Positions 1-64,000 of a stretch of 64,000 nt of DNA are shown piece by piece. The notes under the pieces were generated by a model. That model saw only the letters and a program-made list of their open reading frames with translations, was not told the origin of the DNA and ran no database searches. This stretch comes from Candidatus Rhodoblastus alkanivorans (GTDB taxonomy: Bacteria > Pseudomonadota > Alphaproteobacteria > Rhizobiales > Beijerinckiaceae): the NCBI RefSeq assembly GCF_022760755.1, contig NZ_JAIVFP010000001.1, positions 2,088,001 through 2,152,000 of the forward strand, read 5' to 3'. Position 1 is the stretch's first letter. The number at the start of each line of letters is the position of its first letter. The position numbers were made by a program, and so were the translations under genes.

Positions 1-533
1 CGCCTTCTCCGGTTCAGGGCGCCAGCGCCGCAAATTCCGTCGACGCGGTCGTGAAATGGTTTAAGGGCGACAAAGGCTTCGGCTTTGTCGAACTGTCGAA
101 CGGCAGCGGCGACGCCTTCCTGCATATTGGCGCCTTGCAATCGGCGGGCTACGAGTCCGTTCCTCCGGGCGCGAAATTGAAGGTCCTGGTCGCCAATGGC
201 GTCAAGGGCCAGCAGGTGACGCGGGTGCTGGAGGTCGATACGGCCGGCGCCGCCGAGCGCGCGCCGCAGCGCAGTTTCGATTCGTCGCGACCGCCGCCGC
301 GCCGCCAGCCCGACCTCGCCAATGCGGTGGAAGTTCAGGGCGCGGTGAAGTGGTTCGACGGCGCCAAGGGTTTCGGCTTCGTCCAGGCCAGCGACGGAGG
401 AAAGGACGTTTTCGTCCATATCTCCATCCTCGGCCAGGCCGGCATCTCCCAGCTTCCCGAGGGGCAGCCGGTGACGATGAAGGTCGTGGACACCCAGAAG
501 GGCCGCGAGGCGGTCGCCATTTCGCTCGACTGA
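1..533 (+). CDS. Two-domain cold-shock protein, 5' end outside the window
   Basis: Nucleic-acid-binding protein with two cold-shock domains, expected to act as an RNA chaperone in the cytoplasm. Each domain shows the RNA-binding motif KGFGFV followed by a second motif (DAFLHI in the first, DVFVHI in the second), joined by a Pro/Arg-rich linker. The reading frame stays open upstream to base 3, and the GTG at 51 encodes the Val of a conserved VKWF motif rather than a start. The true start is therefore upstream of the window and this is a 5'-truncated view. Double-domain proteins of about 200 residues are common in alphaproteobacteria. A hairpin followed by a T-run lies just after the stop. Confidence 0.9.
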   Translation, partial: PSPVQGASAANSVDAVVKWFKGDKGFGFVELSNGSGDAFLHIGALQSAGYESVPPGAKLKVLVANGVKGQQVTRVLEVDTAGAAERAPQRSFDSSRPPPRRQPDLANAVEVQGAVKWFDGAKGFGFVQASDGGKDVFVHISILGQAGISQLPEGQPVTMKVVDTQKGREAVAISLD

Positions 534-560
534 GCCGTGGCGCGAATCTGAAGTCATCCA

Positions 561-586
561 GAGCAGGGCTTGAGCCCTGCTCTTTT
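561..586 (+). terminator. Rho-independent terminator after the cold-shock gene
   Basis: The palindrome GAGCAGGGCT-TG-AGCCCTGCTC (561-582) is followed directly by TTTT, 28 bases after the stop codon. It is also the first of three related palindromes in this gap. Confidence 0.7.
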
Positions 587-665
587 CGTTTGGGACAATA
601 GAGCAGGGCTTGCCCTGCTCGTCTCAAACAGGAATGGGAACGGCAGAGCAGGGCTTGCCCTGCTC
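561..665. repeat. Three tandem copies of a GAGCAGGGC palindrome
   Basis: Three near-identical palindromes lie at 561-582, 601-620 and 646-665. The last two are identical over 20 bases (GAGCAGGGCTTGCCCTGCTC), and each is followed by GTCT and an AAAC block, so the repeat unit is about 45 bp. The array fills the gap before mazG. It looks like a REP-type or duplicated terminator element. Confidence 0.8.
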
Positions 666-684
666 GTCTTAAACGGGAAAAGTC

Positions 685-1515
685 ATGCAGCCATCGCGCG
701 ACATCGAGCGCCTTCTTGAAATCATGGCCGCGCTGCGCACGCCGAAAACCGGCTGCTCCTGGGATCTCGCGCAGGATTTCAAAACCATTGCGCCCTATGC
801 GATCGAGGAAGCCTGCGAGGTCGTCGACGCCATCGAGCGCGAGGATTTCGTCGATCTGCGTGACGAGCTCGGCGACCTGCTGCTGCAGGTGGTCTTTCAC
901 GCGCAGATGGCGGGCGAGCGCGATCTGTTCGATTTCGGCGGCGTGGTCGAGGCGGTCACGACCAAGATGATCCGCCGTCATCCGCATGTGTTCGGCGAGC
1001 CGGCGCAGCGCACGCCGGAGGCTGTGGAGGGCGTCTGGGCCGAGATCAAGGCGCAGGAAAAGGCGGAAAAGGCGGCGGCGCGGCGCGCGGCCGGTCTGCC
1101 GGAACAGGCGCGGCAAGGCCATCTCTCCGACGTTCCGGCGGTGCTGCCGGCGCTGACCCGCGCGATCAAATTGCAGGAAAAGGCGTCCAAGGTCGGCTTC
1201 GATTGGAACGACGCGCGGCTGGTGTTGGCGAAAATCCGCGAGGAATGCGACGAGGTCGAGGAGGCGCTCGATCGCGGCGACATGGCCCATGTCGCAGAGG
1301 AAATCGGCGACGTTTTGTTCGCGGTGGCCAATCTCGCCCGTCACGCCCGCACCGACCCCGAGGCCGCGCTGCGCGCCTGCAACGCCAAATTCGAACGCCG
1401 CTTCCATTTCATCGAAAAAGAACTGGAGCGCCAAGGCAAGAAACTGGGCGAAGCTACGCTCTCCGAAATGGACGCCTTGTGGGATGTGGCCAAGGCGAGG
1501 GAAGGCGCGGCTTGA
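685..1515 (+). CDS. mazG: Nucleoside triphosphate pyrophosphohydrolase MazG
   Basis: Hydrolyses nucleoside triphosphates to monophosphate and pyrophosphate, a housecleaning role. The 276-residue protein has two MazG repeats. The first holds the acidic metal-binding helices EEACEVVDAIE and LRDELGDLLLQVVF; the second has EECDEVEEAL and AEEIGDVLF. The length matches the full-size two-domain MazG family. The start is the ATG at 685, just after the palindromic repeats. It is followed at a 100-bp distance by the lepB operon on the same strand and is probably transcribed separately. Confidence 0.92.
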   Translation: MQPSRDIERLLEIMAALRTPKTGCSWDLAQDFKTIAPYAIEEACEVVDAIEREDFVDLRDELGDLLLQVVFHAQMAGERDLFDFGGVVEAVTTKMIRRHPHVFGEPAQRTPEAVEGVWAEIKAQEKAEKAAARRAAGLPEQARQGHLSDVPAVLPALTRAIKLQEKASKVGFDWNDARLVLAKIREECDEVEEALDRGDMAHVAEEIGDVLFAVANLARHARTDPEAALRACNAKFERRFHFIEKELERQGKKLGEATLSEMDALWDVAKAREGAA

Positions 1516-1619
1516 AGTCTTGCGCCGGGCGCGGTCAAAAATTCGCCTGCAATTTGCGCGACGGCCTTGCGCGGGATTGAGAAAACGTCGACAACCGGCG
1601 CCCAGCAACGGAAACAGAC

Positions 1620-2405
1620 ATGAGCGAATACATGAGCGACTCCGCGCCGCCCGCCGCCAAGAAATCCGAGGGCGGGCTCGGCGAAACGATCATTGTGATC
1701 CTGCAGGCGCTGGCGATTGCGCTCGTCGTTCGCACCTTCCTGTTCCAGCCCTTCAATATTCCCTCGGGCTCGATGATCCCGACGCTGGACATTGGCGACT
1801 ATCTCTTCGTCTCGAAATATAGCTACGGCTATTCGCGCTATTCCTTCCCCTTCGGCATTCCCCCCTTCAAGGGCCGCGTCTTCGCCTCGCCGCCGCGGCG
1901 CGGCGACGTGGTGGTGTTCAAGCTGCCGCGCGACAACGAGACCGATTACATCAAGCGGGTGATCGGCCTGCCCGGCGACAAGATCGAGATGAAGAAGGGC
2001 CGGCTCTTCATCAACGACAAGGAAGTTCTGCGCGCGCCGACCAAGGAGGTCGATAGCTTCGATCTTTACGGCCATTACGGCCCGGTTCCGACCTATATCG
2101 AAACCCTGCCCAACGGGGTCAAGCACAGGATCATCGAAATCCAGGGCGACGATGGCTTCAACGACAATGCCGGACCGTTTCTCGTGCCCCCGAACCATTA
2201 TTTCATGATGGGCGACAACCGCGACAATTCCACCGATTCGCGCGTTCCCGAGGATCAGGGCGGCGTCGGCTATGTGCCGTTCGCAAATCTCGAGGGCCGG
2301 GCGGAGCTGATCTTCTTCTCGGTCGGCGACGGCGCGCCGGCGTGGGAATTCTGGCGCTGGCCGTGGACCTTGCGCGTCAATCGCATTTTCAAAGTGGTCC
2401 GATGA
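1620..2405 (+). CDS. lepB: Signal peptidase I
   Basis: Inner-membrane protease that removes signal peptides from exported proteins. A membrane segment (about residues 23-42) is followed by the catalytic serine in PSGSM (Ser51). The general-base lysine lies in YIKRVIGLPGD (Lys112), and the family box MGDNRDNSTDSR is present near residue 200. The start at 1620 gives 261 residues; a second in-frame ATG at 1632 is possible. The stop overlaps the rnc start as ATGA. It heads the conserved lepB-rnc-era-recO operon. Confidence 0.96.
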   Translation: MSEYMSDSAPPAAKKSEGGLGETIIVILQALAIALVVRTFLFQPFNIPSGSMIPTLDIGDYLFVSKYSYGYSRYSFPFGIPPFKGRVFASPPRRGDVVVFKLPRDNETDYIKRVIGLPGDKIEMKKGRLFINDKEVLRAPTKEVDSFDLYGHYGPVPTYIETLPNGVKHRIIEIQGDDGFNDNAGPFLVPPNHYFMMGDNRDNSTDSRVPEDQGGVGYVPFANLEGRAELIFFSVGDGAPAWEFWRWPWTLRVNRIFKVVR

Positions 2406-3133
2406 AGCCCAGGCCGGCGCAAGGACTGGATTCGGACGCGCTCGCCGCCCTGCAGGAGCGCGTCGGGCACCGTTTCGGCGACCCGGCCCTGCTCACGCGC
2501 GCCCTGACCCATGTCAGCGCCTTGCCGGCCGCCCAGGCGCAACGGCGCGTTGAATCCTATCAACGGCTTGAGTTTCTGGGCGACCGCGTGCTCGGCCTCG
2601 CGGTGTCGGAAATGCTGTTCGAGCAATTCCCCGAGGCCGAGGAAGGCGAATTGTCGCGCCGACTCGCCGATCTCGTGCGCAAGGAGACCTGCGCCGATGT
2701 CGCGCGCGGCTGGAGCGTCGGCGAGGTCGTGCGGCTCGGCGATGGCGAGGCGCAGACCGGCGGCGCGGCCAAGGCCGCGATCCTTGGCGACGTCTGCGAA
2801 TCCATTCTCGGCGCCATTTTCCTTGACGGCGGCTTCGCGGCGGCGCGGGCGACGGTGCGGCGCTTCTTCCACGACAAGATGCTCAATCCGGTCAGGCCCT
2901 TGCGCGATCCCAAGACCGCCTTGCAGGAATGGGCCCAGGCGCGCGGCCTGCCGCCGCCGTCCTATCGCCAGTCCGGGCGCATCGGGCCGGACCACGCGCC
3001 GGTTTTCATCATAGAGGTCGCGGTTGCCGGCTTCGAACCGGTCGGGGCGCAGGGCAGCTCCAAGCGTTTCGCCGAACAGGCCAGCGCCCAGAAGTTTTTG
3101 ACGCGCGAAGGCGTGTGGGAGGAGGGCGCTTGA
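2402..3133 (+). CDS. rnc: Ribonuclease III
   Basis: Double-strand-specific endoribonuclease for rRNA and mRNA processing. The catalytic signature RLEFLGDRVLGL lies near residue 55 and the second acidic helix is GDVCESILGAIFLDGG. A C-terminal double-stranded RNA-binding domain begins near DPKTALQEWAQ. The start was set at the ATG at 2402, which overlaps the lepB stop by four bases; the frame is open further upstream inside lepB, but that part has no family match. The length is 243 residues. It is translationally coupled to lepB and era. Confidence 0.95.
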   Translation: MKPRPAQGLDSDALAALQERVGHRFGDPALLTRALTHVSALPAAQAQRRVESYQRLEFLGDRVLGLAVSEMLFEQFPEAEEGELSRRLADLVRKETCADVARGWSVGEVVRLGDGEAQTGGAAKAAILGDVCESILGAIFLDGGFAAARATVRRFFHDKMLNPVRPLRDPKTALQEWAQARGLPPPSYRQSGRIGPDHAPVFIIEVAVAGFEPVGAQGSSKRFAEQASAQKFLTREGVWEEGA

Positions 3134-4041
3134 GCGAGGCCGCGCTGCCACCGCGTTGCGGCTTCGCCGCCCTGATCGGCGCGCCCAACGCCGGGAAATC
3201 GACGCTGCTCAACCAGCTTGTCGGCGCCAAAGTCTCGATCGTCTCGCGAAAAGTGCAGACCACCCGCGCTTTGGTGCGCGGCATCGCGCTGGACGGTCCG
3301 GCCCAGATCGTTTTCGTCGATACGCCTGGCATTTTCGCGCCCAGGCGCCGGCTCGACCGCGCCATGGTGACCTCCGCATGGGGCGGGGCGGGCGACGCCG
3401 ACGTCGTCTGCCTGCTGATCGATGCGCGCAAGGGCGTGGACGAGGAGGTCGAGGCGATCCTTGACAAGCTGCCGCAGGTCAAGGCGCCGAAGATATTGGT
3501 GCTGAACAAGATCGACACGATCGAGCACGAAAAGCTGCTCAGCCTGGCCGCCGACCTCAACGCGCGGCTGCCTTTCGCCGACACTTTCATGATCTCGGCG
3601 CTGAAAGGCCATGGCGTGGCGAAATTCCGCGAAAAACTCGCCGGATACATGCCGGAAGGGCCGTGGCTTTATCCCGAGGACCAGATTTCCGCCGCGCCCC
3701 TGCGCGCGCTCGCCGCTGAAATCACCCGCGAAAAATTGTTCGAGCGCCTGCACGACGAATTGCCCTATCAGTCCACGGTCGAGACCACTTCGTGGAAGGA
3801 CCAGAAGGACGGCTCCGCGCGGGTCGAACAAACCATTTTTGTGACCCGCGACGGCCAGAAGAAGATCGTGATCGGAGAGGGCGGGCGCACCATCAAGGCC
3901 ATCGGCCAGGCGGCGCGCAAGGAGATCATCGAGGCGGCGGAACAGAACGTCCATCTGTTCCTGTTCGTGAAAGTGCGCGAGAATTGGGGCGACGACCCCG
4001 AGCGTTATCGCGAAATGGGTCTGGACTTTCCGAAACATTGA
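3130..4041 (+). CDS. era: GTPase Era
   Basis: Essential GTPase for 30S subunit maturation that binds 16S rRNA. The G1 motif GAPNAGKST, G3 DTPGI and G4 NKID are visible. The C-terminal KH domain contains VIGEGGRTIKAIG. The start is inferred to be the TTG at 3130, which overlaps the rnc stop and is preceded by a strong Shine-Dalgarno sequence, GGAGGAGGG, at 3118-3126. This gives 303 residues, the normal Era size. A longer frame reaching into rnc was rejected because its extra residues are an out-of-frame reading of the RNase III C-terminus. Confidence 0.94.
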   Translation: MSEAALPPRCGFAALIGAPNAGKSTLLNQLVGAKVSIVSRKVQTTRALVRGIALDGPAQIVFVDTPGIFAPRRRLDRAMVTSAWGGAGDADVVCLLIDARKGVDEEVEAILDKLPQVKAPKILVLNKIDTIEHEKLLSLAADLNARLPFADTFMISALKGHGVAKFREKLAGYMPEGPWLYPEDQISAAPLRALAAEITREKLFERLHDELPYQSTVETTSWKDQKDGSARVEQTIFVTRDGQKKIVIGEGGRTIKAIGQAARKEIIEAAEQNVHLFLFVKVRENWGDDPERYREMGLDFPKH

Positions 4042-4054
4042 GGGGCCTGCGGCC

Positions 4055-4765
4055 ATGGAATGGTCGGAGCGCGGCCTGATCCTTGGCCTGAAGAAGCATG
4101 GCGAGACCAGCGTCATCCTGGAACTGATGACGCGCGCGCATGGTCGTCACCTCGGCGTCGTGCGCGGCGGACGCTCCAAATCCATGCAGCCGGTGCTCCA
4201 GCCCGGCAACGAGGTCGCGGCGGTCTGGCGGGCGCGGCTGGAGGAGCATCTCGGCCTTTACGCCGTTGAGGCGGCCGCCCTGCGCACCGATCTTCTGCTT
4301 TCGAGCCCGCAGGGCCTTCATGGCGTGAACTGGTTGGGCGGCCTGCTGCGCCTGCTGCCCGAGCGCGACCCCCATCCCGGCCTCTACGATCGCGCGCAGG
4401 TGCTGTTCGAACATCTGACGACGCCGCTCGCCCCGGCGCTCTTCGTTCATTTCGAACTGGCCCTGCTCGCCGAACTCGGCTTCGGCCTCGATCTCGAGCA
4501 ATGCGCGGCGACAGGCAGGCGCGACGATCTGATCTACGTCTCGCCGAAATCCGGCCGCGCGGTGAGCCGCGAAGCGGGCGCCCCCTGGGCCGCGCGGCTG
4601 CTGCCGCTGCCGGCTTTCGTGCTGGAGACGCCGGGCGCGGCGGTCGAACGGGAAAAAGTCCGCGAAGGTTTCCGCCTGACTGAATATTTTCTCGTCCGTG
4701 ACGTTTTCGCGCCGCGCGGGCTAACGGCGCCCGATTCGCGCGCGGCCTTCATCGCGCGTTTCTGA
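4055..4765 (+). CDS. recO: DNA repair protein RecO
   Basis: Recombination mediator that works with RecF and RecR to load RecA on SSB-coated gaps. The N-terminal OB-fold begins MEWSERGLILGLKKHGETS, with the family-typical RAHGRHLGVVRGGRS stretch after it. The length of 236 residues is normal. It lies 13 bases after era and is the last gene of the lepB-rnc-era-recO operon. Confidence 0.93.
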   Translation: MEWSERGLILGLKKHGETSVILELMTRAHGRHLGVVRGGRSKSMQPVLQPGNEVAAVWRARLEEHLGLYAVEAAALRTDLLLSSPQGLHGVNWLGGLLRLLPERDPHPGLYDRAQVLFEHLTTPLAPALFVHFELALLAELGFGLDLEQCAATGRRDDLIYVSPKSGRAVSREAGAPWAARLLPLPAFVLETPGAAVEREKVREGFRLTEYFLVRDVFAPRGLTAPDSRAAFIARF

Positions 4766-4805
4766 TCGTCCGAAAAAGCCGCGATTGCGGCCCCTTCTCC
4801 GCGAC

Positions 4806-5024
4806 GAAGCGGGAGGTTACGGAACGACGGGAACGTGCTTCAGCTTCGCCAGGACACCTTGCCGAACCGCCATCAACTCCCGTTCGCGACGGATGATTCG
4901 CGCCCACATGTCCTCGGGTTGAGGGTTTTCGGACCAGGACGCTCAATTCCCAGCCGCGCCGCCTGATTGCGGCGACGGTCGCCTGACCAATGAATCCCGT
5001 TCCGCCGCTGAGGAAAATTTTCAT
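4806..5024 (-). pseudogene. Decayed SDR/NAD-binding gene fragment with frameshift
   Basis: The minus strand begins with a clear Rossmann NAD-binding start (MKIFLSGGTGFIGQAT, ATG at about 5024) as in nucleoside-diphosphate-sugar epimerases. After about 33 residues the frame loses family character. A second natural-looking segment follows in another frame (RRERELMAVRQGVLAKL and on, stop near 4818). An intact member would be about 300 residues, so this is a short remnant. The first frame also reads on downstream to 4749, overlapping the recO 3' end, but that part looks random. Confidence 0.55.
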
Positions 5025-5094
5025 CGGTCCCGCTCCAGACCCAAACATGCTCAAAACATGCCCAAGTCTACCGCCGATCCGATATGCGCGAAAA

Positions 5095-5124
5095 ACTAAA
5101 AGCGGCCACGAGGGCCGCTTTTTT
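5095..5124. terminator. Bidirectional terminator hairpin
   Basis: AGCGGCC (5101-5107) pairs with GGCCGCT (5113-5119), flanked by T6 on the plus side and an A-rich stretch (T-rich on the minus strand) on the other. It lies just past the minus-strand gene ending at 5143. Confidence 0.75.
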
Positions 5125-5142
5125 CACCGCAGGCGGCGCCGT

Positions 5143-5397
5143 TCAACGACAGATGCGGCGGATTTCCTTGTGCGAGACGCCATAGCCCTCGTCGGCCTCG
5201 ACCTCGCGGAATTCGCACTGCGGGCTCTGTGGCGTTTCGGCGTCGGCCTGTTCAGCGGCGCCGATGATGCGCGCGCCGCTTTCCGCCAGCACCTGGCTGG
5301 CGGGCGAAAGATAGGAGAGAGCGAAAAAACCGAGAAGAGCCAGCAAAAACAACGTAGGCATCAGATGAATGGACGATCTCATAACTGCCTCAGTCAT
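5143..5397 (-). CDS. Small single-pass membrane protein, unknown function
   Basis: An 84-residue protein with one hydrophobic segment near the N-terminus (LMPTLFLLALLGFFALSYL) and a polar tail rich in Glu and Asp that ends in HKEIRRICR and carries two cysteines. The start at 5397 (MTEAVMRSS) was preferred over an upstream ATG at 5475, whose extra residues look random. It ends at a strong terminator, which supports it being a real transcription unit. No family was recognised. Confidence 0.5.
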   Translation of the reverse strand: MTEAVMRSSIHLMPTLFLLALLGFFALSYLSPASQVLAESGARIIGAAEQADAETPQSPQCEFREVEADEGYGVSHKEIRRICR

Positions 5398-5622
5398 CGA
5401 ACCCGACGCCAAAACGCTGCGAACAGACGATTCATCTTTCGCGAACAAGGATTCAGCCGCCGGGATTTTCAACATTTCAGGGGGATGGAAGTTCCGCTGA
5501 AGCTACAATTTTGTCGGACTTCTAAACCCGCTGACGCATCCATGCTAGTGCCAAAAGGCAACATATTTCGTTAAAGTCGTCCAGTACAAACAGGGAACTT
5601 GAACACGCGGCGCGGCTGCTTT

Positions 5623-7881
5623 ATGGCAGGACCCATGGCCCGACCGCATCTGCCGCCGCCCGGCGAGAACAACCAGCCGATCAATCTGCGCGATGCGCTG
5701 GAAGAGCGCTATCTCCAATATGCGCTCTCGACCATCATGGGCCGGGCGCTGCCGGACGCGCGCGACGGGCTGAAGCCCGTCCACCGCCGGATTCTTTACG
5801 GTATGCATATCCTGCGGCTCGACCCCGGCTCGCCGTTCAAGAAATGCGCGAAAATCGTCGGCGACGTGATGGGCTCCTTCCACCCTCATGGCGACCAGGC
5901 GATCTATGACGCTCTGGTGCGTTTGGCGCAGGACTTTTCCTCGCGCTTCCCGCTCGTCGACGGGCAGGGCAATTTCGGCAATATCGATGGCGACGGCGCG
6001 GCGGCCTATCGTTACACCGAAGCACGCATGACCGACATTGCGCGCGCCCTGCTCGAAGGCATCGACGAGGACGCCGTCGATTTCCGCGAGAATTATTCGG
6101 GCGATCTCAAGGAGCCGGTGGTCCTTCCGGCCGCCTTTCCCAATCTCCTCGCCAATGGCGCCCAGGGCATTGCGGTGGGCATGGCGACATCGATCCCGCC
6201 CCATAATGTCTCGGAATTGTGCGACGCCGCGCTCTATCTCATCGCCAATCCCAAAGCCGACGCCGACCAGCTCATGACTTTCGTGCCGGGGCCGGATTTC
6301 CCGACCGGCGGCGTGATCGTCGATTCCCGCGAAGCCATCGCCGACACCTATCGCACCGGGCGCGGCTCGTTCCGCATCCGCGCGCGCTGGGTGAAGGAAG
6401 AATCCGCGCGAGGCCAGTGGAATGCGGTCGTCACCGAAATTCCCTATGGCGTTCAGAAATCGAGGCTGATCGAGAAACTGGCGGAGCTGGTCAACGAGAA
6501 GAAGCTGCCGCTGCTCGCCGACGTGCGCGACGAATCGGCCGAGGACGTGCGAATCGTGCTGGAGCCGCGCGCGCGGAATGTGGACGCGGGCGTGATGATG
6601 GAAAGCCTGTTCCGCATGAGCGAGCTGGAAAGCCGCTTCGCGATGAACATGAACGTCCTGGTCGATGGCGTCGTCCCGCGCGTGCTGTCGCTGCCCGAGG
6701 CTTTGCGGCAATGGCTCGACCATCGCCGCAATGTGCTGATCCGGCGCTCGCGCTTCCGTCTGGCCGAGATCGAGCGCCGGCTCGAACTCCTCGCCGGCAT
6801 GATCGTCGCCTTCCTCAATCTCGACGAGGTGATCCGCATCATCCGCGAGGAGGACGAGCCCAAGGACTTGCTGAAGACGACCTTCGCGCTGACCGACAAC
6901 CAGGCCAATTACATCCTCGACACCCGCCTGCGCTCTCTGCGGCGGCTGGAGGAAATGGAGTTGCGCCGCGAGCACGCCGACCTCCTGACCGAAAAGGCCG
7001 ACATCGAGGATTTGCTCGGCGGCGAGCAGCGGCAATGGAAGACGATTACGGCGCAGATTCGCGAGATCAAGAAGAAGTGGGGGGCGATGACGGCGATCGG
7101 CAAGCGCCGCACCACTTTCGAGACGCTGACCGAGCGCGCGGAAAATTTCGACCTTGCCGACGTTCTGGTCGAGCGCGAACCGATTACCGTCGTCGTCAGC
7201 CAGAAAGGCTGGATCCGGGCGCTGAAAGGCCAGGTCGCGGACCTCTCCAGCCTGCAGTTCAAGGGCGACGATTCGCTGCGCCTGTCCTTTTTCGCCGAGA
7301 CGACCTCGAAGATTCTTGTCCTCTCCACCGACGGCAAGATTTTTACGCTGGAGGCGTCGAAACTGCCGGGCGGGCGCGGGGCGGGCGAGCCGATCCGCCT
7401 GCTCGCCGACATTGATGACAACGAGGACGTCGCCGCGGTCTTCGTCTATGCGCCGGGCGCCAAGACGATCGTCGCGACGACCGACGGGCGCGGTTTTCTG
7501 GCTGCGCAGGACGACATGATCGGCAACACCCGCAAGGGCAAGATGTTTCTGGGCGTGGACGCGTCAGCCAAGTCGCGTTTCGTCGTCCCGGCCGAGGGCG
7601 ACCATGTCGCGGTCATCGGCGAAAACCGAAAGCTGCTCTGCTTCCCACTGTCCGAACTGCCGGAAATGACCCGCGGCAAGGGCGTGCGCCTGCAACGCTA
7701 CAAGGACGGCGGCCTTTCCGACATCAAGACTTTTACGCTCGCCGAGGGCCTGAGCTGGACCGATCCGGCCGGCCGCGTCTTCAATGTCGCGGCTGACGCC
7801 CTGATCGAATGGCTCGGCCATCGCGCCGACGCCGGTCGTCTGCCGCCGAAGGGCTTTCCCAAGGCGAACAAGTTTAATTGA
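5623..7881 (+). CDS. parC: DNA topoisomerase IV subunit A
   Basis: Breakage-rejoining subunit of topoisomerase IV, which decatenates daughter chromosomes with ParE. The catalytic tyrosine lies in [11 protein letters not shown] (Tyr131 from this start). The quinolone-pocket region reads [17 protein letters not shown], with Gln and Asp where E. coli has Ser80 and Glu84. A coiled region and C-terminal beta-pinwheel blades follow (for example [13 protein letters not shown]). ATGs at 5623 and 5635 are both possible; 5623 gives 752 residues. It is monocistronic, with 225 bases upstream that hold no other gene. Confidence 0.94.
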
Positions 7882-7966
7882 ACGTGGCGCGTCTGGGCGC
7901 GGGCGCCATTCGCGGCCAGGCTTGCGAGGCGGCGCGGTTTCAGCCGCAACCGACGGGAGATGGGTC

Positions 7967-8443
7967 ATGACGAAGGCCATTTTTGTCTCCGCCGCTTTGC
8001 TGTTCGCGGGACAGCCGGCGACAGCCGGAACCATGAGCGGCAATGGCGCGCTGTCTTTCGCTGCTTTGCTCGGCCAGCATTCGCCGCATCTGAGCAAAGC
8101 CGAGAAACGCCTGCTGCTGAAATATCTGAACGGCGAGGCGGAGGCGAAAGCGCCGAAAGGCAAGACCGTTTCCGTCAAGGCCGATGCGGTGACCTGTCGT
8201 ATCAGCAATGTCGACATCACCTTCCATTCCTGCGATCTGACTTTTGCGGGCAGGAAAGTCGCGCTCAAAGGCCGGGCCGCGCATGAAATCTACGCGACGC
8301 TGGTCGAAAACGGCGTCCCCGGCGACGGCGCCGCCGGCTCGATTTACGAAGCGATCGGCGCGGTCGATTGCAGGATCGCCCCTGCCGAAGTCGTCGGCCG
8401 CGGGGGCGGCGGCGCGCAATGTGATTACGCCGCGGCGAAGTAA
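7967..8443 (+). CDS. Secreted protein of unknown function
   Basis: A 158-residue protein with a clear Sec signal peptide (MTKAIFVSAALLFAGQPATA, cleavage near residue 20). The mature part has four cysteines (TCRISN, HSCDLTF, DCRIAP, QCDYA), suggesting two disulfides in the periplasm. The start at 7967 was chosen for the signal peptide and a GGGAG sequence just upstream. Its stop lies 12 bases from the convergent murI stop. No family was recognised. Confidence 0.6.
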   Translation: MTKAIFVSAALLFAGQPATAGTMSGNGALSFAALLGQHSPHLSKAEKRLLLKYLNGEAEAKAPKGKTVSVKADAVTCRISNVDITFHSCDLTFAGRKVALKGRAAHEIYATLVENGVPGDGAAGSIYEAIGAVDCRIAPAEVVGRGGGGAQCDYAAAK

Positions 8444-8454
8444 AGCCTTGATGT

Positions 8455-9279
8455 TCAGCCCGAGGCGCGGGCGCGGGGTTCGCGCGCGATCTTTTGGCGC
8501 AAAATGTCGATGGTCTTGAGCAGACGCGGCGCGGGGGCCGCGCCGCTGGTGAAGACGAAAGTGAAACCGGCGTCGCGCACGGCGTGCGCGGGGAAGCGGT
8601 CCGACAGCACCTGGTCGGCGCGGCGCGCGATCGCCGGGGCCGGGTCGATCCAGCGGACGGGCCAGGGTGCAAGGCGGGTGAAGAAATCCTGCAACAGCGG
8701 ATAATGGGTGCAGGCGAGCACGACGGCGTCGGTGCGACGCCCGTCATGGCTCGCGAAACAGGGGGCGATTTCGCGCGCAATCGCGTCGTCGGCGACGCTC
8801 TCCCCCTGCATATAGGCCTCGGCGAGTTCCGCGAGATGTGTCGAGCCGACCAGGGCCACCTCGCAAGCGCTGGCGAATTTCTCGATCAGGTCGCGGGTAT
8901 AGTCGCGCGCCACGGTGCCGGGCGTGGCGAGGACCGAAATCAACCGTGACTGCGACAGTTCCGCCGCCGGCTTGATCGCCGGCACCGTCCCCACAAAGGG
9001 AATCTCCGGCCAGCGCGCGCGCAGAAGCGGCAGAACAAGGGTCGAAGCGGTGTTGCATGCGATGACCACGCAATCGGGCGCATGATCCGCGATCAGCCTC
9101 TCGACGGCGCTCAGGACCAGCGCCTTGACGTCCTCCTCGCTCTTCAAGCCATAGGGAAAACCGAGGTCGTCGGCGGCATAGACATAATCCGCGTCCGGCC
9201 GCTGCGCGGCGAGCGCCCGGAATACGGTGAGCCCGCCGAGGCCGGAATCGAAGACGAGGATTCTTGGCGCGCGATTCAT
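8455..9279 (-). CDS. murI: Glutamate racemase
   Basis: Converts L- to D-glutamate for peptidoglycan synthesis. The N-terminal motif FDSGLGGLTV and both catalytic cysteines are visible: Cys75 in ACNTAST and Cys190 in ACTHYPLL (numbered from the start at 9279). The length is 274 residues. A GTG at 9315 would add 12 hydrophobic residues, but neither start has a good ribosome-binding site; MNRAPRILVFDSG matches the usual family start better. The gene is convergent with the secreted-protein gene. Confidence 0.92.
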   Translation of the reverse strand: MNRAPRILVFDSGLGGLTVFRALAAQRPDADYVYAADDLGFPYGLKSEEDVKALVLSAVERLIADHAPDCVVIACNTASTLVLPLLRARWPEIPFVGTVPAIKPAAELSQSRLISVLATPGTVARDYTRDLIEKFASACEVALVGSTHLAELAEAYMQGESVADDAIAREIAPCFASHDGRRTDAVVLACTHYPLLQDFFTRLAPWPVRWIDPAPAIARRADQVLSDRFPAHAVRDAGFTFVFTSGAAPAPRLLKTIDILRQKIAREPRARASG

Positions 9280-9704
9280 TAAGGGCGAAAGCAGGAGTTT
9301 CCAGAGCGAGAACACGCTTTTAAGCTGAACAAAGGGTTAAGCGCAAACTGCGCATTCCTCATGTCGCCATTCGAATTCCGGCTTTGGGCGGATTCCAGTC
9401 TTAGCCTGAAAGTCAGATCTCGGATTTACGTCCGCCGGATGGGCGCCGCCGACGTTCATGTCAGACAGCAGCGTCGGGGGGCTTGACGCTTGCTCCCGGC
9501 GATTGTACGGATGCCCTTCATTCGCGCTTGCCTGACAGGCGCGAAAGTTTTTCGCACCCGTGACTGCTCCTTTCAAAGTGAGCTGTCTGTCGATCTGCAA
9601 TAGCAGGTAGAGGAGGGCGTGTTCCACCCGCGCGGCGGGGGGACGCTTTTCGCGCCGTTTTCGCGGCGGCGGGCTGTCCTCATGCTGCTTCATTGAGGAC
9701 AGAA
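9280..9704. other. Intergenic leader region between murI and rpsD
   Basis: This 425-base gap between divergent genes holds no gene I can support. A minus-strand frame here (9337-9726) runs into rpsD and looks like random translation. A promoter-like pair, TTGACG (9483-9488) and TACGGA (9506-9511) with 17 bases between, points towards rpsD. Confidence 0.4.
9483..9511 (+). promoter_or_regulatory. Possible rpsD promoter
   Basis: TTGACG and TACGGA are separated by 17 bases, about 190 bases upstream of rpsD. The -10 element is a weak match, so this is tentative. Confidence 0.25.
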
Positions 9705-10322
9705 ATGACCAAGCGTTCCGAAGCAAAATATAAAATCGACCGCCGTATGGGCCAGAATATCTGGGGTCGCCCGAAGAGCCCGGTCAACCGCCGCGAATAT
9801 GGTCCGGGCCAGCACGGCCAGCGCCGCAAGGGCAAGCTGTCCGACTTCGGCACCCAGCTCAAGGCCAAGCAGAAGCTCAAGGGCTATTATGGCAATATTT
9901 CGGAAAAGCAGTTCCGCAAATATTACGCCGAGGCGATCCGCATGAAGGGCGACTCGGGCGACAACATGATCGGCCTTTTGGAGCGCCGCCTCGATGCCGT
10001 CGTCTATCGCGCCAAATTCGTGCCGACCGTGTTCGCCGCGCGCCAGTTCGTCAACCACGGCCATGTCAAGGTCAATGGCCGCCGCGTCAACATCCCGTCC
10101 TATCTCGTCAAGCCGGGCGACGTGGTCGAGGTCAAGGAAGCCTCTCGCCAGCTGGTGCTGGTGCTCGAATCGGTCGGCCTGGCCGAGCGCGACGTGCCGG
10201 AATATTACGAGGTCGATCATTCCAAGATGACCGCCAAGCTGACCCGCATTCCGCTGCCGAGCGAAGTGCCTTATCCGGTCCAGATGGAGCCGAATCTGGT
10301 CATCGAATTCTATTCGCGGTGA
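9705..10322 (+). CDS. rpsD: 30S ribosomal protein S4
   Basis: Primary 16S rRNA-binding protein that nucleates assembly of the 30S body. The start [16 protein letters not shown], the S4 RNA-binding region ([33 protein letters not shown]) and the C-terminus VIEFYSR are typical. The length of 205 residues is exact for the family. The ATG at 9705 follows a TTGAGGAC ribosome-binding site; an upstream GTG at 9693 is unlikely. It stands alone and ends in a strong terminator, as usual in alphaproteobacteria. Confidence 0.97.
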
Positions 10323-10369
10323 CGTCCGCCCGCTCGAGCGGTCGCGACTTATCCGTCAAACATGCGAAG

Positions 10370-10394
10370 GCCGCTCCTTTTGGGGCGGCTTTTT
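10370..10394 (+). terminator. Terminator of rpsD
   Basis: GCCGCTCC (10370-10377) and GGGGCGGC (10382-10389) form a hairpin with a TTTT loop, followed by T5. Confidence 0.85.
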
Positions 10395-10403
10395 CGTTGG
10401 GCG

Positions 10404-10619
10404 TTACGGGTCGAGCCGCTTGCGTTCGCGCAATTGAGCGGTGTCGCACCTTTCGCGCTGGATCATGTGCCAGACGACGACCACGGCGAGAAGGACGCCG
10501 TCGGTGATCATGATTTTGGCGAAGGTTTCAGGGGGCCATGGCTGGAGCCAGAGCTGTGCCAGCACGACCGCGGCGCCGGCGAGGAACAGCCCAAAGCCTG
10601 CCGCCAACGTCCAGCTCAT
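10404..10619 (-). CDS. Small two-helix membrane protein
   Basis: A 71-residue protein with two hydrophobic segments (GFGLFLAGAAVVLAQLWL and DGVLLAVVVVWHMI) and a basic C-terminal tail (RERKRLDP). Its ATG overlaps the stop of the YbjQ-type gene upstream by four bases (ATGA), so the two are co-translated. Its function is unknown; a membrane role tied to the partner protein is an inference. Confidence 0.6.
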   Translation of the reverse strand: MSWTLAAGFGLFLAGAAVVLAQLWLQPWPPETFAKIMITDGVLLAVVVVWHMIQRERCDTAQLRERKRLDP

Positions 10620-10951
10620 GAACGCGCCTCTTCCACGACCACGGCGGTCCCGTAACAGATGACTTCGGTGACGCCGTTCATGATTTCATTGGCGTCATAG
10701 CGCATCATCACGATGGCGTTGGCGCCGTTGGCCTCGGCGTGATCGCACATCATCTCGTAGGATTGGGTGCGGGTGCGCTCGCACAGATTGGTATAAACGG
10801 TGATATTGCCGCCGAACAGGGTCTGCAGAACGCCGGCGACATTGCCGACGAGCGAGCGCGAGCGCACGACAATGCCGCGCACGACGCCGATATTGCGGGT
10901 CGCACGGTAGCCAGGCAGTTCGAGGCCGGTCGTGACCATATTGGGCTGCAT
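10616..10951 (-). CDS. YbjQ/UPF0145 family protein
   Basis: A 111-residue protein of the heavy-metal-binding-like YbjQ family (UPF0145). Features are the start VTTGLELPGYRATRNIGVVRG, the YTNLCERTR region, and the C-terminal AEANGANAIVMMRYDA and EVICYGTAVVV stretches. Members form pentameric rings of unclear function. It is followed by a co-translated small membrane protein. Confidence 0.85.
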   Translation of the reverse strand: MQPNMVTTGLELPGYRATRNIGVVRGIVVRSRSLVGNVAGVLQTLFGGNITVYTNLCERTRTQSYEMMCDHAEANGANAIVMMRYDANEIMNGVTEVICYGTAVVVEEARS

Positions 10952-11108
10952 GATTTTTCCCCCGGCATGCGATCATAGAGGCCGGCGGTTTGTGGCGCCA
11001 GCGCAAAGGATTTGTCCGCGGGACGTCGTACAGGCTTTTATGGAGAAAAAGTTTCGGCGCAGTGGCGGGCGTCCGTCGGCGGCCATTCTTGCGGGGCTGC
11101 ACGAGAAC

Positions 11109-11140
11109 GGCCCCGTCGCATGCTGCGTACGGGGCCTTTT
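11109..11140 (+). terminator. Orphan Rho-independent terminator
   Basis: GGCCCCGT (11109-11116) pairs with ACGGGGCC (11129-11136), followed by TTTT and ATT. The T-run is only on the plus strand, yet no plus-strand gene lies upstream, so it may end a small RNA or a very short gene. Confidence 0.6.
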
Positions 11141-11433
11141 ATTCGCTCGAAGCGAATTCCGATGACTATCAGAAGCTGAGGCGGCCTGTGCCGCTATGAA
11201 ATTCGAAATGTTGCGATGATTGGCGTCTCCCGTCAAAAAAGCCAATTCCGAACACTTCCGCCCTGCAGTGACGTCAAAACGCCGTGCCGAGGCGGGAATT
11301 GCCGGAAGAGGCGCGCTGAGGTGGAGTCATCTTTCCCCGTTTTCCAATTCTCATCGCAAGCGCGCCCGGATTGCGAGCCATGCCCGTATCGGCGGCCTGC
11401 ATGCGATACCGAATGGTCGAACAGCCTAAGGGA

Positions 11434-11544
11434 TCAAGGCATTTTAAGTCTTGTCACGTTATGGCTGGATTCGATCGGGTTGTTGCCCGCCAAACGGGTT
11501 CGTAGCCCGTCGACGATCTCCTTGATCTTAAAGCGGCTACGCAC
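11434..11544 (-). pseudogene. 36-residue open frame, possible gene remnant
   Basis: From a GTG at 11544 the minus strand encodes a 36-residue peptide that looks like natural protein (RFKIKEIVDGLRTRLAGNN, then ending VTRLKMP and stop). An in-frame stop lies three codons before the GTG. It could be the C-terminal remnant of a larger gene or a small protein. No family is recognised. Confidence 0.3.
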
Positions 11545-11725
11545 GTCTTTCGATCAAGGCTGCAACACGTTGAGTTTGGCGCCTTTTTTTCCAGCGTCAA
11601 TAGATTATTTCACGATTGCGTCATCGATCCTCCGCGAACTTTGCCGCGAAAATGGCGACACAGCGGCGTCGTCCGCCTCTGTTCCTCGCGGTTTCGCGCG
11701 CCTTGCGCGGCATGACGTCGCGGCG

Positions 11726-11893
11726 TCAGTTGGCCAGGTCGTTCGCCACCGAGGTGAATTTGGTCGTCAAACTCGTTCCGACAATGCCCATGGCGGCAAC
11801 GCAGGCCACGGCGATCAGGGACGCGATGAAAGCGTATTCGATGGACGTCGCCCCCGATTTAGCGCCAAGGAATTCCAGAATCAGTTTTCGCAT
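11726..11893 (-). CDS. Flp/Fap-type pilin
   Basis: Prepilin of the Tad/Flp type IVb pilus family, 55 residues. The short basic leader (MRKLILEFLGAKSG) precedes the Flp processing and assembly motif ATSIEYAFIASLIAVA, with the expected G/A cleavage, Glu5 and Tyr6. One hydrophobic helix makes up most of the mature pilin. The start at 11893 has AAGGA upstream. No cpa/tad assembly genes are in the window, so it is an orphan pilin here. Confidence 0.88.
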   Translation of the reverse strand: MRKLILEFLGAKSGATSIEYAFIASLIAVACVAAMGIVGTSLTTKFTSVANDLAN

Positions 11894-12040
11894 CGCTGCG
11901 AGTCCTTGTTTGGGTGGGTGACACCGGGTTGCGAAACGTTTACGAATGTGGCCGAAAATAACCACAGGTTGATTAATGCGGCGTCGCCTGCTCAGGGTTG
12001 CGCCTTTTCCTCTCGGGCCGCCGTTCGATTTCCTGCGCAA

Positions 12041-12615
12041 ACTTCGAACTCGATTCGCGCATTCATCGTCGGGCGTCCTTTTCGGTCGGCGGCGCCCGTC
12101 TTGGGCCGTCCGACCAGAACAAATTGGCGTCGAAAGCTGTGAAGAACCTTAACGGCGAGGGCGCACAATGCGTTTGAGCGGCCTTTTTTGGCGTGTAACT
12201 AAACCTAGCGTCGCCACACCCTTGTGACGAACGCGTTGCGCGGGTTAACGGCCATTAGAATCTGCTGGGCGGATGGACAGATGGCGCCGCCTCCGGCAAG
12301 GCCAGCAAAAGCGGCGGCTCCGGCGCCGGAGAGGGCAGAGCGGCGCCGGAGCCGCCAGTCCGAAACGCGGGAGATGGGGACCGCGGCCCGGACAAGACGA
12401 TGACCCGCCGCCTTGGGCGGGACGAGGCCTGAATTTCCACGCACGGGGCTGACGCCTCGGCGCGCGGCGATTAGTATGGACGTTCGTGACGCCAATCGGG
12501 GAAACTGGCGGCGCATCGTAGTTTATTGAGGTTTCATATTGCCGTAAGACTAAGTCTAAAATGGTCTTGTGGCAAGTATAATTTCCGCGCGTCGCGCGGT
12601 TCTGGCGGGTCGGAC
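12041..12615. other. Intergenic region upstream of modE
   Basis: No gene is supported between the pilin upstream region and modE. The stretch holds a very strong hairpin (12313-12356). Minus-strand frames at 12205-12516 are low-complexity readings of GC-rich DNA without family character. Confidence 0.4.
12313..12356. repeat. Perfect 16-bp inverted repeat with 12-base loop
   Basis: GGCGGCTCCGGCGCCG (12313-12328) is exactly complementary to 12341-12356. There is no T-run on the plus side; on the minus strand it is followed by GCTTTTGC, so it might act as a weak minus-strand terminator. Confidence 0.85.
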
Positions 12616-13407
12616 ATGACAGGCAACAAAATCAACGCTCTTCTCGCGTTGCACAGCGAAGGGCGTTTTCTGGTCGGCCATGAGCGCGTCAAGCTGCTCG
12701 AAAAGGTGGCGGAACTCGGCAGCATCGCCAAGGCGGCGAAGGCGACCGGCTTCAGCTACAAGACCGCGTGGGATTCGGTCAATGCGGTCAATAACCTCCT
12801 GCCGACGCCGGCCTTCCTTACCAGGCCTGGTGGGCGCTCAGGCGGCGGCGCGGAGGTCACCGAGGAGGGCCGCCGGCTCATCGCGACCTTTCACAGGCTC
12901 GAAGAGAAGCTCTCGCGCATTTCCAATCTGATCGCCGAAGAAGGGCTTGAAGGACAGGAGGAGGCCTTCCTTTGGACGCTTGGCGCCCGTATCTCGGCGC
13001 GCAACGTTTTCCAGACCGAGGTCAGCCATGTCAAACGCTGGCCGGTGGACGTCGAGATCACCCTGAAATTCGCCGAAGGCCAGAAATTCCTGGCGATCGT
13101 CACCAATGAGGCCGCCGACGACCTCGAACTCGCGGTAGGCAAGAAAGCGCTGGCGCTGGTAAAATCCTCCTTCATTCGGCTCTATGCGCCGCAGAACGCG
13201 CCGCGGGACGACCGCAACGCCTTCATCGGCGAAGTCACCGACCGCACCGACGCCGAGCGCAACACCGAAATTCGGCTGGACATTGGCCACGGCAAGACGT
13301 TACACGCCGTTGTGCCGCGTCAGACGGCGGAAGACCTCGGCCTGGAGGTGGGCGCAAAGGCCGCAGCGACTTTCGATCCGAGCCAGGTGATATTGGCCGT
13401 CAACTGA
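12616..13407 (+). CDS. modE: Molybdate-responsive regulator ModE
   Basis: DNA-binding regulator that senses molybdate. The N-terminal winged helix-turn-helix reads ELGSIAKAAKATGFSYKTAW, followed by TRPGGRSGGGAEVTEEG, which is diagnostic for ModE. The C-terminal half has two molybdate-binding TOBE/MOP domains (starting near ISARNVFQ and YAPQNAPRDD). The ATG at 12616 gives 263 residues, normal for full-length ModE; an open stretch back to 12526 has no family match. No modABC transporter is nearby; the next gene, 35 bases on, is an Nramp-like transporter. Confidence 0.92.
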   Translation: MTGNKINALLALHSEGRFLVGHERVKLLEKVAELGSIAKAAKATGFSYKTAWDSVNAVNNLLPTPAFLTRPGGRSGGGAEVTEEGRRLIATFHRLEEKLSRISNLIAEEGLEGQEEAFLWTLGARISARNVFQTEVSHVKRWPVDVEITLKFAEGQKFLAIVTNEAADDLELAVGKKALALVKSSFIRLYAPQNAPRDDRNAFIGEVTDRTDAERNTEIRLDIGHGKTLHAVVPRQTAEDLGLEVGAKAAATFDPSQVILAVN

Positions 13408-13442
13408 CGCGCGGAAATCTGCAATACAAGCGAAAGCTCCGG

Positions 13443-14702
13443 ATGGATTCACAAGCGGGCGGCGCCGCCGCGAGGGGGCATTCCTTTCTTCATCATCTCG
13501 CGGCCTGGGGACCTGGCCTGCTGGTGATGCTCGCCGACACCGACGCCGGCAATGTCGTGACCGCCGCCCAGGCCGGAGCGCAGTGGAACTTTCGCCTGCT
13601 GCCGCTGATCTTCGCGCTGATCCCGGCGCTCTATCTGGTGCAGGAACTGGCGGCGCGTCTCGGCCTGTTCGGGCGCGCGGGCTTCGGCGAAATGATCCGC
13701 GCGCGCTTTGGCAAGACCGCGGCTCTGCTGGCGCTCGCCGGCCTTGCGCTCGCGGCCTTCGGCACCCTGGTCACGGAATTCACCGGCGTCGCCGGCGTCG
13801 GCGAGCTTTATGGCGTCTCGCGCGACATCTCGCTCCCGGCGACGGCCTTTGCTTTGCTTGCGGTCGCCGCGACCGGGTCCTACCGCAAGGTGGAGCAGGC
13901 CGCTCTCAGCGTCGGCCTGTTCGAATTCGCCTTTCTGGTCGTCGCCTGGAAGGCGCGCCCCCATCCGTTGGCCGTGGTCCGCGATTTCTTTCACGCGCCG
14001 CTCACCGACCGAAGCTTTCTGTTCCTCGCCGCCGCCATCGTCGGTTCGGTCTTCAATCCCTGGATGGTGTTTTACCAGCAGGCCGCGACGGCGCGGCGCA
14101 AGATCGATCCGGAGGAATTCTCCGTCGTGCGCGCCGATACCGCCGCAGGCGCGGTCCTCACCCAGGCCTTGACGGGCGCCGTTTTGATCGCGGCGGCGGC
14201 GGCGCTTTACACCGGGGACAAGGGCCACAGCCTCGACAGCATCGGGCAGGTCGGGGAGGCGCTGACCGCCGCGCTCGGGCGCGACAGCGGGATGCTGGTC
14301 TATAGTCTCGGGGTGCTGGGGGCGTCTTTCGCGGCGGCGATCGTCGCCTCGCTCGCCTTGTCCTGGGGCGTCGCCGAAGTGTTTTCAGCCAGGAGAATCG
14401 ATGCAGGCGCCGAGGGCGCCGGCCTTTTCGACTCGCGTCGCTACATGGCGCTTTATGTCGTGAGCGTCGGCGCTGCGGCGGCGCTGGTGGGCTTTTCGCA
14501 CGATCTGGTCTGGCTCAATATCGCGACCCAGGTCGGCAATGCCCTGCTGTTTCCGCTGATCGTCGGGTTGCTGATCGCTCTGGCGGCCAAGGCGCTGGCG
14601 CCGCCGTTGCGCCTGCGCGGGTTGCGGCTCGCGGTCATGATCTTTCTCGCGGCCAGCGTGGCGGTGATCGGCGTGATCGGCGCAGCCGCCGCCGTGTCCT
14701 GA
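13443..14702 (+). CDS. Nramp-like (SLC11-related) divalent metal transporter with altered binding site
   Basis: Polytopic inner-membrane protein of 419 residues with about 11 helices in the APC/LeuT-type Nramp fold. The unwound TM1 motif is DADAGN-like (DTDAGN, residues 32-37), keeping the Asp and Asn metal ligands of DPGN. In TM6 the usual MPH motif is replaced by GSVFNPWMVF (residues 201-210), so the coordinating Met becomes Asn205 and the His becomes Trp207. That pattern points to an Nramp-related clade rather than a classical MntH. Starts at 13443 just after modE and may be co-transcribed with it and the cupin gene. Confidence 0.8.
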   Translation: MDSQAGGAAARGHSFLHHLAAWGPGLLVMLADTDAGNVVTAAQAGAQWNFRLLPLIFALIPALYLVQELAARLGLFGRAGFGEMIRARFGKTAALLALAGLALAAFGTLVTEFTGVAGVGELYGVSRDISLPATAFALLAVAATGSYRKVEQAALSVGLFEFAFLVVAWKARPHPLAVVRDFFHAPLTDRSFLFLAAAIVGSVFNPWMVFYQQAATARRKIDPEEFSVVRADTAAGAVLTQALTGAVLIAAAAALYTGDKGHSLDSIGQVGEALTAALGRDSGMLVYSLGVLGASFAAAIVASLALSWGVAEVFSARRIDAGAEGAGLFDSRRYMALYVVSVGAAAALVGFSHDLVWLNIATQVGNALLFPLIVGLLIALAAKALAPPLRLRGLRLAVMIFLAASVAVIGVIGAAAAVS

Positions 14703-14709
14703 GGCCGCC

Positions 14710-15048
14710 ATGCCCAAGGCCGGCAATTTCTTCGCCGATCTTCCCGACGCGAGCGAGGGCGAGGCGACCCAGATTCTCGCCGCCTTTCCCGGCGCGCGGG
14801 TCGAACGGATTGTGTCGCTGGGGCAGGCGAGTCCGCCCGGCTTCTGGTACGATCAGGCCTGGACCGAATGGGTGGTCGTGCTTTCGGGCGGGGCCGGCCT
14901 GCTGATCGAGGGCGAGGACGCGCCGCGCGCTTTGCGGCCCGGTGATTTTCTGGAAATTCCCGCCCACGTTCGCCATCGTGTCGAATGGACCGAGGCTGGG
15001 CAGCCGACCATCTGGCTGGCGGTGCATGGTGAACGAATCCCTGCCTGA
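14710..15048 (+). CDS. Small cupin-domain protein
   Basis: A 112-residue single-domain cupin. The beta-barrel motifs are visible: EWVVVLSGGAGLLIEG, then LRPGDFLEIPAHVRHRVEW with the motif-2 histidines. The first motif lacks the usual His pair (WTEWVVVLSGG), so metal binding is uncertain. The gene starts seven bases after the transporter and is probably in its operon. The substrate is unknown. Confidence 0.8.
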   Translation: MPKAGNFFADLPDASEGEATQILAAFPGARVERIVSLGQASPPGFWYDQAWTEWVVVLSGGAGLLIEGEDAPRALRPGDFLEIPAHVRHRVEWTEAGQPTIWLAVHGERIPA

Positions 15049-15227
15049 TCGCGCGAAAAACAGTGCAATCGCCTTACGCATTGTAAAACATGACCAAAAT
15101 CAGCGCGCGCCGGGCGGTATTTGATTAAAATGCGCGGCTTTCCTTTTCGCGGCCCGCAACCCGCCGCGCCCGATGCTCGATCCCGACAAGACGGATGGTT
15201 CGGCTCCGTCGCAGCGGGATGCGGGCC

Positions 15228-15860
15228 ATGTCGAGAATTGCAGCGTTCTTCCTTTCGGCCGCGCTCGTTTTCGCCGGCGGGGCGGCGGAGGCGAGCGGCG
15301 GCCTGCCGACCAGCAGCTTCGCCGTCGTCGGCGGCGAAACCTCGATCCCCTATGGCTGGATCGACTTCTGCCAGCGCCAGCCGCAGGAATGTTCCCAGCC
15401 GGTTCTGCCCTCCCGCGACGTGAAGCTCGACGCCGCGACCTGGCGCGCGCTCAACCATATCAACGCCCAAGTCAACGCGGCGATCGAGCCGGTCTCAAAT
15501 TACGATCATTGGGGCACAATGCTCGATCATTGGGATTATCCGACCGACGGCAAGGGCGATTGCAAGATCTATGCGCTCTATAAGCGCAAGCTTCTGATCG
15601 ACCGCGGCTTTCCCCGTCAGGCGCTGCTCATGACCATCGTCCGCGACCACGAAGGCGAGGGCCACGCCATCCTCACCGTGAAGACCGATCACGGCGATTT
15701 CATTCTCGACAATCTGACCAATAAAATCCGCCCCTGGACCGCGACGGGCTATCGCTTCCTCAAGCGCCAGTCGCAGGAGGACCCCAATGTCTGGGTGTCC
15801 TTCGCCGGCGCCGCGCCGGTGGTGTCGCGCGCCGGGGTGGCGCGGATCAACTATCGGTGA
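15228..15860 (+). CDS. Transglutaminase-like cysteine peptidase (BTLCP family)
   Basis: Secreted bacterial transglutaminase-like cysteine protease. A signal peptide (MSRIAAFFLSAALVFAGGAAEA) is followed by the catalytic triad: Cys in KGDCKIYA, His in GEGHAIL and Asp in ILDNLTN. The mature domain covers most of the 210 residues. Starts at 15219 or 15195 are also in frame; 15228 gives the cleanest signal peptide. The family often occurs with LapD-type adhesion systems, but none is visible here. An IS3 remnant begins right after the stop. Confidence 0.85.
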   Translation: MSRIAAFFLSAALVFAGGAAEASGGLPTSSFAVVGGETSIPYGWIDFCQRQPQECSQPVLPSRDVKLDAATWRALNHINAQVNAAIEPVSNYDHWGTMLDHWDYPTDGKGDCKIYALYKRKLLIDRGFPRQALLMTIVRDHEGEGHAILTVKTDHGDFILDNLTNKIRPWTATGYRFLKRQSQEDPNVWVSFAGAAPVVSRAGVARINYR

Positions 15861-15871
15861 AAATCGAAAAA

Positions 15872-16060
15872 ACCGAGCCCATCGCCAGACGAGTCTTTCG
15901 GACGCTTGACGAGGCCACGGCGGACGTATTCGATTACATGGAGCGTATATACAACACTGTCCGGCGGCGCTCGACCATCGGCTATCTCAGCCCGGTTGAG
16001 TTCGAATGGAAGGTGAAATGAGCTTAACTGACTGTCCATGAAACGGGCGGTGGGCCAATC
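15872..16060 (+). mobile_element. IS3-family remnant: transposase C-terminus and right end
   Basis: The frame ending at the TGA at 16019-16021 encodes the C-terminal end of an IS3-family OrfB integrase, including EATADVFDYMERIYNTVRRR and STIGYLSPVEFE. The sequence that follows (TGTCCATGAAACGGGCGGTG, from about 16033) resembles an IS3-type terminal inverted repeat. The DDE catalytic part and the left end are missing, so this is a scar. Its left border is unclear, between 15860 and about 15875; the right border near 16060 is inferred. Confidence 0.8.
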
Positions 16061-16288
16061 CTCGCCATCGCCGCAGCGCAAGCTTGCGATCTGATCGTTA
16101 TGGGCTCGCATGGCCGCTGCGGTTTCGTGACGCTGGCGCTTGGCGGCGTAACGGAAAAGGTGCTCGCGGACGCGACGGTCCCGGTCCTATTGACGACGAC
16201 CGCACAAGATTTGCTGCGCGGGAGCAGGGAGGACAGTGAAATTGCGAGCAACCACAGCAGCACTGGCCGCTTCTTTGTTTCTTCTTGA
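16055..16288 (+). pseudogene. Universal stress protein, C-terminal fragment
   Basis: From about 16055 the plus frame encodes the C-terminal ATP-binding part of a UspA domain: ACDLIVMGSHGRCGF, LALGGVTEKVLADATVPVLL. The 5' half of the gene (about 80-100 codons) is missing and replaced by the IS3 remnant, which suggests insertion followed by deletion. The last 25 residues after PVLLTTT overlap the start of the next gene and are not Usp-like. Confidence 0.75.
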
Positions 16289-16550
16289 GGCGAACGGCGT
16301 GGCGCTGGCCGCCGGACCCTGGCGCGCAAACCAGGAAAACACGCGCGGCTGGATGCTCATGTCGCCGGAGGAACGGATCGCGCATCAGGCGAAGATTAGG
16401 GGCTTCACCAATTACGAGGACTGCCACGCCTATCAGCTCGCGCATCACCGGCTGATGCAGGAGAGAGCCGCGCAGCTGGGACTGAAACTGCCCGAACGCG
16501 GACGAGACGCATGCGCGCATTTGCGTCCGTCGCCCGATCCTCGCAATTGA
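16236..16550 (+). CDS. Small periplasmic protein with two cysteines, redox operon
   Basis: A 104-residue protein with a signal peptide (MKLRATTAALAASLFLLEAN, cleavage near GVALA-A). The mature part is a helical segment rich in charged and aromatic residues (GWMLMSPEERIAHQAKI, YEDCHAYQLAHHRLMQERA) with Cys63 and Cys93 and several His. The GTG start at 16236 has AGGGAGG upstream. It is followed closely by the ferric-reductase-like gene, so it is probably a periplasmic partner of that membrane flavocytochrome. No named family was recognised. Confidence 0.65.
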   Translation: MKLRATTAALAASLFLLEANGVALAAGPWRANQENTRGWMLMSPEERIAHQAKIRGFTNYEDCHAYQLAHHRLMQERAAQLGLKLPERGRDACAHLRPSPDPRN

Positions 16551-16567
16551 TCGCGCTGGCGGACTTC

Positions 16568-17821
16568 ATGCGAAACCTGGCTAAATTGTCGGTTCCCATC
16601 CTGAGCCTTTCCTTTGTGGCAGGCCTCGTTTTTTGGGCTTATCCCGAAGGCGGAGCGCTGGCTCGACAGATCGGCATCGTCCTGGGATGGACGGGTTGCG
16701 GCATGCTTCTCGTCAGCCTCTTTCTGGTTCTGCGCGAGGCGCGCCTGGCCGCCGTGCTGGGCGGCCTGGAAACTATGTATCGGTGGCATCACCGCCTTGG
16801 CATGGCGGCCTATGTCGCGCTGCTGGCCCATCCGCTGCTCCTCGCCGGCGCCTCTCTGCCAAAGGCGCCGCGAGAAGCATGGGAGCTTCTCTCGCCCTTC
16901 AGCGAAAGCTGGCCGGTTTGGACCGGATGGCTTTCGCTGCTGGTGCTGATGGCCGGCCTCGGCGCGACCGTTTCCGGTCGTCTCGCCTACCGCATTCGCC
17001 GTCCGATCCATGCGGCGCTCGGACTTGCCGTCCCAGTCGGTTTGATCCACCTGATTTTATTGGGCATTGACGAGCCGGTCCTGCCGATCCTGCTCGTGAG
17101 CCTCGTTTTGCTCGCTTGCCGCCTCGTTCGTGAAGATTGGGGCCTCGGCGCGCTTCCCTATGTCGTCCGCTCGGTCGCCCGCGTCTCAGCCAATGTGGTC
17201 GAAGTCAGTCTTGCGCCTCTCGGCGAGTCGATCGCGGCGCAGCCAGGGCAATTCGCCCTCGTCGCCTTTCAATCCGGCCGGCGTTTCAAGGGCTGCAACG
17301 AATTCCACCCCTTTACCGTGAGCTCAACCGACGGCGTTTCGGGCTTCCGCATAGCGGTGAAAGCGCTTGGCGACTGCACGCGCAATATACAATCCATCGA
17401 GCCCGGCGTTCCGGCGCGCGTCCAGGGAGCATTCGGCGATTTTCTCGACGATCCCGCTTCGACCCCTCAGTTCTGGATCGCCGGCGGCATGGGAATCACG
17501 CCTTTCCTGGCTTTGCTCCGCGCCGGCCGGTTGGACAGGCCGACCATTCTGATCTACCTTTTTCCTTCGGAAGGCGACGCGCTTTTTGTCAATGATCTGC
17601 GCGCCATTGCCGCGAGCCTGCCAAAACTGACGTTGCGGCTCGTCGCGACCGGCGACAATCCTGTCGAACCCGGGAGCGTTTTTCCCGCCGGCGACGATGT
17701 CGCGAGGGGAGAATTCTGGCTTTGCGGTCCGCCGCCAATGATAGAAGCCTTCACGCGTTTCCTTCGCCGGCGCGGAATAGCCAATCGCCGGATGCATTTC
17801 GAAAACTTCGGACCACTTTGA
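16568..17821 (+). CDS. Ferric-reductase-like membrane flavocytochrome
   Basis: A 417-residue membrane oxidoreductase. The N-terminal half is a ferric-reductase transmembrane domain with two heme-ligand pairs 13 residues apart, His75/His88 (WHHRLGM, LLAHPLL) and His148/His161 (PIHAALG, GLIHLIL). The C-terminal half is a ferredoxin-reductase module: FAD motif HPFTVSS, NAD(P) motif AGGMGITPFLALL and terminal CGPPPMIEAF. It should move electrons from cytoplasmic NAD(P)H across the membrane through two hemes. The start at 16568 was preferred to 16511, which overlaps the upstream gene. Its stop overlaps the ATG of the cytochrome b5 gene. Confidence 0.88.
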   Translation: MRNLAKLSVPILSLSFVAGLVFWAYPEGGALARQIGIVLGWTGCGMLLVSLFLVLREARLAAVLGGLETMYRWHHRLGMAAYVALLAHPLLLAGASLPKAPREAWELLSPFSESWPVWTGWLSLLVLMAGLGATVSGRLAYRIRRPIHAALGLAVPVGLIHLILLGIDEPVLPILLVSLVLLACRLVREDWGLGALPYVVRSVARVSANVVEVSLAPLGESIAAQPGQFALVAFQSGRRFKGCNEFHPFTVSSTDGVSGFRIAVKALGDCTRNIQSIEPGVPARVQGAFGDFLDDPASTPQFWIAGGMGITPFLALLRAGRLDRPTILIYLFPSEGDALFVNDLRAIAASLPKLTLRLVATGDNPVEPGSVFPAGDDVARGEFWLCGPPPMIEAFTRFLRRRGIANRRMHFENFGPL

Positions 17822-18189
17822 TGCGCAAGATTTATATGGTTTCGACGGCCACATTCTGGATTCTCGTCGGTGGGTTATGGCTGGCTGGAATTTTCGCGCC
17901 AAAGACGCTGGCGGAAACCGATGCGTCCGCCAGGAAGAGCTTTTCTCTCACAGAAGTCGCCACTCATGCGTCCCCAGGCAATTGCTGGATGGCCATTCAC
18001 GGAAAAGTCTATGACGTGACGCCCTATCTGCCCGACCATCCGTCGCGGCCTGAAGTGATCGAAGGCTGGTGCGGCAAGGAAGCGTCGAAGGCTTACGACA
18101 CCAAGACCAAGGGCCGCCGTCATTCCGAGGCGGCCGATCGGCTGCTGGAACGTTATTTCATCGGCGATCTGAAGCCGACAGCGCCATAG
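17821..18189 (+). CDS. Membrane-anchored cytochrome b5 domain protein
   Basis: A 122-residue protein with an N-terminal hydrophobic anchor or signal (ATFWILVGGLWLAGIF) and a cytochrome b5 fold. The axial heme ligands are His73 in PDHPSRPEVI and His101 in RRHSEAA. The first motif reads HPSRP instead of the usual HPGG. The domain motif NCWMAIHGKVYDVTPYLPDHP is clear. Its ATG overlaps the stop of the flavocytochrome gene, so the two are translationally coupled; it most likely accepts electrons from it on the periplasmic side. Confidence 0.88.
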   Translation: MRKIYMVSTATFWILVGGLWLAGIFAPKTLAETDASARKSFSLTEVATHASPGNCWMAIHGKVYDVTPYLPDHPSRPEVIEGWCGKEASKAYDTKTKGRRHSEAADRLLERYFIGDLKPTAP

Positions 18190-18331
18190 CGCGCCTCGCC
18201 CATTCGCGCATCGCGCCGAAGGGAGCGTGGCCAGAGCCACAAATCAGCCCAAAATACGCGCCACGAATATCAGGCGTTACAATCGCAAAGTGCGGCGACG
18301 ATTCGGTAGCCGCGGCAGGCAAGGGTGCAAA

Positions 18332-18712
18332 ATGGACAAAAAAGCTGCCGGATTAGCCGGCGTTCTGGCGGTCACTTCCTTGGCGGCGGCTCATGCTGCG
18401 GTTCCCGCGCAAACGATTTCGCGCGCCAATGCCTATGCCGAGCTGCTGAAACCCATTCCCAATGCCGTGGAGCAGCTCAAAGCGGCCGATGCAGTCGCGC
18501 GTGACCAGGGCGAGCGGCGGAAAGCGGAAGCGAACGTTCAACTGGCCCAATATTATTATGACGGCGGTGACGGCTATTACTACTACCCCCGTCATCATCA
18601 TCACCACCATCATCACGATTATTATCCGCAGACGCCGTGGTATCCCCACCACCACCATCATCATCACCACCATCACCACCATTGGCAGGGAGGTGGATGG
18701 GAGGGCCAATAG
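18332..18712 (+). CDS. Secreted histidine-rich protein
   Basis: A 126-residue protein with a signal peptide (MDKKAAGLAGVLAVTSLAAA). After a helical segment it ends in two polyhistidine runs of 8 and 12 His separated by DYYPQTPWYP, then WQGGGWEGQ. A run of Tyr (DGGDGYYYYP) precedes them. Such runs bind Ni, Zn, Cu or Co, so a periplasmic metal buffer or chaperone is likely. No partner metal enzyme is adjacent. The start at 18332 was chosen for the signal peptide; an open stretch back to 18227 lacks character. Confidence 0.75.
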   Translation: MDKKAAGLAGVLAVTSLAAAHAAVPAQTISRANAYAELLKPIPNAVEQLKAADAVARDQGERRKAEANVQLAQYYYDGGDGYYYYPRHHHHHHHHDYYPQTPWYPHHHHHHHHHHHHWQGGGWEGQ

Positions 18713-18739
18713 GAATCCGGCGCGTCTATCCGCCAGACT

Positions 18740-19483
18740 TCATCCCAGATCCTCGTCATCCGGGCGCTTCGACCTATCGCCGCGCATTGCGCCGTGCAGG
18801 CGGCGATAGGTGGCGTCAAAGACAGTGTTTGTCGATGAGAGCCACTGGCTGTCGGCGCCGAGCGTGGATCTGCTCTCGTAAATGCGTCGCGACTGCAATT
18901 CCCGTTCGGCCGCTTCGTCTTCCGTCATAGGCTCAAGGACGAAATCCGGGTCTTCGGGAACGAAACTGAATTGCGCCATTGGCTCGCCCGGTCGGAAAAT
19001 ATGGGTTCGTCCCTCCGGAGGCGCCTTGAAGACAATAAAATAAATCATCGGCCACCAGTTACGAATCAACGCTGGCACGGCCAGAGGAGTCGTATCCGTC
19101 GGATCGGTGAAATAGCGAGGATGGGGATCGATTCTCGTGGCGAATCCGAGTTCCGGCTTTAAATCCAGCAGGAGCTGAAAGGTGTAAAAGCCGTCTCCGA
19201 ACGAGCGAAACGGCGGCCATGCGCGCTCATCGTCAGGCGGAGGACCGAAATCGCCCTCGAAAGCGAAACGTCCGCTCCGCGTCGAAACGCGAATTTCGTG
19301 GTCGTAAGGATAAAGAATTTCAACGCTGTATTTCGCCATTTCGGAAAACGGCGTGCAGTGCCAGGGCTGTTCCTGCGAACCGTCCGCCCGCGGCTGAGGG
19401 TCGCCCGCCCAGCCAGGCACAGGCATCCTGATGCGCCGGGGTTCAAGACGCGGCTCAATCAAACGGAATTTGACGCGGTGCAT
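18740..19483 (-). CDS. Conserved hypothetical protein
   Basis: A 247-residue soluble protein without signal or membrane segment, rich in Pro, Trp and Phe (GDGFYTFQLLLDLKPELGF, IDPHPRYFTDPTDTTP, RNWWPMIYFIVFKAP, FRPGEPMAQFSFVPED). The layout is reminiscent of DUF6065 proteins, but I cannot confirm this. It is convergent with the His-rich gene and stands alone. Its function is unknown. Confidence 0.65.
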   Translation of the reverse strand: MHRVKFRLIEPRLEPRRIRMPVPGWAGDPQPRADGSQEQPWHCTPFSEMAKYSVEILYPYDHEIRVSTRSGRFAFEGDFGPPPDDERAWPPFRSFGDGFYTFQLLLDLKPELGFATRIDPHPRYFTDPTDTTPLAVPALIRNWWPMIYFIVFKAPPEGRTHIFRPGEPMAQFSFVPEDPDFVLEPMTEDEAAERELQSRRIYESRSTLGADSQWLSSTNTVFDATYRRLHGAMRGDRSKRPDDEDLG

Positions 19484-19797
19484 TTCTCTTCCCTGGCGCG
19501 CAAGAACTTCAAAGGATGTGACCGAAAAGCCAACACATCAATTGCGATATCGTTAGGGACAATCGCTTGACCGTAGCGTTATCGCATCGGTTTATGGCTG
19601 GAAACAGGCGATGCGTTTACGAGAGTCGGACCGCCAGACCGGCGATGCGCCCGCGTTTGCCGTCGCGCCGAATGGGTCACCCTCGACCTGCTCAAGCCGC
19701 AAAATTGGCGTAGCCATGGGGCTGAAAGGCAGGGCGCCTCGTGAGGCGGCCAGCGAATTCTGTCCGTTCAGGGAAGCCGGCTTGACGCCCGCGCGGA

Positions 19798-20211
19798 TCA
19801 CCACCAGTCCCAGGGCCACCAGCTGCCGCGGTCCCACGGGCCCCAACCGCGACGGCCCCACGGACCCCAGTCTCGGTCGCCATAGGGGCCATAATAGGGA
19901 TCGTAATAGCCATAAGCGGGATAGCCGTAGCCGCCGTAATAGGGATAGCCGTAGCCGTAATAGGGATAGTTGTAGCCGCCGTAATAGGGATAGCGGTAAC
20001 CCGCATAGGGATAGGCGTAGCCGGCATAGGGATAGGCATGGCCGGCGTAGGGATTGGCGCGATGCTCGGCGGGCGCCTGTTGCGCAGTCGCCGGCGGCGG
20101 AGAAGCGCCGGACTGAGCCGCCGGCTGTTCGGCGACCGCGGCCGTCGCCAGAATGCTTATCCCCGCCGCCAAGGCAATGGAACTCAATCGTGGGAAATTC
20201 AGTTCGCCCAT
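19798..20211 (-). CDS. Secreted Tyr/Gly/Pro-rich repeat protein
   Basis: A 137-residue protein with a signal peptide (LSSIALAAGISILATAAVAE). The mature protein has an Ala/Pro/Gln linker, then about ten short repeats of the form PYAGYAY, YPYYGGYNY, GYGYPYYGG, and ends in a Trp/Gly/Asp tail (DWGPWGRRGWGPWDRG). The composition is like that of sulfur-globule coat proteins and other extracellular structural proteins. The start at 20211 has no perfect ribosome-binding site but gives the signal peptide. It is one of several low-complexity secreted proteins in this 6-kb region. Confidence 0.7.
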   Translation of the reverse strand: MGELNFPRLSSIALAAGISILATAAVAEQPAAQSGASPPPATAQQAPAEHRANPYAGHAYPYAGYAYPYAGYRYPYYGGYNYPYYGYGYPYYGGYGYPAYGYYDPYYGPYGDRDWGPWGRRGWGPWDRGSWWPWDWW

Positions 20212-20399
20212 GACTCTCCCCTGTTGCTTATTCGGCAGAGCGGCGTCCGGATTATGGATGGTTTCTGGCGACCGCCCTTGCCCAACTGAGACATCATGCC
20301 TTCCTCCCGCGCGCGCGGGAAAAGACAAAACGTCGCATGAAAATATTATCATCCGTGTCGTTTTGAGGAAACCCGCGGCACGGATCTGCAAACGCCTCG

Positions 20400-21389
20400 C
20401 TAAGACGCGAACTTCTCCCGCCAGCCCGGCAGAGCGCCGGCGAAGGGCAGGGACGTAGCCTCGTAAACGGCCCGCGCCACGGCGCGGGCGAGGCAATCGG
20501 CGGCTACGGCGCCGATGGTCGTCAACGCGAGAGCGTCCACGTTGCCTTTCGCCCGCCCGGTGGCGGCGGAAAAGACCGTGTCGCCGTCCATGGCCGCGTG
20601 GACGGGCCGCAAGGCCCGCGCCAGACCGTCCTGCGCCATCACCGCCATGCGCTTGGCCTGCGCCTTGGTCAGCGTGGCGTCGGTGGCGACAATGGCGATA
20701 TTGGTGTTTTGCGGCGCCGCGCCCTTCATTTTCAGCGTCAATGCGCCTGCAGGCAGTTGGGCGGGCCAGCCGAGGCCGCCGAATTCGTCGCCTTGCTCAT
20801 AGGGCGCGGCCCAGAAATGCGGCGTCTCGCCGATGGTCGCCTGACCGACGGCGTTGGCCGCGACCAATGCGCCGACGACGAATCCCTCCGGCGTCCGGGC
20901 GCTGGCCGAGCCAAGTCCGCCCTTGAGATCGACGAGCGTCGCGCCAAGCCCCGCGCCATGGCTGCCGAGCGCGAAATCCGCTGCCGCCGCCCGCGCCGCT
21001 GCTTTCCCGAGTCGCCAATAGGCCGGTTCGCCCCAGAAGCTTTTGTCTCCGCCGTTGGCGAGATCGAACAATATCGCGCCGGGGACGATCGGCACGAACT
21101 GGCCGGCGACCTCGAAGCCGCGCCCGATCTCGCGCAAAGCCGACTGGACGCCGCCGACGGCGTCGAGCCCGAAGGCCGAGCCGCCAGAGAGGACAAGTGC
21201 GTCAATTTGTTGCACCGTCATGTCGGCTTCGAGCAAAGCCGCATCGCGCAGGCCCGGCGCGCCGCCGGAAATGGCGAGCGAAGCGGTCGCAGGCGCGTCG
21301 AAAACGAGGGCGGTGACGCCGGAGGCGAGTTTCCCGTCATGGGCCGAGCCGACCTTGACGCCGGCGACATCGGTGATCAGGTTGCGCAT
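20400..21389 (-). CDS. P1-family (S58, DmpA/NylC-like) peptidase
   Basis: A 329-residue Ntn-type hydrolase of the P1/DmpA family, which self-cleaves into two chains and releases an N-terminal nucleophile. The family start LITDVAGVKVGSAHDGK, ALVLSGGSAFGLDAVGGV, and NTNIAIVATDATLTKAQAKR are clear. The predicted cleavage is Asn228-Thr229, so the nucleophile would be Thr, as in NylC-type hydrolases, rather than the Ser of DmpA. Family substrates are N-terminal L- or D-amino acid amides, beta-peptides or nylon oligomers; the one here is unknown. It is monocistronic. Confidence 0.87.
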   Translation of the reverse strand: MRNLITDVAGVKVGSAHDGKLASGVTALVFDAPATASLAISGGAPGLRDAALLEADMTVQQIDALVLSGGSAFGLDAVGGVQSALREIGRGFEVAGQFVPIVPGAILFDLANGGDKSFWGEPAYWRLGKAAARAAAADFALGSHGAGLGATLVDLKGGLGSASARTPEGFVVGALVAANAVGQATIGETPHFWAAPYEQGDEFGGLGWPAQLPAGALTLKMKGAAPQNTNIAIVATDATLTKAQAKRMAVMAQDGLARALRPVHAAMDGDTVFSAATGRAKGNVDALALTTIGAVAADCLARAVARAVYEATSLPFAGALPGWREKFAS

Positions 21390-21502
21390 GCCTTGCCTCT
21401 TCGTGCTTGAAACATCGTTCGAATTCTAGCGTATAAGCAGCGGAGATCGAGGTCTTGCGACAATGCGCGACCTGATCGCGCGGGGGCGGAAACGGGGAAG
21501 AC

Positions 21503-22234
21503 ATGACGAGCAATGTGACGATTTCCGCGGCGGGCGTGGCTGGCCTGCTGTCGTTCCTGAGCCCCTGCGTGCTCCCTCTGGTGCCGCCCTATCTCACCTT
21601 CATCGCCGGCACGGGGCTGGAGGAACTGGTCGAAGGCGGCGAAAGGCGGGCGCGGCGCGACACTTTGATCGCGGCCGTGCTGTTCGTGCTCGGTTTTTCC
21701 ACGGTTTTCGTCGTTCTCGGCGCGACGGCCTCGGCGGTGGGCCAGACCGTGCGCGCCCATCTGCCATTGTTTTCGACGCTCGCCGGTCTCGTCATCATCG
21801 CCATGGGCCTGCACTTCCTGGGCGTGTTCAAGCTGAGCCTGCTTTATCGCGAGAAGCGCGTGAGCGTCGAAAAGCCGGTGGGGCTCTGGGGCGCCTATGT
21901 GATGGGCCTCGCTTTCGCCTTCGGCTGGACGCCGTGCATCGGGCCGATTCTCGCCGCCATTCTCGCGGTGGCTTCGTCGGAACAGACGGTCACGCAGGGC
22001 GCCGTCCTGCTCGCGGCCTATTCCCTCGGCCTCGGCATTCCCTTCCTGCTCGCGGCGCTGGCGATGGAGCCCTTCGTCCATTTCCTGCGGCGGTTCAAGG
22101 CCCATTTCGGGAAAGTGGAGCGGCTGGTCGGCGTGCTGCTGGTGGCTACCGGCGTGCTGTTCCTCACCGGCGGCATCCAGAACGTGAGCTTCTGGCTGCT
22201 TCAGACCTTTCCGGGGTTGGCGAATCTGGGGTGA
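21503..22234 (+). CDS. ccdA: Cytochrome c biogenesis protein CcdA
   Basis: Inner-membrane thiol-electron carrier, 243 residues with six predicted helices. It passes reducing power from cytoplasmic thioredoxin to periplasmic thiol proteins. The two redox cysteines are in LSFLSPCVLPLVPPYL (TM1) and FGWTPCIGPILAAIL (TM4). The ATG at 21503 follows GGGGAAG. It is alone on the plus strand between minus-strand genes and no thioredoxin partner is adjacent. It might support cysteine-containing periplasmic proteins, including those encoded nearby (inference). Confidence 0.92.
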   Translation: MTSNVTISAAGVAGLLSFLSPCVLPLVPPYLTFIAGTGLEELVEGGERRARRDTLIAAVLFVLGFSTVFVVLGATASAVGQTVRAHLPLFSTLAGLVIIAMGLHFLGVFKLSLLYREKRVSVEKPVGLWGAYVMGLAFAFGWTPCIGPILAAILAVASSEQTVTQGAVLLAAYSLGLGIPFLLAALAMEPFVHFLRRFKAHFGKVERLVGVLLVATGVLFLTGGIQNVSFWLLQTFPGLANLG

Positions 22235-22317
22235 AGGAGAGCCTTCTCGCCTTTCCGCGCATTAGGGCGTCCGCAGGGTCTGCCCATTGCGCGAAGAGGG
22301 GGTGGCGGCCCGCTTAC

Positions 22318-23433
22318 TTACTTATCCAGCTGGAAATAAGTGATCTTGCCGTCCGGGCCCTTGCGCCATTGGTAGACGACGTAGTCCGCGCGCTTCACGT
22401 CGCCCTTGGCGTCGAAGGAGAGATCGCCAACCACGGTCTTGAACGGGCCGTCGTCGTGCAGAACCTTGGCGACCGCGGTCGGGTCGGTCGACTTGGCCTT
22501 TTCGATGGCCTGGGCGATGACCTGGACGGCGGCGTAGCTGTAAAGCGTGTAGGTCTCCGGATTATAGTGCCTGGCCTCGAATTCCTTGACCACGGCGGCG
22601 GCTTCCGGGCGCAGGCGCGGGTCGGGCGGGAAGGTCATCAGCGTGCCGACCACGCCGGGCCCAGCGATGGCCGCGAACTCCTGGGAGGCGATGCCGTCGC
22701 CGCCCATCAGGGTCGCCTCGACGCCCTGGTCGCGCATCTGGCGCACCAGCAGACCGCCCTCGGTATGGACGCCGCCGAAAAACACGATGTCGGCGTCGAC
22801 CGATTTGATCTTGGAGACGATGCTGGAATAGTCCTTCTCGCCGGGATTGAGGCCCTCATACAGCACTTCCTGGACGCCCGCGGCGTGGAGCCTCTTGCGG
22901 GTCTCGTCGGCGAGGCCTTTGCCATAGGTCGATTTGTCGTGGATGATCGCTATTCTTTTGCCCTTGGCGTGGGCGATCAGATAGGCCGCCGCCACCGCGC
23001 CCTGCTGGTCGTCGCGTCCGCAGGTGCGAAACAGCATGGGGATGCCGCGCTCGGTGATCTGCGGATTGGTCGAGCCCGGGGTGATCTCCAGCACGCCCGC
23101 CTCGTTATAGGCGTCCGAGGCCGGCATGGTGACGGACGAGTTGAAATGGCCGATGACGAAGGACACGCCGTCGCCGATGAACTGGTTGGCGACCGAGCGG
23201 CCCTGCTTGGCGTCGGCGGCGTCGTCGCCGACTTCGAGCGTCACCTTCTGGCCGAGAATGCCGCCGGCGGCGTTGATGTCGGCGACCGCCTGTTCGGCGC
23301 CGTTCTTGAGCTGCGCGCCAAACGCCGCGTCGGATCCGGTGATCGGCGCGCCGACGCCCATTTTGATCTCAGCGCGGGCGGCGCCGGAAAAAAACGCGGC
23401 GGCCAGCAGAGCCGCCAACAGTCCTACCCGCAT
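22318..23433 (-). CDS. livJ: Branched-chain amino acid ABC transporter, substrate-binding protein
   Basis: Periplasmic leucine-binding-protein family member, 371 residues. A signal peptide (MRVGLLAALLAAAFFSGAARA) is followed by the LIV-BP pattern: GVGAPITGSDAAFGAQLKNG, AADAKQGRSVANQFIGDGV, HFNSSVTMPASD, TPGSTNPQIT. The start at 23433 has AAGGGAG upstream and gives a clean signal; an upstream start at 23493 does not. It lies about 1.7 kb downstream of the liv permease operon on the same strand, separated by two unrelated secreted-protein genes, and probably feeds that transporter. Confidence 0.9.
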   Translation of the reverse strand: MRVGLLAALLAAAFFSGAARAEIKMGVGAPITGSDAAFGAQLKNGAEQAVADINAAGGILGQKVTLEVGDDAADAKQGRSVANQFIGDGVSFVIGHFNSSVTMPASDAYNEAGVLEITPGSTNPQITERGIPMLFRTCGRDDQQGAVAAAYLIAHAKGKRIAIIHDKSTYGKGLADETRKRLHAAGVQEVLYEGLNPGEKDYSSIVSKIKSVDADIVFFGGVHTEGGLLVRQMRDQGVEATLMGGDGIASQEFAAIAGPGVVGTLMTFPPDPRLRPEAAAVVKEFEARHYNPETYTLYSYAAVQVIAQAIEKAKSTDPTAVAKVLHDDGPFKTVVGDLSFDAKGDVKRADYVVYQWRKGPDGKITYFQLDK

Positions 23434-23572
23434 ATCGAACTCCCTTGCGCCCAGGCGGCAAGGCCCGCGCATGGGCGGCCTCTTCGTCAACAATGCTTAA
23501 AATTGTTCTGGGCCGCGGGCAAGGCGCCGATGAAGCGCCCTTTGGCGCGCGCCATGGCGCACCTGTCCCGCC

Positions 23573-24001
23573 TCATTTGCTTCCCGTATCGATGGTGACG
23601 GGCGACACCTGGCCTTTGGCGGCCATTTCGGACGCCTTCCTCGAAAGCGCCTGGTAAGCCGCCGTGGTGGAGCGCTCATCCGCCGCGGTCACGCCGCCCC
23701 AGCTTCCGCTGCAGGAGCTTCCCGGACGGCACGCGTCGCGAGGGTCGGCAAGGCAGCCGCCCAGATAGCAGGGATTGGTCAGAACGCCGCCGACGATGCC
23801 GACGACGGATGTCGCGGCAAATCCGACGCTACGGGCTGGCGATGGGGAGGCCGGCCAGTAACGGCCGTCATAGAGGGTTTCATAATGGCCGTCATATTGA
23901 TGGCGCCAATGGCTGGCCTTTTTCATCGGCGCGGCTTGGGCGCCGGCGAATCCGCCGCAGATCAGACAAGTCGCGAGCAAAATGTTGGACAGGCGGCGCA
24001 T
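23573..24001 (-). CDS. Secreted protein of unknown function, Cys-rich centre
   Basis: A 142-residue protein with a signal peptide (MRRLSNILLATCLICGGFAGAQA). The mature part contains HWRHQYDGHYETLYDGRYWP, a hydrophobic glycine-rich stretch (AATSVVGIVGGVLTNPCYLGGC) and four further cysteines around DACRPGSSCSG. The glycine-zipper-like stretch with LTNPCYLGGC closely resembles GGLLANPCLYGGC in the neighbouring gene at 24160-24720, so the two are related. Its function is unknown. Confidence 0.65.
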   Translation of the reverse strand: MRRLSNILLATCLICGGFAGAQAAPMKKASHWRHQYDGHYETLYDGRYWPASPSPARSVGFAATSVVGIVGGVLTNPCYLGGCLADPRDACRPGSSCSGSWGGVTAADERSTTAAYQALSRKASEMAAKGQVSPVTIDTGSK

Positions 24002-24159
24002 CAGGCGTCTCCTTCAAGAGTTCCAGCCTTTTTGACTTATATCGCCCCGCGCCCGGGAGGTCACCTGCAATGCCGCTAAAATCACAGGAAGGCGGCGCCC
24101 CTGGCCGGGAGCAGGAAAAGCTCCCTCGCCCGTGGAATCAGGCGCCCAGGTTTGCCGGT

Positions 24160-24720
24160 TTACCGATGGAAACCGCGGCCGTGGAAACCTCCGCCATGGA
24201 AACCTCCGCCATGGAAACCTCCGTGATGGAAGCCTCCGCCGTGGAACCCTCCGCCATGGAACCCTCCGCCATGGAACCCTCCGCCATGGAACCCGCCGCG
24301 ATAGAAACCGCGCCCGCCCCAGCCGCCGCCATAATAGCCGCCGCCCCAGCCGGGACCGCTATAGACGTAAGGGCCATAGTAGCCATAATTATAACAGCCG
24401 CCATAGAGGCAGGGATTGGCCAAAAGGCCGCCGACGACCGCGCCGAAGATCGCCGCGCCGGGATCATAGCCGTAATAGCGCCGGTAATAGCGGCGGTGGT
24501 AAACATAATGGCGTCGGTAAACGCGATGGCGGTAAACGCGATGGCGGTAAACGTGGCGGTGGCGATAAGCGTGGTGAACCGGATGTTTATAGGCGATCTG
24601 CTCGACCGGGAGCGGCGCCGGGCCGCGTAGGGTCGAAGGCGAGATCGGCGCGGCTTCGGCGCCGGCGAAATTCGCGCCGGCCAATGAAGCCGCGAGAAGA
24701 ACGGCGATCATGCGGGCCAT
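24160..24720 (-). CDS. Secreted Gly/Phe/His repeat protein
   Basis: A 186-residue protein with a signal peptide (MARMIAVLLAASLAGANFAG). The order is an Arg/His/Tyr-rich segment (HAYRHRHVYRHRVYRH and on), a glycine-zipper-like stretch (AIFGAVVGGLLANPCLYGGC), a Tyr/Gly segment, then about ten tandem GGFHG units to the end. GGGAGACG precedes the ATG at 24720. The C-terminal repeats come from near-perfect 15-bp DNA repeats at 24165-24300, so copy number could vary between strains. It is likely cell-surface or periplasmic and metal-binding through the many His residues. Confidence 0.75.
   Translation of the reverse strand: MARMIAVLLAASLAGANFAGAEAAPISPSTLRGPAPLPVEQIAYKHPVHHAYRHRHVYRHRVYRHRVYRRHYVYHRRYYRRYYGYDPGAAIFGAVVGGLLANPCLYGGCYNYGYYGPYVYSGPGWGGGYYGGGWGGRGFYRGGFHGGGFHGGGFHGGGFHGGGFHHGGFHGGGFHGGGFHGRGFHR
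24165..24300. repeat. Tandem 15-bp coding repeats
   Basis: About nine near-identical 15-bp units (ACCTCCGCCATGGAA or CCCTCCGCCATGGAA) lie inside the 3' end of the Gly/Phe/His gene and encode GGFHG on the minus strand. Unit length is a multiple of three, so changes in copy number keep the frame. Confidence 0.85.
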
Positions 24721-24824
24721 TGGACGTCTCCCTGAAAACGGATCGGGCCATGACAACCAAATGGCCTCGCGGCGGGAGGGTCGCCAGCGAAGCAGCCAAA
24801 AAATCACGAAAAAGCGGCAATTAC

Positions 24825-25133
24825 CTAAGTTCGCCAGGGATATTGGCGGCGAATCAGCGCTTCGCGCGCCAGGCGCCACGAAAAGCCCTGGACCGCGAGC
24901 GACCAGCCATAGGCGACGAGCGCGGCAAGCGGCGCGGCGAGCGGTTCGCCAAAGAGTGACCATTGCAGGAAGCGCATGGCGAAGGCGAGCGGCAGGCCGT
25001 AAAGCGCCAGCAGCCACAACGGCCGCCAGGTCAAAGCCACCGCGCGGCCGGCGGCGAAGGAGGCGAGGCCGCCGAGAACGATCGTGACGCCGAAGAAGAC
25101 GCGCGGGTCGCCGATGACGAAGCTGGCGTTCAA
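24825..25133 (-). CDS. DUF6867-type small membrane protein of the liv operon
   Basis: A 102-residue protein with three hydrophobic segments (FFGVTIVLGGLASFAAGRA, WLLALYGLPLAFAMRFL, PLAALVAYGWSLAVQG). The start VIGDPRVFFGVTIVLGG is typical of a small protein that ends alphaproteobacterial liv operons (DUF6867). Its ATG overlaps the livF stop by four bases, so it is co-translated with the transporter. An accessory role for the permease is an inference. Confidence 0.75.
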   Translation of the reverse strand: MNASFVIGDPRVFFGVTIVLGGLASFAAGRAVALTWRPLWLLALYGLPLAFAMRFLQWSLFGEPLAAPLAALVAYGWSLAVQGFSWRLAREALIRRQYPWRT

Positions 25134-25852
25134 TGGCCGCCTCCTTCGAGATAGGCGGCGCGGATTTTCGGGTCGCGCAACAATTCCGTGCCCGAGCCCT
25201 GCATGGCGATGGCGCCATTGACCAGGACATAGCCGCGATGGGCGAGTTTCAGCGCGTGATGGGCGTCCTGCTCGACGAGAAAGACGGAAATGCCCTCTTC
25301 CTGGTTCAACCGCCGGACCACGTCGAAAATCTGGCGGCAGATCAGCGGCGCGAGCCCGAGCGAAGGCTCGTCGAGCAGCAGCAGCTTGGGCCGGCTCATC
25401 AGGGCGCGTGCGATGGCCAGCATCTGCTGCTCGCCACCGGAAAGCGTGCCGCCGCGCTGGCCGGCGCGCTCTTTCAGCCGCGGGAAAATGGCGTAAACCC
25501 GTTCGAGATTTTCGGCGAAGCGATCGAACTTCGTCACCGACGCGCCCATCTGGAGATTTTCGAAAACCGTCATGCGCGAAAAGATGCGCCGGCCTTCCGG
25601 CGATTGCGCGATCGACAGCCGCGCGATCTCATGGGTCGGCAGGTCGGTGATGTCCTGGCCGTCATACAGGATTTTGCCGCTGCGCAGGCGCGGCGCGCCG
25701 AATACGCTCATCATCAGGGTCGATTTGCCCGCGCCATTGGCGCCGATCAGGGCGACGATCTCGCCTTTGTTGACGTCGAGATCGACGCCCTTGAGCGCCT
25801 GAACCGCGCCATAGAAGGCGGCGGCGCCGCGAATGGAGAGCAGGGCGCTCAT
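25130..25852 (-). CDS. livF: Branched-chain amino acid ABC transporter ATP-binding protein LivF
   Basis: ATPase subunit, 240 residues. Walker A is GANGAGKST, the signature motif is LSGGEQQMLAIARALM and Walker B is KLLLLDEPSLGLAP. The H-loop and C-terminal HRGYVLVNGAIAMQGSG are as in LivF. It overlaps livG upstream by four bases and the DUF6867-type gene downstream by four bases. Confidence 0.95.
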   Translation of the reverse strand: MSALLSIRGAAAFYGAVQALKGVDLDVNKGEIVALIGANGAGKSTLMMSVFGAPRLRSGKILYDGQDITDLPTHEIARLSIAQSPEGRRIFSRMTVFENLQMGASVTKFDRFAENLERVYAIFPRLKERAGQRGGTLSGGEQQMLAIARALMSRPKLLLLDEPSLGLAPLICRQIFDVVRRLNQEEGISVFLVEQDAHHALKLAHRGYVLVNGAIAMQGSGTELLRDPKIRAAYLEGGGH

Positions 25853-26775
25853 TGGTCCGCCCCGCGTTCCAGCGCGTGCTCCGCCGTTTCGGCTTCCTCT
25901 TCGGCGACGCCGAGATAGGCGGCGATCACCGCCGGGTCTTCGCGTATTTCGGCCGGCGAGCCGTCGGCGATTTTCTGGCCGTAGTCGAGCACGACGATAT
26001 GGTCGGAAATCGCCATGACCACCGCCATGTCATGTTCGATCAGAAGAAGAGAAACACCGTCCAAATCGCGAATTTCACGTAATAGTTTTGCTAATTCTGC
26101 GGATTCGTGGCCGTTGAGGCCGGCGGCCGGCTCGTCGAGGCACAAAAGATAGGGGTCCGTGCACATGGCGCGGGCGATTTCCAGCCGACGCTGGTCGCCA
26201 TAGGGCAATTCGCCGGCCGGATCGTTGGCGCGGGCGCGCAAGCCGATCCGCTCCAGCCAGTCTTTCGCCTTGGCGACCGCCTTTTCTTCCGCGCGGCGGT
26301 AAATCGGAAGGCCCAGCAGGCCGAAGAACCCATAGCCCGACGCCGGCGTCAGCGCGACATGCTGGGCGATGATGAGATTTTCCAGCGCGCTCATGCCCGG
26401 GAAGAGGCGGATGTTCTGAAAAGTCCGCGCGACCCGCGCCTTTTTGGCGATCTCGTAATCGGGCATGCGCTCCAGCAGGAAAAGGTTCTCGCCGCCGCGC
26501 GAAAAACGCCGGGCCGAGGCGGTGAGCGCCTCGATGCGGTCGTCCCACAGCGGGCCCTTCGGGGAAAAGGCGATGCGCCCGGCCGTCGGCTTGTAGAAGC
26601 CGGTCAGGCAGTTGAACAAGGTGGTCTTGCCGGCGCCATTGGGGCCGATCAGCGCGGTGATGTCGCCGCGCCCGACCGCGAAGGACACGTCATTGACCGC
26701 GACGAGGCCGCCGAAGCGCATGGTCAGCGAATCGACCCGCAGCAGTGGATCGGCGATCCAGCGCGACGCGGTCAC
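25849..26775 (-). CDS. livG: Branched-chain amino acid ABC transporter ATP-binding protein LivG
   Basis: ATPase subunit, 308 residues from the GTG at 26775, which overlaps the livM stop and has GGAGGCGG upstream. Walker A is GPNGAGKTT; the signature motif is the LivG variant LPYGDQRRLEIARAM; Walker B is LLCLDEPAAGL. It is longer than E. coli LivG because of an extra segment around residues 75-105 (PLWDDRIEALTASARRFSRG), common in alphaproteobacterial members. A frame extending to 26997 is antisense-like reading of livM and was not used. Confidence 0.94.
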   Translation of the reverse strand: MTASRWIADPLLRVDSLTMRFGGLVAVNDVSFAVGRGDITALIGPNGAGKTTLFNCLTGFYKPTAGRIAFSPKGPLWDDRIEALTASARRFSRGGENLFLLERMPDYEIAKKARVARTFQNIRLFPGMSALENLIIAQHVALTPASGYGFFGLLGLPIYRRAEEKAVAKAKDWLERIGLRARANDPAGELPYGDQRRLEIARAMCTDPYLLCLDEPAAGLNGHESAELAKLLREIRDLDGVSLLLIEHDMAVVMAISDHIVVLDYGQKIADGSPAEIREDPAVIAAYLGVAEEEAETAEHALERGADQ

Positions 26776-28091
26776 TCCGCCGCCTCCGCGACCGGGAGGA
26801 GCTTGATGGTGGGCTCGCGCGCGGAAACAATGCCGCGCGGGCGGAAATTCATCATCGCCACCATGGCGAGGCCGACCAGCAGCATGCGATATTGCGCCGG
26901 GTCGAAATCCGGTCCGAAGACCATTTTCAGGAAATTGAGCTGGCGCAGCAGCTCCGACGCGCCGACGATCAGCACGGCGGCGAGCGCCACGCCCCATTGC
27001 GAGCCGCGCCCGCCCAGCACGACGATGGCGAGGATGGTCGCGCTCTCGTTGAAGGTGAAGCTCGAAGGCGACACCACGCCCTGCCGGAGCGCGAACAGGC
27101 AGCCGGCGATTCCCGCGAAAAAGGCGCCGAGCGCAAAGGCGGTGAGTTTGATATTGGCGGTGTCGAGGCCGAGCGCCCGGCAGGCGATCTCATCCTCGCG
27201 CAGGGCCTCCCAGGCGCGACCGAGCGGCAGGCGGCGCAGGCGAATCGAGACGACATTGGCGAGCAAAGCCAGCGCCAGCACCACGAAATAAAGGAAGATC
27301 AGCTTGTGGACGGCGGCGAAATGCAGGCCGAAATGGGCGTCGAAGCCGCGCGGGCCGGGGATGAAGGGCAGGCCGAAAAAGGTGATGTGGGGGAAGTTGA
27401 ACAGGCCCTGTTCGCCATGGGTCACCACGTCCCAGTTGATCAGCACCATGCGGACGATCTCGGCGAAGGCCAAAGTGACGATGGCGAGATAGTCGCCGCG
27501 CAGGCGCAGGATCGGGAAGCCGATACAGACCCCCCACAGCGCCGCGAGCATGCCGCAGACGGGGAGCAGGGACCAGAACGATAGGCCGGTGAGCGGGGCA
27601 AGCAGGGCATAGGCATAGGCCCCGACGGCGTAGAAGGCGGCATAGCCGAGATCGAGCAGGCCGGCGAGGCCGACGGTGATGTTCAGGCCCCAGCCGAGCA
27701 GGACATAAAGCAAAATCTGGACGCCGAACGTGTCCACCCATTTCAGCGCCGGGCGAGGCCCGAGCAGGGCTGTCACCGCCAGCGGATAGGCGATCAGCGC
27801 CGCCACGCCGAGCCAGGCGAGCCACGGCCTTTTCACCGCCGGTTTCGCCGCCGCGACTTCCGCTTTCAGGGTCCTCGGCCGCCCGTTCCATAGGGTGAGC
27901 ACGAAGCGCAGGGCGAAGCCGAGCGCGCAGAAAGTGAAATAGAGGGGCCAGCGCGCGCGCAGAGTCAGCACATTGTTGAAATCGGGCGCGGCGCGGTAGG
28001 CGAGGATGGGGAAGCCGAGGACCGCCACCACCAGCGCCGCGACGCTCGCTTCCCGGAAGGCGCGGGAGAGGAGGGACGGCTGCGCGCTCAA
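26772..28091 (-). CDS. livM: Branched-chain amino acid ABC transporter permease LivM
   Basis: Permease of 439 residues. The core carries the LivM pattern GLNITVGLAGLLDLGYAAFYAVGAY, RGDYLAIVTLAFAEIVRM and WGVALAAVLIVGASELL. It has an extra N-terminal region of about 120 residues with two or three more helices, as often found in alphaproteobacteria. It starts three bases after livH and overlaps livG by four bases. Confidence 0.93.
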   Translation of the reverse strand: MSAQPSLLSRAFREASVAALVVAVLGFPILAYRAAPDFNNVLTLRARWPLYFTFCALGFALRFVLTLWNGRPRTLKAEVAAAKPAVKRPWLAWLGVAALIAYPLAVTALLGPRPALKWVDTFGVQILLYVLLGWGLNITVGLAGLLDLGYAAFYAVGAYAYALLAPLTGLSFWSLLPVCGMLAALWGVCIGFPILRLRGDYLAIVTLAFAEIVRMVLINWDVVTHGEQGLFNFPHITFFGLPFIPGPRGFDAHFGLHFAAVHKLIFLYFVVLALALLANVVSIRLRRLPLGRAWEALREDEIACRALGLDTANIKLTAFALGAFFAGIAGCLFALRQGVVSPSSFTFNESATILAIVVLGGRGSQWGVALAAVLIVGASELLRQLNFLKMVFGPDFDPAQYRMLLVGLAMVAMMNFRPRGIVSAREPTIKLLPVAEAAE

Positions 28092-28094
28092 ACG

Positions 28095-29006
28095 TCAGAC
28101 CTTTTCGACGTCGGGCCGCCCGAGCAGGCCGGAGGGCATGAAGATGAGGGTGACGGCGAGGATGGAAAAGGCGGCGACGTCCTTGTAGTCGCTGGAAAAA
28201 TACTGGCCCCACAAGGTTTCGATCAGGCCGATGGCGAGCCCGCCGAGGACCGCGCCGGGCAGCGATCCGATGCCGCCAAGGACAGCCGCGGTAAAAGCCT
28301 TCACGCCGGGGACGAAGCCGTCGGTGGATTTGACCACGCCATATTGCAGCAGGAACAGGAATCCGGCGACCGCCGCCAGCGCCGCCCCGATCACGAAGGT
28401 CAAGGCGATGGTGCGATCGACGTCCACGCCGAGCAAAGCGGCCATTTTGGCGTCCTGCTCGCAGGCGCGCTGCGCCCGCCCGAGCGGCGTCTTCTGCACC
28501 ACGAACCAGAAGGCGGCGAGCAGGACCGCCGTGACCGTGACGATCAATATCTGCTTGTAGGAGAGCGTCACGTCATAGGAATTGTCGTGGGTCAGCAGGA
28601 TGACCTTTTCGAGCAGCGGCGGAATGGACTTGTTGTTCGGTCCCTGGGTGACGGTGACGAAATTGGAAAGGAAGGTGGACATGCCGATCGCCGAGATCAG
28701 CGGCGCCAGCCGGAACGAGCCGCGCAGGCGGCGATAGGCGACGCGCTCGATCACGAAATTCCACAAGGCGGTGATGCACATCGAGCCGAACAACACGAGG
28801 ATGAAGAGGACGCCCGAGGGCAGGCCGGCGGATTTCATCAACAGCAGCAGCAGCAGCGCGATGAAGGCCGAGAGCATGAAGACGTCGCCATGGGCGAAAT
28901 TCACCATGCCGATAATGCCATAGACCATCGTATAGCCGATGGCGATCAGCCCGTAGATCGAGCCGAGGGTGACGCCGTTGATGAGCTGTTGCAGAAAAAC
29001 TTCCAT
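28095..29006 (-). CDS. livH: Branched-chain amino acid ABC transporter permease LivH
   Basis: Permease of 303 residues, first gene of the liv operon. The start MEVFLQQLINGVTLGSIYGL and the motif YGIIGMVNFAHGDVFML are diagnostic; the EAA-like loop region reads GRAQRACEQDAKMAALLGV. The ATG at 29006 was chosen as the family-typical start; an in-frame ATG eight codons upstream is less likely. The order is livH-livM-livG-livF-DUF6867 on the minus strand. Confidence 0.95.
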   Translation of the reverse strand: MEVFLQQLINGVTLGSIYGLIAIGYTMVYGIIGMVNFAHGDVFMLSAFIALLLLLLMKSAGLPSGVLFILVLFGSMCITALWNFVIERVAYRRLRGSFRLAPLISAIGMSTFLSNFVTVTQGPNNKSIPPLLEKVILLTHDNSYDVTLSYKQILIVTVTAVLLAAFWFVVQKTPLGRAQRACEQDAKMAALLGVDVDRTIALTFVIGAALAAVAGFLFLLQYGVVKSTDGFVPGVKAFTAAVLGGIGSLPGAVLGGLAIGLIETLWGQYFSSDYKDVAAFSILAVTLIFMPSGLLGRPDVEKV

Positions 29007-29059
29007 TCGCGCCCCGGAATCGCCCGCCACTCATGTCACGCTAGCAAGGCCGGCGCCGG

Positions 29060-29400
29060 GTCGCAATATTTCGTCCTGACGCGGCGCGGCTCAGCGCGTG
29101 TTATGTGAGAGCTTCGCCAACGCCGGCCAGGGGAGCACGGCCCAATCCGGATTGTCGCAGGCCCGGGCGACGCCGGCGAAACGCGCGCCCAGCCACAGCC
29201 CCCAGCCACAGCCACTTGTCATTTGTCATCGAGCGACCAGGCCGGAAAGCTCCACACCTCGGGATCGGAATAATCGCGTATTGAGTGATCTGGGCGATCT
29301 TCGCAAGCCTGACGCCGGCGGCCGATGGCTTTTCCGGCGCCGGAACGGAACGCCCCATCGACCGGGCGGCTTTCCCGCGGCGCGCGGATAGTGCTAATCA
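29060..29400 (-). pseudogene. Probable decayed gene with a 13-bp duplication
   Basis: The minus strand shows natural-looking protein pieces in different frames: RLAKIAQITQYAI, DPEVWSFPAWSLDDK, then after a frame change LGARFAGVARACDNPDWAVL and PWPALAKLSH before a stop near 29092. A perfect 13-bp tandem duplication at 29188-29213 lies at one of the frame changes and would cause it. No family is recognised. The whole stretch is otherwise empty between livH and the flavin reductase. Confidence 0.35.
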
Positions 29401-29424
29401 CGGCGGATGCTCGAAGGAAGTTTG

Positions 29425-29916
29425 ATGCTCGATCCCAAGGCCTATCGCGACGCGATGAGCGAAATCGCCTCGCCTGTGCATATCATCGCCACCGACGGAC
29501 CAGCGGGACTCGCCGGCATGACCGTGACCGCGCTTGCGTCCGTCACCGATCAGCCCGCGACTTTGCTGGTCTGCGTCAACCGCCAATCGCCCTCCGCGCC
29601 GCGCTTCCTCAAGAACAAGGCGTTCAGCGTGAATTCGCTTGGCGCCGCGGACCAGAAGCTCGCAGATATTTTCGCCGGCCGCACCGACGAGCATTTTGCC
29701 GAAAAATTCACCCATGGCTTATGGCGCAAGGGTGCGACCGGCGCGCCGCTGCTCGAAGGCGCGCTGGCCAATTTCGACTGCCGCCTGATTGAGGCGAAGG
29801 ACGTCGGCACGCATCACATTCTGATCGGCGAGGTCGTGGCCGTCGCCCGCCGCGACGAAGGCGCGGGCCTGCTCTATCACCGCCGCGCCTACCGGCGCAG
29901 CGACGACGAACTGTGA
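29425..29916 (+). CDS. Flavin reductase-like domain protein
   Basis: A 163-residue FMN-binding split-barrel protein of the flavin reductase (RutF/HpaC) family, which reduces FMN or FAD with NAD(P)H for a partner monooxygenase. Motifs are GMTVTALASVTDQPATLLVCVNR, FSVNSLGAADQKLADIFAG and ANFDCRLIEAKDVGTHHILIG. The ATG at 29425 has AAGGAAG upstream; an ATG at 29407 is also in frame. No partner oxygenase gene is adjacent. Confidence 0.88.
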   Translation: MLDPKAYRDAMSEIASPVHIIATDGPAGLAGMTVTALASVTDQPATLLVCVNRQSPSAPRFLKNKAFSVNSLGAADQKLADIFAGRTDEHFAEKFTHGLWRKGATGAPLLEGALANFDCRLIEAKDVGTHHILIGEVVAVARRDEGAGLLYHRRAYRRSDDEL

Positions 29917-29998
29917 AAGAGAAGAACGGGTTAACCTTTCCACCTGTTGACTCTAATCCTTTAGCTTCGAGCAATTCGGCGCGCGTTAGCCTCTGGAC

Positions 29999-30484
29999 AT
30001 GACGGAGAGGCCGACCATGAGACAAGCAAGCGCCGCGAAAATTACCCTTTATGGCGTGGAGGCGCTGGATGAGCGCCGCGCCATGATTTCCTCGCTGGCC
30101 CAGGCCGGCCGAAATCTCGCCCCGGCCGAGGTGCGCCAGCTGCGCCGCGCCCTGTTCGAGGACGAGGGCGTGAGCCGCGACGAGGCTCAGGCCCTGTTCG
30201 ACCTCGACCGCGTCCAGGACGCGCCTTGCGCCGAATGGACCGAATTTTTCGTCGAATGCCTGACCGACCATGCGGTCTGGCAATGCCGGCCCACCGGAAT
30301 CGTTTCGGACGGCGACGCCGAATGGCTCGTCCGGGAGGCGGACCGCTGCCGTCCGGTCACCGGCGTCGCTTTGCTCGCCAATGTGCTGGCCGAAGCCCAT
30401 CGCGCGCCGCCCTGGCTGGTCGCCGCCGTCCGCGCCCGCGTCCAGATGCCCGAAATTCAGGCGGAGCTCGCCCGGGAGGCCTGA
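29999..30484 (+). CDS. Conserved hypothetical protein
   Basis: A 161-residue, mostly helical acidic protein without signal peptide. It contains LRRALFEDEGVSRDEAQALFDLD and CAEWTEFFVECLTDHAVWQC, then GDAEWLVREADR. The pattern resembles TerB-like or EF-hand-like helical proteins but no calcium loop is clear. It lies between the flavin reductase and pccA, all on the plus strand. Its function is unknown. Confidence 0.65.
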   Translation: MTERPTMRQASAAKITLYGVEALDERRAMISSLAQAGRNLAPAEVRQLRRALFEDEGVSRDEAQALFDLDRVQDAPCAEWTEFFVECLTDHAVWQCRPTGIVSDGDAEWLVREADRCRPVTGVALLANVLAEAHRAPPWLVAAVRARVQMPEIQAELAREA

Positions 30485-30614
30485 AAAAGTCAAGCCGCTC
30501 CTAGTCCTTTGGCTGCTGGACGAGGGCGGCGACTTCCCATAAAAGCGGTTCGATCCAATCGTCAGCATGGGCCTTGCCGCCGCAAGGCCGGGTTCGTTCC
30601 GCTCCGGGGCCTGA

Positions 30615-32621
<2,007 letters not shown>

Positions 32622-32638
32622 GCGTCGGCTGAATCGAA

Positions 32639-32662
32639 ACTCCCGGCGGGAAGGCCGGGAGT
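32639..32662. terminator. Hairpin between convergent pccA and DUF2147-like gene
   Basis: ACTCCCGGC (32639-32647) pairs with GCCGGGAGT (32654-32662). The flanks are only moderately T-rich (CTTG on the plus side, TTTCG on the minus side), so termination in either direction is plausible but not certain. Confidence 0.5.
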
Positions 32663-32686
32663 CTTGATGCGGAAAGGCTCAGGAAA

Positions 32687-33046
32687 TCAGATGCGCTTCC
32701 AGCTTTCGGAATCGCACATCGATTCGCCGACGGCGCAGCCCTTGATGGTCAGGCCGCCGCCGGAAACGGTGACGGTGCCGTTGAAGGTCATCATGCCGGG
32801 CATGGAGGGGTGCTTCATGTCCGAGCCTTTCCAGATCGAGCCGCCGACATGGCTCATGCCATGGCACATTTCGAAACCCGCCTGGCGGCCGGAGACGATC
32901 TTGCAGTAAAGCTTGCCGCCGACGACCGACACCTTGACCTTGTCGCCATTCGGCCGCGCATAAGAGCCGGCGACGTCGCCCGCCGCGGCCTGGCCGATCA
33001 TTCCGGCGGTGAATGCAATGGCGACAGCCCATTTTGCAAATTTCAT
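32687..33046 (-). CDS. Secreted DUF2147-like protein
   Basis: A 119-residue protein with a signal peptide (MKFAKWAVAIAFTAGMIGQAAA). The mature part has the DUF2147 look: GDVAGSYARPNGDKVKVSVVGGKLYCKI in the middle and GLTIKGCAVGESMCDSESWKRI at the end. Four cysteines and several Met residues are present. The ATG at 33046 follows GGGAGG. Family function is unknown; members are small periplasmic beta proteins. Confidence 0.7.
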   Translation of the reverse strand: MKFAKWAVAIAFTAGMIGQAAAGDVAGSYARPNGDKVKVSVVGGKLYCKIVSGRQAGFEMCHGMSHVGGSIWKGSDMKHPSMPGMMTFNGTVTVSGGGLTIKGCAVGESMCDSESWKRI

Positions 33047-33152
33047 TTGTTTCCTCCCGTTTCGGCTTTTATGTGCCGGTTCGGCGCAATTTCCGCGCCC
33101 GAGCGATCATCACATTCAAATACGTCAATATCAATATGGGTAAGGCGCTCCC

Positions 33153-33635
33153 ATGCCGTTGAATTTCGCCTATGGCTCCAACATGGACGCCGCCGCCATG
33201 GCGCGGCGCTGCCCCGGCGCGCGTGCGCTCGGGCGGGCCTTCCTGCCGCGCCACCGCTTCGACCTGATGCCGGACGGCTTCGCCACCATCGTCCGCGACC
33301 CCGCCGCCATGGTCGCGGGGGTGCTGTGGGAACTGGGTTTCGGCGATCTCGCCGCGCTTGACCGCTATGAGGGGGTGGCGCAGGGCGCCTATCTCAAGAT
33401 TTCGCAGCCGATCCTGCGCGAGGGCGCTTCGCCGATCCGCGCCCTGGTCTATATCGGCGCCCCGGGCAAGAGCCTTGGCCGTGCGCCAGCCGATTACATG
33501 CGGCAGATCGTCGTGGCCGCCCGCGCCCAGGGCCTTTCGAGCGATTATGTCGATTACCTGCGCCGCGTCGGCGGCGAGGACGTCCCCGAGGCGCCGACGA
33601 AATTTCGCGCCATCAAGAATCTTTCTTTCCTGTGA
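33153..33635 (+). CDS. Gamma-glutamylcyclotransferase-like protein
   Basis: A 160-residue member of the GGCT/AIG2 fold. The substrate-binding motif FAYGSNMD is at the N-terminus and the catalytic glutamate is in LDRYEGVAQGAY (about residue 74). These enzymes turn gamma-glutamyl peptides into 5-oxoproline, or act on glutathione; the substrate here is not known. It is seven bases before panC and likely co-transcribed with it. Confidence 0.82.
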   Translation: MPLNFAYGSNMDAAAMARRCPGARALGRAFLPRHRFDLMPDGFATIVRDPAAMVAGVLWELGFGDLAALDRYEGVAQGAYLKISQPILREGASPIRALVYIGAPGKSLGRAPADYMRQIVVAARAQGLSSDYVDYLRRVGGEDVPEAPTKFRAIKNLSFL

Positions 33636-33642
33636 GCCCCGG

Positions 33643-34497
33643 ATGACCGAACAGCCGCTGATTTTCCGCAACATCGCCGTGATGCGCCGCGCCGTCGCGC
33701 AATGGCGCGCCGCGGGCGAGGCCGTCGCCCTGATCCCTACTATGGGCGCGCTCCACGCCGGCCATATTTCGCTGATCAAAGCCTCGCGCGAAAACGCCCG
33801 CCGCGCCATTGTGTCGATCTTCGTCAATCCGACCCAATTCGCGCCCAACGAGGATTTTTCCGCCTATCCGCGCACCTTCGAGGCCGATCTCGCCAAACTC
33901 GCGGAAGCGGGCTGCGACGGCTGTTTCGCCCCGATGGCTTCGGAAATGTATCCGGAGGGCTTCTCGACCAAAATCCTTCCCGGCGGCCCGGCGCTCGCCG
34001 GGCTGGAGGACAGGTTCCGGCCCGATCATTTCGCCGGCATGGCCCAGGTGGTCGCCAAATTGCTCAACCAGTCCCAGGCCGATTGCGCCTTTTTCGGCGA
34101 GAAGGATTTCCAGCAACTCGCGGTGATTCGCCGCATGGCCGCCGATCTCGACATTCCGACCGCAATTTTCGGCGTTCCGACCCTGCGCGAGCCGGACGGC
34201 CTGGCGATGTCGTCGCGCAATGTCTATCTGTCGGCGCAGGAGCGGGCGCAGGCCGTGACCCTTTCGCGCGTGCTGCGCGACAGCGCCAAGGCGATCAGGG
34301 CCGGCGCGCCGGTTGTTGACGTTGTCGCGCGGGCGGGCAGGGAGATCACGGCGGCCGGTTTCGCGCTCGATTATTTCGAGGCGCGCCAGGCACAAAGCCT
34401 TGCGCCGATCGCTGGGCTCGCCGAAGGGCCGATCCGGCTGCTGGTCGCGGCGCGGCTGGGCCGGACTCGGCTGATCGACAATTGGCCCGTTGAATAA
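33643..34497 (+). CDS. panC: Pantothenate synthetase
   Basis: Joins pantoate and beta-alanine with ATP to make pantothenate, the precursor of coenzyme A. The nucleotide-binding motif PTMGALHAGHISLI, SIFVNPTQFAPNEDF, and GEKDFQQLAVIRRM are diagnostic. MSSRNVYLSAQER gives the KMSKS-like loop. The ATG at 33643 gives 284 residues; a longer frame reading back into the preceding gene has no match. panB is not in the window. Confidence 0.95.
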   Translation: MTEQPLIFRNIAVMRRAVAQWRAAGEAVALIPTMGALHAGHISLIKASRENARRAIVSIFVNPTQFAPNEDFSAYPRTFEADLAKLAEAGCDGCFAPMASEMYPEGFSTKILPGGPALAGLEDRFRPDHFAGMAQVVAKLLNQSQADCAFFGEKDFQQLAVIRRMAADLDIPTAIFGVPTLREPDGLAMSSRNVYLSAQERAQAVTLSRVLRDSAKAIRAGAPVVDVVARAGREITAAGFALDYFEARQAQSLAPIAGLAEGPIRLLVAARLGRTRLIDNWPVE

Positions 34498-34783
34498 AAT
34501 TGCGCGAAAGAATTTTTCCTTTCGTTTGTGCTGCGGAAATCTTTTCCTTTTTGTTGCAAAATCTTTCGGAGAATTAATATTTTAGACGGCTTTGCCTTAG
34601 GGCTCTCTTGATTTTGTCGGGTCAGGCTGCGCTCCTCCCGTACGAATCTCGCATGAATCATGGGGAATTCGTATTCCGTCGGCGCGAAAATCCGTTCGCG
34701 ATTTCAATGATCTTCGCGCCTGCGCGACTTTGCGGATTGCGCAGCAATCTCGCGGAAGCCGTATCAACTGGCGAGGATGGGTC
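34498..34783. other. AT-rich intergenic region with dispersed repeat
   Basis: The stretch between panC and the DUF805 gene is clearly more AT-rich at its left end (34498-34590). Its right part (about 34665-34764) carries the dispersed repeat that recurs at 46776-46889. No gene is supported. Confidence 0.5.
34665..34764. repeat. Dispersed intergenic repeat, copy 1
   Basis: This segment shares three ordered blocks with 46776-46889: CGTATTCCG, GGCGCGAAAATCCG (34681-34694) with an inverted partner TTCGCGCC, and a 31-base block (34734-34764) that matches 46859-46889 at 29 of 31 positions. The block includes ATTGCGCAGCAAT, an imperfect palindrome. Copy 1 ends 19 bases before the DUF805 gene. Confidence 0.75.
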
Positions 34784-35389
34784 ATGACCGACCGTTTTCT
34801 TTGGCTGTTGTTTTCGTTTGAAGGGCGCATTAACCGCGCGACTTTCGCGAAGATTTTTTTCGCTCAGTTCGTCCTGGGTGCGGTCTTCCAGTTTTTTGTC
34901 CTAAATCGCTATATGGTTCCGACGCTTGACGCGGCGACGCACAAGATCCGGATGGCGCTCCACGCGCCGCCGCAGGTCGCCGCCGTGCTGTGCTTTCTTG
35001 CCATCGTGTCCTGCTGGGTTTCGTTCGCGAACTATATCAAGCGGCTGCATGATTTCGGCTGGAGCGGCTGGTGGCTCCTGGGGCCGGTGGGCTTGACGCT
35101 CGCGGGCCTGGTGGCCAGCCTGCCGTTTTTCCTGGTTCATCTCCGCGTCGTCGGCGCGCTTGTGCTTGGCGTCACGGTCAGCATGACAGTGATCGGCGGC
35201 CTGTTCCTTACGACGATGATGTTCTTCCGGCGTGGCGACACGGGCGAAAACGGCCATCCGCGGGCGCCTGGCTCACGCCTTCGCCCGCGCTTCGACGTCG
35301 AGCCCGGGGCGGCGCATGCGGAGCCGTCGGAATTTCATCCCGAGCGTCCACCTGCTCAGGGCTTCGGCCGCCGCGGCGTCCGCGCCTGA
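34784..35389 (+). CDS. DUF805 inner-membrane protein
   Basis: A 201-residue membrane protein with about four helices. The DUF805 hallmarks are FEGRINRATFAKIFF near the N-terminus and YIKRLHDFGWSGWWLLG in the middle. A polar, Pro- and Arg-rich tail of about 50 residues follows the last helix (MTVIGGLFLTTMMFF). The ATG at 34784 gives the family-typical start. It is preceded by the dispersed repeat and ends three bases from the convergent lipB stop. Confidence 0.8.
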   Translation: MTDRFLWLLFSFEGRINRATFAKIFFAQFVLGAVFQFFVLNRYMVPTLDAATHKIRMALHAPPQVAAVLCFLAIVSCWVSFANYIKRLHDFGWSGWWLLGPVGLTLAGLVASLPFFLVHLRVVGALVLGVTVSMTVIGGLFLTTMMFFRRGDTGENGHPRAPGSRLRPRFDVEPGAAHAEPSEFHPERPPAQGFGRRGVRA

Positions 35390-35391
35390 TT

Positions 35392-36114
35392 TCAGGCCGG
35401 CGCGATCGGCCCGAAAATCTCTTCGAAACTGCGCTGAAGCGCCACGTCCACGTCGTGCATGGTCACCGGCAGGCCGAGATCGACCAGGCTGGTGACGCCG
35501 AGATGAGGCTCGGCGATGCCGCAGGGCACGATGCCGGAAAAATGCGTCAGGTCCGGCTCGACATTGAGCGCGACGCCGTGGAACGACACCCAGCGCCGCA
35601 TCCGCACGCCGATCGCCGCGATCTTGTCCTCGGCGATCTCGCCTTGCGGGCCGGGCGGCTTGTCCGGCCGCCGCACCCACACGCCGACCCGCCCATCGCG
35701 AATCTCGCCCTTGATATTGAAAAGCTCCAGCGCCGCGATGAGCCATTTTTCGAGCGCGCAGACATAAGCGCGCACGTCGCGCGAGCGGCGGTTGAGGTCG
35801 AGCATGACATAGGCCACCCTCTGGCCGGGACCATGATAAGTGAACTGGCCGCCGCGCCCCGTGGCGTGGATCGGGAATCGCGCGTCGAGCAGGTCTTCCG
35901 GCTGCGCCGAGGTTCCCGAAGTATAGAGCGGCGGGTGCTCGACCAGCCAGACCAGCTCGCGCGCCGCGCCTTCGGCGATGGCGCTGGCGCGCGCCTCCAT
36001 TTCCGCGACCGCAAAGGCGTATTCGGTCAAGCCCCCGGAAACGCGCCATTCGACCGCCGGGGCGCCGGCCGCGGGAACGAAAGAGGCTGAGGGCTTTTCG
36101 CAAGTCTGGGTCAT
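35392..36114 (-). CDS. lipB: Octanoyltransferase LipB
   Basis: Transfers octanoyl groups from acyl carrier protein to lipoate-dependent enzymes, the first step of lipoate synthesis. The family pattern is [33 protein letters not shown], the lysine in [16 protein letters not shown], and the catalytic cysteine in [11 protein letters not shown]. The length of 240 residues is normal for alphaproteobacteria. It is monocistronic, with a palindromic element upstream (36129-36189). Confidence 0.95.
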
Positions 36115-36128
36115 GGCGGCGTCATCTT

Positions 36129-36189
36129 CCTCTCCCGCATGGCCCGTCGAAAGACGGGCGTCCCCACGGACGCCCTGTGCGGGGAGAGG
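36129..36189. repeat. Nested palindromic element upstream of lipB
   Basis: Outer arms CCTCTCCCGCA (36129-36139) and TGCGGGGAGAGG (36178-36189) enclose two alternative inner hairpins, GCCCGTC-GAAA-GACGGGC (36142-36159) and GGGCGTCC-CCAC-GGACGCCC (36156-36175). The two inner hairpins share bases, so they exclude each other. It looks like a REP-type dispersed palindrome. Confidence 0.75.
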
Positions 36190-36308
36190 GCTGGGGCGAG
36201 GGGTTGGGGCAAAGGCTTTAAAGCCGCTTTTTCAAATGCGATCAACTTTGACGCCAACCGCCCGGCCACTCGCCGCGCCAAGGGATATGTGGCGGATGTT
36301 TTCGCTGC

Positions 36309-37190
36309 TTACGTGGTCTGCTTTTGCCGCCGCGGCGCGGCGCCCAGCGTCGAGCGGAAAAAATGCAAAATCGCATTGCGATAGCCGTCCGTCGTCACAT
36401 GCGAGGTCTCATCATGGTCCAGGCCTTCCAGAATCAGCAGTTCTTTCGGCCCCGGCGCCGCATCGTACATTTCGCGCGTTTCCTCGGGCGGTGTGAAGCG
36501 GTCGGCGCCGCCGCCGACAATGAGGACGGGCCGATTGAATCGCGCCAGGGCCTCGATCGGCGCGAGCCGTTCCGGGCGAACGCCGAAACGCCAGATCGAT
36601 TGATAGGACAGCAAAGGTTCGAGCAGAACGGCGACCGGCCGGGACAGGAATGCGGCGACGCGATTGCGCGCGGCGCGCCTTATATCGGGATAGACCGCCT
36701 GGAGGGCGAGCGCGTCGCAGGGCAGAGGCCCCTCGGGGCCGAGCAGGGCGGCCGCGCCGCCGAGTGAGACGCCGAGCACGCCGATCGGGGCGCGTCGTTG
36801 CTCGCGCCGCAGCCAGTCGAAAGCGGCGCGCGCGTCGAGCGCCTCGCTCCAGCCGAAGGAATGGGGCGCGGCGCCGGAGCGCCCATGCCCGCGAAAGTCG
36901 ATCGCCATCACGGCAAAACCCTCATCCGTCAGCCAGCGCGCGTGGTCGACGAAATCGGCTCGCGAGTCGTAGAGGCCATGCAGCAGCAGGACGGCGGGCG
37001 CGCCGGCCTCGGCGCCGGGCCAGAAAGTCGTGGCGATCGCCGTTCCGTCGGTGGCCCGCAGCAACAGGTCGCGTGCCGGCGCGCCGGGCTGGAGATCGGG
37101 CGGCTTTCGCCGCAGGCGGACCGTGATTTCGCCTGCGAACCAGCTTCCGGCGAGGAGGAGGGCGGCGGCTCCGGCGAGGGTGGCGATCAT
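36309..37190 (-). CDS. Membrane-anchored alpha/beta hydrolase
   Basis: A 293-residue serine hydrolase with an N-terminal hydrophobic segment (MIATLAGAAALLLAGSWFAG). The oxyanion motif is VLLLHGLYDSR, the nucleophile elbow is GVSLGGAA, the acid lies near VGGGADRFTPPEE, and the catalytic His is in EGLDHDETSH. IDFRGHGRSG is also typical. The substrate is unknown. It lies upstream of lipB on the same strand, but a palindromic element separates them. Confidence 0.82.
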   Translation of the reverse strand: MIATLAGAAALLLAGSWFAGEITVRLRRKPPDLQPGAPARDLLLRATDGTAIATTFWPGAEAGAPAVLLLHGLYDSRADFVDHARWLTDEGFAVMAIDFRGHGRSGAAPHSFGWSEALDARAAFDWLRREQRRAPIGVLGVSLGGAAALLGPEGPLPCDALALQAVYPDIRRAARNRVAAFLSRPVAVLLEPLLSYQSIWRFGVRPERLAPIEALARFNRPVLIVGGGADRFTPPEETREMYDAAPGPKELLILEGLDHDETSHVTTDGYRNAILHFFRSTLGAAPRRQKQTT

Positions 37191-37307
37191 GTTTCTTCTC
37201 CGGCGGCGGTCGCGGATGAAAAAAGGTGGCGAACAGCTTGCAACGCGAGAACCGATTTGTTAGACGACGCGCCTACCGATTGCTCGGGCCCACGGCCCGA
37301 TAATCTT

Positions 37308-37394
37308 GCGGCCATGGCGGAACTGGTAGACGCGCTAGCTTGAGGTGCTAGTCCTTTAACGGGGGTGGAGGTTCGAGTCCTCTTGGCCGCACCA
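37308..37394 (+). tRNA. tRNA-Leu (GAG)
   Basis: An 87-base class II tRNA. The acceptor arms GCGGCCA and TGGCCGC pair, the anticodon stem CTAGC/GCTAG encloses the loop TTGAGGT (anticodon GAG), a variable arm follows, and the T-arm contains GGTTCGAGTCC. The CCA end is encoded at 37392-37394. Confidence 0.95.
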
Positions 37395-37420
37395 AGCCTA
37401 ACGAAGGCTTGGATTTTTCC
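37392..37420 (+). terminator. Terminator of tRNA-Leu
   Basis: CCAAGCCT (37392-37399) pairs with AGGCTTGG (37405-37412), followed by ATTTTT. The stem reuses the last three bases (CCA) of the tRNA. Confidence 0.8.
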
Positions 37421-37422
37421 TC

Positions 37423-38307
37423 TCACATTCGAGGCGCCGGATCCTTCTGCTCCTGGAGCGGAAGGCCGACCTTGGGCGAGGCCGTCTTCGGCCCCCTGAT
37501 CCCCATTTTCTTCAAAGTCGCCTCGGTTTCGGATTTCCAGCCGGCCGGCGCCTGTTTCTGCGACGGCGGCGCGTCGCCGGGGACGATCTGGACGAGCTGA
37601 AAGCCTTCGGCTTTCAGCTCGGCGAGAAAGGCGGGCAGCATTTCCGCCGTCTGCTTCTTGGTGTCGTGAAGCAGGACGATCCCGCTTTTGGCGCGGCGCA
37701 GCCGGCCCATGAGCAGCTCCAGTTCTTCCTTCGGCGTCATGACGTTCCAGTCCGAGGCCCAGAGATCGGCGCCGAACACCGGCATTTTCCTCTGATCGAG
37801 CGCGGCGAGGAGAGCGGGCGAATCGGCGAAGCCTGGGAAGCGGAAAAACTTCGACGCATTGCCGCTGGAGGCCTTGTCCACGGCGGCGGCGCCGGCGTCG
37901 ATATCGGCCGTGGCCTTGTCGAAGGGCAGGCTGCGGAGCATCGAATGGGTGTTGGAATGGCTCCCCACCGTGTCGCCATCCGCGATCTCGCGGCGCACGA
38001 TCTGCGGCATGGCGGCGGCGTTGCGGCCGATCAGGAAGAAGGTCGCCCTGGCGCATTGCGCCTCCAGCGCTTCGAGCACGCGGCGGGTGGTCGGGGCGGG
38101 GCCGTCGTCGAAGGTCAGGACGACCTCGTGATCCTTGAGGTCGAGCGTCTGCGGATAGGTTTTGAGGCCAAGATGGGCGGGCGCGCCGACCGCGATGGTT
38201 CGCGACACCCCGAGCGTCCGGGGACCGCAGGATTCGGCCCGCGCCGCGCCGCACAGGGCGAAGGTCAGGGCCGCCGCGATTAATTCTCTTTTTACCCACA
38301 TTTTCAA
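37423..38307 (-). CDS. Secreted polysaccharide deacetylase
   Basis: A 294-residue NodB-fold carbohydrate esterase (CE4). A signal peptide (MKMWVKRELIAAALTFALCGAARA) precedes the catalytic motif 1 LTFDDGPAPTTRR and motif 2 SHSNTHS with the zinc-binding His pair. FFRFPGFADSP is motif 3 and IVLLHDTKKQT is motif 5. It probably deacetylates peptidoglycan or another periplasmic glycan. A polar tail of about 60 residues follows the domain. It is convergent with the tRNA. Confidence 0.88.
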   Translation of the reverse strand: MKMWVKRELIAAALTFALCGAARAESCGPRTLGVSRTIAVGAPAHLGLKTYPQTLDLKDHEVVLTFDDGPAPTTRRVLEALEAQCARATFFLIGRNAAAMPQIVRREIADGDTVGSHSNTHSMLRSLPFDKATADIDAGAAAVDKASSGNASKFFRFPGFADSPALLAALDQRKMPVFGADLWASDWNVMTPKEELELLMGRLRRAKSGIVLLHDTKKQTAEMLPAFLAELKAEGFQLVQIVPGDAPPSQKQAPAGWKSETEATLKKMGIRGPKTASPKVGLPLQEQKDPAPRM

Positions 38308-38506
38308 AATGCCTCTGCGCGAGAACCGGCCCCCGAGCCCGCCCGGCGGCCGGACGGCGCCGCAGCGCGCCCGTGGAATCGCAGGAAAAACGGGGCTTGC
38401 CTATGGTCCGCTCTTGTCAAAATCGTGAATTGCGGTTCAACTCTGTCATCACCGAGGCGTGATGTGGATTAAGGACTCGTTACCCCAATCGAGGTAATCT
38501 GCCCGC

Positions 38507-39325
38507 ATGTGTGGTTTTTCCTTGAAAATCATCGCGCGTCTGGCGCTCCCAGGCCTTCTCCTCACGCTCTCCGCATGTGGAGAGGGACCGTCCGCCTTTC
38601 CGGAGCGGCCGCTGGTCGGCGCCCGGGCGGGCCATTACAAAGAGACCGAGGCGACCAAGCTCGCCCGGCATTTTACCGTCCATGGCGTCGACGTGTCCAA
38701 ATATCAGGGCAATGTCGATTGGGACGCGGTGCATGACGGCGGCGTGCAGTTCGCCTATATCAAGGCGACCGAAGGCGGCGACCGCATCGATCCGAAATTC
38801 GTCCAGAACTGGCAGGGCGCCAAGGCCGCTGGCCTGCCGCGCGGCGCTTATCATTTCGTCTATTGGTGCCGACCGTGGCAGGATAATATGGCCTGGTTCG
38901 AGCGGAACGTTCCTCCCGACCCGACCGCTTTGCCGCCGGTGCTCGACGTCGAGGCGACGCCCGATTCGCCGACCTGCCGGCGCCGTCTCGAACGCGATTC
39001 CACTTTGCACGAAATCCGCGCCATGCTGGCCGAGATGGAGCGCTATTACGGCAAGAAGCCGATCGTCTACACCACGGTCGATTTCTACCAGTCGATCATC
39101 CAGGGCTCGCTGACCGATTATCCGATCTGGATTCGCTCGACCAAGCACCGCCCCTCGGCGAGATATGGCGATCGCGCCTGGCGCTTCTGGCAATATCAGT
39201 CCGACGCCTGGGTGCGGGGCATTCCGACGCGGGTGGATCGCAACGCCTTTTATGGCGACGAGCAGGACTGGCGGAGTTTCCTCAAGGCCAATGGCGTCGT
39301 GCGCAGGCAGTCGGCGTCGGAGTGA
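38507..39325 (+). CDS. Glycoside hydrolase family 25 lysozyme-like lipoprotein
   Basis: A 272-residue protein with a lipoprotein signal ending LPGLLLTLSACGEG (lipobox LSAC). The GH25 domain begins VHGVDVSKYQGNVDWD, continues FAYIKATEGGDRIDPKF, carries the catalytic acidic pair in PPVLDVEAT and ends near WRFWQYQSDAWVRGI. It is predicted to cut peptidoglycan glycan strands from the outer or inner membrane. It is monocistronic; the neighbouring genes also act on the cell wall. Confidence 0.88.
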   Translation: MCGFSLKIIARLALPGLLLTLSACGEGPSAFPERPLVGARAGHYKETEATKLARHFTVHGVDVSKYQGNVDWDAVHDGGVQFAYIKATEGGDRIDPKFVQNWQGAKAAGLPRGAYHFVYWCRPWQDNMAWFERNVPPDPTALPPVLDVEATPDSPTCRRRLERDSTLHEIRAMLAEMERYYGKKPIVYTTVDFYQSIIQGSLTDYPIWIRSTKHRPSARYGDRAWRFWQYQSDAWVRGIPTRVDRNAFYGDEQDWRSFLKANGVVRRQSASE

Positions 39326-39340
39326 CGCCGGGCCATTTCG

Positions 39341-40129
39341 TCAGGGCGCCGGGAACAGGGCGTTGGTCTTTCCGGTCAACCGATAGACCAGCAAACCAAC
39401 CCATTCCCGCGCCGCCGTCTCGAAAATGACGACGGCGCGCGCGCCGTCGCCCGGCGGCCGGTTATCCCGGGCGTTGCCGAAAGTGCGGTAATCGACCGGG
39501 AAGGCTTCGGGGTCCATGCCCTGGGCGCGGAAGACGCCCATGGCGCGCGGCATGTGATAGGCCGAGGTCACCAGCAGCCATTTTTCGCCCTTTTGCGGGT
39601 TCACCAGCCTTTTGGTGAAGGCGGCGTTCTCGAAAGTGTTGCGCGAGCGATCCTCGAAACGCATCTGGCTTTCTGGAACGCCCAGTTCGCGCCACAGCCG
39701 GCGGGCGACATTCGCCTCTTTCGCCGAATTGTCGATCAGCGCGCTCGAACCGCCGGAAAAGACCAGCATCGCCTGGGGATAGAGGCGAGCCAGCGCGGCG
39801 CCTTCGGTCATGCGCTCGGCCGCCTCGTTCAGCGCGACCTGATTGCGGGCGAGCGTGAGCCCCTCGTCCACGGCGCCGCCGAGCACGATGATTCCCTTGG
39901 GCGGCGTCATGACCGCGGATCGTTCCGGGAAACGGTCCTCGAGCGGGCGGATCAGTAGGGCGCTGGCGGGCGAAAACACGATCAGCGCCAGGACGATGGC
40001 GGCGGCGAGCGCCAGCATCCGGCCGGGGCGCCAGCGCGGCGCTAAAATGAGCCCGGCAAGCAGCAGGATCAGCAGCAAATGCAGGGGCGAGGCGAGGAGC
40101 CAGAAGATTTTCGAGGCGACGAAAAACAT
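39341..40129 (-). CDS. YdcF/ElyC/SanA-type envelope protein (DUF218)
   Basis: A 262-residue protein with two N-terminal membrane helices (FFVASKIFWLLASPLHLLLI, LALAAAIVLALIVFSPA) and a DUF218 domain. Domain motifs are KGIIVLGGAVDEG, LVFSGGSSALID, FEDRSRNTFENAAFT and LLVTSAYHMPRAMGVF. E. coli ElyC and SanA of this family act in envelope and lipid carrier homeostasis. The ATG at 40129 has a strong GGGAGGGG site; an upstream ATG at 40162 overlaps the DUF3253 gene. Confidence 0.87.
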   Translation of the reverse strand: MFFVASKIFWLLASPLHLLLILLLAGLILAPRWRPGRMLALAAAIVLALIVFSPASALLIRPLEDRFPERSAVMTPPKGIIVLGGAVDEGLTLARNQVALNEAAERMTEGAALARLYPQAMLVFSGGSSALIDNSAKEANVARRLWRELGVPESQMRFEDRSRNTFENAAFTKRLVNPQKGEKWLLVTSAYHMPRAMGVFRAQGMDPEAFPVDYRTFGNARDNRPPGDGARAVVIFETAAREWVGLLVYRLTGKTNALFPAP

Positions 40130-40158
40130 TTCCCCTCCCTTGGCCAGGCCCGTCGCGC

Positions 40159-40431
40159 TCAATCCGCGCGCGGCAGGCCGACGCGATAGACGCCGCGAAA
40201 ATCGTCCGGGTCGGCCGGCTTGCCCTTACGATAGATCACCAGCCGCCCGGCGCGGGCAAGGGCGATGGCGCGGGCGCGGACCTGGGTCAGGTGGCCGCGC
40301 CAGGCGAGGTCGTCCTGTTCGCGCGCACGGGCAAAAGCCTTGGCCGCGTCGGTCGGGCAGATCGACCTGGCAGGGCCGGCGTCGGCGCAGAGCGCGAGAA
40401 TCGTCTGGGCGATGGGATCGTCGTCGAGCAT
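40159..40431 (-). CDS. DUF3253 protein
   Basis: A 90-residue protein matching the DUF3253 pattern: IAQTILALCADAGPARSICP, then WRGHLTQVRARAIALARAGRL and VIYRKGKPADPDDFRGVYR. The fold is predicted to be a winged helix. It lies just upstream of the ElyC-type gene on the same strand and is probably co-transcribed. Its function is unknown. Confidence 0.8.
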   Translation of the reverse strand: MLDDDPIAQTILALCADAGPARSICPTDAAKAFARAREQDDLAWRGHLTQVRARAIALARAGRLVIYRKGKPADPDDFRGVYRVGLPRAD

Positions 40432-40724
40432 GCGCGCTTGTCGGAAAAAGTCGAGGCCAGGTCAAGATTCGTGAAACCGCGCCTCGGTTTGAGCTCACGC
40501 CATGGGTCGACCTCGGCCCATCGATGATGGCCGACGAGGCCGAGCCGTGAAGGTCGAGGTCCACCAAGGAACCGTAAGCCCTGCAAGAGCTATTTTTCAG
40601 CAACGTAGAGACGACTTCCGTCGCGATAAGGCGACCCGTGTTGAACCTGTTGGCGCAGCGTGGCGGAAGACGGAGGATTGCGATAGTTTCGGTTCGGAAA
40701 GCCTTTTGTTCTCGAGACTGCAAA

Positions 40725-41948
40725 GTGACGAAGCCGCGGACGAGCCTGACCCACCCGCTTGAGATCGCGCAAGTGCGCGCCAGCCCCTCGCACGGCCGGA
40801 TCGGGATTACCTTCTGCCCCGGCAAGCACGACAGGGCCGCGAGCACGGGGGCGTGGGCGCGGGACCTTTCGATGGATCTCGACGCCATCGCCGACTGGGG
40901 CGCGCGTCTGGTGCTGACGCTTAACGAGCCGGCCGAACTCGACGCGCTCCAAACGCCCCAACTCGGCGTGGAAGTCCTGAGTCGCGGACTCGATTGGCGA
41001 CACCTGCCCATTGCCGATTATTCGGTCCCTGGCGAAGCGTTCGAGAGGCAATGGCGAACGCATGGCCGCGACATCCGTACGCTGCTTCGCCGCGGGGGCG
41101 ATATAGTGGTGCATTGCAAAGGCGGACTTGGTCGGGCCGGCATGATAGCCGCCCGGCTGCTCGTCGAATTGGGCGTGAACCCCGAGGAGGCGATCAAGGA
41201 AGTCCGCCGCGCCCGCAAAGGCGCGATCGAGACGCCGGCGCAACTCGCACTGGTCCGACGGACGTCGCCCATCATCGACGTCGAAGCGATCGATACGGCG
41301 ACCCTGCAAAACGTTGGCCGCCAGTTGGGAAGCAATCCCGGCGGCGTCTATCAGGACGAGAACGGTCGGCGCTTCTATGTGAAGACCCTCGAATCTGCGG
41401 CGCACGCGCGCAACGAAATCCTGGCGGCGAAGCTCTATCAATTAGCCGGCGCGCCGACGCTGACTTATGTGCGCGCGAAGGACTCCACTCAGGTCGCGAC
41501 CGAATTCGTCGAACTCGAAAAGACGCATATCGCCAATTTCAACGGCGACGAGCTGAAACAGGCGCGGCGCTGGCTCGGAGTGCACGCATGGGCCGCCAAT
41601 TGGGATGCCGCCGGCTTCCACGGCGATAATCAGGGCGTCGTGGCCGAAGTGGTGATGACGCTCGACCTCGGAGGGGCGCTGGAGTTTCGGGCGCAGGGGG
41701 ATCCGAAGGGCAAGGCATTCGGCGCCTGCGTGCGCGAACTCGACACTTTGCGCTCGGACGAGGGTAACCCTCACGCGGTCAAGCTTTTCGCCGACATGAG
41801 CCCCGCCGAGATCAATGAGGCCATCGCGGCGGTGACGCGAATTCCGGAAACCGCGATACGCAGGGTCGTCGCCGAAAACGGCGGCGGCGAGGCGCTTGCC
41901 GAGAAGATGATCGCGCGCAAAGCCGATATGGCCAAACGCCCGGCTTGA
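40725..41948 (+). CDS. Dual-specificity phosphatase fused to a kinase-like domain
   Basis: A 407-residue protein with two enzymatic-looking domains. Residues 1-180 form a CDKN3-like dual-specificity phosphatase: GRIGITFCPGKHDRAAS, DLDAIADWGARLVLTLNE, and the P-loop HCKGGLGRAGM (CX5R, Cys131 and Arg137). Residues 195-400 resemble a HipA/PI-kinase-type fold: loop GSNPGGVYQDENG, lysine RFYVKT (Lys220), glutamate ARNEILAAKLY (Glu231), catalytic-loop-like HAWAANWDAAGF (Asn292, Asp294) and DLGGALEF (Asp314). The GTG at 40725 was chosen because the phosphatase pattern begins just after; a TTG at 40638 is possible. The domain roles are inferred from motifs. Confidence 0.65.
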   Translation: MTKPRTSLTHPLEIAQVRASPSHGRIGITFCPGKHDRAASTGAWARDLSMDLDAIADWGARLVLTLNEPAELDALQTPQLGVEVLSRGLDWRHLPIADYSVPGEAFERQWRTHGRDIRTLLRRGGDIVVHCKGGLGRAGMIAARLLVELGVNPEEAIKEVRRARKGAIETPAQLALVRRTSPIIDVEAIDTATLQNVGRQLGSNPGGVYQDENGRRFYVKTLESAAHARNEILAAKLYQLAGAPTLTYVRAKDSTQVATEFVELEKTHIANFNGDELKQARRWLGVHAWAANWDAAGFHGDNQGVVAEVVMTLDLGGALEFRAQGDPKGKAFGACVRELDTLRSDEGNPHAVKLFADMSPAEINEAIAAVTRIPETAIRRVVAENGGGEALAEKMIARKADMAKRPA

Positions 41949-42170
41949 ATCTGCGAGCGCCTCCTCGCGCCGCGAACTTCATCACCCGGCGCGAGCCACG
42001 GGGTGAAGCGCCTTTGCTTCGAGCAAGATCAGATGGACGCGGGATAGCGCATCGCAGCGGCAACTGCCGGCGCCGGAGGCCTATATCATTCGCCATGCCC
42101 GCTTTGCGAGGCGGCCCCATGTTGACGCGCTGCGTTCCCTGCGGTCCAATCCCGGGCAGGGAGTCGCGTC

Positions 42171-42590
42171 ATGCCGAGCAAGATTGGTTATGGTATTCAA
42201 CAGATGCTGGCCGAGGCCAATGCGGCGGTGCGGACGCTGAAAGTGGCTGAGGCCCAGGACCTGCTTGGCCGCGACGACGTGCTTTTCGTCGACCTGCGCG
42301 ACCCGCGCGAATTGGACCGCGAGGGCAGAATCACCGGCGCCTTCCATTGCCCGCGCGGGATGCTGGAATTCTGGATCGACCCGGCGAGCCCCTACGCCAA
42401 GCCGCAGTTCCAGGAGGACAAGACTTTCGTCTTCTTCTGCGCCGGCGGCCTGCGCTCGGCGCTCGCCGCACATCTGGCGCAGCGCATGGGCCTTGGCCCG
42501 GTCGCCCATATCGAGGGCGGCTTCGGCGCGTGGAAAAAGGCGGGCGCCCCACACGAGCCGCCGCGCGAGCCGGCGGCGAAGAAGTTCTGA
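42171..42590 (+). CDS. Rhodanese-domain sulfurtransferase
   Basis: A 139-residue single rhodanese domain. VLFVDLRDPRELDREGRITGA and the active-site loop FFCAGGLRSALAA (persulfide-forming Cys) are clear, followed by GGFGAWKKAGAP. It moves sulfane sulfur to an acceptor such as cyanide or thiols; the natural substrate is unknown. It is eight bases upstream of the GST gene and likely co-transcribed with it. Confidence 0.9.
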   Translation: MPSKIGYGIQQMLAEANAAVRTLKVAEAQDLLGRDDVLFVDLRDPRELDREGRITGAFHCPRGMLEFWIDPASPYAKPQFQEDKTFVFFCAGGLRSALAAHLAQRMGLGPVAHIEGGFGAWKKAGAPHEPPREPAAKKF

Positions 42591-42597
42591 GAAAGCC

Positions 42598-43239
42598 ATG
42601 TCCCTTACCCTGTTCATCGGCAACAAGGCCTATTCGTCCTGGTCGCTGCGGCCCTGGCTCCTGATGCGCGCGCTCGACATTCCGTTTACGGAAGTGGTCA
42701 CGCCGCTCTATGTCGACGGCTCGCGCGAACGAATGCTGCGGGAGGCGCCGACGGGAAAGGTTCCGGTGCTGCGCGCCGGCGATTTCGCGGTGTGGGACTC
42801 GCTCGCCATTGTCGAATATCTGGCCGAGGCTTTCCCCGACAAGAACATCTGGCCGCGCGGCAAGGAAAACCGCGCGCGGGCGCGCTCGCTATGCGCGGAA
42901 ATGCATTCGGGCTTCCAGGCGCTGCGGCAGGCCTGCCCAACCAATTTCCGCCGTGCGCGCCGCGCCGCGCCCCTGGGCCTGGAGGAGGCGGCGCGCGCCG
43001 ATCTCGCCCGGGTTCAGGCGATCTTTGCGCAAGCCGGGAAATCCTTTCTGTTCGGGGATTTTTGCGCCGCCGACGCTTTTTTCGCGCCCGTCGTCTCCCG
43101 GCTCGACACCTATGCGCTGGAGCTGGAACCGGCCGCGCGGGCCTATTGCGACAGGATTCTGGCCTTGCCGGCCTTTCGCCAATGGCGCGAGGACGCAAAG
43201 GCCGAGAGCTGGGTCATCGACAGGTGGGAAGACCTTTGA
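42598..43239 (+). CDS. Glutathione S-transferase family protein
   Basis: A 213-residue GST. The thioredoxin-like N-domain begins LTLFIGNKAYSSWSLRPWLL, with the catalytic Ser likely in the SSWSLRP loop, and carries the glutathione-binding VPVLRAGDFAVWDSLAIVEYL. The helical C-domain follows. The pattern resembles the zeta/theta-like bacterial clade. The ATG at 42598 fits; longer frames start inside the rhodanese gene. Its stop overlaps the TTG start of the channel gene. Confidence 0.9.
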   Translation: MSLTLFIGNKAYSSWSLRPWLLMRALDIPFTEVVTPLYVDGSRERMLREAPTGKVPVLRAGDFAVWDSLAIVEYLAEAFPDKNIWPRGKENRARARSLCAEMHSGFQALRQACPTNFRRARRAAPLGLEEAARADLARVQAIFAQAGKSFLFGDFCAADAFFAPVVSRLDTYALELEPAARAYCDRILALPAFRQWREDAKAESWVIDRWEDL

Positions 43240-44132
43240 TCCGCCGTCGCCAATCCGACCGCGACCATTTGGTGCGCATCGGCGACCGCGAGTTCCTGAC
43301 CCGCGGCCTAGACCAGTCCTTCTGGACCGACGCCTTCCACAACAGCATGAGCGTGTCCTGGCCTTTGTTCTTCGGAGGCTTCGCGCTCTATTTCCTGACG
43401 ATGAACCTGCTGTTCGCCTTCCTGTTCTGGCTCGGCGGCGATTGCATCGCCAATGCGCGGTCGGACTCATTCGTCGATCTTTTCTTCTTTTCGATCGAGA
43501 CCCTGGCGACGGTCGGCTATGGCGACATGCACCCGCAGAATATCTACGGCCATTCGATCGCCACCATGGAAATCTTTACCGGCATGTCCACTCTCGCAGT
43601 GTTCACCGGCCTGATTTTCGCGCGCTTCTCGCGGCCCCGCGCGCGGGTGATTTTTGCCGATTCCATGACGTTCGCCCAGCATGACGGCCAGGCCACGCTG
43701 ATGGCGCGGTTCGCCAACGCCCGCCGCAGCTCGGTCAATGAAGCGCGAGCGGAACTCTGGTTCGTCTATACCGACACCACCGCCGAGGGCGTCGGCTTCC
43801 GCCGGTTCCGCCATCTCGCCCTCAAACAGCCGCGCAATCCGATCTTCGTCTTTTCCTGGACCCTTTTTCATGAGGTGGACGAGAACAGCCCGATCTTCGG
43901 TCACGGCCGCGAACAGCTGGAGGCGATGGACGCCTATTTCATGGTCGTCTTCGTCGGCCTCGACGACGTTTCCGGCCAAAATGTCAATGTCCGCCAGGGC
44001 TATTCGTGGCGCGACGTCAAGTTCGGCGAGGTTTTTGCCGATATTCTCTCGGTCGGCGAAAACGGGGTGCCGCAGATCGACTATCGCCGATTGAGCGCCA
44101 CCGAGCCGCAGGAGACAGATGGCGAAGATTGA
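43236..44132 (+). CDS. Inward-rectifier potassium channel (KirBac type)
   Basis: A 298-residue channel. Slide helix FWTDAFHNSMSVSWPLFF, outer helix, pore with selectivity filter ATVGYGDM, inner helix (TGMSTLAVFTGLIFARFSRP), and a cytoplasmic immunoglobulin-like domain (RARVIFADSMTFAQHDG, LKQPRNPIFVFSWTLFHEVD, VRQGYSWRDVKFGEVF) are all in the usual order. The start is taken as the TTG at 43236, overlapping the GST stop, because family members have 15-20 residues before RIGDREFL; a GTG at 43272 is the alternative. The co-location with a GST and rhodanese suggests one operon. Confidence 0.9.
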   Translation: MIRRRQSDRDHLVRIGDREFLTRGLDQSFWTDAFHNSMSVSWPLFFGGFALYFLTMNLLFAFLFWLGGDCIANARSDSFVDLFFFSIETLATVGYGDMHPQNIYGHSIATMEIFTGMSTLAVFTGLIFARFSRPRARVIFADSMTFAQHDGQATLMARFANARRSSVNEARAELWFVYTDTTAEGVGFRRFRHLALKQPRNPIFVFSWTLFHEVDENSPIFGHGREQLEAMDAYFMVVFVGLDDVSGQNVNVRQGYSWRDVKFGEVFADILSVGENGVPQIDYRRLSATEPQETDGED

Positions 44133-44185
44133 AGCCGCCAGGGTAAATTTGCGCTATCGTCGCGCCCGGCATTTCGGGAGCGCCC

Positions 44186-44599
44186 ATGACTCCGCATCAG
44201 ATCGCGTTGATTCAGGAAAGTTTTGGCAGGGTCGCCCCGGTCGCGGACCGTGCGGCGCAAATGTTCTATCAGCGGCTGTTCGAGATCGCGCCGCAGGTCC
44301 GGCCTTTATTCAAGGGCGAGATCGACGCGCAGGGGCGCAAATTCATGGCGACACTGACCGTCACCTTGTCGGGCCTGGAGAATTTCGACCGGCTGAAGCC
44401 GGGTCTGGAGGCTCTCGCCCGCCAGCATCTCCGTTTCGGTGTGCGTCCAGAACATTTCGCGCCGCTCGGCGAGGCCCTGATCTGGACCCTGGCGGAGTCG
44501 CTCGGCGAGGATTTTTCGCCCGAGACGCGCGAGGCCTGGGAGGCCGCCTATGGAGAAATGGCCAAGGTCATGGCGGCGGTGGTCCTGGATGAGGCCTGA
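44186..44599 (+). CDS. Single-domain bacterial globin
   Basis: A 137-residue globin of the Vitreoscilla-hemoglobin/cytoglobin-like class without a reductase domain. The N-terminus ALIQESFGRVAPVADRAAQMFYQRLFE and the proximal heme His in LEALARQHLRFGV are visible. It binds oxygen or nitric oxide in the cytoplasm. No flavohemoglobin reductase is attached or adjacent. It begins 53 bases after the channel gene. Confidence 0.9.
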   Translation: MTPHQIALIQESFGRVAPVADRAAQMFYQRLFEIAPQVRPLFKGEIDAQGRKFMATLTVTLSGLENFDRLKPGLEALARQHLRFGVRPEHFAPLGEALIWTLAESLGEDFSPETREAWEAAYGEMAKVMAAVVLDEA

Positions 44600-44668
44600 C
44601 GAAAGGCCGCGGCGGGTCGGACGGGCCGCGCCGCCAGCGGTCTTTCGCCGTAACGGGGAGAATCGCGC

Positions 44669-45484
44669 ATGAACGACGGCATCGGGCTCGACGCCTATCT
44701 GGCGCGGATTGGTCATGAGGGACCGCTTGCGCCGGATTTGGCGACGCTGGCCACGCTGCATGACGCCCATGTGCGGGCGATTCCCTTCGAGGCGATCGAT
44801 CCGCTGCTCGGGAGGCCGGTGTCGCTCGATCTGCCGGTGATCCACGACAAGCTCGTCGCAGGCCGGCGCGGCGGCTATTGCTTCGAACAAAACCTCCTTT
44901 TCAAGGCCATATTGGAGCGTGTCGGGTTCAATGTCGTCGGACTCGCCGGGCGGGTGCGCTGGATGTCGCCGCCCGGCGCGCCGCTCGGTCCGCGCACGCA
45001 TATGCTCCTTAAAGTCGATGCGCCCGAGGGTCCGCATCTCGCCGACGTCGGCTTTGGCGCCTGCCTGATCGACGCGCCGCTGCGCTTTGCGACCGGCGTC
45101 GAGCAGCGCACGACTATGGGGACCTTTCTGCTTCTTGAGTCCGAGGGGATATATGAATTGCGGGCGAAGCAGCCACAAGGCTGGCGCAGCATGTATGTCT
45201 TCACGCTTGAAGCGCAACTTCCCTCCGACTACATGCTGGGCAACTGGTTCACTTCGACGAGCCCGCTCGCGCCGTTCACGAAAAATCTGACAATGGAGCA
45301 CATCGTCGGCGACCGACGCTGGAAGATCGTGAACCGCCGCCTCGTCACGGAGGCGCGCGACGGGGAGGTGGCGGTAGAGCGCGACATCGCCGACGCGGCG
45401 AGCCTTGCGGAGACCATGCGGACCCATTTCGGCATGGAGCCTCCGGCGCCGGCGGAGGAAATCCTTGCTCGGATCGGCGCCTAA
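44669..45484 (+). CDS. nat: Arylamine N-acetyltransferase
   Basis: A 271-residue acetyl-CoA-dependent enzyme that acetylates arylamines and hydrazines. The Cys-His-Asp triad is visible: Cys in RRGGYCFEQN, His in GPRTHMLL, Asp in LADVGFG. The N-terminal IPFEAIDPLLG is typical. Starts 69 bases after the globin on the same strand. A physiological substrate is not evident from the context. Confidence 0.93.
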   Translation: MNDGIGLDAYLARIGHEGPLAPDLATLATLHDAHVRAIPFEAIDPLLGRPVSLDLPVIHDKLVAGRRGGYCFEQNLLFKAILERVGFNVVGLAGRVRWMSPPGAPLGPRTHMLLKVDAPEGPHLADVGFGACLIDAPLRFATGVEQRTTMGTFLLLESEGIYELRAKQPQGWRSMYVFTLEAQLPSDYMLGNWFTSTSPLAPFTKNLTMEHIVGDRRWKIVNRRLVTEARDGEVAVERDIADAASLAETMRTHFGMEPPAPAEEILARIGA

Positions 45485-45540
45485 GGCCCAGCGCCCCAGG
45501 CCGCCGAACGACGCTCAATGCAAGGACGCCGAAGCGCCGT

Positions 45541-45963
45541 TCAGATCAGCCCCAGTTCGGACAATTGGCGGCGTAACGCCTCCGGCATTTCGGCGAGGCC
45601 GCTCGATGTGGCGTCGAGATCGGGCGGGGCCTCGGCCGGCTCGAAATAACGCCAGCCTTGAAAAGCGCGATGGGGGCGCGGACGAAGCGCGACCACCTCG
45701 TCGTCGAGTTGCAAGGCGCAGCGTTTTATTCCGGCGGAATCGACGAAGGGCTCGATGCCGATCAGCTTCTGCCGAGCGCAGATCTGCCCCTTGATCACCC
45801 AATAGAGCGAGCCGCCGTCGAGCAATTCTTCGGCGCGTTTGGGAAACATGCGGGTGACATGGGCGTGGACGCCGGACTGGCGCTCGCGGCGCATCCGGGT
45901 CCAGGCGCGCAGGTCGGCGACCGAATCCGCGCCGACGCAGAGTTTGAGAAGATGGAGGGGCAT
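45541..45963 (-). CDS. DUF1489 protein
   Basis: A 140-residue protein of the alphaproteobacterial DUF1489 family. It begins MPLHLLKLCVGADSVADL and contains TRMFPKRAEELLDGGSLYWVIKG and LVGIEPF-like IGIEPFVDSAG, ending with PEALRRQLSELGLI. The ATG at 45963 gives the family start; an upstream frame to 46029 does not match. It is convergent with nat. Its function is unknown; it is highly conserved in Hyphomicrobiales. Confidence 0.88.
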   Translation of the reverse strand: MPLHLLKLCVGADSVADLRAWTRMRRERQSGVHAHVTRMFPKRAEELLDGGSLYWVIKGQICARQKLIGIEPFVDSAGIKRCALQLDDEVVALRPRPHRAFQGWRYFEPAEAPPDLDATSSGLAEMPEALRRQLSELGLI

Positions 45964-46055
45964 GATTTGTTGTAGTCCGGCGCGGGCACGGCGCAAGCCC
46001 CGTCTTGCCTTTGCCGCCGCGTCATCCATCTTATCGGGAGCAGGGGGAGGATGAA

Positions 46056-46772
46056 GTGGGGAGCGAGGGCAGGAATCCGGTGACGCCGGCGGGCCGGGAC
46101 GAAGTCGAGGCTTTCGCGGAGGCGATGCGGCAGGCTCCGGCGAAAGCGTCGGCGCAGCCGGCGTCGGGCCGCGGGCGGCTGGTCTTCGCGCTCGACGCCA
46201 CCATGAGCCGCCAGCCGACCTGGGATCTGGCGCAGCAGGTTCAGGGGCAGATGTTCGCGGTCGCCGCCGCTTGCGGAGGTCTCGACATCCAGCTCGTCTA
46301 TTTTCGCGGCCTGAACGAATGCCGCGCTTCGGGCTTCATGCGCGACGGCGCCGGGCTCGGCAGGGCCATGAGCAAGATTTCGGTGATGAGCGGCCAGACT
46401 CAGATCGGTCGCGTGCTGCGCCATATTCGCACGGAGCGGGGCGAGGCGCCGCTCGGCGCTTTCGTCTATGTCGGCGACAGCATGGAAGAGAAAGCCGACG
46501 ATCTCGGCCGCATCGCCGGGGAGCTGGGCCTGCTCGGCGTCAAGGGTTTCTTTTTCCATGAGGGCGGCGACACCAAGGCGGCCGCCGTCTTCAAGGATCT
46601 GGCGCGGCTCAGCGGCGGCGCCTATGCCGTGTTCGATTCCCGCGCCCCCGGGCGCCTCGCCGCGCTGTTGCGGGCGGCGGCGGCCTATGCGGCGGGCGGT
46701 TACCAGGCCTTGCGCGACCGCGCCAACGCGGGCGAGGCCGAGGCGCGCCAGTTGCTGTCGCAAATGCGGTGA
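46056..46772 (+). CDS. von Willebrand factor A-like domain protein
   Basis: A 238-residue soluble protein. A VWA-type beta strand and metal-site motif read RLVFALDATMSRQPTWD (DxTMS in place of DxSxS), followed by FVYVGDSMEEKADDLG and LARLSGGAYAVFD. The GTG at 46056 follows GGGGGAGG; an upstream TTG at 46005 is less likely. It is divergent from the DUF1489 gene. Its next neighbour, 131 bases on, is a J-domain membrane protein, and this pair may work together. Confidence 0.75.
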   Translation: MGSEGRNPVTPAGRDEVEAFAEAMRQAPAKASAQPASGRGRLVFALDATMSRQPTWDLAQQVQGQMFAVAAACGGLDIQLVYFRGLNECRASGFMRDGAGLGRAMSKISVMSGQTQIGRVLRHIRTERGEAPLGAFVYVGDSMEEKADDLGRIAGELGLLGVKGFFFHEGGDTKAAAVFKDLARLSGGAYAVFDSRAPGRLAALLRAAAAYAAGGYQALRDRANAGEAEARQLLSQMR

Positions 46773-46775
46773 TAC

Positions 46776-46889
46776 GTATTCCGAATTCGGCATTCCTGTT
46801 CCTCCGGCGCGAAAATCCGCTCGCCGTTCAGGGGATTTTCGCGCCGTGGCCTTTCCGTGGATTGCGCAGCAATCTTGCGGAAACCGTAT
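46776..46889. repeat. Dispersed intergenic repeat, copy 2
   Basis: This copy shares CGTATTCCG, GGCGCGAAAATCCG (46806-46819) with the inverted GGATTTTCGCGCC (46833-46845), and the 31-base block 46859-46889, with copy 1 at 34665-34764. It ends 14 bases before the J-domain gene. Confidence 0.75.
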
Positions 46890-46903
46890 GATATGGAGAC
46901 CTC

Positions 46904-47620
46904 ATGCCTTTTCTGCTGATCGGGCTCTTGACGCTGATCGTCGGCGTTTATCTTCTGCGTGAACTCGGGCGCGCTTCACCCGCGCGGGTCGCGGCCAATG
47001 TCAGGACCGGCAGCGGCGTCCTCGCGGCGGCGGCGGCGCTGCTCGTGCTGCTGCGCGGCGGGCTGAGCCTCGCGCTGGGTTTGGGCGGGCTGTCGCTCTA
47101 TCTGTTCTCACGGAACCGCTTTTCCTGGGACAAATTCTTCGCCCGCCGCAGCCCGGGGCGGGCGCGGTCGCAGATCCGCACCTTTTATCTGGAAATGATC
47201 CTCGACCACGCCAGCGGAATCGTTGACGGAACCGTGCTCGAAGGCGCTTTCGCCGGGATGAAGCTGAGCGCCATGTCGCGCGAGGAAATCCTGCGGCTGC
47301 GCGCGGATTGCGCCGCGCTCGATCCCGATTCGGCTCTATTGCTGGATAATTATCTCGACCGCCGCTTTCCCGGAGGGAGCGCGGCAGGCGAGCGTGACCC
47401 GAACGCGGGGCGGCGAGGGTCGGAGCGAAGCCGGAACGGCGAAATGAGCGAGCAGGAGGCTTATCAGACGCTGGGTCTTCGTCCGGGCGCGCGCGCCGAG
47501 GAGATCGTTCGGGCGCACCGGCGCCTCATGAAGGAACGCCATCCCGACCACGGGGGGACGACGGATGATGCGGCCCGCCTCAATCAGGCCAAGGATCGGC
47601 TGATGCGTCGTCAACACTGA
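46904..47620 (+). CDS. Membrane-anchored J-domain protein
   Basis: A 238-residue protein with N-terminal membrane helices (PFLLIGLLTLIVGVYLL and VLAAAAALLVLLRGGLSLAL) and a C-terminal J domain that begins SEQEAYQTLGLRPGA. The HPD motif (RHPDHGGTT) needed to stimulate DnaK is intact. The arrangement is like TIM14/Pam18 or DjlA-type anchored co-chaperones. The ATG at 46904 lies close after the dispersed repeat. The DnaK partner is elsewhere in the genome. Confidence 0.87.
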   Translation: MPFLLIGLLTLIVGVYLLRELGRASPARVAANVRTGSGVLAAAAALLVLLRGGLSLALGLGGLSLYLFSRNRFSWDKFFARRSPGRARSQIRTFYLEMILDHASGIVDGTVLEGAFAGMKLSAMSREEILRLRADCAALDPDSALLLDNYLDRRFPGGSAAGERDPNAGRRGSERSRNGEMSEQEAYQTLGLRPGARAEEIVRAHRRLMKERHPDHGGTTDDAARLNQAKDRLMRRQH

Positions 47621-47694
47621 CAAGCTCCCCACAACTCAGAACACGCGACGAACTCATTTTCCGAAGATGCGGCGACGGAGCGCCGCGTCCCCGC

Positions 47695-49344
47695 TTAATT
47701 CCGGATGGCGAAACAGTGGAAGCCGGAATTCTTGAGGGCCTTGCAGGCGGCCTGGGCTTCGTCTTCCTCAAGGCCGGCGAAACGGGCGCGGTAGATCGTT
47801 CCGTGGCCCTTCTGGACCTTTTCCGTGAAAGGCTTGGCGGAGGCGAGCAGGGTGTGGCGCTTGGCCTTGGCCTTGTCGAGCAAAGCGGCGGCCTTGTCGG
47901 CGTCGTCGGTGGCGCCGATCTGGATCATCCAGCCGGACGCCGGCGGCTTGCCGGGCAGCGGCTTCGGGGCGGGGGCGTCATTCGCCTCGTCCTCGGCCTT
48001 GGCGGCGCGCTCGGCCTTGGCGGCGGCTTGGACCTTGGCGGCGGCTTGGGCCTCGCGCCGGGCCTCGCGCGTGGAGGTTCGCGATTGGACGCCGTCGTCC
48101 TCGGAACGGAAGCGGGTAGCGGCGCGCAGATTGATGCCCGGGGGGCCCACGATCCAGCGGCTCACCGGCGTCGGCGCGCTGGCGGCTTCGGCGGTGGTTG
48201 CGGCGCGCGCTTCCGCGTGGCGATGGGGAATCGAGGCGGTGTAAAGCCGCCCATCGCTGTTCTCGTGAAGATTTGCGGCCGGCGCCGACACGAAGGCGGG
48301 ACGCGGGCGCGGGTTGGAATCGACCGGCGCCGCGGGCGCGGCGGCCTCTTCGCGCCGCGCGGGCTCCTCGTGTTCCGCGACGCGGGATTCGGCGCGCGGC
48401 GAGCCTCCTTTGTCGAGATATCTGTTGATCAGCGCCGCCATGTAATTGTCGCGCGAGCGCGCGGAGCGGCCGCCCATGACGACGGCGACGATCGAATGGC
48501 CGTCGTGTTTCACCGAGCTGAGCAGGTTGAAGCCCGAGGCCGCGGTATAGCCGGTCTTGATCCCGTCCATGCCGGCGACGCGATCCATCAGATGATTGTG
48601 GTTGCGGATGTGCTGGCCGTGATAGTCGAATTCGCGCAGCGAGAAGAAATGGTAATATTCCGGGAAGCGCGACTGGATCGCACGGCCGAGAATGGCGAGG
48701 TCATAGGCCGTGGTGAGCTGGGCGTTGTTGGGCAGGCCGGAGGCGTTGACGTAATAGGTGTGGGCCATGCCGAGCGCATGGGCCTTCGCCGTCATTTCCT
48801 CGGCGAAATGGTTCTCGGAGCCGCCGACATATTCGGCGACAGCGACGGCTATGTCGTTGGCCGATCTGGTGACGATGGCCTTGATCGCGTCCGAGACTCT
48901 TATCGTCGAGCCCGGGCGCAGGCCAAGCTTCGTCGGCGCCTGGGCCGCGGCATGGGCCGAAATCGGGATTTGGTCGTTGGGGGTGACGTGGCCTTTTTCC
49001 ATCTGCTCGAACAGCAGGTAGAGCGTCATGACCTTGGTGATCGAGGCGGGATGGCGCGGCGCGTTTTCGTCTATTCCCCAGATGACGCGTCCGGTCGCGC
49101 CGTCCACGACAATGGCGGCGTTGGTCGAGATCGGCGCGGTCGCGCCGTGATGGCGCCTGTGGGCGGCGAAATGGGCGTGACCGTGGCCGCGATGGACGGC
49201 GCTCTGGTGATGGGCGTGACGATGATGATGATGATGACGCCGGGCTTGCGCCGGGGTCGTGAAAGCTCCGCCGATCAAGGCGGCTACGAGAGCGGAAATG
49301 GCCGCCTTGGCCAGGAAGCGATCGCGAATATTACGCTTGAACAT
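47695..49344 (-). CDS. D-alanyl-D-alanine carboxypeptidase with C-terminal SPOR domain
   Basis: A 549-residue penicillin-binding protein (peptidase S11) that trims peptidoglycan pentapeptides. A signal peptide is followed by a His-rich stretch of about 35 residues with many His (RRHHHHHRHAHHQ). The catalytic motifs are SITK (Ser101, Lys104), SAN (RSANDIAVA) and KTG (IKTGYTAAS). A Pro/Ala/Glu-rich linker leads to a SPOR domain (about residues 470-549, ending GFHCFAIRN), which binds denuded glycan at the septum. The order is typical of alphaproteobacterial DacA-type enzymes. Confidence 0.92.
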   Translation of the reverse strand: MFKRNIRDRFLAKAAISALVAALIGGAFTTPAQARRHHHHHRHAHHQSAVHRGHGHAHFAAHRRHHGATAPISTNAAIVVDGATGRVIWGIDENAPRHPASITKVMTLYLLFEQMEKGHVTPNDQIPISAHAAAQAPTKLGLRPGSTIRVSDAIKAIVTRSANDIAVAVAEYVGGSENHFAEEMTAKAHALGMAHTYYVNASGLPNNAQLTTAYDLAILGRAIQSRFPEYYHFFSLREFDYHGQHIRNHNHLMDRVAGMDGIKTGYTAASGFNLLSSVKHDGHSIVAVVMGGRSARSRDNYMAALINRYLDKGGSPRAESRVAEHEEPARREEAAAPAAPVDSNPRPRPAFVSAPAANLHENSDGRLYTASIPHRHAEARAATTAEAASAPTPVSRWIVGPPGINLRAATRFRSEDDGVQSRTSTREARREAQAAAKVQAAAKAERAAKAEDEANDAPAPKPLPGKPPASGWMIQIGATDDADKAAALLDKAKAKRHTLLASAKPFTEKVQKGHGTIYRARFAGLEEDEAQAACKALKNSGFHCFAIRN

Positions 49345-49476
49345 ACTTCAGTCCCGATGATCCCGATTGATCGGTTTCCGACGCGAAACGAGGCGTCGTG
49401 ACGTGAACGTGACCAAACTTTAAGGGAACGCGGTTACCCGGCCGTTAAGGCGAAGATAAGGAAATGATCAAAAAAA

Positions 49477-49527
49477 TGCTGCGATGCAACAAAAAGCGAT
49501 TGACTTTTTGTGCGCTGCATATAAGTT
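49477..49527 (+). promoter_or_regulatory. Putative phasin promoter with TGC/GCA-type sites
   Basis: TGCTGCGATGCA (49477-49488) and TGCGCTGCA (49511-49519) resemble the TGC-spacer-GCA sites of PhaR repressors. A promoter-like TTGACT (49500-49505) and TATAAG (49520-49525) overlap the second site, though their spacing of 14 bases is short. Regulation by PhaR is an inference. Confidence 0.35.
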
Positions 49528-49600
49528 ACGGTCATGGGCGCCGAGAATAGCGTGTGCTCAGGGTTCAGGCCGACCAGCGGCCATCAGGATAGGTGTTAAA

Positions 49601-49942
49601 ATGGCCATCAACTTCGAGGAATATCAGAAATTCGGCAAGGAGCATTTTGAGGCCGTTCAGGCCGCCGCGACCGAGGTCTCCAAGCAGCTCCAGGCGATCG
49701 CCGCGGAGACGACCGATTTTTCCAAGCGTTCGCTCGAGAGCGGCTCGGCCTTCGTCGAAAAGCTCCTTGGCGTGACCAAGTTCGACCAGGCCATCGCTCT
49801 GCAGCAGGACTACGCCAAGTCTTCCTATGAAGGCTTCGTCGCTGAAATGTCCAAGCTCGGCGAGATGTACGCCAGCGTCGCCAAGGAAGCGTTCAAGCCG
49901 GTCGAAGGCGCGATCGCCAAGGTCAAGACTTCGGCGAACTGA
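49601..49942 (+). CDS. Phasin family protein
   Basis: A 113-residue amphipathic helical protein of the phasin_2 type that coats polyhydroxyalkanoate granules. Characteristic stretches are FEAVQAAATEVSKQLQAIAAET, KRSLESGSAFVEKLLGV and YEGFVAEMSKLGEMYASV. The start at 49601 (MAINFEEYQKFGKEHF) matches the family; an upstream ATG at 49484 lies in the promoter region. A terminator follows at 50070. The position just upstream of clpS-clpA is conserved in Hyphomicrobiales (from memory). Confidence 0.9.
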   Translation: MAINFEEYQKFGKEHFEAVQAAATEVSKQLQAIAAETTDFSKRSLESGSAFVEKLLGVTKFDQAIALQQDYAKSSYEGFVAEMSKLGEMYASVAKEAFKPVEGAIAKVKTSAN

Positions 49943-50580
49943 GTTAGCCGGGACTGCGCCGCTATCGTTTGAAATGCCCCGGGTCGGGCGTTTGCGTTCC
50001 GGGGTCGCGTTCGGGTTGCGTAGCGTAGCGTTCCCCGCGTCGAGTAGCGTTCCCCGTGTTGAAATAAGAAAGCCCATCCGCCCGGTCGGGCTTTTCTTTT
50101 TGGATTTGCTGTTCTCGCGGGAGGCGCCTCGCCTCTCGGCGCGCGACTCGGGCAAAAAGCCAAAATTTTGAGCGCAACTGGATGGGACTGCCGCGCAATT
50201 TGTGCGAAAATCGCTTTGCGCCGGCGTGAAAGCAGTACACCATGCCAAGTGCTTCGCGCCATAGCGGCGCCGGGCGGGCCGGGCGATCTCGCCGGCTGTC
50301 GGATGGTCGCTAGTTCGAAGTCCGACATTTCACCGCATGGGCGGCAAATGGCCGCGCGCGCGGCACATGAAAATTCTCGCGCCGCGTTTCATGTTTCGGG
50401 CAAGAATTGAGGCGCAGACTTTCGATCCGGCTAAAATCTTTTGGACGGATCTGGCGGGCGGGGCAGGCGGCGCATAAATTGCATTAAGCGCAATGCGCCA
50501 TCCGATCCTTCGGGCGCCTGAACTAATGCCGGAATCGCCGCGTTAAATGGGAGTGTTCGAGGATCAGGACCGGGTCAGGC
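49943..50580. other. Intergenic region between phasin and clpS
   Basis: This 638-base stretch holds the phasin terminator (50070-50101), a short tandem repeat of AGTAGCGTTCCCCG in 50013-50060, and an imperfect hairpin near 50469-50500 (GGCGCAT with ATGCGCC). No gene was supported on either strand; frames here lack ribosome-binding sites and protein character. Confidence 0.4.
50070..50101 (+). terminator. Terminator after the phasin gene
   Basis: AAGCCC (50070-50075) pairs with GGGCTT (50088-50093) and is followed by TTCTTTT. Confidence 0.75.
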
Positions 50581-51060
50581 ATGGCAGTTGAGGAGAGGAC
50601 GGCCTTGTTCACGCGAGAGAGCAATCCAGGTTGGATCGATCGGAGCCGCAATGCGGCGGCGCGTAACACGGATGTGACGCATTTTCCGCGCGACGCTTTC
50701 CCGACGCCGCCAGCAGCGGCGGGGAAGGGCGGACGCAAGTCGTCGGCCGACGGTCCCGGTCAGGGAACCGGAACGGCGGTGATCGCGCGGACCAAGCCAC
50801 AGACCCAACGCCCCTCCATGTATCGCGTTCTGCTCTTGAACGACGATTACACGCCGATGGATTTCGTGATCGGCGTGCTTTGCACCTTCTTTCACAAGAA
50901 TTTCGACGACGCCAACCGTATTATGTGGCAGGTCCATAATAACGGCGTCGGCGAATGCGGGGTCTATACATACGAGGTCGCCGACACCAAGGTGACCCAG
51001 GTGATGGACCACGCCCGCAAGCATCAGCATCCGCTGCAATGCGTCATGGAAAAGAAATGA
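50581..51060 (+). CDS. clpS: ATP-dependent Clp protease adaptor ClpS
   Basis: Adaptor that delivers N-end-rule substrates to ClpAP. The core domain reads [17 protein letters not shown], the substrate-pocket stretch [17 protein letters not shown], and the end [13 protein letters not shown]. The ATG at 50581 gives 159 residues, about 45-50 longer than usual; the extra N-terminus (residues 1-60) is low-complexity and may be non-coding. A GTG at 50675 is an alternative start. It lies ten bases before clpA. Confidence 0.92.
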
Positions 51061-51070
51061 GGTTGATATA

Positions 51071-53497
51071 ATGCCGTCATTCTCTCGCAACCTCGAACAG
51101 ACCCTACATCGCGCTCTTGCCGCCGCCTCCGAGCGCCGGCATGAATATGCGACGCTGGAGCATCTGTTGCTCAGTCTGCTGGACGACGCGGAAGCCGCAG
51201 CCGTCATGCGCGCCTGTTCGGTCGATCTCGACGCGTTGCGAAAGAGCCTTGTCGGCTATATCGAGCATGAACTGGACAATCTCGTCACCGAACTGCACGA
51301 AGACCCCAAGCCGACCTCCGGCTTCCAGCGCGTCATCCAGCGCGCTGTGATCCATGTGCAGTCCTCCGGTCGCGAGGAGGTCACCGGCGCAAACGTGCTC
51401 GTGGCGATTTTCGCCGAGCGCGAGAGCCACGCCGCCTATTTCCTGCAGGAGCAGGAAATGACCCGCTACGACGCGGTCAATTATATCAGCCATGGCATCG
51501 CCAAGCGGCCGGGCCACTCGGACGCGGGCAAAGCTCCGCGCGGCATGGAAGAGGATCCCGAGCGCGCCGAATCGGCGCGCGAAGGCAAGGAGCAGGATTC
51601 CAAGAAAAAGGAAACCGCGCTCGATGCTTATTGCATTAATCTCAACCAGAAGGCGAAGGATGGCCGCATCGATCCTTTGATCGGGCGCGAGGCCGAAGTG
51701 CTGCGCACGATCCAGGTCCTGTGCCGCCGCCACAAGAACAATCCGCTGCTCGTCGGCGACCCGGGCGTCGGCAAGACCGCGATCGCCGAGGGCCTCGCCC
51801 GCAAGATCGTGCGCGGCGAAACGCCGGAAGTGCTCAAGGGCGCGACCGTCTATGCCCTCGACATGGGCGCGCTGCTCGCCGGCACCCGCTATCGCGGCGA
51901 TTTCGAAGAGCGCCTCAAGCAAGTGATGAAGGAGATCGAGCAGCACAAGAAGGCGATCCTGTTCATCGACGAAATCCACACCGTCATTGGCGCCGGCGCG
52001 ACCTCGGGCGGCTCCATGGACGCCTCCAACCTGCTGAAACCCGCGCTTGCCCAAGGCGGTCTGCGCTGCATCGGCTCGACCACCTACAAGGAATTCCGCC
52101 AATATTTCGAGAAGGACCGGGCGCTCGTTCGGCGCTTCCAGAAGATCGACGTCAATGAGCCGACGGTCCCGGACACGATCGAAATCCTGAAAGGCCTGAA
52201 GCCCTATTTCGAGGAATTCCACAAGCTGCGCTACACCAATGACGCCATCAAGGCGGCGGTCGAGCTGTCGGCGCGTTACATTCACGACCGCAAGCTGCCC
52301 GACAAGGCGATCGACGTGATCGACGAGACCGGCGCCTCGCAGATGCTGACGCCCGAATCGAAGCGCAAGCGGACGATCGGCGTGAAGGAGATCGAGGCCA
52401 CCATCGCGACCATGGCGCGAATCCCGCCGAAGACCGTGTCCAAGGACGACGCCGAGGTGCTGCAACACCTCGATACGACCCTGCGCCGCGTGGTTTATGG
52501 CCAGGACGAGGCGATTGGGGCTTTGGCCTCCGCGATCAAGCTGGCGCGCGCCGGGCTGCGCGACGCCGAAAAGCCGATCGGCTGCTATCTCTTCTCCGGC
52601 CCGACCGGCGTCGGCAAGACCGAGGTGGCGAACCAGCTCGCCAAGGCGCTCGGCGTCGAGATGGTGCGCTTCGACATGTCGGAATATATGGAGCGCCACA
52701 CCGTTAGCCGTCTGATCGGCGCGCCTCCCGGATATGTCGGCTTCGAGCAGGGCGGGCTGCTGACCGACGCCATCGACCAGCATCCGCATTGCGTGCTCCT
52801 CCTCGACGAGATCGAGAAGGCGCATCCGGACCTCTACAACATCCTGTTGCAGGTCATGGATCACGGCAAGCTCACCGACCACAACGGCAAGCAGATCTCG
52901 TTCCGCAACGTCATCCTGGTGATGACGACCAATGCGGGCGCGTCCGATCTCGCCAAGCCGGCTTTCGGCTTCACCCGCAGCAAACGCGAGGGCGACGACG
53001 TCGAGGCGATCAACCGCATGTTCGCGCCGGAATTCCGCAACCGGCTCGACGCTGTCGTGACCTTCGCGCACCTGCCGACCGAGGTCATCGCCAAGGTGGT
53101 GGACAAGTTCATCATGCAGCTCGAGGGGCAGCTCGCAGATCGCAATGTTTCGATCGAACTGTCGGACGAGGCGCGCGCCTGGCTGGTCGAGCGTGGCTAT
53201 GACCAGGCGATGGGCGCGCGGCCGATGGCGCGGGTCATCCAGACCCACATCAAGACGCCGCTGGCTGATGAGGTCCTGTTCGGACGCCTCAAGAACGGCG
53301 GCACCGTGCGGGTGGTGACGGCGGGCGCCGGCGCCGAATCGAAACTCGCTTTCGTCTTCCCGGACGGCCCGGTTCTGCCGCGTCCCGCCAAGGAAATCGT
53401 CGAGGCGCGGCGCAAGAAGGTGCGTCCGGAGCCGGAAGTGCGCGCCCGCAACCGCAAGCCGAAAGCAGCGCCGGAGCCGGCCGGCACACCGGAATGA
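51071..53497 (+). CDS. clpA: ATP-dependent Clp protease ATP-binding subunit ClpA
   Basis: An 808-residue AAA+ unfoldase that feeds ClpP. The N-domain is followed by AAA module 1 (Walker [14 protein letters not shown] near residue 230; Walker [12 protein letters not shown]) and AAA module 2 (Walker [14 protein letters not shown] near residue 510; Walker [12 protein letters not shown]). A basic C-terminal tail ([21 protein letters not shown]) extends past the usual E. coli end. The ClpP-docking loop is expected near TRSKRE in module 2. It is co-transcribed with clpS and ends at a strong terminator. Confidence 0.96.
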
Positions 53498-53524
53498 CGG
53501 CTCCACGCCTTTGAACGAAAATCG

Positions 53525-53548
53525 CGGCGGCCCTCCGGCCGCCGTTTT
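53525..53548 (+). terminator. Terminator of clpA
   Basis: CGGCGGCC (53525-53532) and GGCCGCCG (53537-53544) form a CTCC-loop hairpin followed by TTTTCTTT. Confidence 0.85.
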
Positions 53549-53787
53549 CTTTCCCGCCGCCGGCGGTGGTGTTTTGTCGCCGCTTCTTGTTGGCGCCCGC
53601 GAAAAAAACGCTAAAGTCGCAGCGGCTTGCAGGACCTCCCCTCAGGTCTTCCCGGCCGCGGGCGTTCGTCATGGCGTCGTTTCGCGCCGCCAGCGCGCCG
53701 ATAGATCGGTTTCTTATACGTTTTTGGCTTCGCCCGAGGCCGCAGGGGGCGTCATTGAACAAAAAAGTGAGCGCTAAAGGCTTTTCC

Positions 53788-56700
53788 ATGCGCGCCGACG
53801 CGCCACCGCCCCGGAATTTCATCATCAGCGAATTCGCCCCTTCCTCACTGGAATGGCGCGGCGGCGGTTCGCTTTTTCGTGGCGAAATCGACTTTCTCAC
53901 CGCCGGCCGGATGCGTGGCTGGGCGCTCCGCGTGGACAGGCCGCGCGACCCGGTTCATCTGGAGCTGTCCGTTGCGGGAATTCCGTTCGGCGAAATACAG
54001 ACGGGGCTTTTCCGGCCCGATCTCGAAAGCGATCTTCCCGGCAACGTCGCCGGATTCGACGTCGCCCTGACCCAATGGGGTCTCGAACAACCGCTTGCGG
54101 CGCTCGAAAAATTGCGGAATATGGATGAGGCGGCTTTGTCGGCGCCGGGCGACCTTTCCGTGGTCTTCGCCGGCCGGCAATCGCGAATCGAAACCTTGGC
54201 GCTGGGGCTGACCAACCGCTCCCTGCGGGATCAGCTTGCCGCCGCGCTGGCCGCGTCGTTCGAGCATCCGCTCGCGCCCGCCCCCGCCCCCTTCCATGCG
54301 CCTGCGCAGCCCGCCTTGAATTTGGTCAATTCGGCGGGGCCAGGTCTCGATAGTCCTTTCTCGGGGGCGCGCTACCGCGTCGGGCTGGATTATTTTGCGG
54401 ACGGCGTGCTCAAAGGCTGGGCGGCCGATCTGATTCGGCCGCAGGCGTCTTTGAAGATTGCGCTTGTCGCGGACGGCGCGGAACTCGATCGCGCTCTCAC
54501 ATCGCAGCCCCGGCCAGACCTTTTCGAGCTTCTGCCGAAGAATGTCGCCGGCTTTTCCTTCGATCTGCGGGCCTGGCCAAATGAAAGGCTCCAGCAGCTG
54601 GAGCGGCGGATCGCCGAGACGCCGGGACGCCCGTCCGCCAACGCCTGCCGGCTGATCCTCGCCCTTGGCGACGGCCCGGCGACGATCGGGCTTGGCCAGT
54701 TCGGCGTCAGCGATGGCGATCTCGCCGGTCAGATCGCTAAAATTCTCGGCGGCCGCCGGGCGGAGGCGGCGAAGCTCGCCGCGTCCCAAGCCTCGCAAGC
54801 CGCCCGCGCCGCCATGCCCGCGCCGGCCTCCGCCGCCGCGCCGCAGGACCGCAACCAGATGGTCTGGCTGGCGCGGATGCTTTCCGATGAGCGCCGCCAG
54901 ATTCTCGACGCGCTCGGGCAGGGCACGGGCGACGGGCAGACCCTGCGCGCGGGGGCGCGGCAGGCCGATCTCTCGATGCGGCGCTGGCGCGCCTGCTCCA
55001 TGATCGAGGAAATCCGCGGGCTGGCGATCCTGTCCGACCGCGTCAAGAGCCACGCTTTGGCCATCGCCGATCTGTTCGATCCGGATTTCTACAAGGCCTT
55101 TTATGGCGAACGCGTCTCGGAAATCGACAATCCGCTGCTGCATTATGTCCTGATCGGCTGGCGTGCGGGGCTGCGTCCCCATCCGCTGCTCGACGGCATC
55201 TTCTACCGGCGGCAGATGGGCGGCGCGCAAGGCGACCCGCTCCTGCATTATGTTCTGGACGGCGCGGCGGCCGGGCTCGATCCCTATCCTTTGTTCGACA
55301 CCGATTTCTACCGCGCGACCTATATGAGCGAGGCGGAGGAAGCGACCAATCCGCTGCTGCATTACCTGACGATCGGCGGGCCGGCGCGGTTCGATCCGTC
55401 GCCGGTATTCGACACCGAGGCTTTCCTGGCTTCGGCGCCCGACGCCGATGCGATCCTTTGCCCGCTGGAGGCTTTCGTCACCAATCGCAAGCGGCACGAT
55501 CTCGCGATGGTTCCCGCTTTCGATCCGCGGCTCTATCGCTATCAGATCGAAACCGAGCGCGGCGAGAAGCTGTTCGATCCGCCGGTCGCCCATTATCTCG
55601 GCCACGGCTGCCTGGACGAGACGCTCCTGCCGAACCTGTTCTTCGATCCGGCCTTTTACCGGACGCGCAACGAGATTGACCTCCACGAGCCGGCGCTCAT
55701 GCATTATCTGCGCGAGGGCGACGCTGCCGGACTCGTCTGCCATCCGTTCTTCTCTGCGAAAATCTACAATGAGGAGCGCGGCGAGGCGCTCGACGCGACG
55801 ACGGCGATCGAACATGCGATGCAATCGCCGCAAACCATGCTGCGTTCGGATCGCCGCATGAAAACGCCGCTCGACCCGCGCCTTCTCGCATTCTTCGACG
55901 AACTTCTGGACTGCCGCGACGATTTCGACCTTGAATTCTATCGCCGCGTCAACCCCGACCTCGCGGAACTGGAGGACGAGCCACTCATCGCCCATTGGCG
56001 CCATCACGGCGCGCCGGAAGGGCGTTTCGGCTCGCCGCTGTCGCTGTTGAAGCGGACCGGCATGCGCATTCGCGACATTCCGTTGGGCTTCTTCGCCGAG
56101 GAATATGTCGCGCTCAATCCCGACCTCGCTCATCTTAGCGGCGATTTCCTCGCGGCCTTCTGCCATTTCCTGGTCTGCGGCCGCAGCGAGCGCGACCGCA
56201 TGTACGGGCGGTGGCAGTTCTTCTTCGACGACATCAGGATCGACCTGCCGACGACCGCGGCGCCTTTGCGCATCGCGCCGCCCCAGGAGCGAATCAATGT
56301 CTGCGTGCTGATCCACGCCTTCTATCCGGACATCTGGCAGGAGTTGGCGGCCTTCGCCCAGAATTTCCGCAACCGCAGCTTCGATATTTTCATCAATCTG
56401 GTGGATCTGTCATGGACGCCGGAACTGCATGAGGAAATCCACAGCCTGTGCCCGGGCGCCTTCCTGCAGCTCTCGAACGACGCCGGGCGCGACATCGGCG
56501 GCTTCACCCGTCTGCTCGACAATGTCGATATCGATCGCTACGACCTCTTCGCCTTCATGCACACCAAGAAGAGCCCGCATATTGCGATCGAGCGCGCCGA
56601 CCATTGGCGGCGCACCCTGCTGCGCGCCTTCGCCGGCAGCCCCGAAGTCGCCGACGAATGCGTCGATCTGATGCTGGATGATCCGAGCGTCGGCATGATC

Positions 56701-56997
56701 GGCGCGAAGGAATGGCGCTCTTCCGACATGGGCAAGAATATCGATGAATATGAGCGGCTGCTCGACCTGCTCGAAATCACCGGCGCCAATCGCGAGCTTG
56801 ACTACCTCAGCGGCTTCATGTTTTTGATCCGCGGCGACATCGTGAAACGCCTTCATTCCATTCTGAAGCATCAGGAATGGGAATTTGGCGGCGACAAGGG
56901 CGTCGATTTTCATATCGACGGACAGATCGCACATGGCGTCGAAAGAGCCGTGCCGGCCCTCGTTCGTCACATGGGCTACAAAGTCCTCTATCGGTAG
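53788..56997 (+). CDS. Giant RgpF-type polysaccharide biosynthesis protein with repeat region
   Basis: A 1069-residue protein in three parts. Residues 30-300 hold two copies of a module (GEIDFLTAGRMRGWALR and VGLDYFADGVLKGWAADL) seen again in the methyltransferase at 61661. About residues 430-800 contain seven or so repeats around NPLLHYVLIGWRAGLRPHP and DPLLHYVLDG, common in large sugar enzymes. Residues 836-1069 are a rhamnan-synthesis-F (RgpF) domain: NVCVLIHAFYPDIWQEL, SNDAGRDIGGFTRLLD, FAFMHTKKSPH. It is predicted to act in making a surface polysaccharide. The ATG at 53788 has AAAGG upstream; frames to 53566 have no family match. Confidence 0.75.
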   Translation: MRADAPPPRNFIISEFAPSSLEWRGGGSLFRGEIDFLTAGRMRGWALRVDRPRDPVHLELSVAGIPFGEIQTGLFRPDLESDLPGNVAGFDVALTQWGLEQPLAALEKLRNMDEAALSAPGDLSVVFAGRQSRIETLALGLTNRSLRDQLAAALAASFEHPLAPAPAPFHAPAQPALNLVNSAGPGLDSPFSGARYRVGLDYFADGVLKGWAADLIRPQASLKIALVADGAELDRALTSQPRPDLFELLPKNVAGFSFDLRAWPNERLQQLERRIAETPGRPSANACRLILALGDGPATIGLGQFGVSDGDLAGQIAKILGGRRAEAAKLAASQASQAARAAMPAPASAAAPQDRNQMVWLARMLSDERRQILDALGQGTGDGQTLRAGARQADLSMRRWRACSMIEEIRGLAILSDRVKSHALAIADLFDPDFYKAFYGERVSEIDNPLLHYVLIGWRAGLRPHPLLDGIFYRRQMGGAQGDPLLHYVLDGAAAGLDPYPLFDTDFYRATYMSEAEEATNPLLHYLTIGGPARFDPSPVFDTEAFLASAPDADAILCPLEAFVTNRKRHDLAMVPAFDPRLYRYQIETERGEKLFDPPVAHYLGHGCLDETLLPNLFFDPAFYRTRNEIDLHEPALMHYLREGDAAGLVCHPFFSAKIYNEERGEALDATTAIEHAMQSPQTMLRSDRRMKTPLDPRLLAFFDELLDCRDDFDLEFYRRVNPDLAELEDEPLIAHWRHHGAPEGRFGSPLSLLKRTGMRIRDIPLGFFAEEYVALNPDLAHLSGDFLAAFCHFLVCGRSERDRMYGRWQFFFDDIRIDLPTTAAPLRIAPPQERINVCVLIHAFYPDIWQELAAFAQNFRNRSFDIFINLVDLSWTPELHEEIHSLCPGAFLQLSNDAGRDIGGFTRLLDNVDIDRYDLFAFMHTKKSPHIAIERADHWRRTLLRAFAGSPEVADECVDLMLDDPSVGMIGAKEWRSSDMGKNIDEYERLLDLLEITGANRELDYLSGFMFLIRGDIVKRLHSILKHQEWEFGGDKGVDFHIDGQIAHGVERAVPALVRHMGYKVLYR

Positions 56998-57003
56998 GCC
57001 GCC

Positions 57004-58203
57004 ATGTCGATCACCCTGGTTCTGCACGAAGCCACGCGGACAGGCGCGCCGCGAGTCGGCGGGCTGATCGCCAAGGAACTCGCCAAGGAACTCGCCAAGG
57101 CCGAAGACGTCCATGTCATCGTCCTCAAGGACGGCCCGCTGACGCCCTGGCTGCGCGACCTGCTTGGCGACGAGCGCCTGACCGTGCTCGACGGCGCGGA
57201 ATTCGAGTTTCGCGTTCCTTTCGAGGAGCGGCTCGCGGCGGCCGCCGCGCTTCTGGAGAAGCGCCCGGACGATCTGGTCTATGTGAACTCGCTCGCGGCT
57301 TCCGTTTTCGTGCTCGCCGCCAAGGCCGCGGGGCGCCGCGCCGTCATCCATGTTCACGAGAAGGCCGACGAAATCGTCCATTTGATGCGGCATGTCCTGA
57401 CCAAGATCGAGGTCATGTCGGTGGCCGACGGCGCGGTGCTCGCCGCCGGGGACCTGTTCCGCGACGTCCTCGATGTTTTCGGCATGATTCCGGCGAAAAC
57501 CGTCGATTTCGGCATAGCCATCGATATCGACGCAGTTCGCGAACAGGCGGCGGAGACGCCGACGCCGGCGCTCAACGCCGCCGGCGAGCCTTTCGCCAAG
57601 GGCGAGCGTCTGGTGGTCGGGATGTGCGGTCACGCTTCGCCGCGCAAGGGGTCGGATATCTTTCTCGGCGTCGCCGAGGCGGCGCCCGATTGCGACTTTC
57701 TCTGGGTTGGCGGCTGGTCGCCCGAGGAATCGATCGAAAATCTGGCCTATGAGGATTTCGTCGCGAAAAAGCCGCCGAATCTCTATGTCGCGGGCGCGGT
57801 CGACAATCCCTACGCCCATATCGGCCAGATGGACCTGTTCTTCCTGTCTTCGCGCGAGGACCCCAATCCGCTGGTTCTCGCCGAGGCCATGGCTTTGCGC
57901 GTGCCGCTACTCTGTTTCTCGAAGACGACGGCGGTCGCCAACCGGCTCGGCCGCAGCGCGATCCTCTGCCACGGCCTGCCCAATGTCGAGGACGCCACCC
58001 GGGTCATCAAGGCCTGCGCGCCCGAACATCTCCGGTCAGAGGCGTTCCGCGCGCTGTCCGACCCATGGATTTCATCCTTCGATCTCAAGGAAAAAATGAG
58101 AGATATCATGGATCTGATCGAAAATATTCGTGCGGCGGACGAAGCCTTGTCGCTCGAGATCTCCGCCGAGGTCGAAATTGCCGCCGCGGATTCGGCGTCG
58201 TGA
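57004..58203 (+). CDS. Glycosyltransferase, GT4/group 1 type
   Basis: A 399-residue GT-B transferase. The N-domain begins ITLVLHEATRTGAPRVGGLIA, and the C-domain shows VGMCGHASPRKGSDIFLGVAEAA and the nucleotide-sugar region DLFFLSSREDPNPLVLAEAMA, with the EX7E-like glutamates. It transfers a sugar to a growing polysaccharide, in which the sugar and acceptor are unknown. It is six bases after the RgpF-type gene and its stop overlaps the next start as GTGA. Confidence 0.88.
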   Translation: MSITLVLHEATRTGAPRVGGLIAKELAKELAKAEDVHVIVLKDGPLTPWLRDLLGDERLTVLDGAEFEFRVPFEERLAAAAALLEKRPDDLVYVNSLAASVFVLAAKAAGRRAVIHVHEKADEIVHLMRHVLTKIEVMSVADGAVLAAGDLFRDVLDVFGMIPAKTVDFGIAIDIDAVREQAAETPTPALNAAGEPFAKGERLVVGMCGHASPRKGSDIFLGVAEAAPDCDFLWVGGWSPEESIENLAYEDFVAKKPPNLYVAGAVDNPYAHIGQMDLFFLSSREDPNPLVLAEAMALRVPLLCFSKTTAVANRLGRSAILCHGLPNVEDATRVIKACAPEHLRSEAFRALSDPWISSFDLKEKMRDIMDLIENIRAADEALSLEISAEVEIAAADSAS

Positions 58204-58970
58204 AGGCGGTCCTGCTCGCCGGCGGGCTTGGCACGCGCCTTTCCGAAGAGACGACGGTCAAGCCGAAACCGATGGTCGAGGTCGGCGGCCGTCCGATCCT
58301 GTGGCACATCATGAAAATCTACGCCGCGCATGGCGTGAACGAATTCGTCGTCTGCCTCGGCTACAAAGGCTACGTCATCAAGGAATGGTTCAAAAACTAC
58401 TTCCTCCATTCCTCGGACGTGACTTTTCATCTCGCCACCAATGAAATGGTGCTGCATCGCGCGGACGCCGAGCCGTGGTCGGTGACCCTGGTCGAGACCG
58501 GCGAGGAGACCCAGATCGGCGGGCGCATCAAGCGCATCCTGCCCTATGTCAAGGACGACGAAGCCTTCTGCCTGACCTATGGCGACGGCGTTGGCGACGT
58601 GGACATTACGGCGGTGATCGACCTGCATCGCCGCAGCGGCCGCCTTGCGACGGTCACCGCGACCCAGCCGCCGGGCCGTTTCGGCGCCTTGCGCTTCGAG
58701 GGCGACAAGGTCGCCGGCTTCGAGGAAAAGCCGGTCGGCGACGGCGGCTGGATCAATGGCGGCTTTTTCGTCTGCTCTCCCAAAGTGGGAGACTATATCG
58801 AGGGCGACAAAACCGTCTGGGAGCGCGAGCCGCTGGAGCGCCTCGCCGGCGAGGGGCAGCTTGGCGTGCATTTCCACCATGGCTTCTGGCAGCCGATGGA
58901 CACTTTGCGCGACCGCCGGCATCTCGAAGAGCTGTGGGCGGCCGGCAAGGCGCCCTGGAAAGTCTGGTGA
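58200..58970 (+). CDS. rfbF: Glucose-1-phosphate cytidylyltransferase
   Basis: A 256-residue nucleotidyltransferase that makes CDP-glucose from CTP and glucose-1-phosphate. The signature LLAGGLGTRLSEETTVKPKP, FVVCLGYKGYVIKEWFKNY, FCLTYGDGVGDVD and GWINGGFFVCSP match the RfbF family. The start is the GTG at 58200, which overlaps the preceding stop and gives the family length (257). CDP-glucose feeds CDP-deoxysugar synthesis; the CDP-glucose 4,6-dehydratase is not visible in the window. Confidence 0.92.
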   Translation: MKAVLLAGGLGTRLSEETTVKPKPMVEVGGRPILWHIMKIYAAHGVNEFVVCLGYKGYVIKEWFKNYFLHSSDVTFHLATNEMVLHRADAEPWSVTLVETGEETQIGGRIKRILPYVKDDEAFCLTYGDGVGDVDITAVIDLHRRSGRLATVTATQPPGRFGALRFEGDKVAGFEEKPVGDGGWINGGFFVCSPKVGDYIEGDKTVWEREPLERLAGEGQLGVHFHHGFWQPMDTLRDRRHLEELWAAGKAPWKVW

Positions 58971-59012
58971 CCGGATTTCCGGCCGCTCCCTCCGAAACAA
59001 TCTGGTGTGTCC

Positions 59013-60077
59013 ATGAAAATTCTTGTCACCGGTAACCAGGGTTACATCGGGCCGATCCTCGGCCGTCATCTGCGCCGGGTCTGGCCCGACGCCCATCTCA
59101 TCGGCTACGACACGGGCTATTTCGCGCTTTCCACCACCAACGCCAAGGTCTGGCCCGAGCGCGTCTATGACGAGCAGATCAACGGCGACGTGCGCGACTT
59201 GCCGGCCAATGTGCTCGAAGGCGTCGATGGCGTGGTGCAACTCGCCGCCATTTCCAACGATCCGATGGGCGCGAATTTCGCGGAGGTGACCGATCAGGTC
59301 AATCGCGGCAGCGCGGTGCGCATCGCCCGGCTCGCGGCGGACGCCGGCGTCAAGCATTTCGTCTTCGCGTCGAGTTGCAGCGTCTATGGCTTCGCCCCCG
59401 GCGGCGCGCGGCGCGAGGAGGATTCGCTCAATCCGCAGACCGCCTACGCCCGTTCGAAAATCGACACCGAGAACGCCTTGGCGGAAATGGACCTGAAGGG
59501 CATGATCACGACCTCGCTGCGCTTCGCCACCGCCTGCGGCATGTCGGACCGCCTGCGCCTCGATCTGGTGCTGAACGATTTCGTGGCCGGGGCCATCGCC
59601 TCGGGCAAGATCACCGTGCTGTCCGACGGCACGCCATGGCGGCCGCTGATCGACGTGCGCGACATGTCGCGGGCGATCGAATGGGCGCTGACCCGCGACA
59701 GCGCCAAGGGCGGGCAGCTGCTGCGGATCAATATCGGCTCGGACGAGTGGAACTATCAGGTCAAGGACCTCGCCAACGCGGTCGCCGCCGCCGTGCCGGG
59801 GACGACCGTCTCGATCAACACCCAGGCTCAGCCCGACACCCGCTCCTACAAGGTCGATTTCGCGCTGTTCCGCTCGCTCGCGCCCGACCACCAGCCCCAG
59901 ATCACGCTGGCGCGCTCGATCGAGCTGTTGCGCGAGGGGCTGGCGGGCATGGGCTTCGCCGACGCCGAGTTTCGCAGCTCGCCGTTCATGCGGCTGAAGA
60001 TGCTGCAGGCCCATATCGAGGCGGGGCGGCTCACCCCCGATCTGCGCTGGAACGAAGAATTCCTGGAAAGGGTATAA
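59013..60077 (+). CDS. NAD-dependent epimerase/dehydratase (SDR)
   Basis: A 354-residue extended SDR for nucleotide sugars. The NAD motif is KILVTGNQGYIGPILGRHL; the catalytic Ser is in FASSCSVYG and the Tyr-Lys pair in YARSK. A tail of about 30 residues (PFMRLKMLQAHIEAGRL) follows. The ATG at 59013 gives the canonical start; a GTG at 59007 adds two residues. It lies 42 bases after rfbF. It may supply the dehydratase step for CDP-sugar synthesis, but the motif set does not show that. Confidence 0.85.
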   Translation: MKILVTGNQGYIGPILGRHLRRVWPDAHLIGYDTGYFALSTTNAKVWPERVYDEQINGDVRDLPANVLEGVDGVVQLAAISNDPMGANFAEVTDQVNRGSAVRIARLAADAGVKHFVFASSCSVYGFAPGGARREEDSLNPQTAYARSKIDTENALAEMDLKGMITTSLRFATACGMSDRLRLDLVLNDFVAGAIASGKITVLSDGTPWRPLIDVRDMSRAIEWALTRDSAKGGQLLRINIGSDEWNYQVKDLANAVAAAVPGTTVSINTQAQPDTRSYKVDFALFRSLAPDHQPQITLARSIELLREGLAGMGFADAEFRSSPFMRLKMLQAHIEAGRLTPDLRWNEEFLERV

Positions 60078-60151
60078 GGGCGCCTTTGGACGCACGTCTT
60101 ATTGACGGGCCATGTGGCCTCTTCAGATGCCCGCCTTAACGAGGAAATGAG

Positions 60152-60718
60152 ATGATTTTTCACGAAACGCCCTTGAAGGACGCGCGGGTGATCGAACTGG
60201 AAAAGCGCGGCGACGACCGCGGCTTTTTCGCCCGCATGTTCTGCGAAAAGGAGTTTTCCACGGCAGGTTTGGAAACCCGCTTCGTCAACGTGAATAATTC
60301 GCTGTCGGGCGCCAAGGGCACCCTGCGCGGCATGCATTACCAGCTTGGCGACGCGGCGGAAGTCAAGGTGGTGCGCTGCGTGCGCGGCGCGCTGTGGGAC
60401 GCGATCGTCGACCTGCGCCCGGATTCGCCGACTTTCGGCAAATGGTTCGGCGAGACGCTGAGCGCCGACAATCGCCTGATGATGTATGTGCCGCGCGGTT
60501 TTGCCCACGCCATCCTGACCCTGGAGCCGGACACCGAGGCGCTTTATCTGGTTTCGAGCTTCTACGCGCCCGAGGCCGAACGCGGCGTGCGCTGGAACGA
60601 CCCTAAATTCGGCGTCGAATGGCCGATCCAGCCGGTGGAATTGTCGCCCAAGGACGCCAACTGGCCCGATTTCAATGAGGCCTTCCACCAGCCGGAGCGT
60701 CTGCGGGGCCTGAAATGA
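60152..60718 (+). CDS. RfbC-like dTDP-4-dehydrorhamnose 3,5-epimerase family protein
   Basis: A 188-residue cupin-fold sugar epimerase. GTLRGMHYQLGDAAEVKVVRC carries the catalytic His and the conserved RGMHYQ; VPRGFAHAILTLEPDTEALYLVS is the second block. The substrate may be a CDP- rather than dTDP-linked 4-keto sugar, given rfbF upstream. The ATG at 60152 follows GAGGAAATG. Its stop overlaps the next start by four bases. Confidence 0.88.
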   Translation: MIFHETPLKDARVIELEKRGDDRGFFARMFCEKEFSTAGLETRFVNVNNSLSGAKGTLRGMHYQLGDAAEVKVVRCVRGALWDAIVDLRPDSPTFGKWFGETLSADNRLMMYVPRGFAHAILTLEPDTEALYLVSSFYAPEAERGVRWNDPKFGVEWPIQPVELSPKDANWPDFNEAFHQPERLRGLK

Positions 60719-61641
60719 AGGTTTTGTTGACCGGCGCCAGTTCTTTTTCCGGAATGTGGATGGCCGAAAAGCTCGCCGCGCGGGGCGCCAGGGTGGTGGC
60801 GCCGTTGCGGGGGGCTCCGGACAGCTATTCCGGGGTGCGCGGCAAAAGGGTCGAGCGTCTGCGGCAATTCGCCGAAATCGTGCCGGAATGCGCCTTTGGC
60901 GACGAGAAATTCATGGATCTCGTCGCCTCGACGCCGTTCGACGCTCTATGCCATCACGCGGCCCATGTCGCGGATTACCGCAGCATGGATTTCGACGTGG
61001 TTGGGGCGGTCGCGGCCAACACCCGCAACCTGCGCGCCGTGCTCGAAGGCCTGGCCAAAAACGGCCTGAAGGCGGTGATCGCGACGGGCAGCGTGTTCGA
61101 GCAGGACGAAGGCGCGGGCAATGCGCCAATGCGCGCCTTTTCGCCTTACGGCCTCTCGAAAGGTCTGACCTGGCAGGTCATCAGATATTGGTGCACGATT
61201 GTCGGCCTGCCCCTCGGCAAATTCGTCATCGCCAATCCGTTCGGCCCGTTCGAGGAGCCGCGTTTCGGCGCCTATCTGGTCAACACCTGGCGCAAGGGCG
61301 AGACGGCCGAGGTCCGCACCCCGCGCTATTTGCGCGACAATATCCATGTCGATCTGCTGGCTCTGGCCTATGCCGGCTTCGTCGCGGAATGCGTGGAGAA
61401 GCGGGAAGGGCGGCGCTTCGGCCCCTGCGGCTATGTCGAAACCCAGGGCGCCTTCGCCCAGAGGGTGGCGGCGGAACTCGGGCCGCGCCTGGGACTCGAA
61501 TGCGGCGTCCGCCTGCTGACCCAAACCGACTTCTCCGAGCCCCTGGCCCGCATCAACACCGACCTCATCGACCCCGCCGCCTACGGCTGGGACGAGGGCG
61601 CGGCGTGGGATGCGATGGCGGAAAGTTATTTGCATTCTTGA
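60715..61641 (+). CDS. NAD-dependent epimerase/reductase (SDR)
   Basis: A 308-residue extended SDR. The NAD motif is KVLLTGASSFSGMWMAEKL, slightly unlike the canonical GGTGFIG, and the catalytic pair is in SPYGLSKGL. It would catalyse the final keto-reduction or epimerisation of the deoxysugar made here, in the manner of RfbD-type or fucose synthase-type SDRs (inference). It overlaps the RfbC-like gene by four bases and precedes a methyltransferase by 19 bases. Confidence 0.83.
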   Translation: MKVLLTGASSFSGMWMAEKLAARGARVVAPLRGAPDSYSGVRGKRVERLRQFAEIVPECAFGDEKFMDLVASTPFDALCHHAAHVADYRSMDFDVVGAVAANTRNLRAVLEGLAKNGLKAVIATGSVFEQDEGAGNAPMRAFSPYGLSKGLTWQVIRYWCTIVGLPLGKFVIANPFGPFEEPRFGAYLVNTWRKGETAEVRTPRYLRDNIHVDLLALAYAGFVAECVEKREGRRFGPCGYVETQGAFAQRVAAELGPRLGLECGVRLLTQTDFSEPLARINTDLIDPAAYGWDEGAAWDAMAESYLHS

Positions 61642-61660
61642 TCTGTCGCGGAGCGCTAAG

Positions 61661-63031
61661 ATGAAGGTTATTGGGGCCATAGATATTGCCGACAACACCC
61701 AGGTCGCGGGATGGCTTGCGGGCGAAGAATTTGGGGAAAGCCGTTTCGTCAGGATATTCGTCGACAATGCAGAAATTGGGACTGCAATTGCACGTAATTT
61801 TCGGCAGGATCTAAAGGATAAGAAGATCTCAGACGGCAATTCAGGATTTCGTTTTATTTTTCCTCGGCCTCTCGATCCGCTTGTCGGTCATGATATTCGT
61901 GTTGAGGATCGAGACACCGGTATCGGCGTCAGGCAGACCAATGTAAGACTTCCGTCGGTTATCAGCGCAAATACTGATGGGAAAGAAAGCTTTTTCGGTT
62001 TCGATAAAAACTTTGTAAATATAAGGCTTCGGGATGGGTTTGTGAAGGATGGGGTGTGGACGATATGGCCGCGGGTCATCGGGCCCGCCGATTTCAAGTT
62101 CGATATCGTCTGTACCGGCGCTGAAATCAACGAGTTCAAGGTTTCTTCGGAGCGCAGCCCCTATTGGTCGGCGCTGGGATTACAGGAATGGACCGTCAAG
62201 ATCGTATTGACGCCTGAAGCAAACGTTCGTTATGTCGTCCTGAAGCTGACGGACGATTCTGAGCTCGCCAATCGTTGCAAGGCTGTTTGCAGTGTGGCCG
62301 TTCCCGCAAAAATTCCTAGTTACATAACTTCCATGACCGTTGAGAATGTGACCAGGGTATCGGGGCCGACCAGTACGATTGAACAATTTGCAGTGAGCGG
62401 CTTCAATACGGCTTACCGGTTAAATGAAATCCTGAAAGCTCATTTCAGGAAAGAATTTCGTGATTTCAAAAATTGCCTGGATTGGGGCATCGGTGCGGGG
62501 CGCGTCGCTCTTCCGATCAAACATTACTTTGCTCCCGACCTAAGGTTAGTGGGGACAGACATTGACGATTTCAACATCGAATTCGGACAAAAGAGCTACC
62601 CGGAGCTTGAATTCGTTCGCTCGCGGCTCTTGCCTCCCTTGCCTTTCGCGGATCAATTGTTCGACACGGTTTATGGAATTTCCGTTTTCACCCACCTGAC
62701 CGAAGGCGTCCAATTCGCTTGGCTTGAAGAATTGCGGCGGGTCGTCAAGACTGGCTCGCCAGTGATTATGACAGTACACAGCGAGATGGCGCTTTTTGAC
62801 GTATCTCGTTCAAGGGGTGATGTTTTGTTGGAAGTGTCGAAGTTTGGATTCAGTGATAGTCTGATCGACACGAACCTGGGTTCGAAGCTGGAAGCGCAAA
62901 CCTATTACCGTTCAACATTTCACGGGCGAAAATATATTTTAGAAAAGTGGAGTAAATATTTCGATATTTTGGCGTGCTATACATCGGCTAACGTCGGGGT
63001 GCAGGATTATATCGTGATGAGAGCAAAATAG
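61661..63031 (+). CDS. SAM-dependent methyltransferase with N-terminal sugar module, lower GC
   Basis: A 456-residue protein. The N-terminal about 110 residues (VIGAIDIADNTQVAGWLAGEE and FRQDL..GNSGFRFIF) match the module that occurs twice in the RgpF-type protein. From about residue 290 a Rossmann methyltransferase follows: CLDWGIGAGRVALPI (SAM loop), LVGTDIDDFNIE, LLPPLPFADQLFDTVYGISVFTHL. The base composition is lower than its neighbours (hand counts of two 60-base lines gave 26 and 32 G+C against 44 in one line of the gene at 60152), which suggests recent transfer. Methyl acceptor unknown, likely a sugar. Confidence 0.8.
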   Translation: MKVIGAIDIADNTQVAGWLAGEEFGESRFVRIFVDNAEIGTAIARNFRQDLKDKKISDGNSGFRFIFPRPLDPLVGHDIRVEDRDTGIGVRQTNVRLPSVISANTDGKESFFGFDKNFVNIRLRDGFVKDGVWTIWPRVIGPADFKFDIVCTGAEINEFKVSSERSPYWSALGLQEWTVKIVLTPEANVRYVVLKLTDDSELANRCKAVCSVAVPAKIPSYITSMTVENVTRVSGPTSTIEQFAVSGFNTAYRLNEILKAHFRKEFRDFKNCLDWGIGAGRVALPIKHYFAPDLRLVGTDIDDFNIEFGQKSYPELEFVRSRLLPPLPFADQLFDTVYGISVFTHLTEGVQFAWLEELRRVVKTGSPVIMTVHSEMALFDVSRSRGDVLLEVSKFGFSDSLIDTNLGSKLEAQTYYRSTFHGRKYILEKWSKYFDILACYTSANVGVQDYIVMRAK

Positions 63032-63150
63032 GTCGTCTAAGATGCGGAAGGAGCATGTATTTCTGCAAGAGTTTGAGTTCATGCGCGTCAGGGATATTGA
63101 AAGCCGCACTGATGACCTCCCTTGAAGCTCATCCAGGACCGGAACGCCCG

Positions 63151-64000
63151 ATGACCAATGAGGGAGTGCGGATCGATTCTGCGACACGTACGCCAGTGGG
63201 TTACTTTAGCATTGTTTCCTTTCACGGCACTTATGTCGTAGTGTCGCGGGCCGAGAGGTCCGCGCTCGTGGTCCCGGCCGAAATTTCGCCGACCGCCCAG
63301 TTCGTTCCCCTTTATGGTTGCATATTCGAAAGCCGTCCTGGCAAGATTGTTTTGATTGCCGAACAACCAGCACGCGAGTTCAGCATCGGGGCAGAACGAT
63401 TCGCGCAAGGGATGGCCTGGCTGACGCTGGAGACGCTCGAGGGCGGGCTTTTTCATCTGCGCCATCCGAGCACCGGGCGCTATTTGTGCGCTTTTCCTCG
63501 CAAAGGGAATGCGGCGGAGCCCGTCCAGATCAATCGTCTCGAAGCCCGCGAATGGGAAAGCTTTCGCCTGGAGGCGCTCGCGCCGGAGACGATTTCCGCC
63601 CCGACACGTGAAATTGTTGAATTGCTCGCGCGAAACGAGGGCGATCTGATCTCGGCGGACGCCATCAAGACGGCGTTCCGCGCGCCGGCCGGAAATCTCG
63701 GCGCAGTTGTCAAATCCTTTTCTGTCGCCGAAATCCAACCGGAACAGCTCGCTGCCCTCAGCGACTGGCTCGTCAAATCCGACGATTGGCGCCAGGGCCT
63801 GCCGAATCTATATCCGCGCGATCCCTGGGCTCATCACGCTTTGCCGCGACTCACGAACTGGCTGCGTGAGTCGCCGACCGAGCGCGGGAAATGGCCGAGG
63901 TTCGAGCGCGTTACGGCTGATTTCGACCCGGTCGCCACGCGCGACATGGCGATCAGCGCGGCTTCGCTGCCCTTCGTGCTCAACGCGGTCACGCGCCGGA
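63151..64000 (+). CDS. Unknown protein of the polysaccharide cluster, 3' end outside window
   Basis: An open frame of at least 283 codons with no stop before the window end. It begins MTNEGVRIDSATRTPVG and an N-terminal beta-rich region (YFSIVSFHGTYVVVSRAE, LFHLRHPSTGRYLCAF) suggests a beta-trefoil or fascin-like fold. A segment DFDPVATRDMAISAA lies near the right edge. GC rises back to the local norm. ATG at 63112 and a TTG at 63073 are alternative starts. No family was recognised and the C-terminal part is missing. Confidence 0.6.
   Translation, partial: MTNEGVRIDSATRTPVGYFSIVSFHGTYVVVSRAERSALVVPAEISPTAQFVPLYGCIFESRPGKIVLIAEQPAREFSIGAERFAQGMAWLTLETLEGGLFHLRHPSTGRYLCAFPRKGNAAEPVQINRLEAREWESFRLEALAPETISAPTREIVELLARNEGDLISADAIKTAFRAPAGNLGAVVKSFSVAEIQPEQLAALSDWLVKSDDWRQGLPNLYPRDPWAHHALPRLTNWLRESPTERGKWPRFERVTADFDPVATRDMAISAASLPFVLNAVTRR

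Follow-up and report, generated by a model that had tools for sequence, protein, structure and literature searches.

A phosphatase joined to a probable kinase-like domain as a candidate further component of the DraT/DraG nitrogenase switch

Which cellular process would call for a phosphatase and a kinase-like domain on one polypeptide? The question is raised by a gene of Candidatus Rhodoblastus alkanivorans that lies in a stretch of 64,000 nucleotides (the window; contig NZ_JAIVFP010000001.1, positions 2,088,001 to 2,152,000 of the forward strand). The original prediction, made from the letters of the window, read the product as a dual-specificity phosphatase fused to a kinase of the HipA/PI-kinase fold and proposed a self-contained switch. 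The open reading frame ends with the stop at 41948 on the plus strand and can begin with a GTG at either 40725 (407 amino acids) or 40638 (436 amino acids); we favour the former because in one relative (L002) an in-frame stop sits two codons ahead of the start aligned with the window protein. The frame is not a chance one, since a single scan of bacterial genomes with the whole protein as query gave 89 relatives, the best 80 of which form the set of loci analysed here. The divergent neighbours of the gene encode a DUF218 (ElyC-type) and a DUF3253 protein, and the expectation that no partner gene is adjacent holds for the window. A rhodanese-like gene (42171-42590) follows on the same strand after about 220 bases and is absent from the recurrent neighbours listed for the relatives. 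The features of the gene are as follows.

40725..41948, plus strand: protein of 407 amino acids with a DSP phosphatase and a probable HipA-like kinase-like domain (open reading frame call; relatives at the best 80 of 89 loci)
40725..41276, plus strand: N-terminal DSP/PTP phosphatase domain, residues 1-184 (Pfam Tc-R-P, PTP-SAK and CDKN3 above cut-off; solved PTPs)
41016..41018, plus strand: D98, presumably the general acid of the phosphatase (54 of 54 rows)
41112..41144, plus strand: CX5R phosphate-binding loop HCKGGLGRAGM, residues 130-140 (C131 and R137 in 54 of 54 rows)
41283..41945, plus strand: C-terminal kinase-like domain (the C-domain), residues 187-407 (alignments of 36 and 70 rows; HipA_C in 21 of 70 members)
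41328..41345, plus strand: Gly-rich loop GSNPGG, residues 202-207 (G202 in 68 of 68 rows)
41382..41384, plus strand: K220, which we take to be the ATP-binding Lys (68 of 68 rows; invariant in the 36- and 70-row alignments)
41415..41417, plus strand: E231, presumably the helix Glu that pairs with K220 (68 of 68 rows; invariant in the 36- and 70-row alignments)
41583..41630, plus strand: catalytic-loop-like HAWAANWDAAGFHGDN, residues 287-302 (N292, D294 and N302 in 68 of 68 rows)
41664..41675, plus strand: DLGG, DFG-like, residues 314-317, a presumed metal site (D314, G316 and G317 in 68 of 68 rows)

The N-terminal domain scored above the Pfam cut-offs for Tc-R-P (3.5e-12), PTP-SAK (5e-9), Y_phosphatase, and CDKN3, whereas its matches to DSPc and Y_phosphatase3 fell under theirs, and it matched the sequences of solved PTPs with a best E-value of 3.5e-12. 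In an alignment of 100 rows, some of them with a single domain, D98, C131, and R137 are kept in all 54 phosphatase rows. With the profile cut-off passed and the Cys and Arg of the CX5R loop as well as the Asp present, the domain is, judged by its sequence, an active-looking member of the DSP/PTP phosphatases, and the CDKN3-like assignment of the original prediction stands. The Tc-R-P family carries a polymorphic-toxin label; no toxin, immunity, or secretion genes were recognised among the 40 neighbour clusters listed. Distant relatives of the phosphatase domain were also seen within arsenic-resistance operons of a Pseudomonas and a Klebsiella plasmid (L221:3507-4010 and L222:3501-3998).

The C-domain bears the motifs that had been predicted for it, namely the glycine-rich loop, Lys, Glu, catalytic loop, and DLGG, and they are constrained: K220, E231, N292, D294, N302, and D314 occur in 68 of 68 C-domain rows of the 100-row alignment and remain invariant when phage and plasmid relatives are included (alignments of 36 and of 70 rows). 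The same rows were inspected for orthologs that had lost these Lys/Asp motifs, a result that would have spoken against a kinase, and none was found. Given the residue roles in the two families, the conservation pattern of both domains leads us to expect two working enzymes, and the Lys, the Glu, the catalytic Asp/Asn, and the metal Asp expected of a HipA-like kinase are all present.

Profile searches place the C-domain near the HipA-type kinases at low scores. Its window copy has no Pfam family above cut-off (DUF7529 is the only one listed, at 0.047 or 0.021), and the window protein itself has no Pfam HipA match. Among 70 diverse C-domains, HipA_C was the commonest Pfam match, found in 21 (best 8.5e-4), with HipA_2 in 7 (best 0.0044) and the commonest unrelated family in 3. 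In a scan of 10 members, HipA_C matched six, all below the gathering score of 30.5 bits and over profile positions 17-65 or less, i.e., the N-lobe part with the Lys and Glu. When the C-domain was compared by hhalign with nine HipA proteins taken as open reading frames from genomes of the window's order, the score was 42.1 (P 7e-5, probability 62, 51 columns); it was 40.4 with a short wrong frame (L204) included and 43.3 without L204 and the cut L211. Control comparisons gave 13.2 for DraT, 14.6 for DraG, 15.4 for the DSP domain, and 26.5 for the best of 45 clusters of six-frame open reading frames, many of which are probably not genes. The score against HipA_2 was 20.7, where the frames used for L214 and L216 deviate from the reported lengths. 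Profile searches of solved structures returned nothing significant for the C-domain (best values 0.085 and 0.84), and those of NCBIfam and PHROGs returned scattered weak matches. The 0.84 match, confined to the N-lobe, is to a chain named 'Effector protein B', which we take to be Legionella LepB. By eye, C-domains from Rhodopseudomonas and phages read WLGNRD or WLGNWD...DN, against GNRDDHAKN or GNSDAHAKN in two HipA proteins.

By these weak but repeated profile matches, the nearest relatives of the C-domain appear to be the HipA-type kinases (PF07804, PF20613), with which it has in common the N-lobe Lys/Glu pattern and the N-x-D...N...D order; it differs from them in lacking the HipA N-subdomain, in scoring below the gathering threshold, and in the spacing of the catalytic loop. 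We consider it quite likely that the C-domain has a kinase fold, and it is probably a HipA-like, ATP-using kinase-like domain. The predicted HipA relationship is thus upheld by weak profile similarity and by complete conservation of the Lys, Glu, Asp, Asn, and Asp, although the HipA_C matches of the 10-member scan stay below the gathering score. In the proposed profile comparison, hhalign gave this weak similarity to HipA, and the searches of solved structures gave no significant match. A HipBA toxin-antitoxin pair was considered and rejected, since the HipA N-subdomain has no Pfam match in the window protein. No recurrent small gene that might be a HipB partner was seen among the 40 neighbour clusters listed.

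The hosts of the best 80 of 89 relatives include Rhodoblastus, Blastochloris, Rhodopila, Rhodobacter, Rhodovulum, and Methylomonas, and further Methylocapsa, Zoogloea, Rubrivivax, Derxia, Allochromatium, and Rhodopseudomonas. A survey of domain fusions, as the original prediction had proposed, found the phosphatase fused to the C-domain at 24 of the 80 loci, the phosphatase followed by the C-domain as a neighbouring gene at 52, the reversed order at three (one of them fused), and the phosphatase alone at one; two loci counted as fused, L048 and L028, are frame-broken. Both domains (together, the module) thus occur at 79 of 80 loci, a count that describes arrangement rather than independence because the loci were picked by likeness to the whole protein. 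The single protein of the original prediction is real in the window, whereas two adjoining genes encode the domains separately at 54 of 80 loci. Of these 54 pairs, 14 overlap by ATGA, 8 overlap otherwise, and 28 lie within 30 bases, while 2 are farther apart and 2 have no start found; the gaps were measured to the nearest possible start codon, a choice that favours short gaps. That various lineages have the domains fused, closely adjacent, or in reversed order suggests that the two activities work together. In the Rhodopseudomonas loci L073, L079, and L080, the C-domain precedes the phosphatase and is divergent (33-38% identity), with a fusion in L079.

The genomes that carry the module nearly always encode DraT (PF07357); this ADP-ribosyltransferase, which turns nitrogenase off, was present in 46 of 48 and 28 of 29, i.e., in 74 of the 77 genomes examined for the best 80 of 89 loci (L012 and L069 were left out, and L008 shares a genome with L007). 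The three misses are two metagenome-assembled genomes (MAGs) with nifH (L045 and L063) and the locus with the phosphatase domain alone, which has a stop inside the match (L071). Against this, an even sample of the phylum contained DraT in 29 of 398 genomes; both domains together were found in three of these 398, with at most four candidate stretches scored per genome, and all three were DraT-positive. In a sample of the family, DraT was present in 18 of 219 genomes and both domains in seven, so that DraT accompanied the module in 7 of 7 genomes compared to 11 of 212 others (p about 7e-9, kinship ignored). Nitrogenase itself is also common to these hosts, nifH being above cut-off in 46 of 48 genomes (the exceptions, L047 and L050, are MAGs with DraT). 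When the family sample was restricted to its 46 nifH-positive genomes, DraT was found in all 7 that carry the module and in 9 of the 39 that lack it (p about 2e-4, kinship ignored), which ties the module to DraT beyond nitrogen fixation as such. The module is absent from most DraT genomes, namely from 26 of the 29 sampled across the phylum and from 11 of the 18 sampled within the family. Looser relatives of the phosphatase alone or of the C-domain alone occur in many DraT-negative genomes of both samples, and the single domains are therefore not tied to nitrogenase.

On a tree of DraT, the presence of the module required 8 changes, at least 6 of them forced, compared to a mean of 22.6 for shuffled labels, and it was spread over both main DraT clades. 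Inheritance of the link within a single clade was accordingly rejected: the label is clustered, but it changes 8 times. Of the 34 genomes with DraT but no module, the tree took 26; several genomes contribute two rows, and one row labelled positive (L266, genome G095) has only a C-domain remnant. In that genome of the family sample, the remnant adjoins draT (L228:3877-6150), which suggests decay of a once-linked module. The draT pairs of Rhodoblastus were seen to sit on long branches of the tree.

Part of the loci also show physical linkage. Within the fetched flanks of up to 5 kb, draT was found at 14 of 80 loci and draG at 13, in three arrangements, and the flanks of the other 66 loci contained no draT; in the window's own genome, the module gene, draT (with draG behind it), and nifH lie far apart from one another. 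In the first arrangement (12 loci), the module stands tail-to-tail with draG, followed by draT, in Rhodobacter and relatives, Blastochloris, and an Acetobacteraceae MAG. Rhodobacter sp. CZR27 (L121) also has it, with the genes annotated draG and DraT, and in Rhodobacter capsulatus (L024) the module relative adjoins draG. In the second, found in Rhodoblastus acidophilus DSM 142 (L008), a module copy is divergent from draT, and the genome has two copies of each. The other side of this copy is occupied first by a Pyridox_ox_2 gene and then by genes for a NifA-like activator and AnfH/NifH and by anfD, anfG, anfK, and anfO, i.e., an Fe-only nitrogenase cluster. The genome G123 was seen to hold anfO, anfK, anfG, anfD, AnfH/NifH, the NifA-like gene, Pyridox_ox_2, one of two module copies, and one of two draT genes on one stretch (L224:1102-12445). 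The third arrangement is that of Thalassolituus (L064:3170-6908), where draT, the phosphatase, the C-domain, and a flavodoxin follow on one strand as an apparent operon; for the divergent glycohydrolase of this locus, Tri1 (ADP-ribosylarginine hydrolase) scores above DraG, both being under their cut-offs.

Upstream sequences were compared with the promoter elements of nitrogen fixation. Sigma-54-type sites with a best score of 8 or more occurred in 7 of 80 upstream stretches; among random windows they numbered 50 in 4000, and among other gene starts 16 in 797. Three of the seven (L072, L075, and L078) share one Ideonella site at -14, and those of L001, L012, L016, and L065 have no common position. 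The window gene reached a best score of 5. NifA-type TGT-N10-ACA sites were found in 3 of 80 upstream stretches versus 2.8% of random windows. Sigma-54-like sites nearly coincide in the Rhodoblastus relatives L001 (about -47, score 8/12) and L006 (about -49, score 7/12). A family that we read as GGDEF-type, near 13 of 80 loci, stands in scattered places on both strands and was taken for a common family rather than a partner.

Each half of the protein also pairs with ADP-ribosylation enzymes in other settings. Among the five nearest plasmid relatives of the phosphatase other than the module itself (46-53% identity), four are fused or adjacent to an ADP-ribosylglycohydrolase (one dissected as a fusion, one as an overlapping neighbour pair, and two taken from the listing), and the fifth has insertion sequences around it. 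Phages carry the C-domain in large numbers, with at least 577 confirmed stretches, and none of the phage members examined has a Pfam match above cut-off in that domain. Seventeen large proteins with the C-domain were chosen for dissection (14 from 80 viral loci, two from annotated phages, and one from a phage-like plasmid). An ART domain is present in 8 of them and a NUDIX domain in 8; 14 have one or both, and 3 have neither. In the viral loci L122-L201, the large proteins that carry the C-domain were seen to have NUDIX, ART, portal, minor-capsid, or Mu F-like domains as well.

Two described groups resemble these pairings. Section 3.8 of PMC9503650 describes phosphatases of the same superfamily coupled to ADP-ribosylglycohydrolases and proposes that they process released ADP-ribose (Iyer et al., 2022); in the portion considered here, these ARG-phosphatase systems were chosen for having no coupled ART, whereas module genomes nearly always contain DraT and the module adds a kinase-like domain. 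The polyvalent head-packaged ARTs of phages (PMC5512222, PMC9503650) recall the phage C-domains with NUDIX, ART, portal, and minor-capsid domains. The kinase domain of polyvalent proteins in the relevant parts of PMC5512222 is a different, truncated Ser/Thr/Tyr-type one, and the C-domain is not named in those parts.

Set beside the DraT/DraG switch, which turns nitrogenase off and on through reversible ADP-ribosylation of its Fe protein, the module shares its genomes, partly its gene neighbourhood, and its ADP-ribose-related partners. It differs in being neither an ART nor a glycohydrolase by Pfam, and phosphate chemistry is absent from the switch in the published portions that we drew on. DraB/NifO, the third gene of draTGB in Azospirillum, is like the module an accessory gene linked to draTG. 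An identity with it was rejected because the folds differ: DraB is ArsC-related with a thioredoxin-like fold in the cited part of PMC5249018, and the module combines a DSP with a kinase-like domain. The 'self-contained switch' of the original prediction gives way to an accessory of DraT/DraG, which better fits a module almost confined to DraT genomes and with draT nearby at 14 of 80 loci. On balance, we lean towards the view that the DraT/DraG nitrogenase switch has in this gene an additional component that has yet to be described; none of the open-licence full texts listed by the searches was seen to name it in such a role.

How the module would act within the switch can be proposed with less assurance. 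Most likely, some participant in the ADP-ribosylation cycle would gain a phosphate through the kinase-like half and lose it through the phosphatase half. Our guess for the substrate, a tentative one, is the ADP-ribose tag itself, either while attached to the Fe protein or as soon as DraG has freed it. Phosphorylation of the tag by the kinase-like half would keep nitrogenase switched off, and dephosphorylation by the other half would open the tag to removal once more. ADP-ribose is favoured as the common denominator because each half ties to different ADP-ribosylation enzymes across settings, and for this reason we rank editing of the tag above control of DraT, DraG, or PII, above clean-up, and above a scaffold role. 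The full combination, in which the nitrogenase tag is reversibly phosphorylated by the module and phages use the same C-domain with their own ARTs, we regard as unlikely. Such a layered modification, a phosphate on ADP-ribose, was not found among the open-licence texts listed by the searches.

Control of the enzymes rather than of the tag is possible but doubtful; here the kinase-like domain would phosphorylate DraT, DraG, or a PII protein, a step undone by the DSP. This reading would account for the tight co-occurrence and linkage with draT/draG, and a protein target has a precedent in HipA, which phosphorylates glutamyl-tRNA synthetase according to the part of PMC9758233 that bears on it. 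The pairings of the phage C-domain with ART and NUDIX domains and of the phosphatase with glycohydrolases, however, favour ADP-ribose chemistry over any one protein partner.

The two domains might instead clean up after the switch, processing free ADP-ribose, its breakdown products, or phosphoribosyl and ribosyl scars on proteins. Deglycation offers a parallel, in which fructosamine-3-kinase-type kinases act along with a PTP-fold phosphatase. The NUDIX partners of the C-domain in phages agree with this reading, as does the proposal in the cited section of PMC9503650 on glycohydrolase-coupled phosphatases. Because many organisms other than nitrogen fixers should profit from such clean-up, the near-confinement of the whole module to DraT genomes speaks against this reading, which we hold unlikely.

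It is more improbable still that the C-domain is a dead scaffold that binds ATP or ADP-ribose and delivers the phosphatase, or the ART in the case of phages, to its target. The restriction of the HipA matches to the N-lobe and a spacing of the catalytic-loop Asp/Asn that by eye is unlike that of HipA would fit a dead domain, whereas a dead kinase would not usually keep its Lys, Glu, Asp, Asn, and Asp invariant, as is seen in the diverse 36- and 70-row alignments. A module of defence or phage origin directed against phage ADP-ribosyltransferases, with an incidental link to nitrogen fixers, would suit the many phage C-domains and the anti-phage role proposed for phosphatase-glycohydrolase couplings in the relevant part of PMC9503650, but it is very improbable in view of DraT in 74 of 77 genomes, three draT-linked arrangements, the presence in both main DraT clades, and a copy at an anf cluster.

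In Rhodobacter capsulatus, a switch-off independent of DraT/DraG has been reported (PMC8777916, in part). The gene is a candidate for a part in it because its relative adjoins draG in this organism, and reversible phosphorylation of the tag by the module, if real, could account for it; both catalysis by the C-domain and a role in nitrogenase control are what we infer here. Nitrogen-fixing bacteria are of limited use where ammonium is present because nitrogenase is switched off post-translationally, and strains have been engineered by deletion of draT2 or draTG, as described in parts of PMC8777916 and PMC12552129. If the proposal is true, the extra component beside draG in R. capsulatus would be an easily deleted candidate for the switch-off that DraT/DraG leave unexplained. 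The biochemistry of the C-domain would inform two fields with one answer, the control of nitrogenase and the biology of phages, in which the same family is widespread and often joined to an ART.
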